Shown piece by piece: positions 1 through 64,000 of a stretch of 64,000 nucleotides of DNA. This stretch comes from Aliiroseovarius sp. S1123 (GTDB taxonomy: Bacteria; Pseudomonadota; Alphaproteobacteria; Rhodobacterales; Rhodobacteraceae): NCBI RefSeq assembly GCF_023015885.1, contig NZ_JALKBE010000006.1, forward strand, positions 124,001 to 188,000. Reading direction: 5' to 3'. Positions within the stretch are counted from its first letter, which is position 1. Each line of letters starts with the position of its first letter. Position numbers and translations under genes: made by a program. The notes below the pieces were generated by a model. That model was not told where the DNA came from, did no database searches, and saw only the letters and a list, made by a program, of their open reading frames with translations.

Positions 1-1
1 G

Positions 2-76
2 ATTGTGGCTGCATTTGCTTTGGTGTCTGCGTGGTTATGGGAAGGACGTGGTGGCGCGGCACGACGCGACAGCTGA
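2..76 (+). CDS. 3' end of an unidentified gene, probably a membrane protein (partial)
   Basis: The frame starting at base 2 runs without interruption to a TGA at 74-76. It encodes a hydrophobic stretch followed by a short, arginine-rich tail (ending GAARRDS), which looks like the last membrane helix and cytoplasmic tail of an inner-membrane protein. It converges on the DUF599 gene, with only 5 bases between the stop codons. Only 24 codons are visible, so no family can be named and the call rests on composition and position alone. Confidence 0.35.
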   Translation: MVAAFALVSAWLWEGRGGAARRDS

Positions 77-81
77 CCGGG

Positions 82-780
82 TCAAGCGTCAGGTTGCATC
101 AATACCGAGCGCGATTGGGACGCAAACTCGCGCCGCCACAAAACCGAAAATGTAAAGAACGTGGCCACGATCAGGCTGATTGGCCCGATCAGCCACGCCA
201 AAGCGGCCATCGAGAAATAGACCGACCGCAGACCCCGGTTGAAACTGCGCGCCGCGGTGATGTTGATCTCGCCAGCCTTTCGCGCGCGGGGCAGGGCGGT
301 TGGGTCGGTTTCATCGTTGGGAACTGACGCCATGACCACCGCGCAATACCCAAACAGCCGGTGCGACCAGACAAATTTCAGAAACGCATTGGCTAGAAAC
401 AGGATGACCAGAAGGATTTTGACCTCCCATACCAATTCTGGTGCGCTGGTTTGGGTCAGGTCATGTGCTACACCGCGCAACCGCTCGGTATTGCCAAGCA
501 AGGCCAGCCCGCCGCCTGTGGCGATCATTGTGGCAGAGGCGAAGAAGCTTGCCCCTTGCCGCAAGTTGGACAGGATCGCGCTGTCAAAAATGCGCGGTTG
601 GCGCGTGACGAACTGTACCATCCAGTCGCGCCGATACTGGGCCACAATCTTTGATACGGATTGTTTTTCACCTGTGGCGCTTTCAATGCGCCACCCGATT
701 GTGACCCAAGCCAGCAAGATCACAGCAACGGCGGCCAGATCAAGGATCGAAAACAGTGTGAAACGGTCAGCAAAACTCAT
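82..780 (-). CDS. DUF599 family membrane protein
   Basis: A 232-residue protein with about four hydrophobic segments (near residues 12-30, 68-88, 112-128 and 190-215). Length, spacing of helices and the arginine/tryptophan-rich loop after the first helix (YRRDWM) fit the DUF599 family of bacterial inner-membrane proteins, whose function is not established. It lies divergent to glcD, sharing an 86-base intergenic region, so it may share control elements with the glycolate genes, but nothing ties it to that pathway. The start is the ATG facing glcD. No signal peptide or catalytic motif is evident. Confidence 0.8.
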   Translation of the reverse strand: MSFADRFTLFSILDLAAVAVILLAWVTIGWRIESATGEKQSVSKIVAQYRRDWMVQFVTRQPRIFDSAILSNLRQGASFFASATMIATGGGLALLGNTERLRGVAHDLTQTSAPELVWEVKILLVILFLANAFLKFVWSHRLFGYCAVVMASVPNDETDPTALPRARKAGEINITAARSFNRGLRSVYFSMAALAWLIGPISLIVATFFTFSVLWRREFASQSRSVLMQPDA

Positions 781-820
781 GTTTCACGCTTAAGCCGTTC
801 CTTGTTGTTGCTAAAGTGAA

Positions 821-847
821 AAATTGGTTATATTTTTTTACCAATTT
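821..847. promoter_or_regulatory. Inverted repeat upstream of glcD, candidate operator
   Basis: Perfect 8-base arms AAATTGGT (821-828) and ACCAATTT (840-847) are separated by an 11-base, T-rich spacer. The repeat ends 19 bases before the glcD ATG, in the region shared with the divergent DUF599 gene. TTGGT/ACCAA half-sites resemble those of FadR-type GntR regulators (E. coli glc genes use GlcC of this class), but the spacer is longer than the usual 3 bases, so the regulator is only a guess. Confidence 0.4.
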
Positions 848-866
848 ACTCGCGAGGGGGATTCTC

Positions 867-2300
867 ATGCAGATGCCAGAACCAAACGCCAGCATTCTGT
901 CGCGCAAGGACCACATCGTCTCGCGGCTGCAATCTGTGTTGCCGCAGGGTGCCGTGGTGCATGACCCGATCCAGACACGCGCCTATGAATGTGACGCGCT
1001 GACGGCCTATAAATGCCCGCCGCTTTGCGCGGTCTTGCCGACCTCGACCGACGAGGTGTCGGCGGTCATGCGCATCTGCTTTGAGGAAGGTGTGCCCGTC
1101 GTGCCGCGCGGGGCAGGGACGTCACTGGCGGGCGGCGCACTGCCCACTGCAGACAGCGTGATCCTTGGCGTTGCGCGTTTGAATGACGTGCTGGAAACCG
1201 ACTATGACAACCGGTTCATCCGTGTGCAGTCGGGCCGCACAAACTTGTCGGTGACCGGCGCGGTCGAGGAAGACGGGTTCTTTTATGCCCCCGATCCGTC
1301 CTCGCAGCTGGCCTGTGCGATTGCGGGCAACATCGCGATGAACTCCGGCGGGGCGCATTGTTTGAAATACGGTGTGACCACCAACAATCTGTTGGGTGTA
1401 ACCATGGTCATGGCCGATGGCGAGGTGGTTCAGATCGGCGGCGCGCATCTGGATGCGGGCGGGTTGGACCTTCTGGGGCTGATCTGCGGCTCGGAAGGCC
1501 AGCTTGGCATCGTGACCGAGGCCACCCTGCGCATCCTTGCCAAGCCCGAGGGCGCCCGCCCGGTGCTGGTTGGTTTCGACAGCAACGAAGTCGCTGGCCA
1601 TTGCGTGTCCGACATCATCAAATCCGGCATCCTGCCCGTCGCGATCGAGTTCATGGACCGCCCCTGCATCCGCGCAACCGAAGCCTTCGCGGGCGCGGGC
1701 TATCCCGATTGCGAAGCGCTGTTGATCATCGAGGTCGAGGGATCAGAGGCCGAGATCGACGACCAACTCTCGCGTATTGTAGAGATTGCCAAACGTCACA
1801 ACCCGGTGGAAGTGCGTGAAAGCACCTCGGCTGAGGAAAGCGCGAAAATCTGGCTGGGCCGCAAATCGGCCTTCGGCGCGATGGGGCAGATCAATGATTA
1901 CATGTGTCTGGACGGGACGATCCCCGTGTCCGAACTGCCCTTGGTCCTGCGCCGCATTGGCGAGATGAGCAAGGAATACGGGCTGGACGTGGGCAATGTG
2001 TTCCACGCGGGCGATGGGAACATGCATCCGCTGATCCTGTTTGATGCCAACAAGCCAGGCGATCTCGAGAAGTGCGAGGCGTTCGGCGCTGACATTCTGC
2101 GCCTCTGTGTTGAGGTCGGCGGTTGCCTGACCGGTGAACACGGTGTGGGGGTCGAGAAGCGCGACCTGATGGTGTCGCAATTTGGCAGTGACGATCTGGA
2201 AATCCAGTTGCAGGTCAAGGACGTGTTCGATCCAGGATGGCTTTTGAACCCTGCCAAGGTCTTCCCTCTGAAGGTCACCGAAACCCGACGCGCCGGATAG
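867..2300 (+). CDS. glcD: Glycolate oxidase subunit GlcD (FAD-linked)
   Basis: Catalytic FAD subunit of glycolate oxidase, which oxidises glycolate (a product of photorespiring algae) to glyoxylate and passes electrons to the respiratory chain. The protein is 477 residues, close to the E. coli length of 499. The PCMH FAD-binding domain covers about residues 35-215, with a PRGAGTSLAGGA loop and an NSGGAHCLKYG segment. The FAD-oxidase C-terminal domain follows, with the motifs FHAGDGNMHP and GEHGVG. I chose the ATG at 867 because a GAGGGGG ribosome-binding site precedes it at the right distance; an upstream in-frame ATG at 816 would add 17 unconserved-looking residues through an AT-rich promoter. 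It is first in the operon with glcE and glcF. Confidence 0.95.
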   Translation: MQMPEPNASILSRKDHIVSRLQSVLPQGAVVHDPIQTRAYECDALTAYKCPPLCAVLPTSTDEVSAVMRICFEEGVPVVPRGAGTSLAGGALPTADSVILGVARLNDVLETDYDNRFIRVQSGRTNLSVTGAVEEDGFFYAPDPSSQLACAIAGNIAMNSGGAHCLKYGVTTNNLLGVTMVMADGEVVQIGGAHLDAGGLDLLGLICGSEGQLGIVTEATLRILAKPEGARPVLVGFDSNEVAGHCVSDIIKSGILPVAIEFMDRPCIRATEAFAGAGYPDCEALLIIEVEGSEAEIDDQLSRIVEIAKRHNPVEVRESTSAEESAKIWLGRKSAFGAMGQINDYMCLDGTIPVSELPLVLRRIGEMSKEYGLDVGNVFHAGDGNMHPLILFDANKPGDLEKCEAFGADILRLCVEVGGCLTGEHGVGVEKRDLMVSQFGSDDLEIQLQVKDVFDPGWLLNPAKVFPLKVTETRRAG

Positions 2301-2363
2301 GGGCTCTGCCCCTTCGGCTTGATCTGCGATCTGCGCCTACCCCGAGATATTTGAGACAAGAAA
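2301..2363 (+). repeat. Roseobacter-type intergenic repeat, copy A
   Basis: Between glcD and glcE lies a small GGGGC-TCT-GCCCC hairpin (2300-2312), then a C-rich run and the core GATATTT-N3-ACAAGAAAA ending at the glcE start. The same architecture recurs at 14236-14289 on the minus strand, also directly before a start codon. From memory, similar elements are common between genes in Rhodobacteraceae genomes; their function is unknown to me. Confidence 0.5.
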
Positions 2364-3494
2364 ATGCGAAAAACTCCGACAAGTGAAGAAGACCTTTCCG
2401 ATCTGATCCAATCCGCAACGGGGCCGATCCGAATTGTAGGCGGCGGGACGCGTGATATTGGCGCGCCGGTTGATGGAACGCTGGTATCCACGGCTGGTCT
2501 GTCGGGTGTGACACTGTATGAACCGGGCGCGCTGACCCTTGTGGCGCAAAGTGGAACGCCGTTGGCGGAGATCGACGCACTGCTGGCCAAGGAAGGGCAG
2601 CGGCTGGCGTTTGAGCCTTCAGATTTGCGTGGGCTGTTGGGCACCGAAGGGGTGTCGACCATCGGCGGCGTTGTGGCCACCAACGCGTCAGGCCCGCGTC
2701 GCGTTCAAGTCGGGGCCGCGCGGGATTTCTGCTTGGGTGTGCGCTTTGTCGACGGCGCTGGGCGCGTGTTGAAAAATGGCGGCCGCGTCATGAAAAACGT
2801 GACGGGCTATGATCTGGTCAAACTGATGGCGGGCAGTTGGGGCACGCTGGGCGTGATGACCGAAGCCAGCCTGAAGGTCATGGCCATTCCTGAAACAGAA
2901 ACCACTCTGGTGGGCGAAGGCCAGACCGCCGCGCAGGCGGTCGAAAGCCTGTCCGCCGCGCTGGGCTCGCCCTTCGATGTGACGGGGGCCGCGTTCTCGG
3001 AAGGGAAGACCTTTGTGCGGATCGAGGGGCTTGAGGCCTCTGTCGCGTATCGCGCGGCAGAGCTTGCGAAGGGTGTGCTGGCCGGGTTCCAGCCCGTTTC
3101 GGGTGTTGCGTCGTCCGACATTTGGGCGCGGATTAGGGATGTCAGCGCTTTTGCGGGGCGCGATGGTGCCGTCTGGCGCCTCTCGGTCAAACCTTCGGAC
3201 GGGCCACGTCTGGTGGCGGCGCTGGACGATCTGTCGCCAGAAGCGATCTATGACTGGGGCGGCGGCCTTGTCTGGCTGCATGTGGCGGATCAGACGGATG
3301 CAGGTGCTGCGCGTGTGCGGGCCGAGCTGTCCAAGCTGGGTGGTCATGCCACCTTGGTTCGCGCCCCTGCAGATGTGCGTGCAACCGTTCCCGTGTTCCA
3401 ACCCGAATCCACCCCGATTGCCGCCTTGACCAAGGGCCTTCGCCAGAAATTCGACCCGCGCGGGATCCTCAATCCCGGCCTGATGGGAGCCTAA
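2364..3494 (+). CDS. glcE: Glycolate oxidase subunit GlcE (FAD-binding)
   Basis: Second flavin-binding subunit of glycolate oxidase, needed with GlcD and GlcF for activity. The 376-residue product has a PCMH-type FAD domain: QSGTPLAEI near residue 55, then STIGGVVATNASGP around 100 and GGRVMKNVTGYDLVKLMAGS around 150. Its C-terminal half is weakly conserved, as usual for GlcE (E. coli 350 residues). The gene starts 63 bases after glcD, and its ATG sits at the very end of a dispersed intergenic repeat, leaving only a poor ribosome-binding site (AGACAAGAAA). It is followed 3 bases later by glcF, so the three are co-transcribed. Confidence 0.93.
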   Translation: MRKTPTSEEDLSDLIQSATGPIRIVGGGTRDIGAPVDGTLVSTAGLSGVTLYEPGALTLVAQSGTPLAEIDALLAKEGQRLAFEPSDLRGLLGTEGVSTIGGVVATNASGPRRVQVGAARDFCLGVRFVDGAGRVLKNGGRVMKNVTGYDLVKLMAGSWGTLGVMTEASLKVMAIPETETTLVGEGQTAAQAVESLSAALGSPFDVTGAAFSEGKTFVRIEGLEASVAYRAAELAKGVLAGFQPVSGVASSDIWARIRDVSAFAGRDGAVWRLSVKPSDGPRLVAALDDLSPEAIYDWGGGLVWLHVADQTDAGAARVRAELSKLGGHATLVRAPADVRATVPVFQPESTPIAALTKGLRQKFDPRGILNPGLMGA

Positions 3495-3497
3495 TCC

Positions 3498-4790
3498 ATG
3501 CAGACCCATTTCACGCCTGAGCAGTTGAAAGACCCTGCTATCGAACGTGCGAACGAGATCTTGCGCTCTTGTGTGCATTGCGGGTTTTGTACCGCGACAT
3601 GCCCCAGCTATCAGGTGCTGGGCGACGAGTTGGACAGTCCTCGTGGCCGGATCTATCTGATCAAGGACATGCTGGAAGCCGGGCGCCCTGCCGACAAGAA
3701 AACGGTCGAGCATGTGGACAAGTGCCTGTCCTGTCTGGCCTGTATGTCGACCTGCCCGTCGGGCGTGCATTACATGCATCTGATCGACCACGCCCGCGCG
3801 CATATCGAAAAGACCTATAAGCGTCCGCTGTTCGACCGGCTGCTGCGCTGGACGCTGGCGCAGGTGATCCCCTATCCGGGCCGGTTCCGGCTGGCGATGC
3901 AGGGCGCGCGGCTGGCGCGACCCTTGCGCAAGTTCATGCCCGATCCCCGTCTGGAAGCGATGCTGGAAATGGCGCCGCCGAAGCTGCCGCGCAAATCCGC
4001 CAACGACGCGCCGCAGGTGTTCCCGGCTAAGGGCGACCGCAAGAAACGTGTGGCCCTGCTGACGGGCTGTGCGCAGAAGGCGCTGGATACGGATATCAAT
4101 GACGCCACCATTCGCCTTTTGACCCGACTGGGCTGTGAGGTCGTCGTGGCCAAGGGCATGGGCTGCTGCGGTGCGCTGACCCATCACATGGGCAAAGAGA
4201 ACCAAAGCCACGCGCAGGCGGCGGCGAACATTACCGCGTGGATGCGTGAAAAGCGTGGCGACGGGCTGGATGCGATTGTCATCAACACCTCGGGCTGTGG
4301 CACCACGGTGAAGGATTACGGCTTCATGTTCCGAAATGACGCGCTGGCCGAAGATGCGGCGGCTGTGTCGGGTATGGCGATGGACATCAGCGAGCTTTTG
4401 ATGACGCTGGATCTGCCTGAGGCGACGATGGAACTGCGGGTGGCTTATCACTCGGCTTGCAGCCTGCAGCACGGGCAACAGGTGAAAACCCACCCGAAAA
4501 CGCTGCTGAAAAAAGCGGGGTTCGAGGTGGTGGAGCCTGCCGACCCGCATCTGTGCTGTGGCTCGGCTGGGACCTATAATCTGATGCAGCCCGAGATCTC
4601 GAAAGAGCTGAAAAAACGCAAAGTGGCCAATCTGGAAGCCAAAACGCCGCAGATCATCGCGGCGGGCAATATCGGTTGTATGATGCAGATCGGGTCGGGC
4701 ACGGGCATCCCTGTGGTCCACACGGTCGAGCTTTTGGACTGGGCAACTGGCGGCCCAAAACCGCGCAAAATACAACCGGCAGCGCATTAA
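3498..4790 (+). CDS. glcF: Glycolate oxidase iron-sulfur subunit GlcF
   Basis: Electron-transfer subunit of glycolate oxidase, 430 residues. The N-terminus has two ferredoxin-type 4Fe-4S motifs, CVHCGFCTATCP (about residue 26) and CLSCLACMSTCP (about residue 78). The C-terminal half holds two cysteine-rich CCG domains with GCCGALTHH and CCGSAGTYN, as in GlcF and heterodisulfide reductase subunit B. It carries electrons from the flavins of GlcD/GlcE to the quinone pool at the inner membrane. It is last of glcDEF; no lactate permease or malate synthase gene follows. Confidence 0.95.
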   Translation: MQTHFTPEQLKDPAIERANEILRSCVHCGFCTATCPSYQVLGDELDSPRGRIYLIKDMLEAGRPADKKTVEHVDKCLSCLACMSTCPSGVHYMHLIDHARAHIEKTYKRPLFDRLLRWTLAQVIPYPGRFRLAMQGARLARPLRKFMPDPRLEAMLEMAPPKLPRKSANDAPQVFPAKGDRKKRVALLTGCAQKALDTDINDATIRLLTRLGCEVVVAKGMGCCGALTHHMGKENQSHAQAAANITAWMREKRGDGLDAIVINTSGCGTTVKDYGFMFRNDALAEDAAAVSGMAMDISELLMTLDLPEATMELRVAYHSACSLQHGQQVKTHPKTLLKKAGFEVVEPADPHLCCGSAGTYNLMQPEISKELKKRKVANLEAKTPQIIAAGNIGCMMQIGSGTGIPVVHTVELLDWATGGPKPRKIQPAAH

Positions 4791-4832
4791 TCCTTTCGTA
4801 ACCGTCTGTTTTCGCCTTACATATAGCGCAAA

Positions 4833-4860
4833 GGGCAGAATAACTGCCCAGACTAGGCAG
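4833..4860 (+). other. Overlapping small hairpins in the protease leader
   Basis: GGGCAG (4833-4838) can pair with CTGCCC (4844-4849), and the latter can instead pair with GGCAG (4856-4860), just 6 bases before the protease ATG. The two pairings exclude each other and the second approaches the ribosome-binding region. This could be chance in GC-rich DNA. Confidence 0.25.
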
Positions 4861-4866
4861 TTGTAG

Positions 4867-5694
4867 ATGAAGTATCTTGTGGCATTCCTGATGGCCGCAT
4901 TTTTGCTGGCCGGACCTTTAGGGGCATCCGATCCTTCGCCTTTGCGCACCTTGATGACCGGGGATGACAGCAAGGGTTGGGAAGGCGTGGGGCGCCTGAA
5001 TATCGGTGGCGGAAGCTTCTGCACTGGGTCGTTGATTGACGAAAACCTCGTTCTGACAGCAGCGCATTGCCTGTTTGATCGGGACAGCGGCGAACGCTTC
5101 AAACTGTCGGAAATCGAGTTTCTGGCTGGGTGGCGCGGCGGACGGGCCTCGGCCTATCGTGGGGTGCGGCGTGCTGTCGTGCATCCGGGGTTTGAGTTCA
5201 CGCCAGAGAAAGGCCCGACCCGCGTGGCAAATGATCTGGCGCTGCTCGAGCTGGACACACCCATTCGCAACATGTCCGTCAAACCGTTCAAGACCTTCTC
5301 GAGGCCGCGCAAAGGGGCCGAGGTCGGCGTCGTCTCCTATGCCCATGATCGCTTGGAAAGCCCGTCGCTGCAGGAGACCTGCAAGGTGCTGGCCCGGCAG
5401 GGCGGGGCATTGGTGCTCAGCTGCACTGTGGATTATGGCTCGTCCGGTGCGCCGGTATTTGTCATCGAAGGCGGCGAGCCGCGCATCGTCTCGGTAATTT
5501 CTGCAAAGGCGATGGTGCGGGACATCCCCGTGTCCCTGGGAACAGATCTGGAAACGCCACTTGCAGAAATGTACGAGATGCTGGCGACCGATAACGGCGT
5601 GTTCAAGCGGGTTGAAACGGTGAAGGCCCCCACTGTTCGCCAGGTAGGCACCGGCGCGGCGGGTCCCGGAGGGGCCAAGTTCGTCCGCCCGTGA
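4867..5694 (+). CDS. Secreted trypsin-like serine protease (S1 family)
   Basis: A 275-residue exported peptidase. The first 20 residues form a signal peptide (hydrophobic core, cleavage likely near GPLGAS). The catalytic triad of the chymotrypsin fold is visible: His in LTAAHC (about residue 65), Asp in NDLALLELD (about 122) and Ser in YGSSGAPVF (about 195). The serine motif is GSSGAP rather than the classical GDSGGP, as in glutamyl-endopeptidase-like bacterial members. The last 50 residues look unstructured, rich in Val, Gly and Pro. It stands alone after the glc operon. Substrate unknown; it could be a periplasmic or secreted protease. Confidence 0.85.
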   Translation: MKYLVAFLMAAFLLAGPLGASDPSPLRTLMTGDDSKGWEGVGRLNIGGGSFCTGSLIDENLVLTAAHCLFDRDSGERFKLSEIEFLAGWRGGRASAYRGVRRAVVHPGFEFTPEKGPTRVANDLALLELDTPIRNMSVKPFKTFSRPRKGAEVGVVSYAHDRLESPSLQETCKVLARQGGALVLSCTVDYGSSGAPVFVIEGGEPRIVSVISAKAMVRDIPVSLGTDLETPLAEMYEMLATDNGVFKRVETVKAPTVRQVGTGAAGPGGAKFVRP

Positions 5695-5712
5695 CCTCGT
5701 GTCCAAAGGGGT

Positions 5713-5740
5713 CTTGAACCCGTCATTTCCTGACATATCT
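5713..5740 (+). promoter_or_regulatory. Heat-shock (sigma-32-like) promoter for hsp20
   Basis: CTTGAA at 5713-5718 and CATATCT at 5734-5740, separated by 15 bases, fit the relaxed alphaproteobacterial RpoH pattern (CTTGAA, then CYTATnT). The element lies about 90 bases upstream of the hsp20 start and just after the protease gene. Assigned by eye only. Confidence 0.45.
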
Positions 5741-5829
5741 CTATTCTACGGATGCCGCCGGGCGGGTCCGTGAACTGCCTGTCCCAATCGGGAAGGCCCA
5801 ACATATGTCGCTTTGTGAAAGGACACCAA

Positions 5830-6282
5830 ATGCGTAATTTTGATATGTCGCCCCTTTACCGTGCCACCGTTGGCTTTGACCAGATTGCCGACCTGATGGA
5901 CCGGGTTTTGACCAATGATGTCAGCCGCGACAGCTATCCCCCGTATAACATCGAGAAAACCAACGAAGATGCGTGGCGTATCTCGATCGCCGTGGCTGGG
6001 TTCACCGAAGATGAACTGTCGGTCGAGTTGCGCGACAAGGCGCTGTTTGTCTCGGCCAAGAAAGCCGCGGAAGACGAGCGTACCTATCTGCACCGTGGCA
6101 TCGCCACCCGCGCGTTTGAGCGCCGCTTCCATCTGGCCGATCACGTCCGTGTCTCGGGCGCGACCCATGAAAACGGCATGGTGCATATCGACCTGATCCG
6201 CGAAGTGCCGGAAGCGCTGAAACCGCGCCGGATCGAAATTGCGGGCAAGAATGATGTCGAAGCCAAGGCTATCGAGGCCTGA
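5830..6282 (+). CDS. Small heat shock protein, Hsp20/IbpA family
   Basis: ATP-independent holdase chaperone that binds unfolding proteins and hands them to the DnaK/ClpB machinery. The product is 150 residues, the usual length of IbpA-type proteins. It begins MRNFDMSPLYRATVGFDQI, typical of alphaproteobacterial IbpA, and has an alpha-crystallin domain over roughly residues 35-125 with the conserved end FERRFHLADHV and ENGMVHIDL. The ATG at 5830 has a good GAAAGGA site; an upstream in-frame ATG at 5752 would add 26 residues from the leader and is rejected. A sigma-32-like promoter precedes it and a strong hairpin terminator follows. Confidence 0.93.
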   Translation: MRNFDMSPLYRATVGFDQIADLMDRVLTNDVSRDSYPPYNIEKTNEDAWRISIAVAGFTEDELSVELRDKALFVSAKKAAEDERTYLHRGIATRAFERRFHLADHVRVSGATHENGMVHIDLIREVPEALKPRRIEIAGKNDVEAKAIEA

Positions 6283-6303
6283 TCCGACACCTCAGACGAA
6301 ACG

Positions 6304-6329
6304 AAGGGCGCGGAATATTCCGCGCCCTT
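6304..6329 (+). terminator. Rho-independent terminator after hsp20
   Basis: Arms AAGGGCGCGG and CCGCGCCCTT enclose a 6-base AATATT loop and are followed by TTTCT. It lies 21 bases after the hsp20 stop and is symmetric enough to work in both directions. Confidence 0.75.
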
Positions 6330-6340
6330 TCTGTATGTCA

Positions 6341-6387
6341 CCGGAATTTTCGAAAATTCCGGCCAAAACTCTTGCAAGAGTTTTGGC
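6341..6387. repeat. Two abutting perfect palindromes after ribN
   Basis: The first palindrome (6341-6362) has arms CCGGAATTTTC and its complement. The second (6362-6387) has arms GCCAAAACTCTTG and its complement, 26 bases in total, and touches the ribN stop codon. They lie between convergent hsp20 and ribN, next to a third hairpin. They probably end the ribN transcript and may belong to a dispersed Rhodobacteraceae repeat. Confidence 0.6.
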
Positions 6388-7268
6388 TACGCAGCTGCCC
6401 CGCGGCGTTCCTGTTCTAACAGCCAAAAGCTGGCCGCCAGAATGATCGCCGTGCCGATCCACATGGACCCGGTGGGCAGGAAGCCGAAGACCACAAACCC
6501 TAGCACCACGTTGAACACCAGTTTCAGGTGGTCAAACGGCTGCAAAAACGCAGCATCCGCCATCGCATAGGCGCGGGCGAGCACGTGTTGGGCAAACGCC
6601 GTCAGAAGACCCGCGCCCACCACCAGCCAGATCGCATTGGGCGGCAGGGTGAACCCGGTGCTCAGCGCCAGACCTGCATTGATTGGGCTGAGAAGGAGCA
6701 GCAGATAGATGGTGATCGTTTCGGTGCTGTCGCGATGGGTCAGGAACTTCGTGACGACCGAGCTCGACGCCCACAGCGCCGCCGCGCCCACAGGCAGCAG
6801 GGCGGCCAGCTCGAAGCGATCTGACCACGGCTCCAAGATGATTGCGCCGCCGATAATGCCCAGCACCACCGCGCCCCAACGATGGACCGAGACCTCTTCC
6901 CGCAGCACCAATCCCGCGCCCAAAGTCACGAAGAACGGCGACAGCAGGATCAACGCAATCGCCTGCCAGATCGGCACATGCGCCAGCCCCAGCGTCCACA
7001 GCTGCACACCGCCCGCCGCCAAAGCGACGCGCAGCACATGCAGCCATACCTGTCCGGTTTTCATCACCGCCGCCCGGTGGCGAAACACCCAAGGCAGGTA
7101 AAAGCCAAGCGCAATCAGATATTGCCAGAAAGTCACGGCAGGGGCCGACGCGCCCTTGCCCATGGTTGCCGATTGCAACCCCGTATTGACCAGCGCAAAG
7201 GTCGCGCCCGCCAGAACCATAAGCCCCGCCGCGCGGGCAGGTTGAGTAAGATAAGTTGACTGAGTCAT
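6387..7268 (-). CDS. ribN: Riboflavin transporter RibN (EamA/DMT family)
   Basis: A 293-residue inner-membrane carrier with about ten hydrophobic segments arranged as two EamA repeats, the drug/metabolite transporter layout. The sequence alone only gives the superfamily. The function comes from context: the gene lies directly behind an FMN riboswitch, and RibN is the known riboflavin importer of this superfamily under FMN control in Rhizobiales and Rhodobacterales. The start at 7268 (MTQSTYLTQPARAAG) has an AAGGAAGAAAGGA ribosome-binding region; the longer in-frame start at 7358 would run into the riboswitch aptamer and is rejected. When FMN is high the riboswitch should lower expression, probably by hiding the ribosome-binding site, since I see no clear terminator in the leader. 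Confidence 0.85.
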   Translation of the reverse strand: MTQSTYLTQPARAAGLMVLAGATFALVNTGLQSATMGKGASAPAVTFWQYLIALGFYLPWVFRHRAAVMKTGQVWLHVLRVALAAGGVQLWTLGLAHVPIWQAIALILLSPFFVTLGAGLVLREEVSVHRWGAVVLGIIGGAIILEPWSDRFELAALLPVGAAALWASSSVVTKFLTHRDSTETITIYLLLLLSPINAGLALSTGFTLPPNAIWLVVGAGLLTAFAQHVLARAYAMADAAFLQPFDHLKLVFNVVLGFVVFGFLPTGSMWIGTAIILAASFWLLEQERRGAAA

Positions 7269-7345
7269 GCGAGATGTCCTTTCTTCCTTACGCAATGACC
7301 CAAGGCAGAAGGACAGGGCACACGAGAACCCCGCGCACCCCAACC

Positions 7346-7555
7346 CATTCTCTTCCATCCGGACTGTGACCGTCGGCTCTGGAGTTTCACCAGATCTGCT
7401 GACACCCCCATTGGGGGCCGCTCGCGGGCTTTATTTTTTGTGCGGCTCAACGGCCTCGCAATTCAAACTAAGTGTGTTTGATTTGCGAGACACACAGATG
7501 TGACTCCGCAAAAAAACTTACCGCCGGTGGGGAATTTCACCCCGCCCTGAGAATG
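7346..7555 (-). ncRNA. FMN riboswitch (RFN element)
   Basis: On the minus strand all RFN hallmarks occur in order: closing stem P1 formed by CATTCTC (5' side, complement of 7549-7555) and GAGAATG (complement of 7346-7352), a perfect 7-base-pair helix; GGGCGGGGTGAAATTCCCC and ACCGGCGGTAAG; a variable arm of about 80 bases; AGCCCGCGAGC; then GATCTGGTGAAACTCCAGAG, GCCGACGG and CAGTCCGGATGGAAGAG. It lies 77 bases upstream of the ribN start. Binding of flavin mononucleotide should switch the downstream gene off. Confidence 0.96.
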
Positions 7556-7584
7556 TCACCACCCCGGCTGGGGCAGCGACAGGG

Positions 7585-7613
7585 AACGTAGGGTGGGGAG
7601 GAGGGAGGGTCAA
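7585..7613 (-). promoter_or_regulatory. Sigma-70-type promoter of ribN
   Basis: On the minus strand TTGACC (7608-7613) and TACGTT (7585-7590) are separated by exactly 17 bases. The predicted transcript would begin about 25 bases before the first base of the FMN riboswitch, the position expected for its promoter. Confidence 0.55.
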
Positions 7614-7722
7614 GAGTGCACACGATTAGCTAAATCTCGGCGTCTATGCGGCTTGCGCTTGAGATCCGTTTCAATCAACTTAGCCGGGCAAGAATTAAGG
7701 GCCGAGCAAACAAGGACGCCAA

Positions 7723-8094
7723 GTGCATAAGACTAAAATTAATTGGATTTACGTCATCGGATTACCGACGATCGCGTTCGGTATCATGATGTTCAAAGGT
7801 GCCGTTGATCAACAGACACTCTTTCCATTTAAAATAGACGCGTTTGGCTCAGGACTTTTGTATTCTGGTCTGATCGTCGTTTTCAGCGCTCTTGTTTTCG
7901 ATGCGAAAAACATCGCAACCGCTTGGGTGGTAAACGCAATAGCGCTGTTGCTGCTATCTATCACAGCGGTGGATATGTCTGAATTTGATGGACCAACTGA
8001 CTTTTGGGCCGATGCTGGGCTTAAGACCTACGGATATTTGATCTTCCTAGGCTTTGTGATCAGGATTGCCCTTTATTTCGACAAATCAGAATAG
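7723..8094 (+). CDS. Small integral membrane protein of unknown function
   Basis: I do not recognise this 123-residue protein. It is almost entirely membrane-embedded, with about four helices (near residues 8-25, 42-60, 64-82 and 100-118) and short charged ends. The start is GTG at 7723, preceded by CAAGGA at a good distance. Base composition is clearly more AT-rich than the neighbours and codon use is different (many AAA, ATA and TTG codons), which suggests recent acquisition or weak expression. It sits alone between the ribN promoter and the converging phytase-like gene, closed by a strong terminator. Confidence 0.7.
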   Translation: MHKTKINWIYVIGLPTIAFGIMMFKGAVDQQTLFPFKIDAFGSGLLYSGLIVVFSALVFDAKNIATAWVVNAIALLLLSITAVDMSEFDGPTDFWADAGLKTYGYLIFLGFVIRIALYFDKSE

Positions 8095-8095
8095 A

Positions 8096-8119
8096 AAACG
8101 GAGGGTCTCCCCTCCGTTT
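8096..8119. terminator. Bidirectional terminator
   Basis: A 10-base-pair stem AAACGGAGGG / CCCTCCGTTT with a 4-base loop lies between two convergent genes and has A- and T-rich flanks on both sides. Confidence 0.75.
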
Positions 8120-8143
8120 CCTTGTCGTTTTTTATGAACTTGA

Positions 8144-10330
8144 TCAGTTCACCACGGCATCGTCAATTTTGCCGATGTTGAAGAACATGGTCTCGCCCGA
8201 GTGGTCGTCGACACCATCATTATCGGTCGACACCCACGCGGTGCCGTCAGCCGCGATGGCCAGTCCTTCGACCTTGTCCAGAACATAGCCGCCGGTGGCG
8301 GTCAGGTCGGGCAGCAGGTCGCGCACTTCCTGTTTCGAGACAACTGGCAGGTCACCACCCAGCGGCGCAGGCACCATGTCGGCGGCCGGGATGCGATAGA
8401 TCTTTTTGGTCACGGCGCGGTGGTCATGCTGGTTGTCGCGCTCGATCACGTAGAAATAGTCACCGTGAGCTACGATTTCCGACAGGCCAACCCAACCGGT
8501 GGCGGGCTCGGCTTTTGGATAGTGCACGGCGCCCCATTCCTTGGTCTCAAGGTTATAGGCGACCAGTTTCACGTGGTTCTTCGGGTCGTCGTTCCATTCG
8601 CGCTGCACGGCCATCCACAGGGTGTCACCCACCTTGGTGATGCCTTCAAAGCCAAAGCGTTTCTCGACGGCGGCCAGTTCCGGCGGGATGCCGATCTCGC
8701 CCTTCAGGTTCTTGATCGAACCGTCGGCCTTCACGTGATAGATCGCGTGCGGGATCAGGCGTTCGGTGCGGCCTTCCGAGGCGACGTAGAAGCCCCCTTT
8801 GCCGTCCAGCGTGATGCCTTCAAGGTCCAGCTTCTGCGCAGGGGCACCGTTACGGGTGATGCGGATCACGTCGGTGATGCGGGCGGGGGTGGCGTTGGTG
8901 TCGATCTTGAAGATCGAGGGCTGGAAGCCATAGAAGCTGTCCGAAACCGCCCAGACGATGCCGCCTTCGTCGGCAACCATGCCCGAGATTGCACCCCAGC
9001 CAATCAGCTGATCCGCGCCTTCCGAGGTCAGCATGGGATAGCTGGCAGGGGCGTTCTGCAGCTCGTAAATCATGACATGCGCGCGCGCGCCGCCATCTTC
9101 GATCAGGTCTTTTTCGTTTGCGGACACCAGCAGGTTGCGGCCCGGGATGGTCACGTAGCCTTCCGGCCCGACGCCCGAGGGCAGCAGCTGTTTCAGAACC
9201 GGGTTGGCCAGATCAGCGACGTCATAGACACCGACGACCGAGCCGCGTTCCGATCCGATAAAGGCCAGCTCCATGTCGCCATAGGTGGCGGCCGTTACGC
9301 TTTCCGGCTCGACGCCTTTGGCATCAGACCGCTTGTCGGGATAGTGGCCGATCTGCACGATGGCATGTTCGAACGACGCACCGCTTTCATAAACGACCGT
9401 GCCGTCCTGATGGAAGATCGTCCAGCCGCGCGAACCGCCTTCATAGTCACCTTCGTTGGCGGTGGCGAAGTGGTCATTGTCCAGCCATTTCACCGCGTCA
9501 GGCTCGCGTTTGCGGCCCTGTTGGATTTCGGTGAAGATCAGCGCGCCGCGTTCGTCTGTGGCGTCGATGCCCTTAAGATCAACCGCGCCAGCCGAGAAAT
9601 GGCTGAGCAGTTTTCCGTCCTTCGACACAACCGCGATGTGGTTGTTTTCCTGCATTGTGACGACGATCTCGCCCTCGGCGTTGATATCGACATATTCGGG
9701 TTCGGGGTCCGACGGGGCGACGTCGGCCAGACCGGTCAGGTCAACGCGTGTGATGCTGTCACAGTCCAGCATGCCGTTTTTCAGAGTAGCCAGAACCAGA
9801 TCGCCCGCCGGCCCCTGCGGGATGATGCCATCATTCAGGTCTTCGTCACGCTCGTTCTCGATGGCAACGGCGATGAAGCTGCCGTCCTGCGCCTTGGCGA
9901 CGCTATCCGGCTGACCGCCCAAATCGCACGAGGCCAGTTCTTCACCGGTCACAACGTCGATGGCTTTCAACTCACCCGACGGCGCGGTGTAGCTTTCCGA
10001 GGTGTTCACACCCACAAACGCGGTCCCGCCGATCACAGCGACCGAGGTCGGCTCGCCCGGCAGCGCGATGTTGCCCAAAGGCTTGGGGTTGGCGGCGTCG
10101 GTGATGTCGATGCGGCCCAGAACGCCCAGCGGGCTGTCCGTATAGACCAGCGTCATGCCGTCGGCGGTGACATCAATGATCTCGGGGCTGGTTTCGCGTT
10201 TGGTGTCCTCACCCGCGGCCATGTTTTTCACGACGGGGAAGGACGCGATGCGGTTAAAGTTCATCTCGGCCATTGCCGCACCGGCGGTCAGGGCGAGGGC
10301 GGAGGTCAGACACATCAGGCGTGCAGTCAT
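8144..10330 (-). CDS. Secreted phytase-like esterase domain protein with N-terminal beta-propeller
   Basis: A 728-residue exported protein. Residues 1-21 are a signal peptide ending AAMA. Residues about 30-430 carry repeated propeller blades (PTSVAVIGGTAFVGVN, GPEGYVTIPGRNLLVSANE), related to the choice-of-anchor or alkaline-phosphatase-like beta-propeller. Residues about 445-720 match the esterase-like domain of phytases (KLDLEGITLDGKGGFYVASE, FGFEGITKVGDTLWMAVQRE, DKVEGLAIAADGTAWVSTDN). Proteins of this type are periplasmic or extracellular and probably hydrolyse phosphate esters, but activity cannot be inferred with certainty. It is monocistronic, with its own terminator. No PhoB box was recognised upstream. 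Confidence 0.8.
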   Translation of the reverse strand: MTARLMCLTSALALTAGAAMAEMNFNRIASFPVVKNMAAGEDTKRETSPEIIDVTADGMTLVYTDSPLGVLGRIDITDAANPKPLGNIALPGEPTSVAVIGGTAFVGVNTSESYTAPSGELKAIDVVTGEELASCDLGGQPDSVAKAQDGSFIAVAIENERDEDLNDGIIPQGPAGDLVLATLKNGMLDCDSITRVDLTGLADVAPSDPEPEYVDINAEGEIVVTMQENNHIAVVSKDGKLLSHFSAGAVDLKGIDATDERGALIFTEIQQGRKREPDAVKWLDNDHFATANEGDYEGGSRGWTIFHQDGTVVYESGASFEHAIVQIGHYPDKRSDAKGVEPESVTAATYGDMELAFIGSERGSVVGVYDVADLANPVLKQLLPSGVGPEGYVTIPGRNLLVSANEKDLIEDGGARAHVMIYELQNAPASYPMLTSEGADQLIGWGAISGMVADEGGIVWAVSDSFYGFQPSIFKIDTNATPARITDVIRITRNGAPAQKLDLEGITLDGKGGFYVASEGRTERLIPHAIYHVKADGSIKNLKGEIGIPPELAAVEKRFGFEGITKVGDTLWMAVQREWNDDPKNHVKLVAYNLETKEWGAVHYPKAEPATGWVGLSEIVAHGDYFYVIERDNQHDHRAVTKKIYRIPAADMVPAPLGGDLPVVSKQEVRDLLPDLTATGGYVLDKVEGLAIAADGTAWVSTDNDGVDDHSGETMFFNIGKIDDAVVN

Positions 10331-10495
10331 ACTAAAATCCCAGGTTTACGTCATAGTTGGACGTGGGATGGCGGTGTAAGTTGACGGCTGCGCGACAGAT
10401 TTGAATCAGTTTTGTAAGAAGGGGTGGATGGGCGAAACCAAACTTTAATTGTTGGGTGAAATACTGTGAATCCGAGCATTTGAAGGCTAAGTATT

Positions 10496-10912
10496 ATGGA
10501 CAGCTCTGATATTTCTCTGGTTCAATCCAGTTTCGCCCGCGTCTTCGCCCGTAAGGCCGAATTGACAGATCGCTTCTATGCGCATCTCTTTGCACGGATG
10601 CCTGAGGTCGAGCCGCTGTTTAGCGGTGATTTCGTCAGGCAGAAGCAGATGTTTGCATCCATGCTGGCATCAACTGTGCGCAGCCTTTCGGATTATGAAA
10701 CTTTCGCGCAGCTTGCACAGAAGCTTGCCCAAAGCCATGCGCGGTTCCATTTGAGCGAGGTACATATGGAAAACGCGGCCCAATCGCTTGTGGCCGCGTT
10801 GCACGAGGTGATGGAGGGGAAATTGACCCCAGAAGAGGAAGCGGCCTGGACCCGCGCCATCACCAAGCTGAGCTCAGTGATGGTGGCGCGCCCAGCCGCG
10901 ACTGCCGGTTAG
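10496..10912 (+). CDS. Single-domain globin (bacterial hemoglobin-like)
   Basis: A 138-residue protein that aligns with the globin domain of flavohemoglobins (MDSSDISLVQSSFARVF, then RFYAHLFARMPEVEPLF at helices B-C). The likely proximal heme-ligand histidine is in AQSHARF, near residue 81. There is no FAD or NAD reductase domain, so it is a stand-alone globin, perhaps for oxygen binding or nitric oxide detoxification with a separate reductase. It is transcribed alone and ends on overlapping stop codons with the convergent gabD gene. The ATG at 10496 has only a weak ribosome-binding site (AAGG). Confidence 0.85.
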   Translation: MDSSDISLVQSSFARVFARKAELTDRFYAHLFARMPEVEPLFSGDFVRQKQMFASMLASTVRSLSDYETFAQLAQKLAQSHARFHLSEVHMENAAQSLVAALHEVMEGKLTPEEEAAWTRAITKLSSVMVARPAATAG

Positions 10913-12387
10913 ACCGACATGCAGATGTACTTCATCTCAAGGAAATCCTCGATTCCGTGGCGCGAACCTTCGCGGCCAAGGCCCGACTGTTTTACGCCAC
11001 CAAACGGGGCGACCTCGGTCGAGATGATGCCAGTGTTCACGCCAACGATGCCGTATTCTAGCGCCTCGGCCACTTTGTAGACGCGGCTCAGGTTGTTGGC
11101 GTAGAAATAGGATGCCAGACCAAAGATCGTGTCATTGGCCTGCGCGATCACGTCATCTTCGTCCTTGAACTTGAACAGCGGTGCCATCGGGCCGAAGGTC
11201 TCGTCCGTGGCGACGTCCATGTCGCGGGTAGCGTTTTTGATGATGGTGGGTTCGAAGAACAGCCCGCCCAGATCATGCTCTTTCCCGCCAAGGATCACTT
11301 CGCCCCCTTTCGAGGTCGCGTCGGCCACATGCTCGCGCACTTTCTGAACGGCGGCGGGCGAAATCAACGGACCAAGGGCGATGCCTTCGTTCAGACCGTC
11401 ACCAACGGGCAGGGCGGCTACGGCTTTCGCGAAACGTGCGGCGAAGTCGTCGTAGACGCCTTCCTGCACATAGATCCGGTTGGCGCAGACGCAAGTCTGG
11501 CCGTTGTTGCGGAACTTACAAGCAATGGCACCTTCCACAGCGGCGTCCAGATCTGCGTCGTCAAACACGATGAACGGGGCGTTGCCGCCCAGCTCCATCG
11601 AGCATTTCAGAACCTGATCGGCGGCCTGACGCAGCAGGATGCGGCCCACATTGGTCGATCCGGTAAAGGTCAGTTTACGCACCAGCGGGTTCTCGCAGAA
11701 CTCTTTCCCGATGTCCGAACTGCGCGAGCTAGGCACGATGTTGAAGACACCTGCAGGCACGCCAGCGCGCTCGGCCAGCACGGCCAGAGCGGTGGCCGAC
11801 AGCGGGGTCAACTCGGCCGGGCGGCCAACAAAACCACAACCTGCAGCAATCGCCGGGCCGCATTTGCGTGTGATCATCGCGTTGGGGAAGTTCCACGGCG
11901 TGATCGAGGCGACAACGCCAATCGGTTGACGTATGACCATCAGACGCTTGTCGGGCTGGTGGCCGGGGATAGTTTCGCCGTAAATGCGCTTGGCTTCTTC
12001 ACCGAACCATTCGATAAAGTTGGCACCATAGGCAATTTCGCCCATGGCTTCAGCCAGAGGTTTGCCCATCTCGGCGGTCAGGATGATCGCCAGATCGCCC
12101 TGGTTTTCCATCATCAGGTTGAACCAGTTGCGCATGATATTGGCGCGGTCTTTCGCGGTGCGCTTGGCCCATTCGCGGCCAGCCTTGTCGGCGGCCTCGA
12201 TCGCCACCGCCACATCTTCGCGCGACAGGTCGGCCACTTGGGCAATCACCTCGCCGCGGGCGGGGTTGGTCACGTCGAAGGTAGCGCCATCCTTGGCATC
12301 CACCCATTCGCCGTTCACATAGGCGCGGGTTTCGACCAGCGACGGGTCTTTCAGAAGCTTCTTCAGCGCAGCGGCATTTGCGGACAT
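10909..12387 (-). CDS. gabD: NAD(P)-dependent succinate-semialdehyde dehydrogenase
   Basis: Oxidises succinate semialdehyde to succinate, the last step of 4-aminobutyrate breakdown. At 492 residues it has the full aldehyde dehydrogenase fold: the substrate and cofactor segment ITPWNFPNAMI, glycine motif FTGSTNVGR, general base Glu in MELGGNAPFIVFDDAD, and nucleophile Cys in NNGQTCVCANRIYV. That cysteine motif and overall similarity are GabD-like, but related glutarate-semialdehyde dehydrogenases cannot be excluded. I placed the start at 12387 (MSANAAALKKLL), after GGGAGACACG; a longer frame to 12441 would cross a likely operator. No gabT lies nearby. Confidence 0.88.
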   Translation of the reverse strand: MSANAAALKKLLKDPSLVETRAYVNGEWVDAKDGATFDVTNPARGEVIAQVADLSREDVAVAIEAADKAGREWAKRTAKDRANIMRNWFNLMMENQGDLAIILTAEMGKPLAEAMGEIAYGANFIEWFGEEAKRIYGETIPGHQPDKRLMVIRQPIGVVASITPWNFPNAMITRKCGPAIAAGCGFVGRPAELTPLSATALAVLAERAGVPAGVFNIVPSSRSSDIGKEFCENPLVRKLTFTGSTNVGRILLRQAADQVLKCSMELGGNAPFIVFDDADLDAAVEGAIACKFRNNGQTCVCANRIYVQEGVYDDFAARFAKAVAALPVGDGLNEGIALGPLISPAAVQKVREHVADATSKGGEVILGGKEHDLGGLFFEPTIIKNATRDMDVATDETFGPMAPLFKFKDEDDVIAQANDTIFGLASYFYANNLSRVYKVAEALEYGIVGVNTGIISTEVAPFGGVKQSGLGREGSRHGIEDFLEMKYICMSV

Positions 12388-12420
12388 GATCGTGTCTCCC
12401 AAGTCGAGTCTTGCTGGATG

Positions 12421-12445
12421 ACTAATGGCATAACCGCACATTAGT
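12421..12445. promoter_or_regulatory. Inverted repeat upstream of gabD, candidate LysR-type site
   Basis: Arms ACTAATG (12421-12427) and CATTAGT (12439-12445) are separated by 11 bases, 34 bases upstream of the gabD start. The T-N11-A geometry is typical of LysR-type regulators, though no regulator gene lies next to it. Confidence 0.35.
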
Positions 12446-12594
12446 TAACAAGGCAAATAATTTTAATGGGTGTAATCCCCAGTCTCGACTCGGGCATAGC
12501 CCAAAGACGTGTGAAATTCATCCTGTTTGGCGTCTGGATTTGATCATTTTTTGAAACTGGCTGTATAGGAATGTCGTTCCGGCACAACTTTCTT

Positions 12595-12630
12595 CCAAAA
12601 AGGCAGATGTAGGCAGAGATTCTGCCTGCA
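12595..12630 (-). terminator. Probable terminator after the periplasmic protein gene
   Basis: A 10-base-pair stem (12608-12617 with 12621-12630, one G-U pair, 3-base loop) is followed on the minus strand by a five-T run at 12597-12601. It lies 22 bases after the stop of the gene at 12653-13210. Confidence 0.45.
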
Positions 12631-12652
12631 TCCCTGATGACTTACGCAAGGA

Positions 12653-13210
12653 TCAGCGCCCGAAGTCTTCCAGCCCGCGATGATCGATCTCGGCCAGAAC
12701 GGATTTCATCCTTTCGACATCTGCACCCGAGGCCTGGATCAGGATGCGCCCATCCACGATACCCGACAACTCGCCATCTTGGTTGAGGTATTTCTGGCGC
12801 CCAACGCGCTCCAGCTTTATGCCCATCAAGCTGGCATTGGCCATCATGCCGGACAGAGCACCGACCATGGGATTGTCGGCCATGATGGTGATCGTGAAGC
12901 TTTCGGTGTCGTTGCTATAGGTGGCTTCGGCACCCGACCCACCGCCGAACATGGCCATGCCCGTGCTGACATCATTCGACACCTCGCGGGTCCACCCTTC
13001 GGGCGCTTCCGGCAGGAAGGTCGCCAGATCGGCGGTTTTCATCGCCTGCATCAGCTGCTTGGCAAATTCCAATTCTTCCAGCGCATAGGACAGGTCGCCT
13101 TCCTCATAGGCGCTGAGGGCAGATTTCAATGTGTCTGTGACCTCGTCCGCATGGGCAAGTCCGGGCGTCAAAAGCGTGGCGGCAAGCGCCAGTGTGCGTA
13201 AATAGGACAT
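12653..13210 (-). CDS. Periplasmic protein of unknown function
   Basis: A 185-residue exported protein I cannot name. The first 22 residues (MSYLRTLALAATLLTPGLAHA) are a clear signal peptide with an AHA cleavage site. The mature part begins with a helical segment (LSAYEEGDLSYALEELEFAKQ) like a tetratricopeptide-type helix pair. A compact beta-rich domain follows with an invariant-looking PEGWTREVSND stretch and a DGRILIQASG end. The start at 13210 is chosen for its signal peptide and the GGAGATACGC site; the frame stays open upstream but would overlap the peptidase gene. It lies 34 bases downstream of the P1 peptidase gene on the same strand and may be co-transcribed with it. Confidence 0.75.
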   Translation of the reverse strand: MSYLRTLALAATLLTPGLAHADEVTDTLKSALSAYEEGDLSYALEELEFAKQLMQAMKTADLATFLPEAPEGWTREVSNDVSTGMAMFGGGSGAEATYSNDTESFTITIMADNPMVGALSGMMANASLMGIKLERVGRQKYLNQDGELSGIVDGRILIQASGADVERMKSVLAEIDHRGLEDFGR

Positions 13211-13244
13211 GCGTATCTCCTTTATCGAAATGGGCCGAAGCCGG

Positions 13245-14231
13245 TCATGAAAACTTTTCCACCCAAGTGGGCAATGTGTCATTCGGATGGGCGCGGGCCG
13301 CATAGACTCCGCGGGCCACCGCGCGGGCCAGACAGGTTGCGGCGGCATGACCCAGCCGAAGCGCATCAAATCCGGGTTCCGCGAGCGTGATCTTTCCTGT
13401 TGCAGCGGCAAAGATCAGATCGCCATCAAACGGCGTGTGGCTGGGATGAATGGCGCGCGCCATGCCGTCATGGGCCGCGGTGGCCAACCGTGTCGCCTGC
13501 GCCTGATCCAGATCTGCATCGGTGGCGATGATGGCGATCGTTGTGTTCTCGCCCAATTGCGCCTCGGGGCGCGGTTCAAAACTGGGGTCATGTTGCCCCA
13601 TCCCACGCGCGCCGAACTCTCCGTCCATCTCCCACGGGGCGGCCCAGAACGAGGGCTCGTCGCCCATCGTGACAGACCCCAGCGCGTTCACGGCGACCAA
13701 GGCGCCGACGGTTACGCCGTTTTCCAGCACCAGTGACGCCGATCCAAGCCCGCCTTTCAGGCCCGCGGTGGTCGCGCCAAACCCAGCACCGTGACTGCCG
13801 ATCCGGAAGTTGTCTGACGCCGCCGCATAAGCAGCGCGCCCCAAGCCTTTATAGGGGTTCTGGGCCCATCCCTTGTCGCCGCCGTTCAGCAGGTCAAACA
13901 GGATAGCGCCCGAGACGATGGGCACATGCTGGTCCCCCACCTGAAACCCACGCCCTTCCTCGCGCAAGGCGTCCGCAACGCCTGATGCCGCGTCCAACCC
14001 AAAGGCTGACCCGCCCGACAACACCAAGGCATCCACCTGTTGAACCAGCTTGTCCGGGGCCAGCAAATCCGTCTCGCGCGTTCCGGGTGCGCCGCCCATG
14101 ACGTGCACGCCTGCGGTAAAAGGCGCGTCCCCGACCAATACCGTTGCTCCCGTTTTAATCACTGCGTCGTCGGCATTGCCCACCCGCAATCCGGCCACAT
14201 CTGTGATCAGGTTTTTCGGTCCCGGTTTCAT
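13245..14231 (-). CDS. P1 family peptidase (DmpA/L-aminopeptidase-like, S58)
   Basis: A 328-residue member of the N-terminal-nucleophile family that includes DmpA, beta-peptidyl aminopeptidases and nylon oligomer hydrolase NylC. Family signatures include GVHVMGGAPGTRETDLL near residue 45, ALVLSGGSAFGLDAASGV near 70 and LKGGLGSASLVL near 160. In characterised members the proenzyme cuts itself to expose a Ser or Thr nucleophile. Length is slightly below that of DmpA (375). Likely cytoplasmic, as no signal peptide is seen. It is downstream of the SDR gene, with a dispersed repeat in the 68 bases between them. Confidence 0.85.
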   Translation of the reverse strand: MKPGPKNLITDVAGLRVGNADDAVIKTGATVLVGDAPFTAGVHVMGGAPGTRETDLLAPDKLVQQVDALVLSGGSAFGLDAASGVADALREEGRGFQVGDQHVPIVSGAILFDLLNGGDKGWAQNPYKGLGRAAYAAASDNFRIGSHGAGFGATTAGLKGGLGSASLVLENGVTVGALVAVNALGSVTMGDEPSFWAAPWEMDGEFGARGMGQHDPSFEPRPEAQLGENTTIAIIATDADLDQAQATRLATAAHDGMARAIHPSHTPFDGDLIFAAATGKITLAEPGFDALRLGHAAATCLARAVARGVYAARAHPNDTLPTWVEKFS

Positions 14232-14235
14232 AGCG

Positions 14236-14289
14236 CCCTCTTTTTCTTGTTAGAAATATCCCACGGGGGTTTGGGGGTGTGAAACCCCC
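14236..14289 (-). repeat. Roseobacter-type intergenic repeat, copy B
   Basis: On the minus strand a GGGGGTTTCACACCCCC hairpin is followed by a C-rich run and GATATTT-CTA-ACAAGAAAAA (core complement of 14241-14260), ending a few bases before the peptidase ATG. Core and architecture match copy A at 2301-2363. Confidence 0.5.
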
Positions 14290-14299
14290 AATTGCGGCC

Positions 14300-15040
14300 T
14301 CAGATACAGCGCCCGCCATCCACTTCCATCGCAACGCCTGTCACCATGCTGGCTTCGTCCGAGCATAGGAAGCAGGCGGCATTTCCCATATCCTCAGGGG
14401 TCGAGAACCGCCCGATGGGAATGGATGCGATGAACTTCGCGCGCATCTCGGGCGTGTCTTCGCCCATGAAGCTGGACAGAAGCGGGGTTTCGCCCGCCAC
14501 GGGGCAAATCGCGTTCACACGCACGCCATGCGGGGCCAGCTCGACCGCCATGGCCTTGGTTGCGGTGATCATCCAGCCTTTTGATGCATTGTACCAGTTC
14601 AGGTTCGGGCGCGGGCTGAGCCCTGCGGTCGAGGCCACGTTCAGCACTGCCCCCGTACCTGCCGCCTTCATCCCCGGCACGAAATAACGCGCAGTCAGAT
14701 AGACGGATTTGGCATTCACGGCCAACACGCGGTCAAACTCGCCCTCATCGACCTCTTCCATCGGTTTGGGCAGATGGGTGATGCCTGCGTTGTTCACCAC
14801 GATGTCCACGTGGCCCCACAGCTCATGCGCCGCGCGGGCCATCTGGGCCACGCTGTCACCCGAGGACACATCCACATGATGTGCCACGCCGTCGACCTCC
14901 GCGGCGACCTCGCGGGCCAGTTCGTCATTCAGATCGGCCACCATCACCCGCGCGCCCTCGGCGGCGAATTTGCGGACGATTCCGGCGCCAAAGCCCGATG
15001 CGCCGCCCGTGACGATGGCTGTTTTGTTGTGAAGCCGCAT
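14300..15040 (-). CDS. Short-chain dehydrogenase/reductase (FabG-like)
   Basis: A 246-residue classical SDR. The Rossmann cofactor motif TGGASGFG lies at residues 11-18, the acidic residue after the second strand (VADLND) suggests NAD preference, NNAGI is at about 82 and the catalytic Tyr-Lys pair is in WYNASK at about 150. The C-terminus ends VTGVAMEVDGGRCI, typical of 3-oxoacyl-ACP reductase-like enzymes. Substrate cannot be told. The second of two adjacent ATGs (15040) is preferred because CAGGAG lies 6 bases before it. It is probably co-transcribed with the downstream P1 peptidase. Confidence 0.85.
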   Translation of the reverse strand: MRLHNKTAIVTGGASGFGAGIVRKFAAEGARVMVADLNDELAREVAAEVDGVAHHVDVSSGDSVAQMARAAHELWGHVDIVVNNAGITHLPKPMEEVDEGEFDRVLAVNAKSVYLTARYFVPGMKAAGTGAVLNVASTAGLSPRPNLNWYNASKGWMITATKAMAVELAPHGVRVNAICPVAGETPLLSSFMGEDTPEMRAKFIASIPIGRFSTPEDMGNAACFLCSDEASMVTGVAMEVDGGRCI

Positions 15041-15093
15041 ATTCATCTCCTGATTGCAGGATCAGCTTGCGCCCAATTCGGCCCGCGCGCAAG

Positions 15094-16251
15094 TCAGGCG
15101 CGCATGACCTGCCAGTTGGTCGCAGACAGCCCCGCGAATCGTGCGAAACGTGCGAGTTCAGCATCCAGTTTCGCGTAACGCGCAGTGCCCCAGCGGGTGC
15201 CGGATTCCGGCCAGAAGCCGATGACGGACAACTCACCGGTCTTACGGTCGGCCTTCAACTCGATCCGGCCCACGAAACGGTCGCCTTCCAGAAGCGGATA
15301 AACATAATACCCCCAGCGGCGCTTGGCTTTCGGGACGAACATCTCGTTGCGGTAATCAAAACCGAAGAGCTTTTCGAGCCGTGCGCGGTCGCGGATGGCC
15401 GGATCAAACGGATTGAGGATCCGCAGGCGCGAGGTGGGGGCGGAAAGGGTGTCCAGCCGCGCCTCGATATCAGCAGGGGCGAGGGCAGCATAGCTGCCGC
15501 CATCTGCGGTTTCGACTTCGACCGGGACCAGCGGGGCCGTGTCGCACCACGCCTTTGCCTCGCGCGCGGACATGGCGTCCCAGAAGCGACCGATTTCGCC
15601 TGTCGTACCGAAGGACAGCCGGTCCAATGCACCACGACACAGCCAGTCGACGGCCTCGTGGTCCGGGGCGGGATCATGGGATGGAAAGACCCGCTCGCCC
15701 AGATCATAGAACTTGACGAAGTTCTTGCGGTGGCAGGTGGCAAGCTCGCCGCCATACCACATCTGGTCCAGCGCCTTCTTGTGCGGAGGCCGCGCCCACA
15801 TCTCGCGTTTCTCAACCTTGGTGTCGAAGGCATGGGTGGACAGCGCACCCTCGCGCGCGATGCGATCGCGGATCTCGGCAATTTGCGCTTTTCCAAGCCC
15901 GGATTGGTACCATTCCGACCGCCCCATATATTCGCCCAGCCGGTCAAACTGTCGTCGCCAGTACGGCAGCACGCGCATGTCGATCAGGCTGGCGTCATGG
16001 GTGAAATGTTCGAACAACGCACGGTCGGACAACTGCGTCCAGATCGCGCCCTCGCGGATGTTCTGATTGCGGCTCCATAGGATGTGATTGTGCGCGCGGG
16101 TGACATTGCGGATCGTGTCGATCTGCACAAAGCCCAGTCGCCAAATCATCTCCTGCAGATCAGCCGCACCGGTCGGCGTGGCCGCCAACAGGTTGGTAGA
16201 CAGCCAAAGATGCCGCGCCTGCCGGTTCGAGATCTTCAGCGCGGCGCCCAT
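15094..16251 (-). CDS. YcaQ/AlkX-type DNA glycosylase (HTH_42 family)
   Basis: A 385-residue protein of the winged-helix family that contains E. coli YcaQ, a glycosylase that unhooks DNA interstrand crosslinks. The Gln-x-Asp motif proposed as catalytic in this family is seen as VQIDTI near residue 42, followed by the typical VTRAHNHILWSR. Later conserved segments are RALFEHFTHDASLI and LNPFDPAIRDRARLEKLFGFDYRNE (from about 280), which is cut here as LNPFDPAIRDR and LFGFDYRNE. The protein is likely cytoplasmic and acts on DNA. It is the last gene of the ABC-transporter operon; its ATG follows the thioesterase stop with no gap. Confidence 0.85.
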   Translation of the reverse strand: MGAALKISNRQARHLWLSTNLLAATPTGAADLQEMIWRLGFVQIDTIRNVTRAHNHILWSRNQNIREGAIWTQLSDRALFEHFTHDASLIDMRVLPYWRRQFDRLGEYMGRSEWYQSGLGKAQIAEIRDRIAREGALSTHAFDTKVEKREMWARPPHKKALDQMWYGGELATCHRKNFVKFYDLGERVFPSHDPAPDHEAVDWLCRGALDRLSFGTTGEIGRFWDAMSAREAKAWCDTAPLVPVEVETADGGSYAALAPADIEARLDTLSAPTSRLRILNPFDPAIRDRARLEKLFGFDYRNEMFVPKAKRRWGYYVYPLLEGDRFVGRIELKADRKTGELSVIGFWPESGTRWGTARYAKLDAELARFARFAGLSATNWQVMRA

Positions 16252-16674
16252 TTAGCCCTCGACCAGAAAGGCTTGCATTTGGGTCTTCAGATCTTCGTCG
16301 ATCACAGTGGCCTTGCGCGCCTCAAGATCCATCAAGACGCATTTCGCGGTCACGTCGAACAGCAGCTCGTCATCCATGCCGCGGTACATCCAGTGCTGGA
16401 AGGTGGCCGAGCGGCGGCCAACCTCGGCAATGCCCGAACGCATATAAACCCATTCGCCCGCCAGAACTTCGCGGTGGTAAGTGGCGTCGGAATGGACCAT
16501 CGCAAAGGCCTGACGACGTCCGCCGGTCAGCTGGTCATGGCCCAGCCCGAAGGCGGTCATCAGGCCCAGACCGGCATCCGAGACGCAGCCGAAATAACGG
16601 CTGATGTTCATATGCCCCAGCATGTCGCAGTCAGTTGGGTCGATCACCCGGCGGAAGGTTTCGATGATGGCCAT
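16252..16674 (-). CDS. Hotdog-fold acyl-CoA thioesterase (4HBT-like)
   Basis: A 140-residue single-hotdog protein. The 4-hydroxybenzoyl-CoA thioesterase-type motif is present as DCDMLGHMNISRYF (residues 14-27), with the Asp and the His-Met-Asn that usually line the active site. The rest follows the family pattern, ending in a helix. Its acyl-CoA substrate is unknown. It starts 11 bases after the aldehyde dehydrogenase and abuts ycaQ, so it is translated as part of the same operon. The aldehyde dehydrogenase and thioesterase could act in sequence on imported compounds; that is inference. Confidence 0.82.
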   Translation of the reverse strand: MAIIETFRRVIDPTDCDMLGHMNISRYFGCVSDAGLGLMTAFGLGHDQLTGGRRQAFAMVHSDATYHREVLAGEWVYMRSGIAEVGRRSATFQHWMYRGMDDELLFDVTAKCVLMDLEARKATVIDEDLKTQMQAFLVEG

Positions 16675-16685
16675 TGGTCCCTCGG

Positions 16686-18125
16686 TCAGTCGTGTTTTGC
16701 GGCGACGGTTTTCAATTGAGAAAATCCGTAGAGCGCTTCGAAGCCTTTTTCGCGCCCGTGGCCTGATTTGCCAACCCCGCCGAAGGGCAATTCGACGCCG
16801 CCCCCTGCACCGTAATTGTTGATAAACACCTGTCCGGCGCGCAGACGCTTGGCCAGACGCATCTGACGGGCACCATTGGCGGTCCAGATGCTGGCGACCA
16901 GACCATAGTCGGTGGAATTTGCGATCTGAACGGCTTCTACTTCCGTGTCGAAGGGGATGATGACCTGTACCGGGCCGAAGATTTCGTTCTGGGCGAGCGG
17001 GTGATCGGGCGACACATCGGCAAAGAGGGTGGGGGCGACGTAATGCCCACCTTTAGGCGTATCAGTGATCTGGCCGCGCCCAGCGATTTTCAGGTCCGCG
17101 CCTTGGGTCAAGAAGCCCTCGACAATCTCTTTCTGCCGACCCGAAATCAGTGGTCCCACATTCAAATCCGCATCCGCCGGTCCCACGCGCAGCGCGTCAT
17201 AGGCCGCGCCCATACGCGCGACGACCTGATCATAGACACCGCGTTGTACCAAGATACGTGAACTGGCCGAGCAGGTCTGGCCAGCATTCTGGATGCAGGC
17301 CCCTACAAGGAAGGGCAGGGCGGCGTCCAGATCAGCGTCGTCAAAGACCAGCTGCGGGGATTTACCGCCAAGTTCCAGCGTCACGGGCACGACGTTCTGG
17401 GCCGCCGCGGCTTGTACCAGCCCGCCCACGGGGACCGAGCCGGTGAAGCTGATATGGTTGACGTCGGGGTGCGAGGACAGGGCCGCGCCGGCTTCCTCGC
17501 CCAAACCTGTCACCACGTTGAGCGCGCCTTTGGGCAGGCCTGCTTCCTCGGCCAGTCGCGCGAAGGCGAGGGCTGTCAGGCAGGCCTCTTCGGCGGGTTT
17601 CAAGACGCAGACATTGCCCATCGCCAACGCCGCCCCGACCGAGCGACCGATGATCTGCATGGGATAGTTCCACGGGACGATGTGGCCCGTGACGCCATGC
17701 GGTTCGCGCAAGGTATAGACGGTGTAGCCGTCCAGATACGGGATGGTTTCGCCCATCACCTTGTCCGCCGCGCCGCCGTAGAATTCCATATAGCGCGCTA
17801 AGGCAATGGCGTCGTTGCGGGCTTGCGTCAGGGGCTTACCCACGTCGCGGGCTTCCAACGCCGTCAGGTCGTCGATGCGCGTCTGTACCAGCTGTCCGAT
17901 CCGGGTCAGGATGCGTCCGCGTTCGACCGCGGTCATGCGCCCCCAGTCGCCATCCAGCGCGTCGCGGGCGGCAGCGATGGCAGCGTCCACATCCTGCGCG
18001 CTGCCGCGCCCGATGCGTGCGAATTCCTTGCCGGTCGAGGGATCTTCGACGGGGAGCGTTTCCTTCGTGGCGCGCCAATTGCCGCCGATTAGGATTTCCG
18101 TGGGATCAAACCAAAGCGCGTCCAT
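16686..18125 (-). CDS. NAD(P)-dependent aldehyde dehydrogenase
   Basis: A 479-residue aldehyde dehydrogenase. Visible landmarks are IVPWNYPMQIIGRS (about residue 145), FTGSVPVGG (about 220), general base Glu in TLELGGKSPQLVFDDADLD and nucleophile Cys in NAGQTCSASSRILV (about 280). It resembles betaine- or gamma-aminobutyraldehyde-type enzymes but the substrate is not determined. The ATG at 18125 overlaps the ABC ATPase stop as TAATG and has a GGAGGACGG site. This coupling suggests it works on a product of what the transporter imports, for example an aldehyde derived from an amine or peptide. Confidence 0.87.
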   Translation of the reverse strand: MDALWFDPTEILIGGNWRATKETLPVEDPSTGKEFARIGRGSAQDVDAAIAAARDALDGDWGRMTAVERGRILTRIGQLVQTRIDDLTALEARDVGKPLTQARNDAIALARYMEFYGGAADKVMGETIPYLDGYTVYTLREPHGVTGHIVPWNYPMQIIGRSVGAALAMGNVCVLKPAEEACLTALAFARLAEEAGLPKGALNVVTGLGEEAGAALSSHPDVNHISFTGSVPVGGLVQAAAAQNVVPVTLELGGKSPQLVFDDADLDAALPFLVGACIQNAGQTCSASSRILVQRGVYDQVVARMGAAYDALRVGPADADLNVGPLISGRQKEIVEGFLTQGADLKIAGRGQITDTPKGGHYVAPTLFADVSPDHPLAQNEIFGPVQVIIPFDTEVEAVQIANSTDYGLVASIWTANGARQMRLAKRLRAGQVFINNYGAGGGVELPFGGVGKSGHGREKGFEALYGFSQLKTVAAKHD

Positions 18126-19702
18126 TAAGCCGTCCTCCACGCGGGCGGAATGACCGGCGCCGCGTTTATCAGGTTTCGTGTGTAGTCATGTTGCGGGTGG
18201 GCAAATACGGTGTCCGTGTCGCCCTCTTCCACGATCTGTCCCGCGCGCATCACCAGCACGCGGTCGGTGACATTGCGTACGACGCCAAGATCGTGGCTGA
18301 TAAATAGATAGGCCAGTCCGTGCTTGGACTGAAGCTCTGCTAGAAGGTCAAGAATGTCGGCGCGGATCGAGACATCCAGCGCCGACACGGCCTCGTCCAG
18401 CAGGATCAGTTCGGGGCGCAGGATCAGGGCGCGGGCGATGGCGATGCGCTGGCGCTGACCGCCAGAGAACTCGTGCGGATAGCGGGTCATGGCCTCACCG
18501 GGCAAGCCGACCTCGGCCAGCGCCTGCTGTACCCGGTCGCGCCAGTCTTCGGGTCTTTGGCCCAACAGATGAAAAGGCTCAGCAACCAGTTTTTCGACCG
18601 TCCAGCGCGGGTTGAAGCTGCCATAGGGGTCTTGGAACACGACCTGAAGTCCGGCGCGGCGGGCCGGGTCCATGTCGGGCGTGATGGGCATTCCATTCAA
18701 CAGGATTTCCCCGCCTTGCAGCGGTTCCAGCCCCAGAATGGCGCGGCTGAGCGTAGATTTCCCGCAGCCACTTTCGCCCACCAGCCCAAGGCTTTCGCCC
18801 TTGTTCAGCGTGAAGCTGACGCCATCCACTGCGCGAAATTGCGGGGCGGGACCAAAAAGACGTGTTCGGGGCAGGGGATAGTCGCGTACGGCAGCGCGGA
18901 CTTGCAGAAGGGGTGCTGTGCTGGGCAGTGCGGTGCCATCGGGCGCGTGGCTGGAGGCTTCCAATAGCTGTCGCGTATAAGGATGCGACATGGTGCGAAA
19001 GAGCGTCTCGGTTTCGCCCTGTTCGACAATCTCGCCCTTGCGCATGACCGCGACGTGATCGGCCATTCCGGCGACCACGGCCAGATCATGGGTGATCAGA
19101 AGCAGGCCCATGCCTTCCTCGGCGACGAGCTCTCTCAACAGATCGAGGATCTGCGCCTGCGTGGTCACATCCAGCGCGGTGGTGGGTTCGTCCGCGATCA
19201 GAAGGTCAGGGTGCAGGGCAATGGCCATGGCGATGCAGACGCGTTGACGCTGACCACCGGACAGCTCGTGCGGGTAGCGGTCCAGCGGGAAACGGTCCTG
19301 CGGCAGGCCCACGCGGGCCAGTTTCTCGGCGGCGATGCGCAGGGCGTCTTCGCGGGACGTGTCGGTATGGATCAAGAGCGTCTCGGCCACCTGATCCCCG
19401 ATGGTTTTCACCGGGTTCAGGGCGGTCATCGGCTCCTGAAAGATCATCGAAATCCGCCGCCCACGAATGTCGCAAAGCGCGGGTTCGTCCAGCGTCGCAA
19501 GGTCCGTATCGTCGAGCATCACTTGACCCGAGACCTCGGCCCCGCTTGGAAGCAGTCCCATCAAGGCCAAGGCTGTCATCGACTTGCCCGACCCGCTTTC
19601 GCCCACCAGCCCGACCACCTGACCGGGTGCGATGGATAGATCGACATCGCGCAGGATGGGCGTGTCGTGGATAGACAGCAAGAGGTTCTGGATCTTAATC
19701 AT
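18125..19702 (-). CDS. Peptide/nickel-type ABC transporter, fused double ATPase
   Basis: A 525-residue protein joining two ABC ATPase domains of DppD/DppF (OppD/OppF) type. Domain 1 has Walker [11 protein letters not shown] near residue 35 and signature LSGGQRQR. Domain 2 has [11 protein letters not shown] near 315 and [15 protein letters not shown]. Each is followed by an oligopeptide-transporter C-terminal segment, short after domain 1 and cut after domain 2. It powers import through the two permeases encoded immediately upstream, with which it overlaps by 4 bases. Fused ATPases of this kind (GsiA, YejF) serve dipeptide, glutathione or microcin uptake. The substrate cannot be told. Confidence 0.9.
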
Positions 19703-20523
19703 TCGCGCGCCCTTCTGATCCTTGGATCCAGTAGATCACGCAGCCCGTCGCCCATCAGGTTTAGCCCCAGAACCATGACAACAATCGCCAGTCCGGGCGC
19801 GATGGCAAGGCGTGGCGTTGTGTAGATCATGGTCTGTGCGTCCGCGAGCATGCGGCCCCAGCTGGGGGTGGGTGGCTGTGCGCCCAGGCCTACATAGGAA
19901 AGCCCTGCTTCGGCCAGAATGCCCAGCGAAAACTGGATGGTGCCTTGGACGATCAACAGGTTTGCGATGTTGGGCAGGATGTGTTCGACACTGATGCGGG
20001 CCTTGCCTTTGCCCGCGACACGGGCGGCCATGATGAACTCGCGCGTCCAGATCGTCAGTGCGCCACCACGGGCGACACGGGCGAAAACCGGGATGTTGAA
20101 GATTCCGATGGCGATGATCGCGTTGGTGGCGGACGGGCCGAAGGTCGCGGTGATCAGAATTGCGATCACCAGCGAGGGGAAAGCAAAGATCAGGTCATTG
20201 CCGCGCATGATGATTTCGTCCAGCCAGCCACCCCGATTGGCTGCGGCCATCAGGCCCAACGGAACGCCGACGCCCATGCCGATCCCCACGGCCAAGACGG
20301 CGACGGCGATCGAGATTCGTCCGCCCTCCATCAACATGGACAGAAGGTCTCGGCCAAAGTGGTCGGTGCCCAGAAGGTACTCGGCCGAGGGTGCTTTCAG
20401 CTTGTCCGCGATGTTCAGCGCGGTGACGTCATAGGGCGTCCACAGGAACGAGATCAGTGCTGCGGCGAGCAGCACGACGCTAAGCACGGCGCCGATCCAA
20501 AGTTGGGCGGGCAGGCGGGTCAT
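19699..20523 (-). CDS. Peptide-type ABC transporter permease (DppC-like)
   Basis: A 274-residue inner-membrane permease with an N-terminal helix and the five-helix BPD transport core. The ATPase-coupling loop is visible as EFIMAARVAGKGKARISVEHILPN around residue 165 (EAA motif, written in part: AARVAGKGK). The N-terminal motif LLGTDHFGRDLLSMLMEG is diagnostic of DppC/OppC-type subunits. It pairs with the DppB-like permease, overlapping it by 4 bases, and with the fused ATPase downstream. Confidence 0.9.
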   Translation of the reverse strand: MTRLPAQLWIGAVLSVVLLAAALISFLWTPYDVTALNIADKLKAPSAEYLLGTDHFGRDLLSMLMEGGRISIAVAVLAVGIGMGVGVPLGLMAAANRGGWLDEIIMRGNDLIFAFPSLVIAILITATFGPSATNAIIAIGIFNIPVFARVARGGALTIWTREFIMAARVAGKGKARISVEHILPNIANLLIVQGTIQFSLGILAEAGLSYVGLGAQPPTPSWGRMLADAQTMIYTTPRLAIAPGLAIVVMVLGLNLMGDGLRDLLDPRIRRARE

Positions 20524-21467
20524 GCGCGCCTCCTCAGTCTTGGGTCAACGACCACATAGGCGACGTCCACAAGGAAGGTCACAAGGATGACGGCGAAGAC
20601 CAGCAGCATCACGACGCTTTCCACCACCACCAGATCGCGCTGGGTGATTGCTTGGAAGATCAGCCGCCCAAGGCCGGGCAGGAAGAACACGTTTTCAATG
20701 ATGATCGCGCCCGCCAGCAAGAAACTGAACTGAAGCCCGATGATGGTCAGAACCGGAATCATCGCGTTGCGCAGCGCGTGGCGGCGGGTGGCTTGGGCGA
20801 CGCTTAGCCCCTTGGCGCGCGCGGTGCGCATATAGTCCTGATGCAGCACGTCCAGCAGGGACGAGCGCATGACGCGGGCGAGAATTGACGCTTGTGGCAG
20901 GGCCAATGCGATGGCGGGCAGGGTGAGAGCCTTCAGTGTCGGACCAACGCCCGCGTCCCAGCCCGGAAAGCCCCCGGCCGAGAACCAGCGCAGTTGCACC
21001 GCGAAGACCAGCACCAGCAGCATGGCGAACCAGAAATTCGGGACCGCTATGCCCATCTGGGTCACGCCCATGACCGTGTAATCCGTCATCTGGCCCCGGC
21101 GCGCGGCTGCGATCAGGCCGACGGGAATAGCGATCAGCGTGGACAGAAGCAGGGCAAACAGCGCCAGCGGCAAGGACACCTGCAACCGTTCCAGAACCAG
21201 TTCAGATACCGGCACGCGATAGGTGTAGGATATACCGAAATCCCCGACCAACAGGCCTGAGATCCAGTTGAAATAGCGTGCGCTGAGGGATCCGTTCAGC
21301 CCCAGATCATCGCGCAGGGCGGCAACCGTGTCGGGTGACGCATTCAGCCCTAGCATGAAAGACGCCGGGTCACCGGGGATCACCTCGATCATGGCGAAGA
21401 TCACCAGCGAGGCCACAATCAGGCTGGCCCCAAGCGACAGGGCGCGGGTGATCAGATAACGCAACAT
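20520..21467 (-). CDS. Peptide-type ABC transporter permease (DppB-like)
   Basis: A 315-residue inner-membrane permease, first gene of the operon. It starts MLRYLITRALSLGASLIV, the typical DppB N-terminus, and shows six helices, the PGDPASFMLG segment and the EAA coupling loop (ARAKGLSVAQATRRHALRN). It forms the channel with the DppC-like subunit. Only about 60 bases separate its start from the end of mipZ (same strand). No gene for a periplasmic solute-binding protein lies in or next to the operon, so the receptor must come from elsewhere. Confidence 0.9.
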   Translation of the reverse strand: MLRYLITRALSLGASLIVASLVIFAMIEVIPGDPASFMLGLNASPDTVAALRDDLGLNGSLSARYFNWISGLLVGDFGISYTYRVPVSELVLERLQVSLPLALFALLLSTLIAIPVGLIAAARRGQMTDYTVMGVTQMGIAVPNFWFAMLLVLVFAVQLRWFSAGGFPGWDAGVGPTLKALTLPAIALALPQASILARVMRSSLLDVLHQDYMRTARAKGLSVAQATRRHALRNAMIPVLTIIGLQFSFLLAGAIIIENVFFLPGLGRLIFQAITQRDLVVVESVVMLLVFAVILVTFLVDVAYVVVDPRLRRRA

Positions 21468-21529
21468 GAGGCGAGCCTAGCCCCCGATAATGCCTGCGGA
21501 AAGAGAATTCCGCGCCGAAGGGTGCTGCG

Positions 21530-22342
21530 TCAGATTTTGACGTCTACACCGGGCAGATTCAGAGCCTTCATCAGCTCACGCAATTCCTGACGGGCCGCCA
21601 CGTTCGAGATGTTCATCTGCCCCATGACGCCAATATCACGTAGGTCCAGAAGGGTCAGGCCGCGGGTGAAAAGCTCGCGGAAGATGACGCGTTCGTTAAA
21701 GCCCGGGGCCACGCGGAAGCCAATGCGGCGCGACAATTCTTCAATCGCGTCGCCCATCTTTTTCTTGTTGTGCATCATCTGGGCGCCCAGACGGTTGCGC
21801 ACGACGACCCAATCCATCGGTTTCAGCCCGGCCTTGGCGCGCAGTTGGCGCGCGTTCCAAACCATTTCCGAGTACACGGACGGACCGGTGACCTTGCCCG
21901 AGGTCGGGTCAATATGTGCAAGCAGGTCGAAATCTACGAAACTGTCGTTCAGGGGCGTGATCAGCGTGTCAGCCAGCGAATGCGCCACTTGGCTCAGGCG
22001 GGTGTGCGATCCGGGGCAGTCGATCAGGATGAAGTCCTGGCTGTGCTCAAGCGACGCGATGGCCAAGGCCAGACGGCGGTCATAGGGGTTTTCGCCGTCC
22101 TTCAACCCGGATGGATCAATGTCGGGTAGATCGTGATATTCGGGGGTGGGAAGATCAGAGCCTTCACGCTCCATCGTGATCTTGCGGTTTTCGATGAACC
22201 GGCCGAAGGTCTGCTGGCGCAGGTCCAGATCCAGAACGCCCACGCGATGCCCCAAGCGCGACAGCGATGTCGCCACATGCATCGACACGGTCGACTTGCC
22301 CGCACCGCCCTTTTCGTTCCCGACAACAATAATATGTGCCAC
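21530..22342 (-). CDS. mipZ: Division-plane positioning ATPase MipZ
   Basis: ParA/MinD-type ATPase that in Caulobacter forms a gradient from the ParB-bound poles and inhibits FtsZ away from mid-cell. The 270-residue product has the deviant Walker A GNEKGGAGKST at residues 7-17, the switch region LDLDLRQQTFGRFIENR near 38 and Walker B FILIDCPGSHTRLS near 104. A MipZ-specific middle part (LNDSFVDFDLLAHIDP) distinguishes it from ParA and MinD. It is specific to alphaproteobacteria. It stands alone, divergent to the Lin0512 pair. Confidence 0.94.
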   Translation of the reverse strand: MAHIIVVGNEKGGAGKSTVSMHVATSLSRLGHRVGVLDLDLRQQTFGRFIENRKITMEREGSDLPTPEYHDLPDIDPSGLKDGENPYDRRLALAIASLEHSQDFILIDCPGSHTRLSQVAHSLADTLITPLNDSFVDFDLLAHIDPTSGKVTGPSVYSEMVWNARQLRAKAGLKPMDWVVVRNRLGAQMMHNKKKMGDAIEELSRRIGFRVAPGFNERVIFRELFTRGLTLLDLRDIGVMGQMNISNVAARQELRELMKALNLPGVDVKI

Positions 22343-22415
22343 GCCACTATCCCCGGTATCTTGAGTGTTTTTATCTTTCGGCCACTATATGTCGCATCAT
22401 TCGCAGGGGGAAGAG

Positions 22416-22434
22416 GTGCAAATCCAATTTGCAC
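22416..22434. promoter_or_regulatory. 19-base palindrome between mipZ and the Lin0512 pair
   Basis: Perfect 8-base arms GTGCAAAT (22416-22423) and ATTTGCAC (22427-22434) around a 3-base centre lie 76 bases before the first Lin0512 start. Size and symmetry suit a dimeric regulator. Confidence 0.35.
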
Positions 22435-22509
22435 AACTCTTTCGCGAAGGCTGGCTATATGGTCGCAGAAATGCTGCGGTAAGCATGGTCAAAAGCCCGA
22501 GGAGATCTG

Positions 22510-22854
22510 ATGGAAAAGAAACGCGTACTTGTAGAGTTCGGCATGGGCACGTCCTTGCGCCGCGAAGACTATACCGAGGCCGCCGCCCGCGCGATCCGGG
22601 ATGCGCTGTGGCACAACTCGGTCAATATGGCCGAGCTGTTCGGGTTCGAGAAAACCGACATGATCGTGGATGTGGAAGTTGCGGTGCAAGCGCCGGATCA
22701 GGTCGACACCAGCCAGCTGGCCAAGGACTTTCCCTATGGCAACATCTCGTTCACCGTGAAGCATGGTGGCTTGGACATCGACAAGCCGCATGGGGGCAAG
22801 ACGCTGATCGCCAATGTCGCCATTGCCGTGTCGTTCATGATGGAGGCCGCGTGA
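22510..22854 (+). CDS. Lin0512 family protein, paralogue A
   Basis: A 114-residue protein of the Lin0512 family, named after a Listeria gene; no function is established that I know of. The family core is seen as RVLVEFGMGTSLRREDYTEA (residues 5-24), a helix RAIRDALWHNSV, and GNISFTVKHGGLDID near residue 80. There is no signal peptide. The downstream gene encodes a second, diverged member and starts inside this gene's stop codon (TGATG), so the two are translated together. They probably form a mixed complex; that is inference from the tandem arrangement. The ATG at 22510 follows GAGGAGA. Confidence 0.82.
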   Translation: MEKKRVLVEFGMGTSLRREDYTEAAARAIRDALWHNSVNMAELFGFEKTDMIVDVEVAVQAPDQVDTSQLAKDFPYGNISFTVKHGGLDIDKPHGGKTLIANVAIAVSFMMEAA

Positions 22855-23213
22855 TGGGTGAGAAACGTATGATCCTTGAGATGGGGATGGGCAACGATCT
22901 GTATGGTCAGGACTATACCAAAGCGGCGTGTCGCGCGGTGCAGGACGCGCTGCACCATTCGTCGATCACCTTGTTCTCAACGCTGGGGCTGGACCATCAG
23001 GACATGCGCGTGTCCGTGACCATCGGCGTGGCCGAGCCCGAAAAGCTGGACCTAGAAATCGTCCGCGCCGAACTGCCCCGAGGTCGGGCCGAGGTGCGCG
23101 CTGTGAAAGGCGGAATGAACACAGAAAGCGCCGGGCAGGTGCATGTGGTGGCCACCGCCGCGATCGAGGCATGGCTGCCGGATCAGGCAGGGAAGTGGCG
23201 GGTGATGCGATAA
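22854..23213 (+). CDS. Lin0512 family protein, paralogue B
   Basis: A 119-residue relative of the preceding protein. It keeps the N-terminal signature (ILEMGMGNDLYGQDYTKAA) and the following RAVQDALHHSSIT helix. The middle and C-terminal half have diverged, with a shorter VKGGMNTES loop where paralogue A has VKHGGLDIDKPHGG. The start overlaps the stop of paralogue A by one base, which indicates translational coupling and roughly equal output. No terminator was clear after it; a weak hairpin at 23286-23306 is followed at a distance by a T run. Confidence 0.8.
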   Translation: MGEKRMILEMGMGNDLYGQDYTKAACRAVQDALHHSSITLFSTLGLDHQDMRVSVTIGVAEPEKLDLEIVRAELPRGRAEVRAVKGGMNTESAGQVHVVATAAIEAWLPDQAGKWRVMR

Positions 23214-23445
23214 GCTTTGCCCAATCTGAAGAAAACACCGCGGCGCGCCTACAGGGCGATGGGATGATAACGTGATCGAGCAGGGACATTCAGCAAGCTT
23301 GAATGTGCCCGCAGGTCGTTTTTTAATTGGCAAGAATCGGATTTGGCCGCATAGGAGTGCCCTGTCGATCCTTGACACATGACTCTCGCAGTTTTTGCGA
23401 GCTGTGCCGAAGATCCTGCCGTTTCGAACAAAACAGGAGCTCGCG

Positions 23446-24828
23446 ATGTCTCAGTTTTCCATGGGATGGGAAGAATGGCTTTCCCTTCCAGAATTGGGCC
23501 TTCCGGCCATGAAGGCAAAGGTTGATACCGGGGCTAAGACCTCGGCCCTGCATGCTTTTGCGATCGAGCCCTTTGGCTCTGAAAAGCGGCCTATGGTGCG
23601 GTTTGCAATCCATCCCGACCCTGATGATCCGTCATTGGAAATCGTCTGTTCGGCACCGGTCAAGGATCGGCGTCAGGTGACCTCGTCCAATGGGGAAAGC
23701 GAACTGCGCTATGTGATTGAAACGGTGGTTTCGATGGGCGAACGGGATTGGCCGGTCGAGGTTACTCTTACCGATCGTGGATCTATGGCGTATCGCATGC
23801 TGCTGGGCCGAACGGCCTTGGTGGGCGATGTTCAGGTCGATCCGTCAAGCGGCTTCCTTCAGCCGGAACTGAGCTATGACGCCTATCGCAGTTTCCCGCG
23901 CGCAAACTGGACCAAGCGCGTCTTGCGACTGGCGGTGCTGACACGAGAACCGCAGAACTATTCAAACCGCCGCCTGATAGAGGCTGCCGAGAGCCGTGGG
24001 CATTCGGTCGAGGTTATCGATACCTCGCGCTGCTATATGAAGATTCAGGGGGTCGGAGCCGAAGTGCACTATGACGGGCGTAAACTGCCGCATTTCGACG
24101 CAATTATTCCGCGCATTGGCGCCTCGATCACCGCCTATGGGACATCGGTCGTCCGGCAGTTCGAAAGCACCGGTACCTATAGCCTGTCCGCATCATCCGG
24201 GATTTCGGTTTCGCGGGACAAGCTGCATGCGCATCAGGTGCTGGCACGGCATCGTATCGGGATGCCGGATACGGCATTTGCGCGCAGCCCGAAGGACAGC
24301 AAGAACCTGATCAATCTGGTCGGGGACGCGCCCGTCATTTTGAAACTGCTTGAAAGCGCCCAAGGCAAAGGTGTCGTGCTTGCTGAGACTCGCAAGGCGG
24401 CAGAAAGCGTGATTTCCGCGTTCCGGGGGCTTAAGGCAGACTTCCTTGTGCAGCATTTCGTAAAAGAAGCGGCGGGCGAAGATATTCGTTGCATCGTTCT
24501 GGGGGGTAAAGTCGTGGCGGCCATGCGGCGCCAAGGCCCGCCGGGCGAGTTTCGGTCAAACCTGCACCAAGGGGGAAGCGCCCAAAAAGTTCGGATCACC
24601 AAGCAGGAACGAGAGACCGCGCTTAAGGCAGCCCGCGCTATGGGGTTGGAGTTCGCCGGGGTGGATCTGCTTCGTTCAGAGGGCGGTCCCAAGGTGCTCG
24701 AGGTGAACTCGTCGCCGGGGCTTGAGGGGATTGAACTGACGACCGGAAAGGATATTGCGTCGTTGGTGGTCGAGCATATTGAAAAGAAAGTTGCGCCAAA
24801 GCTTCCAAGGACAAAGCGTCGGGCTTAG
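23446..24828 (+). CDS. rimK: RimK-type ATP-grasp ligase with N-terminal retropepsin-like (RimB) domain
   Basis: A 460-residue fusion. Residues about 8-145 match the small ATP-dependent zinc protease/RimB family, with the aspartic-protease-like [11 protein letters not shown] near residue 28 and the LLGRTAL motif near 125. Residues about 160-455 are a RimK ATP-grasp ligase ([18 protein letters not shown] at its start, [11 protein letters not shown] nucleotide loop, [19 protein letters not shown], and metal-binding end [23 protein letters not shown], here split as FAGVDLL and VLEVNSSPG). RimK adds glutamates to the C-terminus of ribosomal protein S6. In other bacteria RimB and RimK are separate genes of one operon. 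The ATG at 23446 has CAGGAGC before it; the frame opens 17 codons earlier. Confidence 0.88.
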
Positions 24829-24911
24829 CGCTGTGCGTCTGTAAGATTTCGGTCAACATGCGCAGAGCGCGGCGCTGTGCATGTTTCCCCAAAACTGACC
24901 TTAGAAACAAA

Positions 24912-24939
24912 AAACGCCGCTTCGAATGAAGCGGCGTTT
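24912..24939. terminator. Strong bidirectional terminator between rimK and rpmE
   Basis: A 12-base-pair stem AAACGCCGCTTC / GAAGCGGCGTTT with a 4-base loop. On the minus strand it is followed by a T run, so it chiefly ends the rplS-rpmE transcript. Confidence 0.88.
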
Positions 24940-24960
24940 CTGTCTCGAAAGAAGCTTGGT

Positions 24961-25182
24961 TTAGAAACCAAAGCCTTCGTATTTCGATTTGAACTTCGAC
25001 ACGCGGCCACCGGTGTCCAGCAGGCGGGTGCCGCCGCCGGTCCATGCCGGGTGTACGGTGGGGTCGATGTCCAGCGACAGGGTGTCGCCTTCTTTGCCCC
25101 AGGTCGATTTCATCTGAAAGATGGTGCCGTCGGTCATTTTGACGTCGATCAGGTGGTAGTCGGGATGCAGATCCTTTTTCAT
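24961..25182 (-). CDS. rpmE: 50S ribosomal protein L31 (cysteine-free type)
   Basis: Ribosomal protein L31 of the large subunit and intersubunit bridge, 73 residues. It begins [10 protein letters not shown] and ends with the typical [17 protein letters not shown]. The four zinc-binding cysteines of the C+ form are absent; the whole protein has no cysteine (VKMTDGTIF stands where CxC would be), so it is the zinc-independent C- form. It lies 11 bases after rplS on the same strand and shares its transcript. No second rpmE is in this window. Confidence 0.95.
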
Positions 25183-25193
25183 ATCGACGCTCC

Positions 25194-25568
25194 TCAGGCT
25201 TTCTTGGCTTTGTATGTGGTGTCTTCAGCGATACGTGCCGACTTACCACGACGCGCACGCAGATAGTACAGTTTGGCGCGACGGACGCGGCCACGACGTA
25301 CTACGGTGATCGAGTCGATGTTGGTCGAGTGCAGCGGGAATACACGCTCCACGCCTTCACCGAAGGAAATCTTGCGAACGGTGAACGAACCGGCAATGCC
25401 AGCGCCGTTTTTACGGCTGATGCAAACGCCTTCGTAGTTCTGCACACGGGTGCGCGAACCCTCGGTCACCTTAAAGCCTACGCGAATGGTATCGCCGGCT
25501 TTGAAATCGGGGATGTCTTTCCCCAGGGCGGCAACTTGTTCCGCCTCGAGCTGTGCGATCAGGTCCAT
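25194..25568 (-). CDS. rplS: 50S ribosomal protein L19
   Basis: Large-subunit protein L19, 124 residues, at the interface with the small subunit. Clear family segments: [13 protein letters not shown] at the start, [32 protein letters not shown] and [24 protein letters not shown] near the end (given in part: [14 protein letters not shown]). The start at 25568 follows GGAGATGATC; the open frame continues 27 codons upstream without homology. In most alphaproteobacteria rplS directly follows trmD. Here a MscS channel and a TetR/oxidoreductase pair have come between them, so it has its own promoter region (25569-25785). Confidence 0.97.
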
Positions 25569-25785
25569 CTGATCATCTCCTATCTGCTTGCGGTTGTTCC
25601 GCAAAGTTGGTGCCGTCCAAGAGCTCCGCGTCTTCACCGGGTCCGTCATGCGCCCGCGGGAGTGTAGTCCGTCGTTTCTTTGTCAGTTTCCGTTGCGCTG
25701 TGTGGTTGCCGAAGAAAGGCAGCAGCCCAAAAGGAAAAGGCCCGTGCGACTCGGAAGAGCGCCGGACGGGCGGTGTATAGGCGCT

Positions 25786-26382
25786 TTAGCCCTGTGGATC
25801 AAGCGCTTTGGCGGGGTGTAACCACAGTTCAAGATAGGGGCGCAGCCGGTCACGGACCGGGCGGTGACTATTGAGGGCGCAGAAGTTCAAAGCGAGCGCC
25901 TGAAACACGAATGCTTGGACACCTTCGGCCAGCGTGGCAGGGTCGGCATCCTGACGGAAAGGCCCGTCGACAAACCAGCCGGACAGCACATGCACGAACC
26001 GCTCGAACGTCGCTGCGATCGGCCCGATTTCCTCGACCGATGCGGCGCCGGAATAGCGCAGGATGACGTCAAACACCGCGCGCTCGCTGCCCATGAATGT
26101 CATCAGGGGGGTCAGGATGTCTAGAATCGCGTCGATCGTCTCGGGCGTGGTCTGCGCGCTGATCTGATCGAGGTGCCAGTCGATGATTCCCCCGATCATC
26201 CGGTCCAGAAGCGCGTCCTTATCCTTGAAATGGGTAAAGAACGTGCCTTTTGCGACGCCAGCGCGGCGCACGACCTCTTCCACCCGTAAATCGGTGAAGC
26301 TGCTTTCGGCAACAATGGCCGTTGCGGCCTCGATCAGGCGGGCGCGGGTTTTCAATGTGCGGGGTTGGGTGGTCGTTGTCAT
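25786..26382 (-). CDS. TetR family transcriptional repressor
   Basis: A 198-residue regulator. The N-terminal helix-turn-helix covers about residues 12-58, with the recognition part VVRRAGVAKGTFFTHFKDKDALL typical of TetR (quoted in part: AGVAKGTFFTHFKDK). The C-terminal ligand domain is not assignable to a compound. It is divergent from the NAD(P)H oxidoreductase gene, and the 101 bases between them hold three copies of one near-palindrome, so it almost certainly represses both itself and that gene. An inducer that is a substrate of the oxidoreductase, such as a quinone or electrophile, is a reasonable guess. Confidence 0.9.
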   Translation of the reverse strand: MTTTTQPRTLKTRARLIEAATAIVAESSFTDLRVEEVVRRAGVAKGTFFTHFKDKDALLDRMIGGIIDWHLDQISAQTTPETIDAILDILTPLMTFMGSERAVFDVILRYSGAASVEEIGPIAATFERFVHVLSGWFVDGPFRQDADPATLAEGVQAFVFQALALNFCALNSHRPVRDRLRPYLELWLHPAKALDPQG

Positions 26383-26403
26383 AACGCTTTATCCCACATT
26401 TTC

Positions 26404-26469
26404 TGACCGTGGTCAAAATTCATTATTGACCACGGTCAGTTTTGTGTGCGATGAAAGTGACCGTGGTCA
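26404..26469. promoter_or_regulatory. Three TetR operator copies
   Basis: The 12-mer TGACCGTGGTCA occurs at 26404-26415 and 26458-26469, and its reverse complement TGACCACGGTCA at 26427-26438. All three lie between the divergent TetR and oxidoreductase genes. Only the central two bases break the symmetry. The outer flanks are also similar (TTGACCACGGTCAS in the common orientation). Confidence 0.85.
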
Positions 26470-26483
26470 ATTTGGAGAGTCAC

Positions 26484-27068
26484 ATGACACAAAAACGGAT
26501 ATTGGTGTTGAACGGCCATCCGGCCGAGACATCGTTAAACAAGCGTTTGGCAACGCAATATGCCGAGGCGGCAACAGCAGCAGGGCACGAGGTGCGGGTG
26601 CTGCATATTCACGACATGGCGTTCGACGCCGACTATGGGTATGGCGGATACAAGACGCACAAGCCGCTCGAACCAGCGTTGGAGCAGTTTCTGGGCGATC
26701 TGAATTGGTCCAGCCACGTCGTAATTGTCAGCCCGATGTGGTGGGGCGGCTTGCCTGCCAAACTGAAGGGGCTGATTGATCGGGCGTTTTTGCCGGGTGT
26801 TGCTTTTGATCCACGCGGAGCAGGTCTGCCAAAACCACTTTTGAACGGTCGCTCTGCCCGCGTCATCCTGACCTCGGACAGCCCGTGGTGGTACTTTCGG
26901 TTCTTCCTGCATCGCCCGCTGTTCTGGCAGCTCAAGAAGCAGATTCTCGAGTTTGTCGGTCTGCGGCCCGCCCGTTTGACCCATTTCGCGCAGGCTAGCC
27001 ATCCAAGTGAAAAGCAGATTAATCGCTGGGCACAGACGGTCGCCGCTTTGGGGCAGCGCGGGGTATGA
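26484..27068 (+). CDS. NAD(P)H-dependent oxidoreductase (flavodoxin-like, NQO/KefF type)
   Basis: A 194-residue flavoprotein of the flavodoxin-2 fold found in NAD(P)H quinone reductases and KefF. It starts TQKRILVLNGHPAETSLNKRL with the phosphate-binding loop (NGHPAETS), and the FMN-binding central segment reads VIVSPMWWGGLPAKLKGLID near residue 80. Likely role: two-electron reduction of quinones or electrophiles to protect the cell. Start at 26484 after GGAGAG. It is under the control of the divergent TetR gene, with the nearest operator ending 14 bases before the start, where it would block the ribosome-binding region or promoter. Confidence 0.87.
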   Translation: MTQKRILVLNGHPAETSLNKRLATQYAEAATAAGHEVRVLHIHDMAFDADYGYGGYKTHKPLEPALEQFLGDLNWSSHVVIVSPMWWGGLPAKLKGLIDRAFLPGVAFDPRGAGLPKPLLNGRSARVILTSDSPWWYFRFFLHRPLFWQLKKQILEFVGLRPARLTHFAQASHPSEKQINRWAQTVAALGQRGV

Positions 27069-27089
27069 TCGCACACGCCGCATACAAGA

Positions 27090-27122
27090 AAAGAGGCCGC
27101 CCTTTTGCGGAGCGGCCTCTTT
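27090..27122. terminator. Terminator after the oxidoreductase gene
   Basis: Stem AAAGAGGCCGC / GCGGCCTCTTT around an 11-base loop, followed by CAATTT on the plus strand. It lies between convergent genes and can serve mscS too. Confidence 0.75.
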
Positions 27123-27158
27123 CAATTTAGCGCCGGGCGGCTTGGCCCGATGACAGGC

Positions 27159-27965
27159 TTACGCCTCTTTCTTGATTTCCACCGAATGCGGATAGGGGAT
27201 CGAGATGCCGCCGCCATCAAACGCTTCCTTCACCGCCTTGGTTAGCTCGAACTTCACGTTCCAGTATTCGGCATTGTCGCACCAGACACGGGTGGTCAGG
27301 TCGACGCTGCTGTCGCCGAGGTTGGTGACACGGACCCACGGGGCGGGATCGGCATGGACGCGCAGATCGGCCTCGGCCAGATCGGTGATGATTTGCATCG
27401 CCTTGTCGATGTCATCGCCATAGTCGATTCCAAAGACCATATCGACGCGGCGGGTGTCATGATGCGAGAAGTTGCGGATGATCGACCCCCAGGCCTGACC
27501 ATTTGGTACGATCACTTGCACATTGTCGGGGGTTGTCAGCTCGGTCACGAACAGGTTCAGGTCTTTTACCGTGCCAGCGGTGCCGCCAATATCAACATAT
27601 TGTCCAAGTTTATAGGGGCGGAACAGGGTCAGCATGAAGCCCGCAGCAATGTCGCTGAGTGTGCCTTGCAGCGCCAAGCCAATCGCCAACGTGGCCGCGC
27701 TGAGCATGGCAACAAGGCTGGTGGCCTGAATGCCGAAGATGCTGAGAACGGCGGCCAGCACCATCAGTAGAATGACCCATTTCACCATCGAGGCAATGAA
27801 GTTGCCAAGGGTCGGGTCGATTTCGGGCGTGTTGTTGACCTTGCGCCGGGCCAACGATCCAACGGTATTGGCTACCATCCAGCCGATGACCAGCGTAACA
27901 AATGCCTTGGCAACATTCAGGATCAACGGTCCATAGCTTTGGACCTGTTCAAGAAGGGTTTCCAT
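27159..27965 (-). CDS. Small-conductance mechanosensitive channel, MscS family
   Basis: A 268-residue inner-membrane channel that opens under membrane tension to release solutes at hypo-osmotic shock. It has three N-terminal helices (about residues 12-32, 58-80, 85-110); the pore helix carries the Ala/Gly pattern (ATLAIGLALQGTLSDIAAG). The beta domain begins FRPYKLGQYVDIGGTAGTVKDL and the C-terminal alpha-beta domain ends ISIPYPHSVEIKKEA. Length is near that of E. coli MscS (286). It lies between trmD and the translation genes rplS-rpmE, where many relatives have nothing. Confidence 0.92.
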   Translation of the reverse strand: METLLEQVQSYGPLILNVAKAFVTLVIGWMVANTVGSLARRKVNNTPEIDPTLGNFIASMVKWVILLMVLAAVLSIFGIQATSLVAMLSAATLAIGLALQGTLSDIAAGFMLTLFRPYKLGQYVDIGGTAGTVKDLNLFVTELTTPDNVQVIVPNGQAWGSIIRNFSHHDTRRVDMVFGIDYGDDIDKAMQIITDLAEADLRVHADPAPWVRVTNLGDSSVDLTTRVWCDNAEYWNVKFELTKAVKEAFDGGGISIPYPHSVEIKKEA

Positions 27966-28002
27966 TGTGGTGCAACCTTTAGAAAGTCAGAGGGGGGCGT
28001 GG

Positions 28003-28851
28003 TCAGGTGTCGTCCTGATCGCGCGTCAGTGTCTCCCACAGGTCGGGCCTGCGTTCACGGGTAATTTTCTCGCTCATTTCCCTCCGCCATTCAGCGACTT
28101 TGCCGTGATGGCCCGAGGTCAGAACCTCGGGGATCGTGCGGCCACGCCATTCGGCGGGGCGGGTGTATTGGGGGTGCTCAAGCATTCCGGCGGAAAAGCT
28201 TTCTTCTTCGGTTGAGGCTTCGTTGCCTAGGACACCAGGCAGAAGACGGACGGTGGCGTCCAGCATTGCTTGGGCTGCAATCTCGCCGCCGGTCAGGACG
28301 AAATCACCAAGACTGATCTCTTCGATGTCGTATTCTTCCAGCACGCGTTCATCGACGCCTTCGAAACGACCGCACAGGATGGTCATGCCCTTGCAGTCGG
28401 CAAAGCGGCGTGCGGTGGCTTGATCCATCGGCTTGCCGCGCGGCGACATGTACACGATCGGCCATTTCGCGCGATCCTGTGGCACACCGCGTTGCGCCAT
28501 GTCGATTGCACGGCCCAGAATGTCCGCGCGCAGCACCATCCCGGCGCCGCCCCCGGCAGGCGTGTCATCAACGTTGCGATGCTTGCCTTCGCCAAAGATG
28601 CGCAAGTCGATGGGCTCCAACGCCCAGCCTCCGTCTTTCAGCGCTTTGCCCGTCAGGCTTTCGCCCAGCACGCCGGGAAAGGCACCGGGGAACAATGTGA
28701 TCACCTTTGCGGTCCACGTGCCTGCAATGCGCGGCGTGTCTGTCATCAGCTCGCGCGGTTTCAGGCTGGCAGAAATCGCCAGACGACCATGAGACCGGCC
28801 TTTGGTATTCGGGGGCGTGGAGGACGCGCTATTTTCATTGACCTTAGACAT
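28003..28851 (-). CDS. trmD: tRNA (guanine-37-N1)-methyltransferase TrmD
   Basis: Methylates G37 next to the anticodon of tRNAs reading CNN codons, using S-adenosylmethionine, and prevents +1 frameshifting. Visible: VITLFPGAFPG, the trefoil-knot residues DDTPAGGGAGMVLRADI near 92, ILCGRFEGVDERVLE, and SLGDFVLTGGEIAAQAM, ending in ASTEEESFSAGMLEHPQYTRP (partly quoted: EHPQYTRP). The longest form (282 residues) has a 35-residue N-terminal extension containing SHGRLAISASLKPRELM, which I recall from Roseobacter TrmD proteins. A start at 28746 giving 247 residues is the alternative, and neither has a strong ribosome-binding site. Confidence 0.93.
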   Translation of the reverse strand: MSKVNENSASSTPPNTKGRSHGRLAISASLKPRELMTDTPRIAGTWTAKVITLFPGAFPGVLGESLTGKALKDGGWALEPIDLRIFGEGKHRNVDDTPAGGGAGMVLRADILGRAIDMAQRGVPQDRAKWPIVYMSPRGKPMDQATARRFADCKGMTILCGRFEGVDERVLEEYDIEEISLGDFVLTGGEIAAQAMLDATVRLLPGVLGNEASTEEESFSAGMLEHPQYTRPAEWRGRTIPEVLTSGHHGKVAEWRREMSEKITRERRPDLWETLTRDQDDT

Positions 28852-28902
28852 AGCGGCTGTCTACGACAGTCAGAGTGAAATGCAAACCGCCGAGGTGCTC
28901 TT

Positions 28903-29889
28903 TTGAGCGAACTTGAAGATCGCCAAGCTGCCGAGCACGCCGCGCTAGAGATCGCCGCCCAGCATGCGTGGCTGCGCCCGCATCTTTCAAGCCTGATGCC
29001 GGTGGTGCTGGCCGATCGGACCTCGAACAAAGGGCGGCGGTTCGTGGTGCGTTTGACCAATCTTGGTCGTGTGGATGATGCTGATGCCATCGACGTCGTT
29101 CTAAAGGCTTTTGCCGCGGGCGATGCGCTGGAGGAGTTTGAGCACCATCTTGGAGGGCATCAGAAAGCGCTCGAAAACCTCGGGCCGGGTGCCGTGCCGG
29201 AAATCCTGTCGATCCATCCTGAATCACGCAGCCTGATCATGCGCCATATCGGTTTCAGGACGGCGCAAGATATGCTTGGGATGGCCGAGCTGGGGGTGAC
29301 CAAATCTGACGAGATTCTGGAAGCCTGCGGGCAGTGGATCGGCCAGTTCCACCGCGCCACCTTGGAAAAGCCCCGGCCGATTAATCCGAAGTTCATGCTG
29401 CGCTGGGTTGCGACCATGCAGGCCGAGGTTCGGGACCGCAGCCACGATGTCCCGCGCCGGGACCTCTTTCTGGCCTATGCCGATCAGATCCCCGCAATGG
29501 CCGAGGCCGTCACGGGAGAGTTGACGCCAATTGCCGTAGCCCATGGTGACATGCATCTGCGCAACCTGCTGATTACGGAAAACGGAGCCGTCGGTCTGGA
29601 TTTCGAGGGCGTCCGAACCGTGACTACAGCGCATGATCTCGCAAAATTTTTAGTGCGGTATCACGGCAGGTTTGATGCCGATCCGCACACCTCGGCGCTG
29701 GATGCATTTTGGCGCGGCTATGGGGCTGATCTGCAAAAGCTGTCGCAGCCTGCGCTCAGCTATATCCTGCCCATTCGCGTGCTGGGGGATTGGCGCGATA
29801 TCCCGAAACGGCGCGGGGACCGGCGCTCCGGCCAGCAACAGCGCTTCCAGAACCTTCTGAAACTCGCCGAAAATCTTTTCGCAGATTAA
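28903..29889 (+). CDS. Aminoglycoside phosphotransferase-like (APH) kinase family protein
   Basis: A 328-residue protein of the APH/choline-kinase-like fold. The Brenner-type catalytic loop is visible as [12 protein letters not shown] near residue 212, followed by a metal-binding DFEGV near 232. The usual nucleotide-binding N-lobe is poorly recognisable. Members of this family phosphorylate small molecules such as aminoglycosides, homoserine or sugars, or act as fructosamine kinases; the substrate here is unknown. The start appears to be TTG at 28903 after GAGGTG. It lies on the plus strand between trmD and rimM, breaking up the usual rpsP-rimM-trmD order, and its stop overlaps that of rimM. 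Confidence 0.75.
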
Positions 29890-30410
29890 GCGGTTTTGTC
29901 GTCTGGAAAGACGCCCTCGGGCGGGTCGGCGATGATCCGGCCCGACGCCAGATCCACGGTCGGCACTGCATCCAGCGTGAAGGGCAAAAGCGCGGTGGCC
30001 GAGCTTCCGGGAAGTCTGATTTCAAGAACATCGGATGCACCGTGATTGTGAACGGCATGAACCTTGCCCAGCTCTTCCCCACCTGTGTTCAGCACCGTCA
30101 GACCTACAAGATCAGTGTGATAGTATTCGTCATCGGGCAAAGCGGGCAAGGCGTCGCGGTCGACGTAAAGCTTCACGCCTTTCAGCGCGTCGGCCTGTTC
30201 CTTGGTGGTCACGCCGTCGATCCGGACTGAAAAGCCGTTCTTGATCGGGCGCAGCAGTGTCAGGGAAAAGGCGCGCGTGCCATCTTCCGATGCCAACGGG
30301 CCGTAATCTGCAATCGCAGTGGGTTCGGCGCAGAAGCTTTTGATGCGCGCATCGCCCTGAACGCCATATGCACCACCAATGCTTCCTACACAAATTCGGT
30401 CGTCACTCAT
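29886..30410 (-). CDS. rimM: 16S rRNA processing factor RimM
   Basis: Assembly factor for the 30S head that binds S19. The 174-residue product has the N-terminal RimM domain starting [22 protein letters not shown] and a C-terminal PRC-barrel domain ([18 protein letters not shown] around residue 105, [10 protein letters not shown], then [17 protein letters not shown]). The ATG at 30410 lies inside the stop of an upstream 49-codon reading frame (ATGA overlap). Further upstream are bluB and rpsP on the same strand, so rimM belongs to the ffh-rpsP transcript. A longer frame to 30461 is rejected. Confidence 0.95.
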
Positions 30411-30556
30411 TTTGCACCTATGCAGACAGCTTGTTCCATTTTGCCCCCGCGGGCCTCGCATTTGTCACCCAGCACGCCGCGCTCATAGACCACGCCCGCG
30501 GAAAAGCCCGCGCTGATCAATATGATCAGCTTCACCGGATGAAAAAGCAAACCCAT
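30407..30556 (-). CDS. 49-residue predicted membrane peptide upstream of rimM
   Basis: A short reading frame not reported by usual length cut-offs. It encodes [20 protein letters not shown], then [20 protein letters not shown] and a short tail: one N-terminal transmembrane or uncleaved signal helix and a charged C-terminus with two cysteines. Evidence that it is real: an AAGGTGA ribosome-binding site 6 bases upstream, start 6 bases after the bluB stop, and an ATGA overlap with rimM. Function unknown. The VYERG-xxx-KC-xxx-GG-x-W/M layout resembles small conserved proteins of alphaproteobacteria, but I cannot name a family. Confidence 0.6.
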
Positions 30557-30562
30557 TTGGCG

Positions 30563-31192
30563 TCACCTTACTTCGACAGGAAGCGAACCACGGCGGCTTT
30601 CCCATCCTGCTTTTTCCAGTTCCGGGCTGTCGGCATTCTGCTCGGGCCAGCCAAGGCAGAAATAGCCGACGAGGCTCCAGTCTTCGGATATGTTCAGATC
30701 GCGGCACAGCTGCTCGGGGTCAAGGATCGATACCCAGCCCAGTCCCAACCCGCGCGAGCGCACCGCCAGCCAGAACAGCATAATGGCCGATACCACGGAA
30801 TAGCGGCGCATCTCGGGCATGGTTTTCGCACCAAGACCCGCGCCCTTCTCGGTCGCCTCGTCACAGAAAATCGCCAGCTGAACGGGCGCATTTTCCATGC
30901 CGGACAGTTTCAGGCCGGAATAGAGCTGCGCCTTATCGCCGGAATACCCGGACAGAGCTTCGGCATTCGCAGCTTTGAAATTCTCAAGTGCGGCGGTGCG
31001 AGCATGGTCGCTTTGGACACGCACCACCCGCCACGGTTCGGACAGCCCCACCGAGGGGGCCATCAGAAACGCGTCGAGGCACTGCGTCAGCAATGCCTCG
31101 TCCACAGGATCCGTGCGGAAGCGGCGCACGTCGCGCCGCCAACGCATCAGATCTTCAAGATCCGACTGAAACTCGTCTGAGAAGGCGTGCAT
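30563..31192 (-). CDS. bluB: 5,6-dimethylbenzimidazole synthase BluB
   Basis: Nitroreductase-fold enzyme that uses oxygen to break up reduced FMN and make 5,6-dimethylbenzimidazole, the lower ligand of vitamin B12. The 209-residue product shows BluB features: RRDVRRFRTDP (residues 19-29), MAPSVGLSEPWRVV near 45, YSGLKLSGMENAPVQLAIFCD near 92 (split: GLKLSGMENAP), and SRGLGLGWVSILDPEQL near 150. These match Sinorhizobium BluB better than general nitroreductases. It lies 21 bases after rpsP in a translation operon rather than with cob genes. Confidence 0.88.
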   Translation of the reverse strand: MHAFSDEFQSDLEDLMRWRRDVRRFRTDPVDEALLTQCLDAFLMAPSVGLSEPWRVVRVQSDHARTAALENFKAANAEALSGYSGDKAQLYSGLKLSGMENAPVQLAIFCDEATEKGAGLGAKTMPEMRRYSVVSAIMLFWLAVRSRGLGLGWVSILDPEQLCRDLNISEDWSLVGYFCLGWPEQNADSPELEKAGWESRRGSLPVEVR

Positions 31193-31213
31193 GTCAGATC
31201 CAGTCCGAAGGAT

Positions 31214-31603
31214 TTATTCCTCGGCAGCAGCTTCTTCAGCCGGAGCAGCGGCAGCTTCAGCAGCGGCAGCAGCTTTTTCGGCTTTTTCTTCTGCGCGGTC
31301 TTTGGCTTTCTGGCCCGGCTCACCTTTTTTCAGGTTCGCACGCTCTTTCTTCTCCAGAACGCCAGCGGCTTCCAGGAAGCGCGATACGCGGTCCGACGGC
31401 TGAGCGCCTTGGTCCAGCCAGTACTGAACGCGTTCCAGGTCCAGCTTTACGCGCTCTTCCGAATCTTTCGGCAGCAGCGGGTTGTAGGTGCCCAGCTTCT
31501 CGATGAAGCGGCCATCGCGCGGCATGCGGCTGTCAGCAGCTACGACGCGATAGAAGGGACGTTTTTTCGAGCCGCCACGGGCGAGACGAATTTTCATAGC
31601 CAT
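31214..31603 (-). CDS. rpsP: 30S ribosomal protein S16 with alanine/glutamate-rich tail
   Basis: Small-subunit assembly protein S16. Residues 1-80 are the conserved domain ([54 protein letters not shown] in variant form). From about residue 90 a long tail follows, first basic ([12 protein letters not shown]), then almost wholly Ala and Glu, ending EEAAAEE. The total of 129 residues compares with 82 in E. coli; tails of this kind are common in alphaproteobacteria. It lies between chorismate mutase and bluB in the ffh operon. Confidence 0.96.
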
Positions 31604-31669
31604 GAGAGTTTTCCTTTTTACTAGCTATTTGAGGGGCTTTCCGATTGGGGGAGCCCCGTCATTCCGTTG

Positions 31670-31966
31670 TTATTCTTGGTGTTTCTTGTGATGCCTGATG
31701 ACTTCATCAATGATGAAGTTCAGGAATTTCTTGGCGAATTCCGGATCCAGATTGGCGCGGGTGGCCAAATCTTCCAGCCGTTCGATTTGACGCGCCTCGC
31801 GCGCCGGGTCCGACGGGGGCAGGTCGTGTTCGGCCTTCAGCTGGCCTACGGCCTGCGTGTGCTTGAAGCGCTCGCCCAGCGTGTAGACAAGGATCGCGTC
31901 CAGCCGGTCGATCGACTCGCGATGCTCTTTCAGAAGGTCCGCGGCGCGGGTGGATGCGTCGGTCAT
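31670..31966 (-). CDS. Chorismate mutase (AroQ type)
   Basis: Converts chorismate to prephenate, the entry to phenylalanine and tyrosine. A 98-residue all-helical monofunctional AroQ-class enzyme. Conserved residues seen are Arg in LKEHRESIDRLDAIL (residues 12-26), Glu-Arg in LGERFKHTQAVGQLKAEH with the catalytic Lys, and the end EFAKKFLNFIIDEVIRHH. It has no export signal and no fused dehydratase or dehydrogenase domain. The ATG overlaps the GNAT stop (ATGA), giving translational coupling within the ffh-rpsP operon. Confidence 0.9.
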   Translation of the reverse strand: MTDASTRAADLLKEHRESIDRLDAILVYTLGERFKHTQAVGQLKAEHDLPPSDPAREARQIERLEDLATRANLDPEFAKKFLNFIIDEVIRHHKKHQE

Positions 31967-32526
31967 GCGTAGGCCTCCGGGGTGCCGTATGTGTCAGGTG
32001 CAGGGTGGCGCCAGACGTCATAGCTGTCGTCTTCGTCCTCAAAACGCGGGGCGTCCGCGTCGATCTCGCAGCCCAACCGTTTGGCCAAGGCGGCCGAGGG
32101 GGCGTTGTCGCGATCCACGTAGCTGACAAAGCTGTCGATGTCGGTGTTTGTATAGGCCCAGTCGAGGGCGGCCACGGCGGCCTCGTGCGCGAAGCCTTTG
32201 CCTTCATGGGCATCGGACCAGATCGACCAGGCGATCTCGGGTTCCGGCCAGCCTTCGGGGCACCACGGGCCGACCCAGCCGATGGGTTGGCTGTTGGATT
32301 TATCCACCAAAATGAAGGGGCCGTAGTCCTTCAAGACCCAGTGGCCGACTGCATGCCCGAAAGCGCGCCAGACGGTACGTCGTGTGTTGTCGCTGTCCGG
32401 TCCGCCACCAACAAATTCCGCGCGCGGGCTGTCCATCAGGAAATCGCGAAACGCGTCCCAATCGCCAGCTTCTGGCGGGCGCAGCACAAGGCGCGGCGTG
32501 GTGATATGATCGAAGGGCAGTTTCAC
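31963..32526 (-). CDS. GNAT family N-acetyltransferase (RimJ/RimL-like)
   Basis: A 187-residue acetyltransferase with the GNAT fold. It begins KLPFDHITTPRLVLRPPEAGD, the typical RimJ/RimL strand, and the acetyl-CoA loop region is seen as DAHEGKGFAHEAAVAALDWA near residue 105. SYVDRDNAPSAALAKRLG follows, the conserved N-x-x-S motif. Substrate could be a protein N-terminus or a small amine; not determined. The start is read as GTG at 32526, 8 bases after the ffh stop, because the in-frame region upstream lies wholly inside ffh. It is coupled to chorismate mutase by an ATGA overlap. Confidence 0.82.
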   Translation of the reverse strand: MKLPFDHITTPRLVLRPPEAGDWDAFRDFLMDSPRAEFVGGGPDSDNTRRTVWRAFGHAVGHWVLKDYGPFILVDKSNSQPIGWVGPWCPEGWPEPEIAWSIWSDAHEGKGFAHEAAVAALDWAYTNTDIDSFVSYVDRDNAPSAALAKRLGCEIDADAPRFEDEDDSYDVWRHPAPDTYGTPEAYA

Positions 32527-32533
32527 GGGACGC

Positions 32534-34048
32534 TTACTTTTTCTTCCCGAAGCCAGACAGGCCGGGGGGAAGGCCACCGCCGCCCAGACCGGGCAGGCCA
32601 CCGGGCAGCTTGCCACCCATGGCTTTCGCCGCTTGTTCCAGCGCTTTCGGGTCCATCTGCGAGGGATCCATTCCACCCATATCGGGCATGCCGCCGCCTT
32701 TGCCAAACATGCCACCCATGGCCTGTTTCAGCATCTTGCCTTTGCCCATCTTGCCCATCTTCTTCATCATGTCGCCCATCTGACGCTGCATTTTCAGAAG
32801 CTTGTTCAGGTCGGACACTTCCATGCCCGCACCGGCGGCAATACGCTTTTTGCGGCTGGCTTGCAGGATCTGCGGATTGGCGCGCTCGCGCTTGGTCATC
32901 GACTGGATCAGCGCGATTTGCTGCTTCAGCACCTTGTCATCCATGCCGGCGGCTTCGGCCTGTTTGGCCATTTTGCCCATGCCCGGCATCATCCCCATAA
33001 TGCCCTGCATGCCGCCCATCTTGATCATCTGCTCCAGCTGCATCTTAAGGTCGTTCATGTTGAACTGACCCTTCTGGAAGCGCTTCATCATGCGCTCGGC
33101 TTGCTGGGCCTCGATGGTTTCTTGGGCTTTTTCAACAAGGGCAACGATGTCGCCCATGCCAAGAATACGGCCAGCGATCCGGTCGGGCTCGAAGGTTTCC
33201 AGCGCGTCCATCTTTTCGCCAAGACCGACGAACTTGATCGGCTTGCCTGTGACAGCTCGCATTGAGAGCGCCGCACCACCGCGTCCGTCACCATCCATAC
33301 GGGTCAGGACCACGCCCGAGATGCCGACCTTGTCGTCAAATTCCTGCGCGACCTCGACGGCGACCTGACCGGTCAGGCCATCGACCACCAGCAGGGTCTC
33401 GCGCGGGTTCACAACGGCCGAGACTTCCTCGACCTCGCCCATCAGGACTTCGTCGATGTGCAAACGGCCAGCGGTGTCGAGCATATAGACGTCATAGCCG
33501 CCCATCGTCGCCTGCTGCTTGGCACGTTTGGCAATGTCGACGGGCTTCTGGCCGGGAACGATCGGCAATGTGTCCACGCCAATCTGTTTACCCAGAACCG
33601 CCAGCTGATCCATAGCGGCCGGACGGTAGATATCAAGCGAGGCCATCAGAACCCGCTTGCCTTCTTTTTCTGTCAGACGCTTGGCCAGCTTCGCAGTGGT
33701 CGTGGTTTTACCACCACCTTGCAGACCGACCATCAGGATCGGGGCAGGGGGGCTGTCGACCTTCAGTGCGCCGGGTTCGCCTTCGCCGGTCAGAACGTCG
33801 ACCAGAGCGTCGTGCACAATCTTGACGACCTGCTGGCCGGGCGTAACCGATTTGGTCACGGCTTGACCGGTCGCTTGTTCCTGCACCTTCTTCACAAAGT
33901 CGCGGGCAACAGGCAGCGAGACGTCAGCCTCGAGCAAGGCCACACGCACTTCGCGCAGGGCGGTTTTTACATCATCTTCGGACAGCGCACCCTGTTTCGT
34001 CAGACGGTCAAAGACGCCAGACAGGCGATCTGAGAGGCTCTCGAACAT
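32534..34048 (-). CDS. ffh: Signal recognition particle protein Ffh (SRP54)
   Basis: GTPase that binds signal sequences emerging from the ribosome and, with 4.5S RNA and FtsY, delivers inner-membrane proteins to the translocon. The 504-residue protein has the N domain (MFESLSDRLSGVFDRL), G domain with GLQGGGKTTTTAKLAKR near residue 105, DTAGR near 190 and TRMDGDGRGGAALS near 250. The methionine-rich M domain (MMKRFQKGQFNMNDLKMQ) and an unusually Gly/Met-rich tail (GGGMPDMGGMDPSQMDPK) follow. The start at 34048 has AAAGGAG; the frame continues upstream without homology. It heads the operon ffh - GNAT - chorismate mutase - rpsP - bluB - rimM. Confidence 0.97.
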   Translation of the reverse strand: MFESLSDRLSGVFDRLTKQGALSEDDVKTALREVRVALLEADVSLPVARDFVKKVQEQATGQAVTKSVTPGQQVVKIVHDALVDVLTGEGEPGALKVDSPPAPILMVGLQGGGKTTTTAKLAKRLTEKEGKRVLMASLDIYRPAAMDQLAVLGKQIGVDTLPIVPGQKPVDIAKRAKQQATMGGYDVYMLDTAGRLHIDEVLMGEVEEVSAVVNPRETLLVVDGLTGQVAVEVAQEFDDKVGISGVVLTRMDGDGRGGAALSMRAVTGKPIKFVGLGEKMDALETFEPDRIAGRILGMGDIVALVEKAQETIEAQQAERMMKRFQKGQFNMNDLKMQLEQMIKMGGMQGIMGMMPGMGKMAKQAEAAGMDDKVLKQQIALIQSMTKRERANPQILQASRKKRIAAGAGMEVSDLNKLLKMQRQMGDMMKKMGKMGKGKMLKQAMGGMFGKGGGMPDMGGMDPSQMDPKALEQAAKAMGGKLPGGLPGLGGGGLPPGLSGFGKKK

Positions 34049-34126
34049 ATCTCGGCTCCTTTGCCGTTTCGTTTCCCCCAAGATAGGGGCGGGGTTGCGC
34101 TTTTCCAAACGCCCAAAACACGATGG

Positions 34127-34155
34127 CCCCTGTGGGCGTAACACGCTGACAGGGG
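34127..34155 (-). terminator. Hairpin between the DUF gene and ffh
   Basis: CCCCTGT (34127-34133) pairs with ACAGGGG (34149-34155). Inside, GCGT pairs with ACGC around a 3-base loop, with a 2x2 internal loop between the helices. It lies about 60 bases after the 34216-34719 gene and 80 bases before ffh, both on the minus strand, so it may end the first transcript or sit in the ffh leader. Confidence 0.45.
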
Positions 34156-34215
34156 GCGATCCCGGCATTGGGCCATGGGACCGGAAGTTTCGCACTTCCG
34201 AGATTTGGGGGTGAG

Positions 34216-34719
34216 TTACGGGGTTCGTGGCTCAGAGTCAAGCTGCATTGGGTTAGATCGCCCGTTCAGCCACGTATTGATGGCCTCGGTCGTGCGGCGA
34301 GGTCCAGACCCGTTGGTGTAATAAGATACCACCGGTAGGTTCGGCTGCCCGGTCATCACCAGAACCGGGCGATACATACTGGATCCATCGCGCCGTGTTT
34401 CCTCAAGCTCGGCTCCGCAGAGGGCGTCCAGCGGATAGACATCCTGTGCGTATCCAAAGAACGACCGCTTGCGCTTCACGATCTGTCCAGCGCGCGCATC
34501 GAAGATCAATTGCACCCGTCTGGCAAAAGCCAGAAAGCAGCCGCCCCATGTAAGCGTGCCTATGCCCGAAAACATAACACCAAACAGTATTTCACCTTGC
34601 ATCAAAGCGTTCGTCCCAATCCCCAGAAAGATCAGAAGACCTGCAATCATGCCGAGCGATAGCAGCCACGGCTTGTGGTCCAGAACCAGTAATTCGGGCG
34701 TGTTTGTCAGCGGTTTCAT
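34216..34719 (-). CDS. Membrane protein of unknown function with two helices
   Basis: A 167-residue protein I do not recognise. Two transmembrane helices close to the N-terminus (about residues 17-37 and 44-68) are followed by a roughly 100-residue cytoplasmic domain. The domain resembles a membrane-associated beta sheet (RVQLIFDARAGQIVKRKRS, then YPLDALCGAELEETRRDGSS), which recalls PH-like domains of bacterial membrane proteins. I use the ATG at 34719 (MKPLTNTPELLVLDH). The frame opens at a TTG ten codons earlier with no better ribosome-binding site. It is divergent to the stress protein gene. Confidence 0.65.
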   Translation of the reverse strand: MKPLTNTPELLVLDHKPWLLSLGMIAGLLIFLGIGTNALMQGEILFGVMFSGIGTLTWGGCFLAFARRVQLIFDARAGQIVKRKRSFFGYAQDVYPLDALCGAELEETRRDGSSMYRPVLVMTGQPNLPVVSYYTNGSGPRRTTEAINTWLNGRSNPMQLDSEPRTP

Positions 34720-34763
34720 GGTCTCAGGGTAGAAAGGAAAGCCCGACAAGAAAAGAGGGGTAT

Positions 34764-34777
34764 TTGACCTGTGTCAT
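34764..34777 (+). promoter_or_regulatory. FNR/CRP-type half-palindrome upstream of the stress protein gene
   Basis: TTGAC-CTGT-GTCAT at 34764-34777 is one base from the symmetric TTGAC-N4-GTCAA used by FNR-like regulators. It lies 67 bases before the usp start, the usual distance for activation. Oxygen control of universal stress proteins by FnrL/FixK-type regulators is common. Confidence 0.4.
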
Positions 34778-34844
34778 ATTCACCAGATCGTTCGCGCGTT
34801 ACGTATTGGGCAAGAAGACTTGAAGCCCATGAAGGAGCTGACTC

Positions 34845-35252
34845 ATGTATAAAAACATTCTGGTACCGATCGCACTTGACCACGATCGCAACACCGTTGA
34901 AGCGCTTGAGATTGCCAACGCCATTTCCGAAGATGGCGCCAAGATCACGGCACTCCACGTGATGGAGGAAGTCCCCGCTTATGTCGCCCAGTACCTGCCG
35001 GAAGGGCAGCTGGAAGACAATGTGAACGAGCTGGAACGCCGTTTGCAGGACGAGCTGAAGGACGCTCCGAATGTCTCGATCGCGGTGATTTCGGGCCACG
35101 CGGGCCATGCCATCGTGGATTACGCCAAAGACAACAACGTGGACTGCATCGTTGTCGCCTCGCACCGTCCTGGCCTGACAGACTTTTTCCTGGGATCGAC
35201 AGCCGCGCGTGTTGTACGCCATGCGCCCTGTGCGGTTCACGTGTCGCGCTGA
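34845..35252 (+). CDS. Universal stress protein (UspA family)
   Basis: A 135-residue single-domain Usp. It begins MYKNILVPIALDHDRNTVEAL, and the nucleotide-binding end is VVASHRPGLTDFFLGSTAARVVRHAPCAVHVSR (partial quotes: SHRPGLTDFFLGS and TAARVVRHAPCAVHV), matching the G-2x-G-9x-G-(S/T) ATP-binding pattern in form. Such proteins accumulate in starvation, oxygen limitation or stress. It has a good AAGGAG site, a candidate FNR-type box upstream and a clear terminator downstream, so it is a single-gene unit. Confidence 0.92.
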   Translation: MYKNILVPIALDHDRNTVEALEIANAISEDGAKITALHVMEEVPAYVAQYLPEGQLEDNVNELERRLQDELKDAPNVSIAVISGHAGHAIVDYAKDNNVDCIVVASHRPGLTDFFLGSTAARVVRHAPCAVHVSR

Positions 35253-35280
35253 CCTCTCTCCCTTCTTGCGTGACTGAATT

Positions 35281-35305
35281 GCGGGCCCCTTGTGGCCCGC
35301 TTTTT
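35281..35305 (+). terminator. Rho-independent terminator after the stress protein gene
   Basis: Stem GCGGGCC (35281-35287) and GGCCCGC (35294-35300) with a 6-base loop, followed directly by five Ts. Confidence 0.9.
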
Positions 35306-35338
35306 CATGCCTACATGATCCTCAACACAGGAGGATCC

Positions 35339-35728
35339 ATGATGAAATGTCCGGTAGACGGAACCGAGCTTTTGATGACCGAGCGCCAAGGGGTCGAGAT
35401 CGACTATTGCCCCAAATGCCGTGGTGTCTGGTTGGATCGGGGCGAGATGGACAAGATCATTGAAAAGGCGACCCCTGCGGTCGAATTGGATGATCCGGAT
35501 CCCTACGTCGCCCCACCGCCGCCCTCATCCAAGCCGATTTACCGCGACGAACCCATCCGCCAGCGCCCGCGTGAAGAGATGGAGCGCGGTGCTGGGTTGA
35601 AACCCGGAGGCTCGTACAAGCGCAAATATGATGAAGACCATGACGACGACGAGTATCGCCACGCCAAGCGGTATAAGAAAAAGCGCAAGAAATCGGTCCT
35701 GTCCGAGCTTTTCGACATCTTTGACTAA
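35339..35728 (+). CDS. TFIIB-type zinc-ribbon protein
   Basis: A 129-residue protein starting MMKCPVDGTELLMTERQGVE. A zinc ribbon (Cys in KCPVDG and CPKCRGVWLDRGE) occupies the first 45 residues; the VWLDRGEMDKI signature defines the zf-TFIIB family of small bacterial proteins. The rest is low-complexity: proline-rich (VAPPPPSSKP) then strongly charged, ending in a Lys-rich stretch and SVLSELFDIFD. Role unknown; nucleic-acid or protein binding is plausible. The ATG at 35339 follows AGGAGGA; the next codon is also ATG. Confidence 0.85.
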   Translation: MMKCPVDGTELLMTERQGVEIDYCPKCRGVWLDRGEMDKIIEKATPAVELDDPDPYVAPPPPSSKPIYRDEPIRQRPREEMERGAGLKPGGSYKRKYDEDHDDDEYRHAKRYKKKRKKSVLSELFDIFD

Positions 35729-35739
35729 CACTGTGGCAA

Positions 35740-35761
35740 GATCACATATTCATATGTGATC
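35740..35761. promoter_or_regulatory. 22-base perfect palindrome upstream of the ABM gene
   Basis: Arms GATCACATAT (35740-35749) and ATATGTGATC (35752-35761) around a TC centre, 37 bases before the start of the next gene. Followed by no T run, so it reads as an operator rather than a terminator. The regulator is unknown. Confidence 0.5.
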
Positions 35762-35798
35762 CAAATCGGGCTAGGCTTCTTTTTTCAAGGAGGAAGCC

Positions 35799-36119
35799 AT
35801 GCCCAAAATCAGCAAAGCCCCCGACTATCAAACCGTTATCACCACGTTCGAGATGACGCCCGGCACCTGTCAGGATCTTCTGGACGCGCTGACAGATGCC
35901 TACGAAAGCTTCATCTCGAAGCAACCGGGATTCGTCGGCGCGGGGCTTCACGTGAATGACGCCCAGACGCGGATTGCCAATTACAGCCAATGGAATCGCC
36001 GCGAGGATTTCCAAGCGATGCTGCGCACTGAAGAAATGCGCGAGCGAAACCGTAAAATCGCCACGCTGTGCAAAAGCTTCGAGCCCGTCATGTATGACGT
36101 GTTCGAGACCTATAACTGA
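35799..36119 (+). CDS. Antibiotic biosynthesis monooxygenase (ABM) domain protein
   Basis: A 106-residue protein with the ferredoxin-like ABM fold: YQTVITTFEMTPGTCQDLLD at the start, FISKQPGFVGAGLHVNDAQT near residue 40, and NYSQWNRREDFQAML near 65. ABM proteins include quinol monooxygenases, heme-degrading enzymes and many uncharacterised oligomers. The pattern (PGFVG, YSQW) is that of the general family and no substrate can be given. It has an AAGGAGGAA site. A 22-base palindrome sits in its promoter region. The periplasmic rhodanese gene follows after 20 bases. Confidence 0.85.
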   Translation: MPKISKAPDYQTVITTFEMTPGTCQDLLDALTDAYESFISKQPGFVGAGLHVNDAQTRIANYSQWNRREDFQAMLRTEEMRERNRKIATLCKSFEPVMYDVFETYN

Positions 36120-36139
36120 TCCCGACCGCAGGAGCCGAC

Positions 36140-36724
36140 ATGAAACCCTTTCTGATCGCGGCGGCCGTTGGCCTATTCGTCGCCCCCGTCTTTGCTGACG
36201 TAAACATTACCCCGGACATGCCTTGGGTGACGGTTCAGACCGAAGATGGCGAGGTTGAAATCTCGCGCATTGATGATCCCGCGCACGAGCTGTCGGGCGA
36301 ATGGGCGCGGACCTCGCGCAATTGCCCGAATTTCTGCGTGCAGCCGATGGTGCCCGCACCCGGTGTTACCCCGATTGGCGAACTGGAGCTTCTGAACATG
36401 TTGCAAGACCCTGACGCGATCGTGGTCGACAGCCGTGTCGCAGCGGATCACGAAACCGGAACCATTCCGGGTGCGATCTCGATCCCTTACAACGAAGCGA
36501 CGGACCGTCTGGACGAACTGGGTTGCGAGCTGGATTTCGACGGGTTTGATTGTGAAGCAGCCAAACCGGTGGCGCTGTTTTGCAACGGCAACTGGTGTGG
36601 TCAGTCCCCCACCGCCGCCCGCCGCATGATCGAAGCTGGCTTTCCCGCCGACAAGATCCACTATTATCGCGGGGGCATGCATGCGTGGCGGATGCTGGGT
36701 CTGACAGTGACGGGTGGCAGTTAA
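36140..36724 (+). CDS. Periplasmic rhodanese-like protein
   Basis: A 194-residue exported protein. The first 19 residues are a signal peptide (PFLIAAAVGLFVAPVFA). The rhodanese domain covers about residues 75-190, with DPDAIVVDSRVAADHETGTI, then a cysteine loop ALFCNGNWCGQSPTAARRMI and the final YYRGGMHAWRMLGLTV. The loop CNGNWCGQS has two cysteines, like periplasmic rhodaneses linked to PQQ-dependent alcohol oxidation (CXXCW-type), though the spacing here is C-x4-C. The protein may handle sulfur or act as a thiol relay. It follows the ABM gene closely and is probably co-transcribed. Confidence 0.85.
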   Translation: MKPFLIAAAVGLFVAPVFADVNITPDMPWVTVQTEDGEVEISRIDDPAHELSGEWARTSRNCPNFCVQPMVPAPGVTPIGELELLNMLQDPDAIVVDSRVAADHETGTIPGAISIPYNEATDRLDELGCELDFDGFDCEAAKPVALFCNGNWCGQSPTAARRMIEAGFPADKIHYYRGGMHAWRMLGLTVTGGS

Positions 36725-36816
36725 GCAACGGTCAGGTCTGCCACCATTGACCTTGGGAAGCGTCATCCCCATTCTTTAGGCACGCCGCTTGCCGGTCCGT
36801 ATGTAAGGAATGGGAT

Positions 36817-37212
36817 ATGCGTTATCGCATCCAACTGCTGAAAACTGCCGCTTTGGCGCTGGGCATGGCCTTGGCGTCACAAACTGCTGTGGCGCAAGAG
36901 CAGATCGGCGCGTTCACAGTCTTCATCGGAAAATCGGACCTGACGGACGAAAAAGGCGCGGCTTTGTCCGAGCCTTGGAAAGTCCTGCGCAGGGATCGGG
37001 CGAATTATCACCGTTTTGGTGTTAGTCAGTCCGGCGATCAGTGGGACCCGTATTTCGGCAGCAGCCAAAGCCGCAAAAGCCTTCAGGCGTTGGTCGCGCG
37101 TGGAAATGTGGACCCCAAGGCGGCCAAACGGCTGAGAAGTGGCGGGATTATCCTTGTGCACGTTTTTGGGCAGGGTGGCACACCCACGGCAATCAAGATT
37201 TCTGTTCCCTAA
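36817..37212 (+). CDS. Exported protein of unknown function
   Basis: A 131-residue protein with a signal peptide (MRYRIQLLKTAALALGMALA, cleavage after VAQ or nearby). The mature domain has a compact alpha/beta look (IGAFTVFIGKSDLTDEKG, YHRFGVSQSGDQWDPYFG) and a basic patch (AAKRLRSG) before the last strand (GIILVHVFGQG). No family was recognised. It is a single gene, with a TAAGGAATGGG ribosome-binding region, convergent with the lipoprotein gene 39 bases away. Confidence 0.65.
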   Translation: MRYRIQLLKTAALALGMALASQTAVAQEQIGAFTVFIGKSDLTDEKGAALSEPWKVLRRDRANYHRFGVSQSGDQWDPYFGSSQSRKSLQALVARGNVDPKAAKRLRSGGIILVHVFGQGGTPTAIKISVP

Positions 37213-37251
37213 GAAGAGCGTTGGACGCACGTTTGCTGAAACAGGCCGAGC

Positions 37252-37644
37252 TTACTCGGGATAGGCGCGTATGCACGCCTCTCGTGAGGCTGCCGCTGCG
37301 GGGGCAAGCTTGGCACGCTGCGCCTTGAGACGCGCCAACTTCTCGCGCACGTCGTCCATATCTACGGATACTGGCGTTTCGATTGTCTGAAACCGCGTTC
37401 TTGGGCAGGGAAACGGCTCTTTTCCCTCTACGCGGCAGATGCGCGTATAGGTGTAGGGGACGGTTTGCCGATGCAGCGCGTACCCGCGTTCCAACGTTTC
37501 TTCCAGTTCTTCGATCTGTGCGGATACCGCCCGGTATTCGGCCGTTTCACGCGCAATGCACTGTTTTTGCGGCGTGGCGCAGGCCGCAACCAGTGTCAGG
37601 GCGATCCCGAAGGCGGGCAGGCGCAGGCTGGATAGGGTAAACAT
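37252..37644 (-). CDS. Predicted lipoprotein of unknown function
   Basis: A 130-residue protein whose N-terminus is a type II signal peptide with lipobox LVAAC at residues 18-22, so it is probably lipid-anchored in the outer or inner membrane. The mature part is mainly helical (QCIARETAEYRAVSAQIEEL, and DDVREKLARLKAQRAKLAPA) around a short cysteine-containing loop (ICRVEGKEPFPCP). The two helical segments could form a coiled coil. The start at 37644 was chosen for the lipobox; the frame is open far upstream without sense. No function can be assigned. Confidence 0.65.
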   Translation of the reverse strand: MFTLSSLRLPAFGIALTLVAACATPQKQCIARETAEYRAVSAQIEELEETLERGYALHRQTVPYTYTRICRVEGKEPFPCPRTRFQTIETPVSVDMDDVREKLARLKAQRAKLAPAAAASREACIRAYPE

Positions 37645-37802
37645 GATACGCGCTCCGATACTCGAAATTCCTATGCGGCTATTATAGCGCGAACCTGTCC
37701 TGGGCAAAAGCATGTCTGCGCGACGCCGTTTGCCGCAAATATTCAATGTCGCTTGTGTGTATTGGGTGGTTTCGGTATCCGTGCACCAAAGGAGCAGATC
37801 AC

Positions 37803-39599
37803 ATGGCAAGACAGGCAGGTGCGTCCAGCGTCGAGATGGACGAACGCGAGAAATCCAAACGTATTGGCGCGCTGTCAGGTCTTTGGCCTTTCATGCGTCC
37901 CCATCGGATGTGGATGCTGGCGGCCTTCGTAGCACTTGTGTTCACCGCCGGGATCTCGCTGATCCTGCCCATCGCGGTGCGCCGTGTTGTGGACGGATTT
38001 GGCGAAGCCACGCCTCAGCTTCTGGACAAGTACTTCCTTGCTGCTCTTGGGGTTGCATCGCTGCTCGCGCTGGGGACGGGGCTGCGGTATTACCTTGTCA
38101 CGCGACTGGGCGAGCGGGTCGTGTCGGACATCCGCAAAGCGGTGTTTGCGCGCGTCGTGGGGATGAGCCCGGCCTTCTATGAGAAGGTCATGACCGGCGA
38201 AGTTCTGTCGCGGATCACAACCGACACCACGCTGATCCTGTCGGTGATTGGGTCGTCCGTGTCCGTGGCGCTGCGCAATGTGTTCATCTTCATTGGCGGC
38301 ATCATCCTGATGCTGTTCACCTCGGCCAAGCTGACCGGGCTGGTTCTGTTGATCGTGCCGGTCGTCATTGTGCCGATCATCGTTCTGGGCCGCCGCCTGC
38401 GCGTGCTGGGGCGTGAAAATCAGGAATGGATCGCCAAAAGCTCGGGCAATGCGTCCGAAGCTTTGCTGTCGGTTCAAACCGTGCAGGCGTTCACCCATGA
38501 AGACCTCAGCCGTACCGAGTTCTCGCGCCTGACCGAGGAAAGCTTCCTGTCTGCCAAGCGCCGGATTCTGACCCGCGCGATCATGACGGTGATCGTGATC
38601 TCTCTGATCTTTTCGGGCGTCGTGGGCGTCTTGTGGATCGGGATGCGCGATGTGACTACAGGCGAGGTGTCCATCGGGGCGCTGGTCCAGTTCGTGATCT
38701 ATGCCGTGATGGTTGCCGGCGCCGTCGGTGCCCTGTCCGAGATTTGGAGCGAACTTCAGCGCGCAGCAGGGGCCACCGAACGTCTGGTCGAGCTTCTGAA
38801 TGCCGAGGATCAGGTGAAAGATCCCGCCCAACCCATCGCGATCACCGAACGCCCGACCGGTGCACTGACCTTTGACGATGTGACCTTCCACTATCCCGCG
38901 CGCCCTAATCAGGCCGCGTTGGAAGGGATCACGCTGGATGTCACTGCGGGCGAAACGGTTGCGCTTGTTGGCCCGTCGGGCGCAGGTAAGACAACCATCG
39001 TGCAGCTGATCCAGCGCTTCTATGACCCCGAAAGCGGGGCGGTGAAGTTGGATGGCGTCGACCTGCGCGACATGCGCCGTGATGACTTCCGACAATATGT
39101 TGCCCTTGTCCCGCAAGACGCGGTGATCTTTGCAGCATCGGCCCGTGACAACATTCGCTTTGGTCGCCCCGACGCCACCGATGCCGAGGTCGAGGCCGCC
39201 GCCAAAGCTGCTGCTGCCCATGACTTCCTGTCGCGCCTGCCCGAAGGCTATGACACCTATGTCGGCGAACGCGGCGTGATGCTGTCGGGTGGCCAGAAGC
39301 AACGTATCGCCATCGCCCGCGCCATCCTGCGCGACGCACCCATCCTGCTTTTGGACGAGGCGACCTCGGCCCTTGATGCGGAAAGCGAACGTCTGGTGCA
39401 GGGCGCGGTGGACGAGCTGGCCCAGGGCCGCACCACCCTGATTGTGGCGCACCGTCTGGCGACCGTGAAGAAGGCCGACCGGATCGTGGTCTTTGACGAA
39501 GGCCGGATCGTGGCACAAGGCACCCATGACGAACTGGTCGCCCAAGATGGTCTCTATGCGCGTTTGGCGCGGCTTCAGTTCACCGAAGGCCAGATTTAA
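37803..39599 (+). CDS. ABC exporter, fused permease and ATPase
   Basis: A 598-residue half-transporter that works as a homodimer. Residues about 45-330 form the six-helix exporter domain (type 1). Residues about 355-590 form the ATPase, with Walker A GPSGAGKTTIV near 396, Q-loop VPQDAVIFA, signature [14 protein letters not shown] and Walker B ILLLDEATSALD near 520. It is closest in layout to the MsbA/multidrug group, and orthologues in alphaproteobacteria are usually annotated as general ABC transporters. Substrate unknown; lipids or hydrophobic compounds are likely. The start at 37803 has AAAGGAG. Confidence 0.9.
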   Translation: MARQAGASSVEMDEREKSKRIGALSGLWPFMRPHRMWMLAAFVALVFTAGISLILPIAVRRVVDGFGEATPQLLDKYFLAALGVASLLALGTGLRYYLVTRLGERVVSDIRKAVFARVVGMSPAFYEKVMTGEVLSRITTDTTLILSVIGSSVSVALRNVFIFIGGIILMLFTSAKLTGLVLLIVPVVIVPIIVLGRRLRVLGRENQEWIAKSSGNASEALLSVQTVQAFTHEDLSRTEFSRLTEESFLSAKRRILTRAIMTVIVISLIFSGVVGVLWIGMRDVTTGEVSIGALVQFVIYAVMVAGAVGALSEIWSELQRAAGATERLVELLNAEDQVKDPAQPIAITERPTGALTFDDVTFHYPARPNQAALEGITLDVTAGETVALVGPSGAGKTTIVQLIQRFYDPESGAVKLDGVDLRDMRRDDFRQYVALVPQDAVIFAASARDNIRFGRPDATDAEVEAAAKAAAAHDFLSRLPEGYDTYVGERGVMLSGGQKQRIAIARAILRDAPILLLDEATSALDAESERLVQGAVDELAQGRTTLIVAHRLATVKKADRIVVFDEGRIVAQGTHDELVAQDGLYARLARLQFTEGQI

Positions 39600-39642
39600 G
39601 CACCCCTCGCGAAAATCTCGGTCATACGCTACGTCGCTTACC

Positions 39643-39657
39643 TTCCGTAAACGTCAA
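39643..39657 (+). promoter_or_regulatory. Candidate LiuR-like motif upstream of the acyl-CoA synthetase
   Basis: The minus-strand reading is TTGACGTTTACGGAA, near the known LiuR (MerR family) consensus for fatty and branched-chain acid catabolic genes (TT-x-ACGT-TT-ACGT-x-AA). It lies about 90 bases before the start of the acyl-CoA synthetase gene. One arm is imperfect. Confidence 0.3.
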
Positions 39658-39749
39658 TTCCACGTCACGTCAGACTTGCGAGCAATGGCGTTTCGGACCA
39701 TTCTCAGCTTCCAAACAGGCCCGAAAAATGGGCTAAGGGAGGATGTAGG

Positions 39750-41642
39750 ATGTATGAATTTGGATCGATGTTCGATCGGGACGCTGTTGAGGCGGAAATG
39801 TCATGGGAAGCGCGGGATAAACCCCAGACGCTTTACCAGATGCTCGAGCGTACGGCGCGTGCCTTCCCCGGCCGCCCAGCGGCCTCGTTCCAAATTACGT
39901 CCGGCCCAACGGATCCCAAGGAAACCGTAACGTGGCAGCAGATGCTGGATCGCTCGGTTCAGGCGGCGAACCTGTTTCGGTCGCTGGGCATCGGGGAAAA
40001 CGACGTGGTGGCGTACCTGCTGCCCAACTCGAACGAGACGATCTATACCCTGATGGGTGGTGGCATCGCCGGGATCGTGAACCCGATCAACCCTCTGCTG
40101 GACGCTGAACAGGTGGCCGGGATCTTGAAGGAAACCGGGGCCAAGGTTCTGGTGACGCTGAAAGCCTTTCCGAAATCCGAGGTCGCCCAACTGGCGAACG
40201 AGGCCGCGGCGATGGCGCCGAACGTCAAGACGGTGCTTGAGATCGACCTGAACAAGTACCTGAAGCCGCCGAAAAGCTGGATTGTGCCTTTGGTGCGTCC
40301 GAAGAACCCGGTGAAGCACAATGCGAAGGTGTTGGATTTCGTGGCCGAGATGAAGCGCCAGAACACCACACTTGATTTCGAAGACAAGACCGATGACCGC
40401 GTGGCGGCCTATTTCCACACCGGTGGCACAACCGGCACGCCGAAAGTGGCGCAGCACAAGCAATCCGGCATGGTCTATAACGGCTGGCTGGGCGCGAACC
40501 TTCTGTTCAACGAAGAAGACGTGATCATCTGCCCGCTGCCGCTGTTCCACGTCTTTGCGGTCCACGTGATTTGGATGGCCTGCCTGATGTCGGGCGCGCA
40601 TTTTGTGCATCCGACCCCTGCGGGTTATCGCGGCGATGGTGTCTTTGACAATTTTTGGAAGCTGATCGAGCGCTACAAAGTCAGCTTCATGATTTCGGTT
40701 CCAACGGCCTTTGCAGCCCTGATGCAGCGTCCTGTGGATGCGGATGTCTCGACCCTGAAAACGGCGTTCTCGGGCTCGGCCCCCTTGCCGATCGAATTGT
40801 ATAACCGCTTTGTTGAAGCGACCGGCGTGAACATCGTTGAAGGATATGGCCTGACCGAAGCCACCTGTCTGGTATCCTGCAACCCGCCCACCGGCGCGAA
40901 AAAGGTCGGGTCGGTTGGCGTGCCGTTCCCCTATACGGACGTCAAAATCCTGACCTGCGACGATGCTGGAACCGTGTTGAAAGAACATGGGGTCGATGAG
41001 GTCGGCGAGATCTGCCTGACCAACCCCGGTGTTGTCACAGGGGCGACCTATACTGAAGAGGCCAAGAACAACGGGCTTTTCGCACAAGACACATATCTGC
41101 GTACCGGCGATCTGGGGCGTCTCGATGAAGACGGCTATCTGTGGATCACCGGCCGCGCGAAGGACCTGATCATCCGTGGCGGTCACAACATCGACCCCGC
41201 CGAGATCGAAGAGGTTCTGGCCGGGCACGAGGCCGTCGCAATGGTCGGTGCCATCGGTCAGCCCGACAGCTATGCGGGCGAGCTGCCCTGCGCCTATGTC
41301 GAGCTGGTCGGCGGTGCTCAGGTCACGTCGGAAGAGCTGATGGCCTTCGCCAAAGAGCACATCCACGAGAAAGCCGCCCTGCCCAAGCATATCGAGATCC
41401 TGGATGAGCTGCCCAAGACGGCCGTCGGAAAAGTGTTCAAACCCGATCTGCGCAAATCCGCAATTGCCCGCATCTATGACAAGGCGCTGGCCGACGCGGG
41501 CCACGCCGCCCATGTGGCCGAGGTTCTGGACGACAAGAAACGTGGTCTGGTGGCGCGCTTGAAGGCGACCGGAGATGTCGACCATGAAGCCGTCAAGCAT
41601 TGCTTGGGAGAGTTCACACGTCCCTTCGAATGGATGGATTGA
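39750..41642 (+). CDS. Acyl-CoA synthetase (AMP-forming)
   Basis: Activates a carboxylic acid to its CoA thioester through an acyl-AMP. The 630-residue protein has the P-loop YFHTGGTTGTPKVAQHKQSG near residue 225, GYGLTEATCLVS near 368, RTGDLGRLDEDGYLWITGR near 450 and the catalytic Lys in PKTAVGKVFKPDLRK near 552. This is the full adenylate-forming enzyme pattern. It carries an N-terminal extension (MYEFGSMFDRDAVEAE) and a tail of about 60 residues. Chain-length preference is unknown. It has an AGGGAGGATG site and its own terminator. Confidence 0.9.
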   Translation: MYEFGSMFDRDAVEAEMSWEARDKPQTLYQMLERTARAFPGRPAASFQITSGPTDPKETVTWQQMLDRSVQAANLFRSLGIGENDVVAYLLPNSNETIYTLMGGGIAGIVNPINPLLDAEQVAGILKETGAKVLVTLKAFPKSEVAQLANEAAAMAPNVKTVLEIDLNKYLKPPKSWIVPLVRPKNPVKHNAKVLDFVAEMKRQNTTLDFEDKTDDRVAAYFHTGGTTGTPKVAQHKQSGMVYNGWLGANLLFNEEDVIICPLPLFHVFAVHVIWMACLMSGAHFVHPTPAGYRGDGVFDNFWKLIERYKVSFMISVPTAFAALMQRPVDADVSTLKTAFSGSAPLPIELYNRFVEATGVNIVEGYGLTEATCLVSCNPPTGAKKVGSVGVPFPYTDVKILTCDDAGTVLKEHGVDEVGEICLTNPGVVTGATYTEEAKNNGLFAQDTYLRTGDLGRLDEDGYLWITGRAKDLIIRGGHNIDPAEIEEVLAGHEAVAMVGAIGQPDSYAGELPCAYVELVGGAQVTSEELMAFAKEHIHEKAALPKHIEILDELPKTAVGKVFKPDLRKSAIARIYDKALADAGHAAHVAEVLDDKKRGLVARLKATGDVDHEAVKHCLGEFTRPFEWMD

Positions 41643-41666
41643 TCGGATTGGATCAGAACGGAAGGG

Positions 41667-41691
41667 GGCGGCCAGTCGGCCGCCTTTTTTT
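41667..41691 (+). terminator. Rho-independent terminator after the acyl-CoA synthetase
   Basis: Stem GGCGGCC (41667-41673) and GGCCGCC (41678-41684), loop AGTC, then seven Ts. Confidence 0.93.
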
Positions 41692-41844
41692 GGTTGATGG
41701 ACCAGCTTATGCCGGACCGATCACCCAACTTAGGCCCCATGTATCACGACGAACGACCAGACCCCCGCATTGATCTGGCGCATTGTACCGGAACGCATCG
41801 TGGTCAAACCTGTTAGAGTGAAACGAGATGGCACAGGAAGATGA

Positions 41845-44427
41845 ATGGAAGCTGAGCGGGCAGAGATCCAAACGACCGGCCTGACGAACGTCGAAGCGCA
41901 AGACCGTTTACGCGTGCATGGTCCCAATGTTGTCGGAGAAGCAAAAGCAACCCCCGCATGGGCGATCCTTGTGCGCCAGTTCACCGGACTTTTGGTAATT
42001 CTACTGATCATTGCGGGGCTGGCTGCGCTGATCCTTGGCGAGCGGGTCGACGCCATTGCCATCGGTCTGGTGGTTGTTTTGAACGGCGCGTTGGGCTTTG
42101 TGCAAGAATGGCGCGCCGAAACCTCGCTTGCTGCTTTGCGCGAAATGCTGTCGCCCAAGGCCCGGGTGGTGCGCGATGGCATTCCGGTCGAAATCCCCAG
42201 TCGCGACCTTGTCCCCGGAGACCTGATTTTGCTTGAGGCCGGCGATCAGGTGCCTGCGGATGCACAGGTGGTCTCGGCTGTGGCGCTGCGCGTTGATGAA
42301 AGCGTGCTGACGGGGGAATCTGTATCTGTGGCCAAGTCTTCGGGCGTCGAGGGTGACCGGAACCAGGTTATGATGGGAACCTATGTGGTCGCCGGCCGCG
42401 CCGAGGGGGTGATTAGCGCCACCGGGGCAGCGACAGCGTTCGGCAAGATTGCCACCCTGACCGTCTCGGTCGAGGACAAGGGCACCAACCTCTCGCGGCA
42501 GCTGGGGCGGCTTGGTCGTCAATTGGGCGCCGTGGCGCTTGGGCTGGGTGCAGCCATTGCAGCAACGGGGATTTTGCTGGGGCGCGATGCTGTGGAAATG
42601 GCAATGACGGGAATGTCCATGGCTGTTGCCATCATTCCCGAAGGTCTGCCCGCCGTCGTGACCATAAGTCTGGCCTTGGGTGCTGGCGCGATGGCACGGC
42701 GCAACGCATTGGTGCGCCGCCTGCAGGCCATCGAAAGCGTGGGTGCGGCCTCGGTTATCTGTACGGACAAGACCGGCACCTTGACCGAAAACATGATGAC
42801 AAGCGAGCTACTGTGGGTCGCAGGGCAGGAATATACCGCTGTCGGAACGGGATATGATCCCGCTGGGCGGATCCTGCACGGTTCGACCCCTGTCCGGTAC
42901 GGCGAAAGTGTCGATCTTGATGCTGCGTTAGACGTCATGATTGGATGCAGCCATGCCAGCCTGCACCGGGAAGGGGACAGCTGGCGCATGGTGGGGGATC
43001 CAACCGAAGGGGCGTTGGTGACCTTTGCTTATAAAGCTTGGACCCCCATGCCATCGGCAGCCGCGTTGGCGGAAATCCCGTTTTCCTCGGAGCGCAAACG
43101 CATGAGCATGGTGCGCGAAAGCGAAGGCGGGTTGATGCTGCTTGCCAAGGGCGCGCCCGAGCAGATGTTGGAAGTCTGCGTAAGCTGGCGAGGACCAGAC
43201 GGCAGCGCGCCGTTGGATCAAACAGCCCGCGATCAGATCGAACGGAAATACGCAGACATGGCGGCCAAGGGTCTGCGGGTCATTGCTCTGGCGCATCGTC
43301 AGGTGGCCGATAAGCGGGTTGGGGATACAGGGCTGGAGTTCATCGGGCTTGTCGGCATGATCGACCCGCCACGCCCCGAGGTTCGGGACGCCATTCAAAC
43401 CTGTCTACGCGCCGGTATGCGGATCATCATGATCACCGGCGACGGCCCCCTGACGGCGCGTGCGATTGCAGACGCGCTTGGCCTGCCGGTTAGCAAAGTG
43501 ATGACCGGGAGCGAGCTGGAGGGCATTGACGACGCGGCGCTAAGCGACATCCTTGCCGAACCCACGCTGTTTGCGCGCACCTCTCCTGAACACAAGATGC
43601 GGTTGGTGAAGGCTTTGCAGGCACAGGGACATATCGTTGCGATGACAGGCGACGGGGTGAACGATGCGCCAGCGCTGAAACAGGCCGACATTGGCGTCGC
43701 GATGGGGATCCGAGGCACGGATGTCGCCAAAAGCGCGGCTGATCTTGTGTTGCTGGACGACAATTTCGCCACGCTGAAAGGCGCAGTCAGCGAGGGCCGA
43801 CGTCAGTTCGCCAATATCCAGCGGTTCGTGCGCTACCTTCTGGCCTCGAACGCGGGCGAGGTCGTGGCCATCCTGACAAACTTGGCGCTGGGCGGACCGT
43901 TGATCTATCTGCCCACGCAGATCCTGTGGATGAACCTTGTGACCGACGGGGTGACCGCCTTGGCGCTGGGGCTGGAACCGGGCACCTCGGACCAGATGAG
44001 CGACCCGCCGCGCCGCCCCGAGGCAGGCATTCTAGACCGCAAAGCGCTGGGCATGATCTCGGCGTTTGGCACCTATACGGGGGCCGCAAGCCTGTATCTT
44101 TTCTATACGTTCATGCCCGACGGCGTTGTCGTGGCACGGACGGCAGCCTTCAGCGGGATGGTGATCTTCGAGAAGATGAGCGTCTTTGCCTTCCGGTCCT
44201 TCTCGCAACCCTGCTGGCGGATTGGGTGGTTCTCGAATCCGAAGTTGATCATCGCGTTGGTTGCAATGGTGTCTTTGCAGGTGGTCGCGATTTATTGGGC
44301 GCCGCTGCAACAATTGCTGCGTGTTGCGCCTTTGGAATGGGGACATTGGCAGGCGATCATTCTGTTCGCGCTGCCCTTGATTGTGGTGCCTGAGCTGATC
44401 AAATCCCTGCGGATGAAAAGGGACTAG
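41845..44427 (+). CDS. Cation-transporting P-type ATPase, Ca2+ (P2) type
   Basis: An 860-residue P-type pump, probably exporting Ca2+ across the inner membrane. Phosphorylation site CTDKTGTLTEN near residue 305; actuator motif LTGESVSVAK near 155; hinge TGDGVNDAPALKQADIG near 605. The residues that bind Ca2+ in SERCA are kept: PEGLPA in helix 4, ASNAGEV (Asn and Glu) in helix 5 and NLVTDG (Asn, Thr, Asp) in helix 6. It also has the N-terminal cation ATPase domain (GLTNVEAQDRLRVHGPNVV) and the C-terminal helix block. Start after CAGGAAG. The convergent ppsA stop is only 6 bases away. Confidence 0.9.
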   Translation: MEAERAEIQTTGLTNVEAQDRLRVHGPNVVGEAKATPAWAILVRQFTGLLVILLIIAGLAALILGERVDAIAIGLVVVLNGALGFVQEWRAETSLAALREMLSPKARVVRDGIPVEIPSRDLVPGDLILLEAGDQVPADAQVVSAVALRVDESVLTGESVSVAKSSGVEGDRNQVMMGTYVVAGRAEGVISATGAATAFGKIATLTVSVEDKGTNLSRQLGRLGRQLGAVALGLGAAIAATGILLGRDAVEMAMTGMSMAVAIIPEGLPAVVTISLALGAGAMARRNALVRRLQAIESVGAASVICTDKTGTLTENMMTSELLWVAGQEYTAVGTGYDPAGRILHGSTPVRYGESVDLDAALDVMIGCSHASLHREGDSWRMVGDPTEGALVTFAYKAWTPMPSAAALAEIPFSSERKRMSMVRESEGGLMLLAKGAPEQMLEVCVSWRGPDGSAPLDQTARDQIERKYADMAAKGLRVIALAHRQVADKRVGDTGLEFIGLVGMIDPPRPEVRDAIQTCLRAGMRIIMITGDGPLTARAIADALGLPVSKVMTGSELEGIDDAALSDILAEPTLFARTSPEHKMRLVKALQAQGHIVAMTGDGVNDAPALKQADIGVAMGIRGTDVAKSAADLVLLDDNFATLKGAVSEGRRQFANIQRFVRYLLASNAGEVVAILTNLALGGPLIYLPTQILWMNLVTDGVTALALGLEPGTSDQMSDPPRRPEAGILDRKALGMISAFGTYTGAASLYLFYTFMPDGVVVARTAAFSGMVIFEKMSVFAFRSFSQPCWRIGWFSNPKLIIALVAMVSLQVVAIYWAPLQQLLRVAPLEWGHWQAIILFALPLIVVPELIKSLRMKRD

Positions 44428-44433
44428 CGGCGG

Positions 44434-46839
44434 CTAGTCCGATTTTTCCGCCTCGGCACTCGCCACATTGCTTTTCACGGCGAAGAAGCTGTCCGGCGTG
44501 ACCGAGATCGTGTCGATCCCGGCTTGCACAAGTAGTTTCGCGAACTCGGGGTCGTTGCTGGGGGCCTGCCCGCACAGCCCGACCTTCCGCCCGGCCACAT
44601 GCGCCTTGGCGATGACGGTGTTGATCATCCACAGAACAGCCGGATCGCGTTCGTTAAACAGATGCGCCAAGGCTTCGGAATCCCGATCCACCCCAAGTGT
44701 CAACTGGGTCAGGTCGTTCGAGCCAATGGAGAAGCCATCAAACCGTTCGGCAAACGCCTCGGCCTCGATCACGTTCGACGGAACCTCGCACATCACATAG
44801 ACCTGAAGCCCGTTCTTTCCACGTTCAAGGCCGTGATCCGCCATTGTCGCCAGCACGCGGTCGGCCTCTTCGACTGTGCGGCAGAAGGGGATCATGACGA
44901 TGACATTGTCGAACCCCATCCGCTCGCGCAGATGCCGGATTGCTTTGCATTCCAACGCGAACCCTTCCTGATACGCATCATCATAGTACCGCGACGCCCC
45001 CCGGAACCCGATCATCGGGTTTTCCTCGTTGGGCTCGAACTGTCGCCCGCCCAAGAGGTCGGCATATTCGTTTGTCTTGAAGTCGCTCATGCGGATGATG
45101 GTGGGGTTGGGATACCACGTCGCCGCGATCCGTGAGAGGCCCATCGCCAGTTTCTCGACGAAATAGTCGGCCCTGTTGTCATAGCCGCGGGTCAGGCGGT
45201 CGATCTCGGCCCGCACATCCGCGTCGGTCAGTTCGTCATAGCGCGTAAGCGCCAAGGGATGCACCCGAACCTCGTTGTTGATCACGAACTCCATACGGGC
45301 AAGCCCGACACCATCCACGGGCAGACGCCACCAGCGCAAAGCGGCGGCTGGGTTGGCGAGGTTTAGCATGACTTTGGTCTGCGTCGACGGGATCTGATCC
45401 AGCTGCTGTTCCTCGATCGTCACCTTGGCTTCTCCGGCATAGATCACCCCCGTCTCTCCTTCGGCGCAGGACACAGTAATGTGTTGTCCCGTATGCAGAA
45501 TTTCAGTCGCATTCGACGTGCCGACAATCGCGGGCACACCCAGTTCGCGACTGACGATGGCGGCGTGGGAGGTGCGGCCCCCGTGGTCGGTTACAATGGC
45601 AGCGGCGCGTTTCATGATCGGGACCCAGTCCGGGTCGGTGTTCGACGTGACAAGGATTGACCCGTCCACAAACTGGTCCAGATCGGTCACGTCATGGATC
45701 ATGCAGACCTCGCCCGTGGCGACCGAGCTTCCCACGCTAAGGCCGGTTAGCAATTCCTCGCCCGTATCGTGCAACGTATAGGTCTGAAACGCGCTGGCAG
45801 CGAGATTGGACTGCACGGTTTCGGGGCGCGCCTGCACCACGTAAAGCAGCCCGGTTTCCCCATCCTTGGCCCATTCGATGTCCATCGCGGTGCCGTAATG
45901 CGCTTCAATTTTCACGGCGGCGCGGGCTAGCTCAAGGATTTCGGCATCTGATAGCACAAAGCCCGCGCGTTCAGCCTTCGAGGTCGGAACATTCCGCACC
46001 GGCGCGCCTTGTTCGCGGCCATAGATCATCTTGATTTCTTTGGCGCCAAGCGCTTTGTGAACGATCGGGGTCAGCCCCTCTTGGTCAAGAAACGGCTTGT
46101 AGACTTGGTATTCGTCCGGGTCGACGTGACCCTGAACCACGTTTTCACCAAGTCCCCACGCCGCGTTGATCAGCACGATCTTGTCAAACCCGCTTTCCGT
46201 GTCGATTGAGAACATGACGCCCGATCCGGACAGGTCCGAGCGGACCATGTGCTGTACACCGACGGACAGGGCGACCTCGAGGTGATCAAAGCCCTTGATC
46301 TGGCGATAGGTGATGGCCCGGTCAGTAAACAGAGAGGCCAGACAAGCCTTGCAGGCGTCTAGAAGCGCGTCCTCGCCCCGCACGTTCAGAAAGGTTTCCT
46401 GCTGTCCGGCGAAACTTGCGTCAGGCAGGTCTTCGGCGGTGGCCGACGACCGCACAGCGACTGCGGGATCAGACTTCCCGACGCGCGCACCCAGCTCGTG
46501 ATAGGCCGCGCGGATGTCCCGTTCGGCATCGTCGGGCCAGACCCCTTCGGTGATGGCCTCACGGATCGTCTTGCCCGCTGCCGCTAGCGAGATCCGGTTG
46601 GCTTCGAGCTTCGGCAGAACTTCTAGCAGCACACGGTCCAGACCGTTGGTCGAGATGAAGCTGCGATAGGCGTCAGATGTGGTCGCAAATCCGGGCGGTA
46701 CGCGGATGCCGCGCTCGGAAAGTGACTGCAGCATCTCGCCCAATGAGGCGTTCTTCCCCCCAACTTTGGCGATATCCGTACGCGAAAGATCGTCCAGCCA
46801 AATCAGCGTCGGCGACGTCGTCTTCAAGGCATCTGTCAT
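44434..46839 (-). CDS. ppsA: Phosphoenolpyruvate synthase
   Basis: Makes PEP from pyruvate, ATP and water for gluconeogenesis. The 801-residue enzyme matches the usual length of about 790. It has the N-terminal ATP-grasp domain (KVGGKNASLGEML at 26, AVRSSATAEDLPDASFAGQQ near 130), the swivelling domain with the phospho-histidine in GGRTSHAAIVSRELGVPAIVG near 425 (in part: GGRTSHAAIV), and the PEP-binding barrel (NPMIGFRGASRYY; MCEVPSNVIEAEAF; GSNDLTQLTLG; the Cys in KVGLCGQAPSNDP). It stands alone, with 85 bases to the upstream speB end. Confidence 0.95.
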   Translation of the reverse strand: MTDALKTTSPTLIWLDDLSRTDIAKVGGKNASLGEMLQSLSERGIRVPPGFATTSDAYRSFISTNGLDRVLLEVLPKLEANRISLAAAGKTIREAITEGVWPDDAERDIRAAYHELGARVGKSDPAVAVRSSATAEDLPDASFAGQQETFLNVRGEDALLDACKACLASLFTDRAITYRQIKGFDHLEVALSVGVQHMVRSDLSGSGVMFSIDTESGFDKIVLINAAWGLGENVVQGHVDPDEYQVYKPFLDQEGLTPIVHKALGAKEIKMIYGREQGAPVRNVPTSKAERAGFVLSDAEILELARAAVKIEAHYGTAMDIEWAKDGETGLLYVVQARPETVQSNLAASAFQTYTLHDTGEELLTGLSVGSSVATGEVCMIHDVTDLDQFVDGSILVTSNTDPDWVPIMKRAAAIVTDHGGRTSHAAIVSRELGVPAIVGTSNATEILHTGQHITVSCAEGETGVIYAGEAKVTIEEQQLDQIPSTQTKVMLNLANPAAALRWWRLPVDGVGLARMEFVINNEVRVHPLALTRYDELTDADVRAEIDRLTRGYDNRADYFVEKLAMGLSRIAATWYPNPTIIRMSDFKTNEYADLLGGRQFEPNEENPMIGFRGASRYYDDAYQEGFALECKAIRHLRERMGFDNVIVMIPFCRTVEEADRVLATMADHGLERGKNGLQVYVMCEVPSNVIEAEAFAERFDGFSIGSNDLTQLTLGVDRDSEALAHLFNERDPAVLWMINTVIAKAHVAGRKVGLCGQAPSNDPEFAKLLVQAGIDTISVTPDSFFAVKSNVASAEAEKSD

Positions 46840-46924
46840 GCAACCCTCCCAAAGTTCATCGCCTATATGGTAGCCTATTGGCGCATATATGCGTTGATCC
46901 CGGTCAATGCGGGTTGCATGAGGC

Positions 46925-47773
46925 CTATGCGCAGCAGTTCGACATCAGGCGATAGGTGATCTGGGCTGCGGTGAAGTCCCATGCCTCGTCGCCGTTTGGC
47001 GCAAGCTCGACCACATCAAGCCCGACACAACGCCGCCCTTTTAGTGCGCTTTCTACGATGTGCAGCGCCTGATAATAGGACAGCCCGCCGGGAACGGGGG
47101 TGCCGGTCGCGGGCATCTGGCTGGGGTCCAAACCGTCCACGTCGAAGCTGACATAGACCAGTTCGGGGAAGTCGTCGGGCAGGTCGACCGAGAAGACGTT
47201 CTGCGTGACCAGCTCTTCCGCGTCGATGAAGACCACGTTGTTTTTCAGGCGGCTTTCAGCCTCTTGCGGGCACAGGGCGCGTACGCCGTATTGCGCCAGA
47301 CGGACGCCATCTTCGGCCAGCAGATGCATGACTGAGGCGTGCGAGTGCTTTTCCCCCTGATAGGCCACACGCAGGTCGGCATGGGCATCGATCTGGACGA
47401 TCCCGACCGGCTGACCAAGGGCGCGCATGACACCGGTGACCGCGCCGAAGCTGAGCGAGTGCTCGCCGCCCAGCGTCACCGGCACGTGGCCTGCTTTGAC
47501 AACGGCCTCGGTGCGGGCGGCGATGCGTTCCATCACCTCGGGCAGGGGGCCGTCGCAGTCCACAGCCGATTGGGTGAAGATGCCGTCGGCGCAGGGCTCA
47601 ATACCCTTGCACAGGCGCTCCAGCTCGTTCGAGGCGTCGATGATCGCGGCGGGCCCGTCCTTGGTGCCCGAGCCATAGGACACGGTGCGTTCCAGCGGCA
47701 CTGGAATGACGTGAAAGCGTGCGTCTTCGGTGCGCTCGGCGTCGGTCAATTCGCTGTCCAGAAAAATGCTCAT
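46925..47773 (-). CDS. speB: Agmatinase (arginase family)
   Basis: Hydrolyses agmatine to putrescine and urea using two manganese ions. The 282-residue product keeps the metal ligands: His in GGEHSLSFGAV near 112, DAHADLRV near 132 and SFDVDGLDPSQMPATGTPVPGG near 216 (in part: SFDVDGLDP). The family also includes guanidinobutyrase, but the operon setting with arginine decarboxylase favours agmatinase. Its ATG overlaps the nspC stop (ATGA). It is the last gene of the polyamine operon. Confidence 0.9.
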   Translation of the reverse strand: MSIFLDSELTDAERTEDARFHVIPVPLERTVSYGSGTKDGPAAIIDASNELERLCKGIEPCADGIFTQSAVDCDGPLPEVMERIAARTEAVVKAGHVPVTLGGEHSLSFGAVTGVMRALGQPVGIVQIDAHADLRVAYQGEKHSHASVMHLLAEDGVRLAQYGVRALCPQEAESRLKNNVVFIDAEELVTQNVFSVDLPDDFPELVYVSFDVDGLDPSQMPATGTPVPGGLSYYQALHIVESALKGRRCVGLDVVELAPNGDEAWDFTAAQITYRLMSNCCA

Positions 47774-48939
47774 GAGAGGCGCTCCTTGAAGTCGTCATAG
47801 CCGAACTGTTTGATGATTTGCAGCGTGTCCGTCTCGCTGTTCCACAGGGCGATGGTTGGCAGGGGGACGCCGTTGAAGGTGTTGGTTTTGACCATCGAGT
47901 AATGCGCCTGATCGAGGAAGGCAAAGCGCTGGCCGATCTGCAAGGGCGCGTCCCACGTGTAGTCACCAATCACGTCGCCCGCGAGGCACGAGGGCCCGCC
48001 AAGACGATAGGTGTGGCCGGCGTCAGCCTCGTCCAGAAGGGCGGGGCGATAGGGGGCTTCGATCACGTCGGGCATGTGGCAGGTGGCCGAGATATCGGTG
48101 ATCGCAAGATCCATGCCGTTCACTGGCAGGTCCAGAACCTCGCCCACAAGGATGCCCGCATCCAGCGCCACGGCCTCGCCGGGTTCAAGGTAGACATCGA
48201 TGCCGTAGGTGGTGCGGATGTTCCGGATGAAGGCAATCAATGCCTCGCGATCATAATCCGCGCGGGTGATGTGGTGGCCACCGCCAAAGTTGACCCATTT
48301 GAGGTGGGGCAGATAGGGGGCAAGCTTGGGTTCCACGGCGGCCCATGTGCGGGCGAGCGGTTCGAACCCTTGCTCGCAGAGCGTATGCATGTGCAATCCG
48401 TCGACGCCCTGCATGACCTCATCCGTCAGCAAGGACACCGGAGTGCCTAGACGCGAACAGGGCGCGCAGGGATCGTATTTGGGGATCTCGCCTTCGGAGT
48501 GTTCTGGGTTGATGCGCAGGCCAACCTGCACGCCCGCGGCCTGAGCTTGCGCCAGAAAGCGGTCTTTCTGGGCGGGGCTGTTGAAAATAATGTGGTCCGA
48601 GAGGTTCAGGATCTCGTCCATATCCTGTGCCTTGTAGCCCGCGCAGAAGGTGGCAACCTCGCCGCCATACTCCTCGCGCCCCAGTCGTGCCTCGTAGATG
48701 CCGCTGGCGCAGGTGCCACCCAGATGCGACCGGACAAGCGGGGCGAGGGCGAACATGGAAAACGCTTTCAGCGCGGACAGCACATGGGCGCCCGAGCGGT
48801 CTGCGACGTCAGAGAGGATCTTCAGATTGGCCTCGATCGCCTTCTCATCGACCACGAAGCAAGGCGTGGGGACGCGGGACAGGTCGAAGTCGCGGAATGC
48901 GCCTGCATCTCCGGCTTGGGTGGCCATAATCTCGGACAT
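47770..48939 (-). CDS. nspC: Carboxy(nor)spermidine decarboxylase
   Basis: PLP enzyme that decarboxylates carboxyspermidine (or carboxynorspermidine) to spermidine. The 389-residue protein is of the alanine-racemase-fold decarboxylase family; the PLP lysine is in VLSALKAFSMFAL near residue 58. Further landmarks are INPEHSEGEIPKYDPCAPCSRLG (in part: PEHSEGEIPKYDP), WVNFGGGHHITRADYD and LEPGEAVALDAG. The PCAPCSRLG motif is NspC-like. Together with the dehydrogenase upstream it forms the alternative spermidine route of alphaproteobacteria that needs no S-adenosylmethionine decarboxylase. Confidence 0.92.
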   Translation of the reverse strand: MSEIMATQAGDAGAFRDFDLSRVPTPCFVVDEKAIEANLKILSDVADRSGAHVLSALKAFSMFALAPLVRSHLGGTCASGIYEARLGREEYGGEVATFCAGYKAQDMDEILNLSDHIIFNSPAQKDRFLAQAQAAGVQVGLRINPEHSEGEIPKYDPCAPCSRLGTPVSLLTDEVMQGVDGLHMHTLCEQGFEPLARTWAAVEPKLAPYLPHLKWVNFGGGHHITRADYDREALIAFIRNIRTTYGIDVYLEPGEAVALDAGILVGEVLDLPVNGMDLAITDISATCHMPDVIEAPYRPALLDEADAGHTYRLGGPSCLAGDVIGDYTWDAPLQIGQRFAFLDQAHYSMVKTNTFNGVPLPTIALWNSETDTLQIIKQFGYDDFKERLS

Positions 48940-49015
48940 GGGGATACCTCGAAAAGGAAGGCGGTAAGGGTATAGGCATCCCCCGCGACCAGAGAGGCCG
49001 CGGGGGGGTGTTGGC

Positions 49016-50227
49016 TTAGAACTCGACCGGGCCGTCCAGTTCGTGGACCTGCCACGGCAGGCCGTGGTCGTTCAGCATGTCCATGAAGTTGTCGGGGTCC
49101 AGCTGCTCCATGTTCCAGACGCCGGGTTCGACCCAGTTGCCTTTCAGAACCTGCGCCGCGCCGATCATGGCGGGAACGCCGGTGGTGTAGGACACAGCCT
49201 GCGACCCAACCTCGGCGTAGCACTCTTCGTGGTCGCAGATGTTGTAGATGTAGAAGGTCTTTTCACCCGAGCCGTCCTTGGCCTGACCGGTCGCAATGTC
49301 GCCAATGCAGGCCTTGCCCTTCGTTTCGGCACCCAGATCGCCGGGATCGGGCAGCAGGGTTTTCAGAAATTGGATCGGGATGATTTCCTGACCGTCATGC
49401 ATCACCGGATCAATCCGGGTCATGCCGACATTTTCCAGCACCTTGGCGTGCATGATATAGGCGTCACCGAAGGTCATCCAGAAGCGCGCGCGCTCGATCT
49501 CGGGGAAGTGGGTCGACAGGCTCTCCAGCTCCTCGTGATACATCAGGTACATGTTCTTGTTGCCGATCGCCGGAAAGTCGAACTCGACCTTGGTGGTCAT
49601 GGCCGGGCTGGTCTTCCATTCGCCACCTTCCCAGTGGCGCACCTCGGCCAGCACTTCGCGCAGGTTGATTTCCGGGTTGAAGTTGGTGGCAAACTCCTGA
49701 TCGTTCGAGCCGCCATTGGCGTCCAGAATGTCGATCTGGCGGATGGTGTCCAGCTTGTGCTTTTTCAGCCAGGTCGCAAAGACCGAGGTCACACCCGGAT
49801 CAAAGCCCGAGCCCAGAATGGCGGTCAGACCGGCTTCTTTGAAGCGCTCCTGATAGGCCCATTGCCAGTGATATTCGAACTTGGCCACGTCCTCGGGTTC
49901 ATAGTTCGCGGTGTCCAGATAGTGGCAGCCCGCCTCAAGACAGGCGTCCATCAGAACCAGATCCTGATAGGGCAGGGCGAGGTTCACAAGGATCTCGGCG
50001 CCGGTTTCGCGGATCAGCTTGACGGTGTCTTCGACCTTGTAAGCGTCCAGTTCGGCGGTCTTGATGTCCACGCCCACGCGCTCTTTCACGCTGGCGGCAA
50101 TGGCATCACATTTCGACTTGGTCCGGCTTGCCAGCGTGATCTCGGTGAAGATATCCGCGTTCATTGCCATTTTGTGCACAGCGGCATGGCTGACGCCACC
50201 GGCACCTACGACGAGTGTCTTTCCCAT
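49016..50227 (-). CDS. Carboxyspermidine (carboxynorspermidine) dehydrogenase
   Basis: Saccharopine-dehydrogenase-like enzyme that joins putrescine and aspartate semialdehyde with NADPH to give carboxyspermidine. The 403-residue product begins GKTLVVGAGGVSHAAVHKMA, a Rossmann nucleotide loop. Further conserved parts are NLALPYQDLVLMDACLEAG near 84, HYLDTANYE, GSGFDPGVTSVFATW near 140 and YTTGVPAMIGAAQVL near the end. The sequence alone could be Lys9-type saccharopine dehydrogenase; the neighbours speA, nspC and speB make the polyamine role almost certain. It ends 76 bases before nspC. Confidence 0.92.
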   Translation of the reverse strand: MGKTLVVGAGGVSHAAVHKMAMNADIFTEITLASRTKSKCDAIAASVKERVGVDIKTAELDAYKVEDTVKLIRETGAEILVNLALPYQDLVLMDACLEAGCHYLDTANYEPEDVAKFEYHWQWAYQERFKEAGLTAILGSGFDPGVTSVFATWLKKHKLDTIRQIDILDANGGSNDQEFATNFNPEINLREVLAEVRHWEGGEWKTSPAMTTKVEFDFPAIGNKNMYLMYHEELESLSTHFPEIERARFWMTFGDAYIMHAKVLENVGMTRIDPVMHDGQEIIPIQFLKTLLPDPGDLGAETKGKACIGDIATGQAKDGSGEKTFYIYNICDHEECYAEVGSQAVSYTTGVPAMIGAAQVLKGNWVEPGVWNMEQLDPDNFMDMLNDHGLPWQVHELDGPVEF

Positions 50228-50242
50228 GATGATCTCCTGTGG

Positions 50243-52132
50243 TTATTCAAAGTAAGTGTAACCGTTCATCGAGCCGCGATAGGCATCGATGAGGGTCTTG
50301 CGTTCATTGGCTTGGATCGATCCGGCGGAAATCGCTTCGTCCACCATCTTGCGGAAGGCGGCGATACAGTCGGCCGGGTCGTATTCAACGTAGGACAGAA
50401 CCTCGGCAATGGTGTCGCCTTCTTGTTCGTGAAGCAAGTCAAAGCCGCCATCTTCACGCAGGTCGATGGTCACGACGTTCGTGTCCCCGAACAGGTTGTG
50501 CAGGTCGCCTAGCGTTTCCTGATAGGCACCGACAAAGAACACGCCCAGATAATAGGGCTGGTCTTCGGGCAGCGAATGCACCGGCAAAGAAGGCGAGATG
50601 TCGCCCGCCAGAATGAACTTGTCCATCTTGCCGTCGCTGTCGCAGGTGATGTCCGACAGAACCGCACGGCGGTCGGGTTCCTGATCCAACATTTGCAGCG
50701 GAATGATCGGGTGCAACTGGTCAATCGCCCAGACATCCGGCAACGATTGGAAGACCGAGAAGTTGCAGTGATAGACGTCCGCGATCTTCTGCAGCTCTTT
50801 GTCCAGATCGCCCGACTGTTCCGTCCCGCGTGCGATGTCTTTGATCCGCGCCATCAGGTTCAGATAGATCCGTTCGGCCCGTGCCATCTGCCGCAGGTCC
50901 ACATGGCTGCGGCGGAAGAGCGCGCGGAGTTCATCGCGATAGAAGCGGGCATCGTTCCAGCATTCCTGAACGCGGTCCGGCACCAGATAGCCCGAGATTG
51001 CGGCAAGGTCTGCGACAAGGTGATGGTCATCCGGTTCGACCGCGGGGGCGTCGGGCGCGTCGTAGAGCGTGCTTTCCAGCACGTCGAAGATCAGCATCGA
51101 AGACGTTGCCGAGACCGCGCGGCCGCTTTCAGTGACCAGAATGGGGTGCTCTAGGCCCTCTTCGTCCATCGCATATCCCACGGTCTCGACCACATTGGCG
51201 CAGTATTCGGCCATCGTGTAGTTGATCGAGTTTTCCGCCGCGCGCTTTTCGCCCGTATAGTCGACGCCCAGACCGCCGCCCAGATCCAGATGGGTCAGCG
51301 GCGCGCCCTCGCGGGTCAGTTCGGCGAAATAGCGGCAGGCTTCGGTCGCGGCGCGGCGCACGTCGTTCACGTCGGGCACCTGCGACCCCAGATGAGAGTG
51401 CTGCAGCTTCAGGCAGTGCAGCAAGTTCTCGCCTCGCAGGCGATCAACCACGCGCAAAAGCTGGTCAGTGTTCATGCCAAAGGCCGACCGATCACCTGAG
51501 CTGCTTTGCCATTTGCCGCCGATCTGGTTGGTCAGCTTGACCCGCACACCCAACAGCGGATCAATCCCCAACTCTTGGGCGACTTCGATCACGATCTCGG
51601 CTTCCTTGGGGCTTTCCAGCACGATTACCGTGTTAAAGCCCACGCGGCGCGACAGAATGGCCAGCCGGACAAACTCGGCATCTTTAACGCCATTGCAGAC
51701 GATCAGCGCGTCCTTCGACAGGCGGTGGGCTAGCGCGATCACCAGTTCAGGCTTGGACCCGGCCTCGAGCCCATAGTCATACTGGCGGCCGAACTCGACG
51801 ATGCGGTCCACGACCTGCGCTTGCTGGTTCACCTTAATCGGAAACACGCCGCGATAGGGCGCGCGATAGCCCGTCTTGGCGATGGCCGCAGCGAAGCTGT
51901 CATTCAGGTGCTGGATTTCCGACTCGAGGAAACTTTTCACACGCAGAACAAGCGGGCTGGCGATGCCACGCTGGCGCAGATCGCTCAGGATATGCGGCAG
52001 GCTGAGCGGTGTCGTGTCCGGATGGGCCGGGTCACACAGTGCAACATCGCCGTTCGGCAGAACCGAGAGAAGGCCTTTGCTCCAACGGTCGATGCCGTAA
52101 ATGGAGTCGGAAAGCGGTTGTCCTTTGGGCAT
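50243..52132 (-). CDS. speA: Biosynthetic arginine decarboxylase
   Basis: PLP- and magnesium-dependent decarboxylation of arginine to agmatine. The 629-residue product has the typical long SpeA layout. The PLP lysine is in VFPIKVNQQAQVVD near residue 95, HSHLGSQVPDVNDVRRAA is near 245, THLDLGGGLGVDYTG near 275 and the C-terminal catalytic region has VGAYQETLGDLHNLFGDTN near 535. It is the first gene of the operon speA, carboxyspermidine dehydrogenase, nspC, speB, which supplies putrescine and spermidine from arginine. A palindrome sits in its upstream region, about 140 bases before the start. Confidence 0.95.
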   Translation of the reverse strand: MPKGQPLSDSIYGIDRWSKGLLSVLPNGDVALCDPAHPDTTPLSLPHILSDLRQRGIASPLVLRVKSFLESEIQHLNDSFAAAIAKTGYRAPYRGVFPIKVNQQAQVVDRIVEFGRQYDYGLEAGSKPELVIALAHRLSKDALIVCNGVKDAEFVRLAILSRRVGFNTVIVLESPKEAEIVIEVAQELGIDPLLGVRVKLTNQIGGKWQSSSGDRSAFGMNTDQLLRVVDRLRGENLLHCLKLQHSHLGSQVPDVNDVRRAATEACRYFAELTREGAPLTHLDLGGGLGVDYTGEKRAAENSINYTMAEYCANVVETVGYAMDEEGLEHPILVTESGRAVSATSSMLIFDVLESTLYDAPDAPAVEPDDHHLVADLAAISGYLVPDRVQECWNDARFYRDELRALFRRSHVDLRQMARAERIYLNLMARIKDIARGTEQSGDLDKELQKIADVYHCNFSVFQSLPDVWAIDQLHPIIPLQMLDQEPDRRAVLSDITCDSDGKMDKFILAGDISPSLPVHSLPEDQPYYLGVFFVGAYQETLGDLHNLFGDTNVVTIDLREDGGFDLLHEQEGDTIAEVLSYVEYDPADCIAAFRKMVDEAISAGSIQANERKTLIDAYRGSMNGYTYFE

Positions 52133-52268
52133 TCGAACAAACCTATTCTAGAGGAAAATTGTAGAAGGAGGGGGAGAGTGGGCGTGCGGCGTCACTGCCG
52201 CGCAGGACTACGCGGGTTCGATTTGTCCAGCATTATTGAAATGAAGCCATTTCATCAGCGCATTCTCC

Positions 52269-52288
52269 TGTCCGGGCCAGTCCGGACA
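52269..52288. promoter_or_regulatory. Palindrome upstream of speA
   Basis: TGTCCGG (52269-52275) and CCGGACA (52282-52288) are perfect 7-base arms around a 6-base spacer. They lie in the 194 bases between the speA start and the gap terminator; this may be an operator or a leader hairpin. The rest of that stretch shows nothing else I can name. Confidence 0.4.
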
Positions 52289-52326
52289 CAAAACCGCCGA
52301 TATATTTCGTTGAAATCTGAGTCAAT

Positions 52327-52357
52327 AAAAAAAAGACCCGCGCCTAACGGGCGGATC
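52327..52357 (-). terminator. Terminator of the gap transcript
   Basis: On the minus strand a 7-base-pair stem with one mismatch (52335-52341 with 52351-52357) is followed by eight Ts (52327-52334). A second, larger structure, GGCCTA/TAGGCC enclosing ACGGG/CCCGT (52381-52414), lies between it and the gap stop. Confidence 0.8.
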
Positions 52358-52420
52358 TTCAGTTGTTAGGAAGAGCGGGTGGCCTACGAAGCGACGGGTG
52401 TGCCCCGTTAGGCCGTTGTT

Positions 52421-53452
52421 TTAGCTTGCGAGCTTCAGGTTTTCTTGGGCCTTCAGCAGCTCTCCGATCCGGCGACCAGTGTCGATCATGCGGTTCGAGA
52501 AGCCCCATTCGTTGTCATACCAGCTAACCACACGCACCAAGCCATCTTCGGTGACCGCGGTCTGGGCCGAGGCAAAGCAGGACGAATGCGGGTCATGGTT
52601 GAAGTCGATCGACACCATCGGGTCGACTTCGTAGGACAGAATGCCTTTCAGCGAACCATTGGCGGCTTCAGCAATAGCGGCGTTAATTTCGTCACGTGTG
52701 ACCGGGCGCTCGGGCACAAAGCTTAGATCAACCAGCGATACGTTCGGGGTGGGAACGCGTATGGCAGAGCCTTCCAGCTTGCCTTTCAGTTCCGGCAGCA
52801 CCAGCGAGATGGCGCGCGCCGCCCCGGTCGAGGTCGGAACCATCGACATCGACGCTGCGCGCCCCCGGTAAAGGTCCTTGTGGTTTGTGTCGTGGCTGGG
52901 CTGATCGCCGGTAAAGGCGTGGATCGTGGTCATGTAGCCGGTCTTGATGCCAAAGGCGCGGTGCAGAACCATCGCCACGGGGGCAAGACAGTTGGTGGTG
53001 CACGAGGCGTTCGACACGATCACGTCCTCGGCGGTCAGGTCTGTGTGGTTTACGCCAAAGACCACGGTGCGGTCGGCATCTTTGCCTGGCGCCGAGATCA
53101 ACACCCGCTTCGAACCGCTTTGCAAAAGCCGTGCCGCCTGATCGCGCGCGGTGAACAGTCCAGTGCATTCATAGGCAATGTCGACATCGCCCCAGGGAAG
53201 ATCCTCGGGGTTGCGAATTGCCGTCAGACGGATGCTGCGCTGTCCAACAACAAGGGTATCGCCCTCGACAGAGACGGTTTCGCGAAGGCGGCCATGCACG
53301 CTGTCATATTTCAGCAGATGCGCGATATTCGTCGGTGGGGCCAGATCGTTGATGGCAACAACCTCGATGTCTTGGGCACCTTGTTCGATCAGGGCGCGCA
53401 GAACGCCGCGGCCAATACGTCCGAAACCGTTGATCGCGATTTTAAGTGTCAT
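52421..53452 (-). CDS. gap: Glyceraldehyde-3-phosphate dehydrogenase, type I
   Basis: Oxidises glyceraldehyde 3-phosphate with NAD and phosphate to 1,3-bisphosphoglycerate, in lower glycolysis and gluconeogenesis. The 343-residue protein has the N-terminal INGFGRIGRGVLRAL, Asp after the second strand (AINDL) favouring NAD, nucleophile Cys in SNASCTTNCLAP near 155, its partner His in TTIHAFTGDQ, and WYDNEWGFSNRM near the end. Two LacI-type operators lie 34-73 bases upstream. fruK-like fructokinase precedes it on the same strand, so the pair may be co-transcribed and also controlled internally. Confidence 0.94.
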   Translation of the reverse strand: MTLKIAINGFGRIGRGVLRALIEQGAQDIEVVAINDLAPPTNIAHLLKYDSVHGRLRETVSVEGDTLVVGQRSIRLTAIRNPEDLPWGDVDIAYECTGLFTARDQAARLLQSGSKRVLISAPGKDADRTVVFGVNHTDLTAEDVIVSNASCTTNCLAPVAMVLHRAFGIKTGYMTTIHAFTGDQPSHDTNHKDLYRGRAASMSMVPTSTGAARAISLVLPELKGKLEGSAIRVPTPNVSLVDLSFVPERPVTRDEINAAIAEAANGSLKGILSYEVDPMVSIDFNHDPHSSCFASAQTAVTEDGLVRVVSWYDNEWGFSNRMIDTGRRIGELLKAQENLKLAS

Positions 53453-53485
53453 GGTCTAATCCTCTTCGCGGTGTGCTCAGTGATG

Positions 53486-53525
53486 TGATAGCGCTAACAA
53501 ACTTGGCGCGTCTTTAGCGCTAACA
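53486..53525. promoter_or_regulatory. Two LacI-type operators upstream of gap
   Basis: Sites TGATAGCGCTAACA (53486-53499) and CTTTAGCGCTAACA (53512-53525) share the perfect core TAGCGCTA and are 26 bases apart, centre to centre. Each differs from the symmetric TGTTAGCGCTAACA at two positions. A third copy lies before the fructokinase gene. LacI-family repressors typically bind such sites with a central CG. Confidence 0.75.
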
Positions 53526-53535
53526 GAGCTGTATG

Positions 53536-54462
53536 TCAAAACTCTTCTGCCCATGGCGGGTTGGCACCGGCGCGTGACACGGTGATCGCTGCGGCTTTCG
53601 CACCATGCTCCATCGCCCGCTGCAGCGTGTCAGATGGCAGGGTCGCCAACTGGGTTTTTGTCAGGCATTCAAGTTCCGAAAGCTTGGCCAGAAAACCCGC
53701 GTTGAACGTATCTCCGGCGCCTACTGTGTCTTTGATTTCAACCCGTTGCGCGGGCACCCGAACCTCAGATCCATCTGCAAGAAAGCCGCTTGCGCCGTCT
53801 TTGCCACGGGTCATGATTACGACCGAAGGTCCACGTTCCATCAGCTTTGCTACTTTATCGCGCAGGGACAGAGGGGCGGGCAGCAGCCAGTCGAGGTCTT
53901 CGTCGGACACTTTGACGATATCTGACCTCGCGATCATGTGATCCAGCCGGGCGCGATAACGGTCGGGGTCGTCGATGAATCGGGGCCGGATGTTGGGATC
54001 AATCATCACCACGCGCGCGGCAGCTTCCCGTTCCAAGAGTGCGGCATAGGTGTCGGCGGCGGGTTCGCTGGCCAAGCTGATCCCACCAAAGAACAGCGCA
54101 GAGACGTGGGCAGATATCTTGGGCAGATCAGCCGCTTCAATCATGCGGCTGGCCGAGTTTTCGTCAAAGAAGCTGTAGGTCGCCTGCCCATCAACGAGCC
54201 GCACAAAAGCCAATGTTGTGGGGCGGTCCGAGGTCATCACGTGCGCGGTGTCGACATGACTGGCCTTGAGGGACTCGATTAACTGCCGCCCGAACAAATC
54301 GGTGGACAGCCCGGTCAGCATCCCGGTCTGCACGCCCAACCGGCCCAAGGCAATGGCGGTATTGAACACCGCCCCGCCGGAATGCGGCACGAACCCGTCC
54401 GGGCCAGCCGTCGTCGGGGTCGGGATCATGTCAATCAGGGCTTCTCCGCAACAAAGGATCAC
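53536..54462 (-). CDS. Fructokinase-like sugar kinase (PfkB family)
   Basis: A 308-residue carbohydrate kinase of the ribokinase/PfkB family. Visible signatures: GEALIDMIPT at the start, GGAVFNTAIALGRLG near residue 29 (PfkB signature 1) and the C-terminal signature with catalytic Asp in DTVGAGDTFNAGFLAKL near 245. The substrate is most likely fructose, as the N-terminus and size match fructokinases, but 2-keto-3-deoxygluconate or other sugars cannot be ruled out. One LacI-type operator (54518-54531) lies 56 bases upstream of the start, and the gene lies between a sugar isomerase and gap, all on one strand. Confidence 0.87.
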   Translation of the reverse strand: MILCCGEALIDMIPTPTTAGPDGFVPHSGGAVFNTAIALGRLGVQTGMLTGLSTDLFGRQLIESLKASHVDTAHVMTSDRPTTLAFVRLVDGQATYSFFDENSASRMIEAADLPKISAHVSALFFGGISLASEPAADTYAALLEREAAARVVMIDPNIRPRFIDDPDRYRARLDHMIARSDIVKVSDEDLDWLLPAPLSLRDKVAKLMERGPSVVIMTRGKDGASGFLADGSEVRVPAQRVEIKDTVGAGDTFNAGFLAKLSELECLTKTQLATLPSDTLQRAMEHGAKAAAITVSRAGANPPWAEEF

Positions 54463-54517
54463 GCGTCTCTCCTGTTTGGGTGTCTGCGACAGGCAAAATG
54501 TTCAGCTTTCCGGCATC

Positions 54518-54531
54518 TGTTAACGCTAACA
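54518..54531. promoter_or_regulatory. LacI-type operator upstream of the fructokinase gene
   Basis: TGTTAACGCTAACA differs by one base from the perfect palindrome TGTTAGCGCTAACA and matches the two sites before gap. It indicates joint control of the kinase and GAPDH by one LacI-family repressor encoded elsewhere. Confidence 0.75.
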
Positions 54532-54573
54532 GTCACCAAAGTCAAAGGCCGGTTTGTCGAAGGCCATCAATTG

Positions 54574-55260
54574 TCAGTCAAACCACGTGCCGTAGTCGCT
54601 GACCAGCAGATGCGTGGGGGCTTGGTCTTCCTCGATCTCGGCAAAGCGACCGATGGGTGCGCGAAAAATGTTGTCGGTCTCGTCGTCATTCACCGTCGAG
54701 ACTTCGCCAATCAGAACGTCGCCCCCTTCGCCCCAGAAGGCGTGCCAGTCGCCGGGCATCAGCGTCACACTTTCGCCGGGGGCGAGTTTCAGTTTCTCTC
54801 CGGCAGCAAAGTCGCGCCGGATCCCGTCGCAATAGACCGTGCCGCCACGATCCTCGGCGAAATTGCCATCATCATCCGAGCCATAAAGCTCGATCACCAG
54901 CGTCGCACCGCCCCGGTTGATGATGTCCTCGGCCTTGATGACATGGGTGTGCATCGGGCTAAGCTGATCCTGCCGCGAGATCAGCAGTTTCTCGGCATAA
55001 CACATGCCTCCGCCGCGCTGCAGATCGGTAAGCCGCCCGTTGCGCAGGGTGAACAGGAATAACCCCATTTCGTCAAATCGCCCATCGCCGTAATCCGTGA
55101 TGTCCCAGCCACAACGTGCGGTGATCACGTTTTGGGCTACGTCACGCTTGGCTTTGAATTCATCGGGCGTCCAATAGGCAAAGGGCGGCAAGACGAAGCC
55201 ATAGTGGCGGATCATCTCGTCCGCTTCCGCCATGATCTGGTTAATTCGAGAGCGTTTCAT
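54574..55260 (-). CDS. D-lyxose/D-mannose family sugar isomerase
   Basis: A 228-residue cupin-fold isomerase of the D-lyxose ketol-isomerase family, which interconverts D-lyxose with D-xylulose and often D-mannose with D-fructose. Metal-binding cupin residues are seen in SPMHTHVIKAEDIINRGG (near 105) and in LMPGDWHAFWGEGGD (near 170). It begins MKRSRINQIMAEADEMIRHY. Fructose made here could feed the adjacent fructokinase, a short mannose-to-fructose-6-phosphate route; that is inference. The start could also be a GTG at 55284, adding 8 residues. Confidence 0.85.
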   Translation of the reverse strand: MKRSRINQIMAEADEMIRHYGFVLPPFAYWTPDEFKAKRDVAQNVITARCGWDITDYGDGRFDEMGLFLFTLRNGRLTDLQRGGGMCYAEKLLISRQDQLSPMHTHVIKAEDIINRGGATLVIELYGSDDDGNFAEDRGGTVYCDGIRRDFAAGEKLKLAPGESVTLMPGDWHAFWGEGGDVLIGEVSTVNDDETDNIFRAPIGRFAEIEEDQAPTHLLVSDYGTWFD

Positions 55261-55416
55261 GCAAGGGTCCGTGTGAAGGGCCACCGCGCGGCGGCGACGA
55301 AGCTGTTAACTGACGAGCCCTGAATAGGGATTACTTCGCTAAGCGAGTCAAATGCCTATTTCGCGTCATCTCTACGAGGGCATCGCACGCAAGGATCGCA
55401 TGCGGGCTGGCAAGTC

Positions 55417-56138
55417 TTACCCGATCCTGCGCCCTTCGGACCACACCCCATGCAAGACCGGCGCATGTTCAAAGCGGGCGAACCGGATAAGGTCTGCGCG
55501 CTTGCCAATCGCAATCACACCCCGATCATCCAGCCCGACGGCCCGTGCGGGCGCGTGGGTGACGGTTCCCAAGCCGCGTGCGAGATCTCCCCACATGTCC
55601 CCCAGTTGAAGCGCGGCCAACATCAGGGACGAGGGCACGTAGTCCGATGACAGGATGTCCGAGAGGCCCAGTTCGGCCAGTTCTTCGGGCAGGGTTTCCG
55701 AACAAATCTCGGCGCGCAGATGCAGATGTGCGAGATCTTCAGCCCGCCCTTGGTGCGCAGGGTCAGGATTTCATCGGCAAGCGCACGGGCATATTTGCCA
55801 TAGTTCTTACGCCCGTCGGAATGGATCGAGCCCACCCGCAGCGCATCGTACACAGTGGTGGTCCCAACGGACGCAAGCTCGGCGTCATGGGCGACAATCG
55901 CCGCATCATGCGGCCAGTCCACCCGGGGGCGCGGACGGATGTGGCGCTCCAGATTGTCGGTGTGCAGCTCGACCAACCCCGGCGCGATGTAATCGCCACG
56001 GCAATCCTCTGCGCCCTGGGGCATGTGGGTGCCTGGCTCAATGTCGGTGATCTGGCCGTTGGTCACGGTCAAGGGACCGGTGATAACCTCGTTCTCCAGA
56101 ACAAGTTCGGCGTTGGCGAGGGTGAATGTCTGTGTCAT
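55417..56138 (-). pseudogene. phnM: phnM pseudogene (frameshift and central deletion)
   Basis: Remnant of the gene for alpha-D-ribose 1-methylphosphonate 5-triphosphate diphosphatase, a step of the C-P lyase pathway. The first 137 codons from 56138 encode a good PhnM N-terminus, including DYIAPGLVELHTDNLERH with metal-binding histidines. At about 55727 one base is missing (HH read as H) and the frame shifts. The shifted frame gives HLHLRAE, then jumps to a C-terminal part, LGLSDILSSDYVPSSLMLAAL, ending at 55417. About 240 codons remain of roughly 380, so the middle of the amidohydrolase barrel is gone. The remnant cannot encode an active enzyme. Confidence 0.88.
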
Positions 56139-56208
56139 CTGAATGTCACGCTTTACTGTCAGAGAAGGGCCGATTTTGGATAGCACAATCGGGCCGAAAG
56201 AGGGTGAA

Positions 56209-56910
56209 ATGCAGTTCAATCGCTATGCGATCTATTACACGGCGCCACAGGGGCCGTTGGCGGATTTCGGGGCCAGCTGGTTGGGATGGGACTTGGTTAC
56301 CGGTCGTGAGGTGCCCCACCAAACCCTGCCGGATTTGTCGCAGAACGAGATCGCAGAGATTACCCAGACCCCACGCAAATACGGGTTTCATGGCACCATC
56401 AAACCGCCCTTTCGTCTGGCCGACGGCTGCGACGCTGAAGGGCTTTTGCAGGCGTTTCAAAGTTCTGCACATCAGGTCGCCCCGGTCACGCTGGACGGCT
56501 TGAAACTGGCCCAGATCGGCCGGTTTCTGGCGCTGGTGGTCGACGGGGATCAGAGTGCTCTGGCGGGGTTGGCAGGGCGCATGGTGGCCGAGCTTGATCC
56601 GTTCCGCGCGCCTTCCGGTGACGAAGAGCTTGCCCGCCGCCGCGCAGCTAACCTGACGCCCAAGCAGGACGAGATGTTGGTGAAGTGGGGCTACCCTTAC
56701 GTCTTTGACGAGTTCAAATTCCACCTGACCCTGTCGGGCAAGCTGGACCCAAGCCGCGCCGCGCAGATTTGGGACGTGTTGGCGCCTCTGGTGGCCCCAA
56801 TCCTGCCGCGTCCGTTCAAGGTGCGCGATCTGACCCTTGTGGGGGAAGATGCGGATGGCCGGTTTCATGAGATTTCTCGCATTGCGCTGGGCGCAGCCGC
56901 GACGGCCTGA
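56209..56910 (+). CDS. DUF1045/phosphonate-operon protein, 2H-phosphoesterase-like
   Basis: A 233-residue cytoplasmic protein of the family found in phn operons (DUF1045). Two His-x-Thr motifs, FHGTIKPPF near residue 62 and FHLTLSGKL near 176, are arranged as in 2H phosphoesterases, which open cyclic phosphates. This suggests processing of a cyclic ribose phosphonate intermediate, but I know of no direct assay. The start at 56209 has AGGGTGAA. The frame is intact although neighbouring phnM, phnC and phnL are broken. Its last 46 bases overlap the end of phnN on the other strand. Confidence 0.85.
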   Translation: MQFNRYAIYYTAPQGPLADFGASWLGWDLVTGREVPHQTLPDLSQNEIAEITQTPRKYGFHGTIKPPFRLADGCDAEGLLQAFQSSAHQVAPVTLDGLKLAQIGRFLALVVDGDQSALAGLAGRMVAELDPFRAPSGDEELARRRAANLTPKQDEMLVKWGYPYVFDEFKFHLTLSGKLDPSRAAQIWDVLAPLVAPILPRPFKVRDLTLVGEDADGRFHEISRIALGAAATA

Positions 56911-57443
56911 TCGGCGAGCCGCGCAAGGATGGTTCGTACCGTCCCGTCCAGCGGGCCGTCATTCACCACGTTGATCACCGCCAGCCCGTCGGGCAGTTCC
57001 ACCTGCCGTGTGAGCCGCTTGGCGATGCTGTCCGCGCTTTCGCGCCCACGTGCGGCCAGACGTTGTGCCAGCACCTCGGGGTTTGCGCTCAGGTTCACCA
57101 CGATGAACCCGGGGAAGGCTATGTGGGCGTCCGTCAGCACCTTGCGCGACAGGTTGACCAGCGCATTGCGACCCTTATCCAGACAGGTCAGTTCGGTGTT
57201 CGGAATGCCATAGCGCAGGTCATGTGCAGGCCAGTGTAGCGCGAACCGGCCACAGGCCAGATCCGCGTCAAACGTGGCCGCGTCGCAGCCGTCAAACTGC
57301 TCGCCGCCCGCCGCATTGGGGTGGGTGATCACGCGCCGCACAAGGTGGAAATCGGCCGCCTTGGCTAGAGCCTCCATAACGCTATCCTTGCCGACGCCCT
57401 TGGGTCCGACAACGGCAATCGGTCGTCCGGGTGCGACAGCCAT
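56865..57443 (-). CDS. phnN: Ribose 1,5-bisphosphate phosphokinase PhnN
   Basis: Phosphorylates ribose 1,5-bisphosphate to PRPP, the last step of C-P lyase product recycling and a side route to PRPP. The 192-residue product has Walker A VVGPKGVGKDSVM at residues 11-23 and resembles guanylate kinases (RRVITHPNAAGGEQFDG near 37, FALHWPAHDLRYGIP near 67, VVNLSANPEVLAQRL). The frame is intact. Its ATG overlaps the stop of the broken phnL reading frame (TGATG), so translation would once have been coupled to phnL; now it must start without full translation of that gene. Confidence 0.9.
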   Translation of the reverse strand: MAVAPGRPIAVVGPKGVGKDSVMEALAKAADFHLVRRVITHPNAAGGEQFDGCDAATFDADLACGRFALHWPAHDLRYGIPNTELTCLDKGRNALVNLSRKVLTDAHIAFPGFIVVNLSANPEVLAQRLAARGRESADSIAKRLTRQVELPDGLAVINVVNDGPLDGTVRTILARLADQAVAAAPSAMREIS

Positions 57444-57797
57444 CAGGCATCCCCTTTCGGCGAGAATGTGGTCACATCCAAAACCCGGTCGCAGACCCGA
57501 TCACGTGCAGCCGCATCGTGGAAAATCCCCACGATTGCTGCGCCGCGCGCCTTAGTCTCTTCAATCAGGCACATAACCGCGAGCGATGTTCACACGCTGC
57601 TGTTCGCCACCTGAAAAGGTGGTCGGGCTGAGCGACCAGAGCCGTTCGGGAATGTTCAATGGCTCCAGAAGGGCGGCGGCCTTGTCCCGCTCGGCACCGG
57701 CGTCTTCACTCAGTGCCAGCATAGGCTCGGCCACTACGTCCAGCGTCGGCACGCGGGGCACAACGTGCAGGAATTGGCTGACATAGCCCAGCGCAGT
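57443..57797 (-). pseudogene. phnL: phnL pseudogene, 3' part with internal deletion
   Basis: Remnant of the C-P lyase ATP-binding subunit gene. From the junction at about 57797 one frame encodes [20 protein letters not shown] and, further on, [18 protein letters not shown], the ABC signature of PhnL. It then ends at a TGA (57561-57563). The final part, [20 protein letters not shown], is in another frame and runs to the TGA overlapping the phnN start. The missing piece holds the Walker B segment (about 25 residues). The 5' third of phnL, including Walker A, is replaced by phnC sequence. Confidence 0.85.
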
Positions 57798-58042
57798 GCA
57801 CCGCTTAGGCGCGTGATGTTCTTGTTCTTGTTCTGGAACAGGATCTGGCCTTCGGTGGGATCAGCCAGCCGATTGACCATCCGAAGCAGCGTTGATTTGC
57901 CCGCGCCAGAGGCGCCGATGATGCCGAACATGCAGGGGCGCTCGACCGAAATGGTCACGTTGTCCACCGCGCGCTTGTCGCCAAAAGCTTTGGTCAGGTT
58001 TGTAATCTGCAGCACTTCGCCCCCTTCGTTTCGAGGGGGCAT
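57797..58042 (-). pseudogene. phnC: phnC pseudogene, 5' part fused to phnL
   Basis: The first 80 or so codons of the phosphonate ABC transporter ATPase gene. They encode [20 protein letters not shown], Walker [12 protein letters not shown] and [19 protein letters not shown], where AAGAAC is repeated three times and has probably added two residues. Homology stops at SGALR (about 57797) and the DNA continues directly into phnL in a different frame. A single deletion between phnC and phnL, removing everything that lay between, explains this best. Confidence 0.85.
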
Positions 58043-58204
58043 TTAACAACAGCCATGTGTCGGCAATACAAAACTTCTGTAACGCAGCATCGCCGCGAAG
58101 GATTGCGAGCCTGCTTATAATCAGAGCGACGGTTTGCACATTTTCTAAGAAATATCGGTCGAAGGCAGCGGCGATGACAGTCGGGTCGCTGGCGTTCTGC
58201 CTTC

Positions 58205-58241
58205 TGCACACTTGATCGAAAACCCGTCTGGATGCACACTT
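58205..58241 (+). promoter_or_regulatory. Direct repeat upstream of the desaturase gene
   Basis: TGCACACTT occurs at 58205-58213 and 58233-58241, 28 bases apart (about 2.5 turns), ending 39 bases before the desaturase ATG. It may be a tandem binding site. The remaining 160 bases towards phnC show nothing I can name. Confidence 0.3.
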
Positions 58242-58280
58242 AAAGGGAAATACCCAGAAAAAACAAAGCTGGGAGGGGAT

Positions 58281-59288
58281 ATGTCAGAAGCTCCAATCAC
58301 ACTCCATTCGGTCGCGCGCAGCTATGCCACAGCCGATGACACGCGTGCATGGTGGGAGCTTGGGATTAGCCTTGGGGTTTATGTCACGGCCCTGGTTCTT
58401 GCCCTGTCGACGATCGGCACATGGTGGCTGATGGTGCTCTTCATGGTCCTTGCGGCCGCGATGGGGCTGAGGATCTACATGATCCAGCACGACTGCTTGC
58501 ATCGCGCCTTTTTCTCCAGCCGGCGCATGAATGACGTTGTTGGAACATTGCTGTCCCCCATTGCGATGACGCCCTATCAGGCCACCCGTTATAAGCACAA
58601 TTTACATCATCGCTATGTTGCCGATCTGAACCGGCGCGACGCGTTTGAAATCGACGTGATGACATTGGCGGAGTGGAACAAGGCCAGTCCGGGACAACGG
58701 CTCTATTACCGCGTTTACCGCAGTCCGTTCATCCTTATCGCGATCGGACCGTTCATCCTCTACGCCATCCTGCGCCGGATGCCGCTTTATGGCTTCAAAA
58801 CCGGGGTCTGGGATCTGGTTCTGCACAATCTTCTTTTGGCTGGCTTGGGCTGTTCCATCTGGGCCTATGCGGGCTGGCCCGGCATCTGGGTCTGGATCGG
58901 GTCAATTTATATTGCGTGCACATTTGGCGGGCTGATCCCCTACGTGCTGCACAATTTCGAACATGTACACTGGGGCCGAAAACCCGACCTCAATTTCGAG
59001 CAGGCCGCGCTGGAGGGGTCTTCGGTTCTGGACTGGGGATGGCTGTTCAATGTGGTGACAATGGATATCGCCTATCACGATTTGCACCACCTGAACGCCA
59101 AGATCCCGGGCTATAAGATCCGAAAAGCCCACGAGGATCTGGAAGCACGCGGTTTGATTGGGTCCGAAAAAATCAGCTTCATCGAAGGGGTGAAATGCCT
59201 GCGATGGAAACTTTATGACGAAGAGCTTGGCCGGATGATCCCGTTTCCCAGCGCCGCGGGGCAAGTGTCGGTAACCGGCGTGTCGTGA
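58281..59288 (+). CDS. Fatty acid desaturase
   Basis: A 335-residue integral membrane di-iron desaturase that inserts double bonds in lipid acyl chains with oxygen. The three histidine boxes are present: HDCLHRA near residue 76, HNLHHRY near 112 and HDLHHLN near 273, with about four to six membrane helices between (LGVYVTALVLALSTIGTWWL and others). It resembles the beta-carotene hydroxylase/fatty acid desaturase superfamily members common in Roseobacters. Position and lipid target are unknown. The ATG at 58281 has GGGAGGGG. It is divergent from the decayed phn genes. Confidence 0.88.
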   Translation: MSEAPITLHSVARSYATADDTRAWWELGISLGVYVTALVLALSTIGTWWLMVLFMVLAAAMGLRIYMIQHDCLHRAFFSSRRMNDVVGTLLSPIAMTPYQATRYKHNLHHRYVADLNRRDAFEIDVMTLAEWNKASPGQRLYYRVYRSPFILIAIGPFILYAILRRMPLYGFKTGVWDLVLHNLLLAGLGCSIWAYAGWPGIWVWIGSIYIACTFGGLIPYVLHNFEHVHWGRKPDLNFEQAALEGSSVLDWGWLFNVVTMDIAYHDLHHLNAKIPGYKIRKAHEDLEARGLIGSEKISFIEGVKCLRWKLYDEELGRMIPFPSAAGQVSVTGVS

Positions 59289-59372
59289 AACTTCGCACAA
59301 GCCCGGCACCCGCATCTGCCAGCCCCAATTAGAATTGAGCCGAGCAGCCTATTGACGACAAAAGGCTCTGTC

Positions 59373-60269
59373 ATGCGACACTACTTGTTTCTCGCCGTCC
59401 TGCTTGCAGCTTGCCAAGCCAATGCGCCCCATGAACTATCGGGTTCCGGTACGACCTCTATCGAGCAAACGCCCGATGCAGTAGGTGTGAAGAACGCGGC
59501 TGCAAACGCTACAAACCTTCCAGATTGGGTACCCTCGCATTTCCGCATCAACCCGCGCTCGGTCTTTGCCCCGGAAAGCAGGGACGGAGTTATCGCTTTC
59601 TCGATCCGGCAGGGGCAATGCACACGGCATTCAGACCGCACAGGGCCAGGGGACTGCGCGACAAGAACAACGCGGTCGACGATCCAGACCGGCAAAGTCT
59701 GGGACCAGCAGGTAGAGTGGCAACTGGGCCAACAGTTCCTCTATAGCTTCGAGTTTCGGATTGATCCGTCGCTGCGTTATCGCGGCAGGGTGCGCGGAGA
59801 AGACAGCCAACTTGTTCTGGCCCGCTGGGAAAACGCCGAAGGCGGACAACCGCTATTTGACCTGAAACTCGACGCCCGACATGGCGTGACCTTCATGGGC
59901 CGCACCTGCATCACGCCCGAGCAGTTCGGCGACTGGCACCGGTTCAATTTGCGATTGCGCTGGGCCGATGACGATACCGGATTCATCGAAGCGCGCTGCG
60001 ATGGGTCCTTGCATGTCGGCGACCCGATCTTTGCCGCAAGCGGGCTGCCGATAGATCGCCCTCTGGCCTGCAGTTTCAATCGCAACTGCCCCGCGGACAA
60101 GCCGCGCGCAACCCGATTCAATATGCAGCTGGGACTAATTGCTGATCCAAACCTGCCGCCGCGCAGATCGGGGTTCGTTCCTCTCACCCAAAGCGGTGTC
60201 CAAGTACAGATGCGCCGCATTCTTGTGCGTCGCCTCTATGTCATCTTCGGGCGTAAAGACCAATTTTGA
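59373..60269 (+). CDS. Polysaccharide-lyase-like lipoprotein
   Basis: A 298-residue exported protein. The N-terminus RHYLFLAVLLAACQAN carries a lipobox (LAAC), so it should be lipid-anchored. The mature domain resembles the jelly-roll polysaccharide lyase family with heparin lyase I-like members (GVIAFSIRQGQC, then FLYSFEFRIDPS and WHRFNLRLRWADDDTGFIE), and four or more cysteines that may form disulfides in the periplasm. The catalytic residues are not certain, so it may be a carbohydrate-binding relative. The ATG at 59373 was chosen over a TTG seven codons earlier because of the signal peptide. Confidence 0.7.
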   Translation: MRHYLFLAVLLAACQANAPHELSGSGTTSIEQTPDAVGVKNAAANATNLPDWVPSHFRINPRSVFAPESRDGVIAFSIRQGQCTRHSDRTGPGDCATRTTRSTIQTGKVWDQQVEWQLGQQFLYSFEFRIDPSLRYRGRVRGEDSQLVLARWENAEGGQPLFDLKLDARHGVTFMGRTCITPEQFGDWHRFNLRLRWADDDTGFIEARCDGSLHVGDPIFAASGLPIDRPLACSFNRNCPADKPRATRFNMQLGLIADPNLPPRRSGFVPLTQSGVQVQMRRILVRRLYVIFGRKDQF

Positions 60270-60316
60270 TATTTAATGACGTTGGGACTCAAGCGAGTAC
60301 TTATACTGTATGGAAA

Positions 60317-60391
60317 TGGTGCCCGGGGGCGGAATCGAACCACCGACACGAGGATTTTCAATCCACTGCTCTACCCCTGAGCTACCCGGGC
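60317..60391 (-). tRNA. tRNA-Phe (GAA)
   Basis: The minus strand folds into a full tRNA. Acceptor stem GCCCGGG/CCCGGGC, D arm GCTC/GAGC with a short loop, anticodon loop TTGAAAA giving anticodon GAA, and T arm with GGTTCGATTCC. Discriminator A and an encoded CCA end it (60317-60319). The anticodon stem GTGGA/TCCTC has a T-T mismatch at its second pair. Nothing else lies between it and the lyase-like gene. Confidence 0.96.
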
Positions 60392-60481
60392 ATGGGTGAA
60401 CGTTTCATCGTTCGGGTGGGCGGGTTTTAGACGCGGGGTGCGGCGGTGTCCAGAGGGAAAAGACGGTTTTTCGAAGGTTTT

Positions 60482-60676
60482 TCAGTGCGGCTTCAAAGTT
60501 TCGTACGGAAGGGCCTGAGACATGGCTTCGGCGGCCTCGTCAAGATCTTCGGGACTGTCTGCCGGGACGGCATAGGATCCGTTCAGCCAGCGGCCCAGAT
60601 CAACGTCTGCACAACGGCGCGAGCAGAAGGGGCGGTATTTGGGGTCGGTGTCTTTTTCACAGATCGGACAAGGCAT
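60482..60676 (-). CDS. yacG: DNA gyrase inhibitor YacG (zinc-binding)
   Basis: A 64-residue zinc protein that in E. coli binds GyrB and inhibits gyrase. The four zinc ligands are Cys in CPICEKD and FCSRRC (C-x2-C-x11-C-x3-C), followed by the family motif [16 protein letters not shown]. The tail is acidic. Start overlaps the stop of the RNase E/G gene by one base (TAATG), which couples translation. The order maf - RNase - yacG is conserved in alphaproteobacteria. Confidence 0.92.
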
Positions 60677-61713
60677 TAGCGGGCCTCCAGACAGCGCGAC
60701 AGGGGCAGGCGTTCGCGTTTGCGTTGCAGCTCGAATAGGCCCAGCTGGGTCCAGCCGACCATGGCGGTTTCGATACCCTCGGCTTTCAGAGCAGAGCGCA
60801 GGACCTGTTCTAATTGGCGGCGATCTTTCTTGGGGCAGGGGGCAAAATCAACGACGATCTGGCCGCCCAACCCCCGGCTTCTCAATGCGGCGGGCAGGGC
60901 ACGGGCTGCGGCAATGTTGGCCTTCAGACCCGCCGCCGGGCTGGTGTCTCCGCCTGTGTTGACGTCCACGGCCACAAGCGCGCGCGTGGGTTCAACAAAC
61001 ATCGAGGCGCCACCGGGTAGGCGCACAAACGAGCCACGGGCCGCGTCGATCATCTCGTGCACGTTGTGACGGTCGAATGCGCCCTCAGCGGCGTCAAGCT
61101 GATCCGGCTCAGGCCATTCGCGCCAAGCAAGTTCGTGTGGGTCGGGTCCGTCGACCAGAAGCTCGGCGTCGCCGTCAGAATCAGCCAGCACCGCGCGGCT
61201 GAGGTCCAGCATTGCGGCAATGTCGGCGGCGACATCATCGTCCGAGCCATTTTCGGCGACCGAACGAATGATCAGGCCTTCTTCGGCGTCGCCCATGACT
61301 TCATGCGCGATTTCCAGCAGACGCACACGGGCCTCGTCATCGCGAATCGCGCGGCTGACATTGATGCCAGGCGCGCCGGGGGTGACGATGGCATAGCGGC
61401 TTTTAAAGAGAACTTTTTGCGTGACCGGAACAGCCTTGCCGTCTTCGCCAAAGCCCGTGACCTGCACCAGAATGCGTTCGCCTGGCTTTAGACCCTTGCC
61501 TTGACGCAGGAAGCCCGTCTGTCCGTCGGGAAGACGCAGCATCATGCCGCCTTGGCCCTTCAGCGGGCGGTCGCAAATAGCGCGGAAGATGGCGCCCGGC
61601 AGCACGACGCCCTCGGGCGGTTCGACCAGCAGATCGGTCAGCGCCCCGTCGGTGATTTGCGCCGCGGTCATGCGGCCCTTGTAGGTATCAAGCGCAATCA
61701 CGCTGCCCTTCAT
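60676..61713 (-). CDS. Ribonuclease E/G family protein (short form)
   Basis: Endoribonuclease that cuts single-stranded, AU-rich RNA. At 345 residues it is shorter than RNase G (489). Present: the N-terminal RNase H/S1-like part ([20 protein letters not shown], a degenerate sensor) and the catalytic DNase I-like part, with the magnesium ligands in [11 protein letters not shown] (Asp and Asn) and [11 protein letters not shown] (Asp). Absent: the zinc-link cysteines and the C-terminal scaffold. The start at 61713 overlaps the maf stop (ATGA). A full RNase E is presumably encoded elsewhere; this shorter paralogue is a regular neighbour of maf and yacG. Confidence 0.88.
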
Positions 61714-62297
61714 GTCTCTGCTCCGTATAGGGGGAAGCCTGCGGCCTGAAGTAGCCCCGCGGTTTCCGCAACGGGCAGCCCGACAACGGCGGTATAGCTG
61801 CCCTGAATCCATGGGATGAACGCGCCTGCGGGGCCTTGGATGGCGTAACCGCCCGCTTTGCCCTGCCAGTCGCCGGTGGCCAGATAGCCATTCAGCTCTT
61901 CATTTGACAGGCGTTTCATTTTGACATCCGTGACCACATCGCGGGCCCAGGTGCCGGTGGCATTGCGCACCACGACCGAGGTGATGACCCGGTGACGGCG
62001 CCCAGACAGGGCCAGAAGGAACTCGGCGGCCTGGGCTGCATCTTCGGGCTTGCCCATGATGCGGCGGCCCAGCGCGACGGTGGTGTCGGCGCAGAGCACA
62101 ACCTCGTCCGCAGCGACAGACATCGCGGCAGCTTTCGAGGCCGCAATCCGGCGGCAATAGTTCAATGGAAGCTCGCCCTTTTTGGGCGTCTCATCCACAT
62201 CCGGCGGGCGGATGTCGTCAGCAACAAGGCCGAGCTGCCCCAGCAACTCGGCCCGTCTTGGGCTGCCAGAGCCCAGAATCAGTTTAAGACGCGTCAT
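61710..62297 (-). CDS. maf: Maf-like nucleotide pyrophosphatase
   Basis: A 195-residue house-cleaning enzyme that hydrolyses non-canonical or surplus nucleoside triphosphates to monophosphates. The N-terminal [12 protein letters not shown] is the classic Maf motif; the conserved Asp follows in ADTTVAL near residue 72, and [18 protein letters not shown] near 147 completes the site. The KAGGYAIQG form is typical of Maf proteins that act on dTTP/UTP, but specificity is not certain. It lies between infA and the RNase E/G gene in one transcript. Confidence 0.92.
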
Positions 62298-62309
62298 GCG
62301 CGACGGCGC

Positions 62310-62528
62310 TTACTTGAAGCGATAGTTGATCCGACCTTTGGTCAGATCATAGGGGGTCATTTCGACCTGCACCTTGTCGCCAGCCAGAACGCGGATGCGG
62401 TTCTTGCGCATCTTACCTGCCGTGTGAGCGATGATCGTATGGCCGTTCTCTAGCTCGACCAGAAATGTCGCGTTCGGCAGGAGTTCCTTAACGACACCGG
62501 GAAATTCGAGCAGTTCTTCCTTGGCCAT
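62310..62528 (-). CDS. infA: Translation initiation factor IF-1
   Basis: A 72-residue S1-like OB-fold protein that binds the 30S A site during initiation. Its sequence is almost textbook: [40 protein letters not shown] and [15 protein letters not shown]. The ATG at 62528 has GGAGTG in front; the frame opens eight codons earlier. It begins the infA - maf - RNase - yacG transcript, with 122 bases upstream to the phosphatase gene that hold its promoter but no motif I can name. Confidence 0.97.
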
Positions 62529-62650
62529 GTTCACTCCTGTATTTTCACCCACCCATCGTGGGCGCCTACTAAATGGGGGGAAACGTCCCGGTTTTCAAGG
62601 GAATTCGGCAGGGAAGCCAGATTTGCTGCCTACGTCATGCGTCGTCGGCG

Positions 62651-63121
62651 TCACGCCGAAGAGTCATCCTTTGTCGGAGTGCCAAACCGTTCGATGATCC
62701 GGTCGCGAATCTGATCCCGCGCTTGCCGGTAATTCATCAGCTTTTCGTCACGTCGTGTGCCTAGACCAGTAGGGTCAAGGATGGGCCAGTATTCCACGTC
62801 CAGATGGAACACGCGCGTCAATTCCAACGCACGGCGTTGGCTTGCAGGGGACAATGCGATGATCAGGTCAAAGCTGGACAGGTCGTCGCCCCATTCTTCC
62901 ATCTGGTCAAAGCTGCGTACCCGGTGGCCGGACAGCTGGATCCCCAACTCTTCGCACACCGCGACAGAAAACCCGTCGATATCGAGCTCGCTGTGTACGC
63001 CAGCAGATTGCACATAGATGTCATGGCCGTAAAACGCCTTCATCATCCCTTCGGCCATCGGTGACCGCACAGAATTGTGGTCACAGCAAAACAGCACGGA
63101 CTGAGGACGTTCACCGCTCAA
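62651..63121 (-). CDS. Low-molecular-weight protein tyrosine phosphatase family protein
   Basis: A 156-residue protein with the phosphatase P-loop CCDHNSVRSPMAEG (C-x5-R-S, nucleophile Cys at about residue 13) and the distal Asp in the DPTG loop near 116. ArsC-type arsenate reductases share this fold, but their extra cysteine pair is missing, so a phosphatase is more likely. The start is TTG at 63121, 12 bases after GGGGG, in line with the UPF0262 stop just 2 bases upstream. Conserved in the hisD - UPF0262 - phosphatase - infA order of alphaproteobacteria. Target protein unknown. Confidence 0.85.
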   Translation of the reverse strand: MSGERPQSVLFCCDHNSVRSPMAEGMMKAFYGHDIYVQSAGVHSELDIDGFSVAVCEELGIQLSGHRVRSFDQMEEWGDDLSSFDLIIALSPASQRRALELTRVFHLDVEYWPILDPTGLGTRRDEKLMNYRQARDQIRDRIIERFGTPTKDDSSA

Positions 63122-63123
63122 GC

Positions 63124-63606
63124 TTACCCCCAGTGCAACACGCAGATCAGGGTGAACAGGCGGCGGGCGGTGTCGATGTCGATGTCTGCCTTGCCCTCAA
63201 GACGTTCCTGCAACACGCGCGCACCTTCATTGTGAATGCCGCGCCGCGCCATGTCGATGGCTTCGATCTGGCTGGGAGGCAGCTTTTTCACGGCGTCGAA
63301 ATAGCTTTCGCAGATCGCGAAGTAATCCTTCACAACCTGACGGAACGGGCCAAGCGACAGGTGGAACTCGCCTGCCGGATCGCCGGCTTCGGTTTTGGCG
63401 TCGACCACCAGGCGCTTTTCGCGGATCGCCAAGGCCAGATGATAAGGGCCATCAGGTACAGGCTGGTCGCTGCGCGGGGCCAGATCAAAGCTGTTGTCTT
63501 CCAACAGATCGAAGATCGCCACTTTGCGCTCCTGCTCGATTTCGGGCGTGGGGGCGGCAAGGCCGGTGTCGTCTATGTCGATATGGGTGATACGGTTCGT
63601 GGTCAT
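63124..63606 (-). CDS. UPF0262 family protein
   Basis: A 160-residue conserved protein of unknown function, restricted as far as I know to alphaproteobacteria. It starts TTNRITHIDIDDTGLAAPTP and has the typical FHLSLGPFRQVVKDYFAICE segment near residue 82 and ARRGIHNEGARVLQERLEGK near 118, ending FTLICVLHWG. Mixed alpha/beta, no signal peptide or membrane helix. It lies between hisD and the phosphatase gene and is probably transcribed with hisD. The start at 63606 is 17 bases from the hisD stop. Confidence 0.9.
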   Translation of the reverse strand: MTTNRITHIDIDDTGLAAPTPEIEQERKVAIFDLLEDNSFDLAPRSDQPVPDGPYHLALAIREKRLVVDAKTEAGDPAGEFHLSLGPFRQVVKDYFAICESYFDAVKKLPPSQIEAIDMARRGIHNEGARVLQERLEGKADIDIDTARRLFTLICVLHWG

Positions 63607-63622
63607 TGGCACTATCTGAGGG

Positions 63623-64000
63623 TCAATCGTTAAGGGCGTCAAGCCTTGCGCGCACGGATAGGCCATGGGCTTCAAGACTTTCGGAAATGGCGAGGGTTTC
63701 GGCGGCGGGGCCGATGGCCGCGAGCGCACCGGGGGTCATCCGCGCCAAGGTGGTACGTTTCAGGAAGTCCATCACCGACAGACCCGAGCTGAAGCGGGCC
63801 GACCGCGCGGTGGGCAGCACGTGGTTTGGACCGCCAACATAGTCGCCGATGGCCTCGGGTGTGAACTGTCCAAGGAAGATGGCACCGGCGTGGACGCATT
63901 TGTCCGACAGCGCTTCGGGATCAGCGACACACAGCTCGAGGTGCTCGGGCGCGATGCGGTTGGACAGCGCTGCGGCCTCGTCCAGATCAGGCACGGTGAT
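63623..64000 (-). CDS. hisD: Histidinol dehydrogenase, C-terminal part (cut by window edge)
   Basis: The last 125 residues of the zinc enzyme that performs the two final steps of histidine synthesis, histidinol to histidine. The visible part holds RIAPEHLEL with the conserved His, YVGGPNHVLPTARSARF and SGLSVMDFLKRTTL. All are strongly conserved at the C-terminus of HisD (about 435 residues). The 5' part lies beyond base 64000. It heads the conserved block hisD - UPF0262 - phosphatase. Confidence 0.95.
   Translation of the reverse strand: MTVPDLDEAAALSNRIAPEHLELCVADPEALSDKCVHAGAIFLGQFTPEAIGDYVGGPNHVLPTARSARFSSGLSVMDFLKRTTLARMTPGALAAIGPAAETLAISESLEAHGLSVRARLDALND

Follow-up and report, generated by a model that had tools for sequence, protein, structure and literature searches.

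The C-P lyase (phosphonate) locus of Aliiroseovarius sp. S1123 is most probably what is left of a complete cluster of the Rhodobacterales type that has entered recent and largely neutral decay, with phnN and the DUF1045 gene still open mainly through the short time elapsed and not through selection. One deletion of about 10.7 kb has removed the catalytic core together with the transporter, smaller deletions have broken phnM and phnL, and selection is probably holding neither of the two genes that can still be read. The evidence comprises the deletions themselves, the lack of PhnI, PhnJ and any intact PhnM, a parallel rise of dN/dS in the open genes and the broken pieces, and two changes at near-invariant residues of PhnN.

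Organization of the phn remnants

The window analyzed here is a stretch of 64,000 nucleotides (G000:C18:124001-188000) from a draft genome of 3.23 Mb in 21 contigs, with an estimated completeness of 99.99%. The locus is flanked by genes for a D-lyxose isomerase (54574-55284) and a fatty-acid desaturase; profile scans (PRK15446, TIGR03223, TIGR02322, TIGR02324 and TIGR02315) identified two fragments of phnM and one each of phnL and phnC, along with DUF1045 and phnN genes that are both open. On the minus strand, alignment to the intact phnM of three congeners delimits a phnM 3' remnant (55417-55683), for which the ORF at 55417-55638 matches positions 306-378 of PRK15446, and a 5' remnant (55673-56146), for which the ORF at 55623-56219 matches positions 3-135. 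The DUF1045 gene (TIGR03223, 2H phosphoesterase-like) occupies 56209-56910 on the plus strand, with the ATG at 56209 as the likely start in an ORF that begins at 56143, and its end overlaps by 46 nt with phnN (56865-57443, minus strand). Beyond these are a phnL remnant (57446-57796, minus strand), which has lost its 5' part and in which 57561-57761 corresponds to TIGR02324 positions 102-166, and a phnC 5' remnant (57797-58042, minus strand), with the piece at 57734-58042 corresponding to TIGR02315 positions 1-68. Upstream of the latter, about 109 bp (58102-58210) take the place of the ~15 bp and ~13 bp found in G018 and G002, respectively; hence, the old phnC promoter region has been altered. 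Other than a tRNA-Phe, no RNA elements were found between positions 50000 and 64000 of the window.

Comparison with intact clusters of congeners

As references we used the congeners G018, G015 and G002, which have intact phn clusters (the phnC of G015 being taken from L064), in alignments at the DNA level. These clusters encode a C-P lyase with a DUF1045/RcsF-type 2H gene in lieu of phnP, and run in the order phnC, phnD, phnE, phnE, a hexapeptide-transferase-like gene, a divergent second phnM, phnF, phnG-H-I-J-K-L-N, DUF1045 on the opposite strand and phnM. The pieces remaining in the window retain this order, and the locus is at the same site as in G018, with matching flanks on both sides; however, the window lacks the core, phnF, the transporter and the second phnM, and its phnM, phnL and phnC are broken. 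Relative to the congeners, phnM has lost a single base near 55728 and a segment of 423 bp (a multiple of three), the junction of which falls at 55673-55683 with an ambiguity of about 11 bp in overlapping alignments to L039, L040 and L041. Similarly, phnL has lost 74 bp near 57570-57579, while phnC shows a 6-bp in-frame insertion. The largest loss, of about 10.7 kb (L039 8493-19202), extends from the 5' part of phnL to the 3' part of phnC, with the junction at 57794-57796 joining L039 positions 8492 and 19203; with it have gone the core genes, the transporter, phnF, the second divergent phnM and the hexapeptide-transferase-like gene. In the intact Aliiroseovarius clusters this second phnM is found beside phnF (at L039:13511-14608, and correspondingly in L040 and L041). 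A comparison with named genomes also groups the host with Aliiroseovarius: in DUF1045 the window is 89% identical to each of the two closest records, which are A. marinus A6024 and the uncultured Aliiroseovarius sp. 3-1481.

A genome-wide profile search, which the first-pass annotation of this DNA had suggested as a check for a further C-P lyase copy, found none for PhnI, PhnJ and PhnM: there is no match to PF05861 (PhnI) or PF06007 (PhnJ) anywhere in the host genome, and no intact PhnM, with only the two broken pieces exceeding the level of other amidohydrolases. Thus, the genome has neither the PhnI and PhnJ nor the intact PhnM by which we recognize a functional C-P lyase. At the locus itself PhnG, PhnH, PhnK, PhnD and PhnE are also absent, in agreement with the annotation's statement that phnG-phnK, phnD and phnE are missing. 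The alignment to intact clusters that it proposed, with the losses mapped on G018, G015 and G002, likewise bears out its description of a frameshifted phnM without its middle, which corresponds to the 1-bp and 423-bp deletions. Its truncated phnC and phnL are also seen in the alignments, but the fusion it envisaged is not, because the two pieces abut in different frames and do not form one fused protein.

The PhnN and DUF1045 proteins

The annotation further held that phnN and the DUF1045 gene keep full frames and motifs. Both frames are indeed open, and the HxT motifs of DUF1045 are retained; in PhnN, however, two near-invariant residues are changed. Against 35 other distinct PhnN sequences, out of the 210 family genomes with PhnN, the P-loop change S15K falls at a position that is serine in all 34 compared sequences having a letter there, and R41H at one that is arginine in 34 of 35 (lysine in G309). 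The K15 and H41 codons are each two bases away from those of the intact congeners. With two deviations at conserved columns the protein is still within the range of the other sequences (0 to 5), and its TIGR02322 score of 150.8 bits is just below the curated cut-off of 156, as is that of some PhnN proteins from PhnJ-positive genomes (151 to 153). A sequence search against solved structures retrieved guanylate kinases and one adenylate kinase for PhnN, and by analogy with guanylate kinase, its closest solved relative in sequence, we take sites 15 and 41 to be likely phosphate-contacting residues. Judging from these residues, PhnN of the window has probably lost its activity.

The DUF1045 ORF (56143-56910) scores 260.4 bits with TIGR03223, above the curated cut-off of 248.95. 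Its motifs read HGT and HLT, with all four defining residues present in 47 of 48 compared sequences (the second motif of G027 being HxS), and it shows no change at 44 conserved columns. A sequence search against solved structures returned nothing credible for DUF1045. The protein may still be active as a cyclic phosphodiesterase.

Selection on the open genes and the broken pieces

In four-taxon codon models, run on a weak topology (bootstrap 64 and 51) and with the phnL and phnC columns trimmed by a few codons at their edges, the joint dN/dS of the two open genes rises from 0.103 in the relatives to 0.243 on the host branch (p=0.004). Taken singly, DUF1045 goes from 0.103 to 0.256 (p=0.028), and the rise in phnN has p=0.072. 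The broken pieces jointly show a rise from 0.047 to 0.138 (p=0.002), which is seen singly in phnM (p=0.019) and phnL (p=0.049) and is absent from the phnC piece (p=0.74); the flanking desaturase gene shows no significant change (0.066 vs 0.094, p=0.43). Hence, the rise is about equal in open genes and broken pieces, with modest statistical power.

We also fitted a model that treats the final portion of the host branch as neutral. For the broken pieces the best neutral share is 8% of the branch, and shares between roughly 2% and slightly less than 20% lie within 1.9 log units; this result and the complete cluster that congeners have at this site support the earlier proposal that C-P lyase was lost recently. 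For the open genes the best share is 16%. If their share is held at 10%, neutrality beats unchanged selection by 4.2 log units (3.2 at 6% and 4.7 at 16%), and at shares up to 10% the fit improves slightly further with a value above 1.

The rise is less pronounced in three-taxon models: it is 1.8-fold for the open genes (p=0.061), with p=0.12 for DUF1045 alone and p=0.32 for phnN alone, and 2.45-fold for the broken pieces (p=0.016). Among 40 local control genes in the same three taxa, which are 46 genes minus the two kept ones and minus four ORFs with a background dN/dS above 1 that are probably in the wrong frame, the median (taken by eye over the 40 rows) is 1.05, and eight reach 1.80. Accordingly, the evidence for relaxed selection on phnN and DUF1045 in the host is moderate, because the three-taxon rise is weaker and a fifth of the controls reach the same level; nothing indicates that the two genes are specially protected.

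The open frames themselves are unsurprising because so short a time has passed since decay began. With a neutral share of 8%, phnN and DUF1045 should have received about 23 neutral changes, and the chance that none creates a stop is 0.60. Three frame or length changes have hit the broken parts, setting apart the large deletion and the 6-bp in-frame phnC insertion, and two simple reckonings put the chance that none of the three hits the open genes at 0.12 or 0.20. The products of the two chances are 0.07 and 0.12. The open frames are thus no strong evidence for function.

Stand-alone phnN-DUF1045 pairs in the family

The distribution of these genes was surveyed in 394 genomes of the family drawn from a larger group, with PhnN counted at E-values up to 1e-20. 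PhnN is present in 210, PhnJ in 200 and both in 196, leaving 14 genomes with PhnN and no PhnJ and four with the reverse; DUF1045 is found in 274, of which 80 have no PhnJ. The 194 PhnJ-negative genomes comprise 11 with PhnN and DUF1045, three with PhnN only, 69 with DUF1045 only and 111 with neither (p=0.004, Fisher's exact test uncorrected for kinship). Within the genus (21 genomes), DUF1045 occurs in seven and PhnJ in five, with the two extra cases being G001 and the genome of the window.

Gene neighborhoods were viewed in 11 of the 14 PhnN-positive, PhnJ-negative genomes (all but G122, G187 and G225), the genome of the window being one of them. The pair stands alone in G027 and G309. In G391 it is accompanied by a phnL scrap, with a PhnM-like match below the cut-off elsewhere in the genome, while in G432, which has no PhnJ, phnN is beside phnM. 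In G159 and G190 the locus runs into the end of a contig, and the missing PhnJ may therefore reflect an assembly gap. G399 has a reduced set of phnM, DUF1045, phnN and phnF, all open, in a genome without PhnJ (L057:7323-10609), and G452 has another decaying cluster with a phnJ scrap near open phnN, DUF1045 and phnM genes plus phnF (L059:8644-11697). In G038, G060 and G035 (L044, L046 and L049), the genomes of which have neither PhnJ nor PhnN, DUF1045 is beside an intact-looking phnM, with G035 also having phnF.

The stand-alone pairs of the congener G001 (L037:9010-10247), G027 (L038:8079-9313) and G309 (L055:8490-9823) are convergent and overlapping or adjacent, and genome searches recovered in these three neither PhnJ nor a PhnM that stands out from other amidohydrolases. 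The pair of the window resembles them in being convergent and without C-P lyase. However, they have no phn scraps alongside, whereas the window has remnants of phnM, phnL and phnC; moreover, all three retain the P-loop serine of PhnN and two the arginine (lysine in G309), in contrast to S15K and R41H of the window. On the G001 branch, where synonymous changes are near saturation and time before its C-P lyase loss is included, the pair has a dN/dS of 0.110 (DUF1045 0.151, phnN 0.059), against 0.108 for the background and 0.246 on the branch of the window. The PhnN of G309 has five deviations at conserved columns, the most of all compared, which argues against regarding that copy as fully constrained. 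The literature passages that we searched contain no report of stand-alone phnN-DUF1045 pairs.

A possible role for the pair

C-P bond cleavage yields 5-phosphoribosyl 1,2-cyclic phosphate, which PhnP converts to ribose 1,5-bisphosphate and PhnN in turn to PRPP (PMC3463581, PMC10574752), with the ribose 1,5-bisphosphokinase activity being known for E. coli PhnN (PMC3463581). For clusters without phnP, a 2H protein has been proposed as the replacement, and hydrolysis of phosphoribosyl 1,2-cyclic phosphate by DUF1045 is likewise published as a proposal (PMC3840354, PMC10574752, PMC8235418). A Phaeobacter strain has a putative C-P lyase DUF1045 protein among its tabulated phosphate-stress proteins (PMC10132767). 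Given these last steps, the pair could perform both without C-P lyase if there were another source of the cyclic phosphate or of ribose bisphosphate. The cyclic phosphoribosyl compound could also arise from the breakdown of PRPP. It is conceivable, albeit tentatively, that in some Rhodobacterales phnN and DUF1045 constitute a minimal C-P-lyase-independent module leading from the cyclic phosphate via ribose 1,5-bisphosphate to PRPP, salvaging damaged PRPP or ribose bisphosphate derived from nucleotides; once C-P lyase is lost, the module would sometimes be kept, as in G001, G027 and G309, and sometimes decay, as in the window.

A source of ribose 1,5-bisphosphate separate from phosphonates is the archaeal NMP phosphorylase (PMC9700705), and a similar NMP (AMP) phosphorylase route could supply PhnN. 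In G217 (L060:8938-11064, adjoining nadC) and G294 (L061:6742-8937), PhnN is fused to an NMP/thymidine-phosphorylase-like domain (TIGR02322 + NF003338); going by the domain names, the fusions would join PhnN to its possible source, which suggests a bifunctional route from nucleotides via ribose 1,5-bisphosphate to PRPP. In contrast, the genome of the window has only a lower-scoring, thymidine-phosphorylase-like match (196.6 bits, with the cut-off at 434.6). Across the 394 family genomes, NMP phosphorylase (E up to 1e-90) is found in 23: the two with fusions, which are PhnN-positive and PhnJ-negative, 12 with PhnJ and nine with neither. As a general reason for PhnN without PhnJ it is unsupported (2 of 14, p=0.19, Fisher's exact test uncorrected for kinship). 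In G001 a separate NMP-phosphorylase gene (L086:7923-10363) adjoins a ribose-phosphate diphosphokinase gene and not phnN.

Discussion

The first-pass annotation had supposed that the two surviving genes are selected for another job. In its strongest form this would mean that the pair is maintained in S1123 as a two-step salvage, with DUF1045 opening 5-phosphoribosyl 1,2-cyclic phosphate to ribose 1,5-bisphosphate and PhnN making PRPP from it. The open frames, the DUF1045 protein undamaged at conserved columns, the pairs without PhnJ and PhnM in three other genomes and the above-expectation co-occurrence of PhnN and DUF1045 in PhnJ-negative genomes are in its favor; yet the pair resembles the broken pieces in its dN/dS on the host branch, and PhnN carries S15K and R41H, making us regard this explanation as unlikely. 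We consider it rather less likely still that DUF1045 alone is kept for a job needing neither PhnN nor C-P lyase: the 69 family genomes (of 394) that have DUF1045 but neither PhnJ nor PhnN, and its undamaged state in the window, would fit, but its own dN/dS also rose on the host branch (0.103 to 0.256, p=0.028) and there is no sign here of another substrate. An intact cluster in the living organism, with the breaks arising from errors of assembly, is very improbable: the genome is a draft in 21 contigs, but PhnI and PhnJ are missing from the entire assembly despite its near-complete estimate, and the junctions sit inside a contig.

Recent, largely neutral decay therefore remains our preferred reading, and from it we infer that PhnN activity has been lost and that no function remains for the pair in the host. 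Thus, for this genome the supposition of another job is not supported: the dN/dS of phnN and DUF1045, which was to be measured as a check on it, leans against a kept function with modest power, PhnN is altered and the open frames are explicable by chance. As a general idea it fares better, given the stand-alone pairs of G001, G027 and G309 and the undiminished constraint on the G001 branch. A PRPP-salvage role for such pairs outside the host is a plausible and testable hypothesis, while in the host genome we judge that no such role would remain.

The locus thus clearly illustrates the way in which such a cluster is lost, with the core and transporter going in one deletion while the accessory genes drift, and cautions that an open frame need not mean a kept function. 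If the stand-alone pairs do make PRPP, they would provide an assayable substrate for the uncharacterized DUF1045 family and would point to a bacterial use of ribose 1,5-bisphosphate that is separate from phosphonates.
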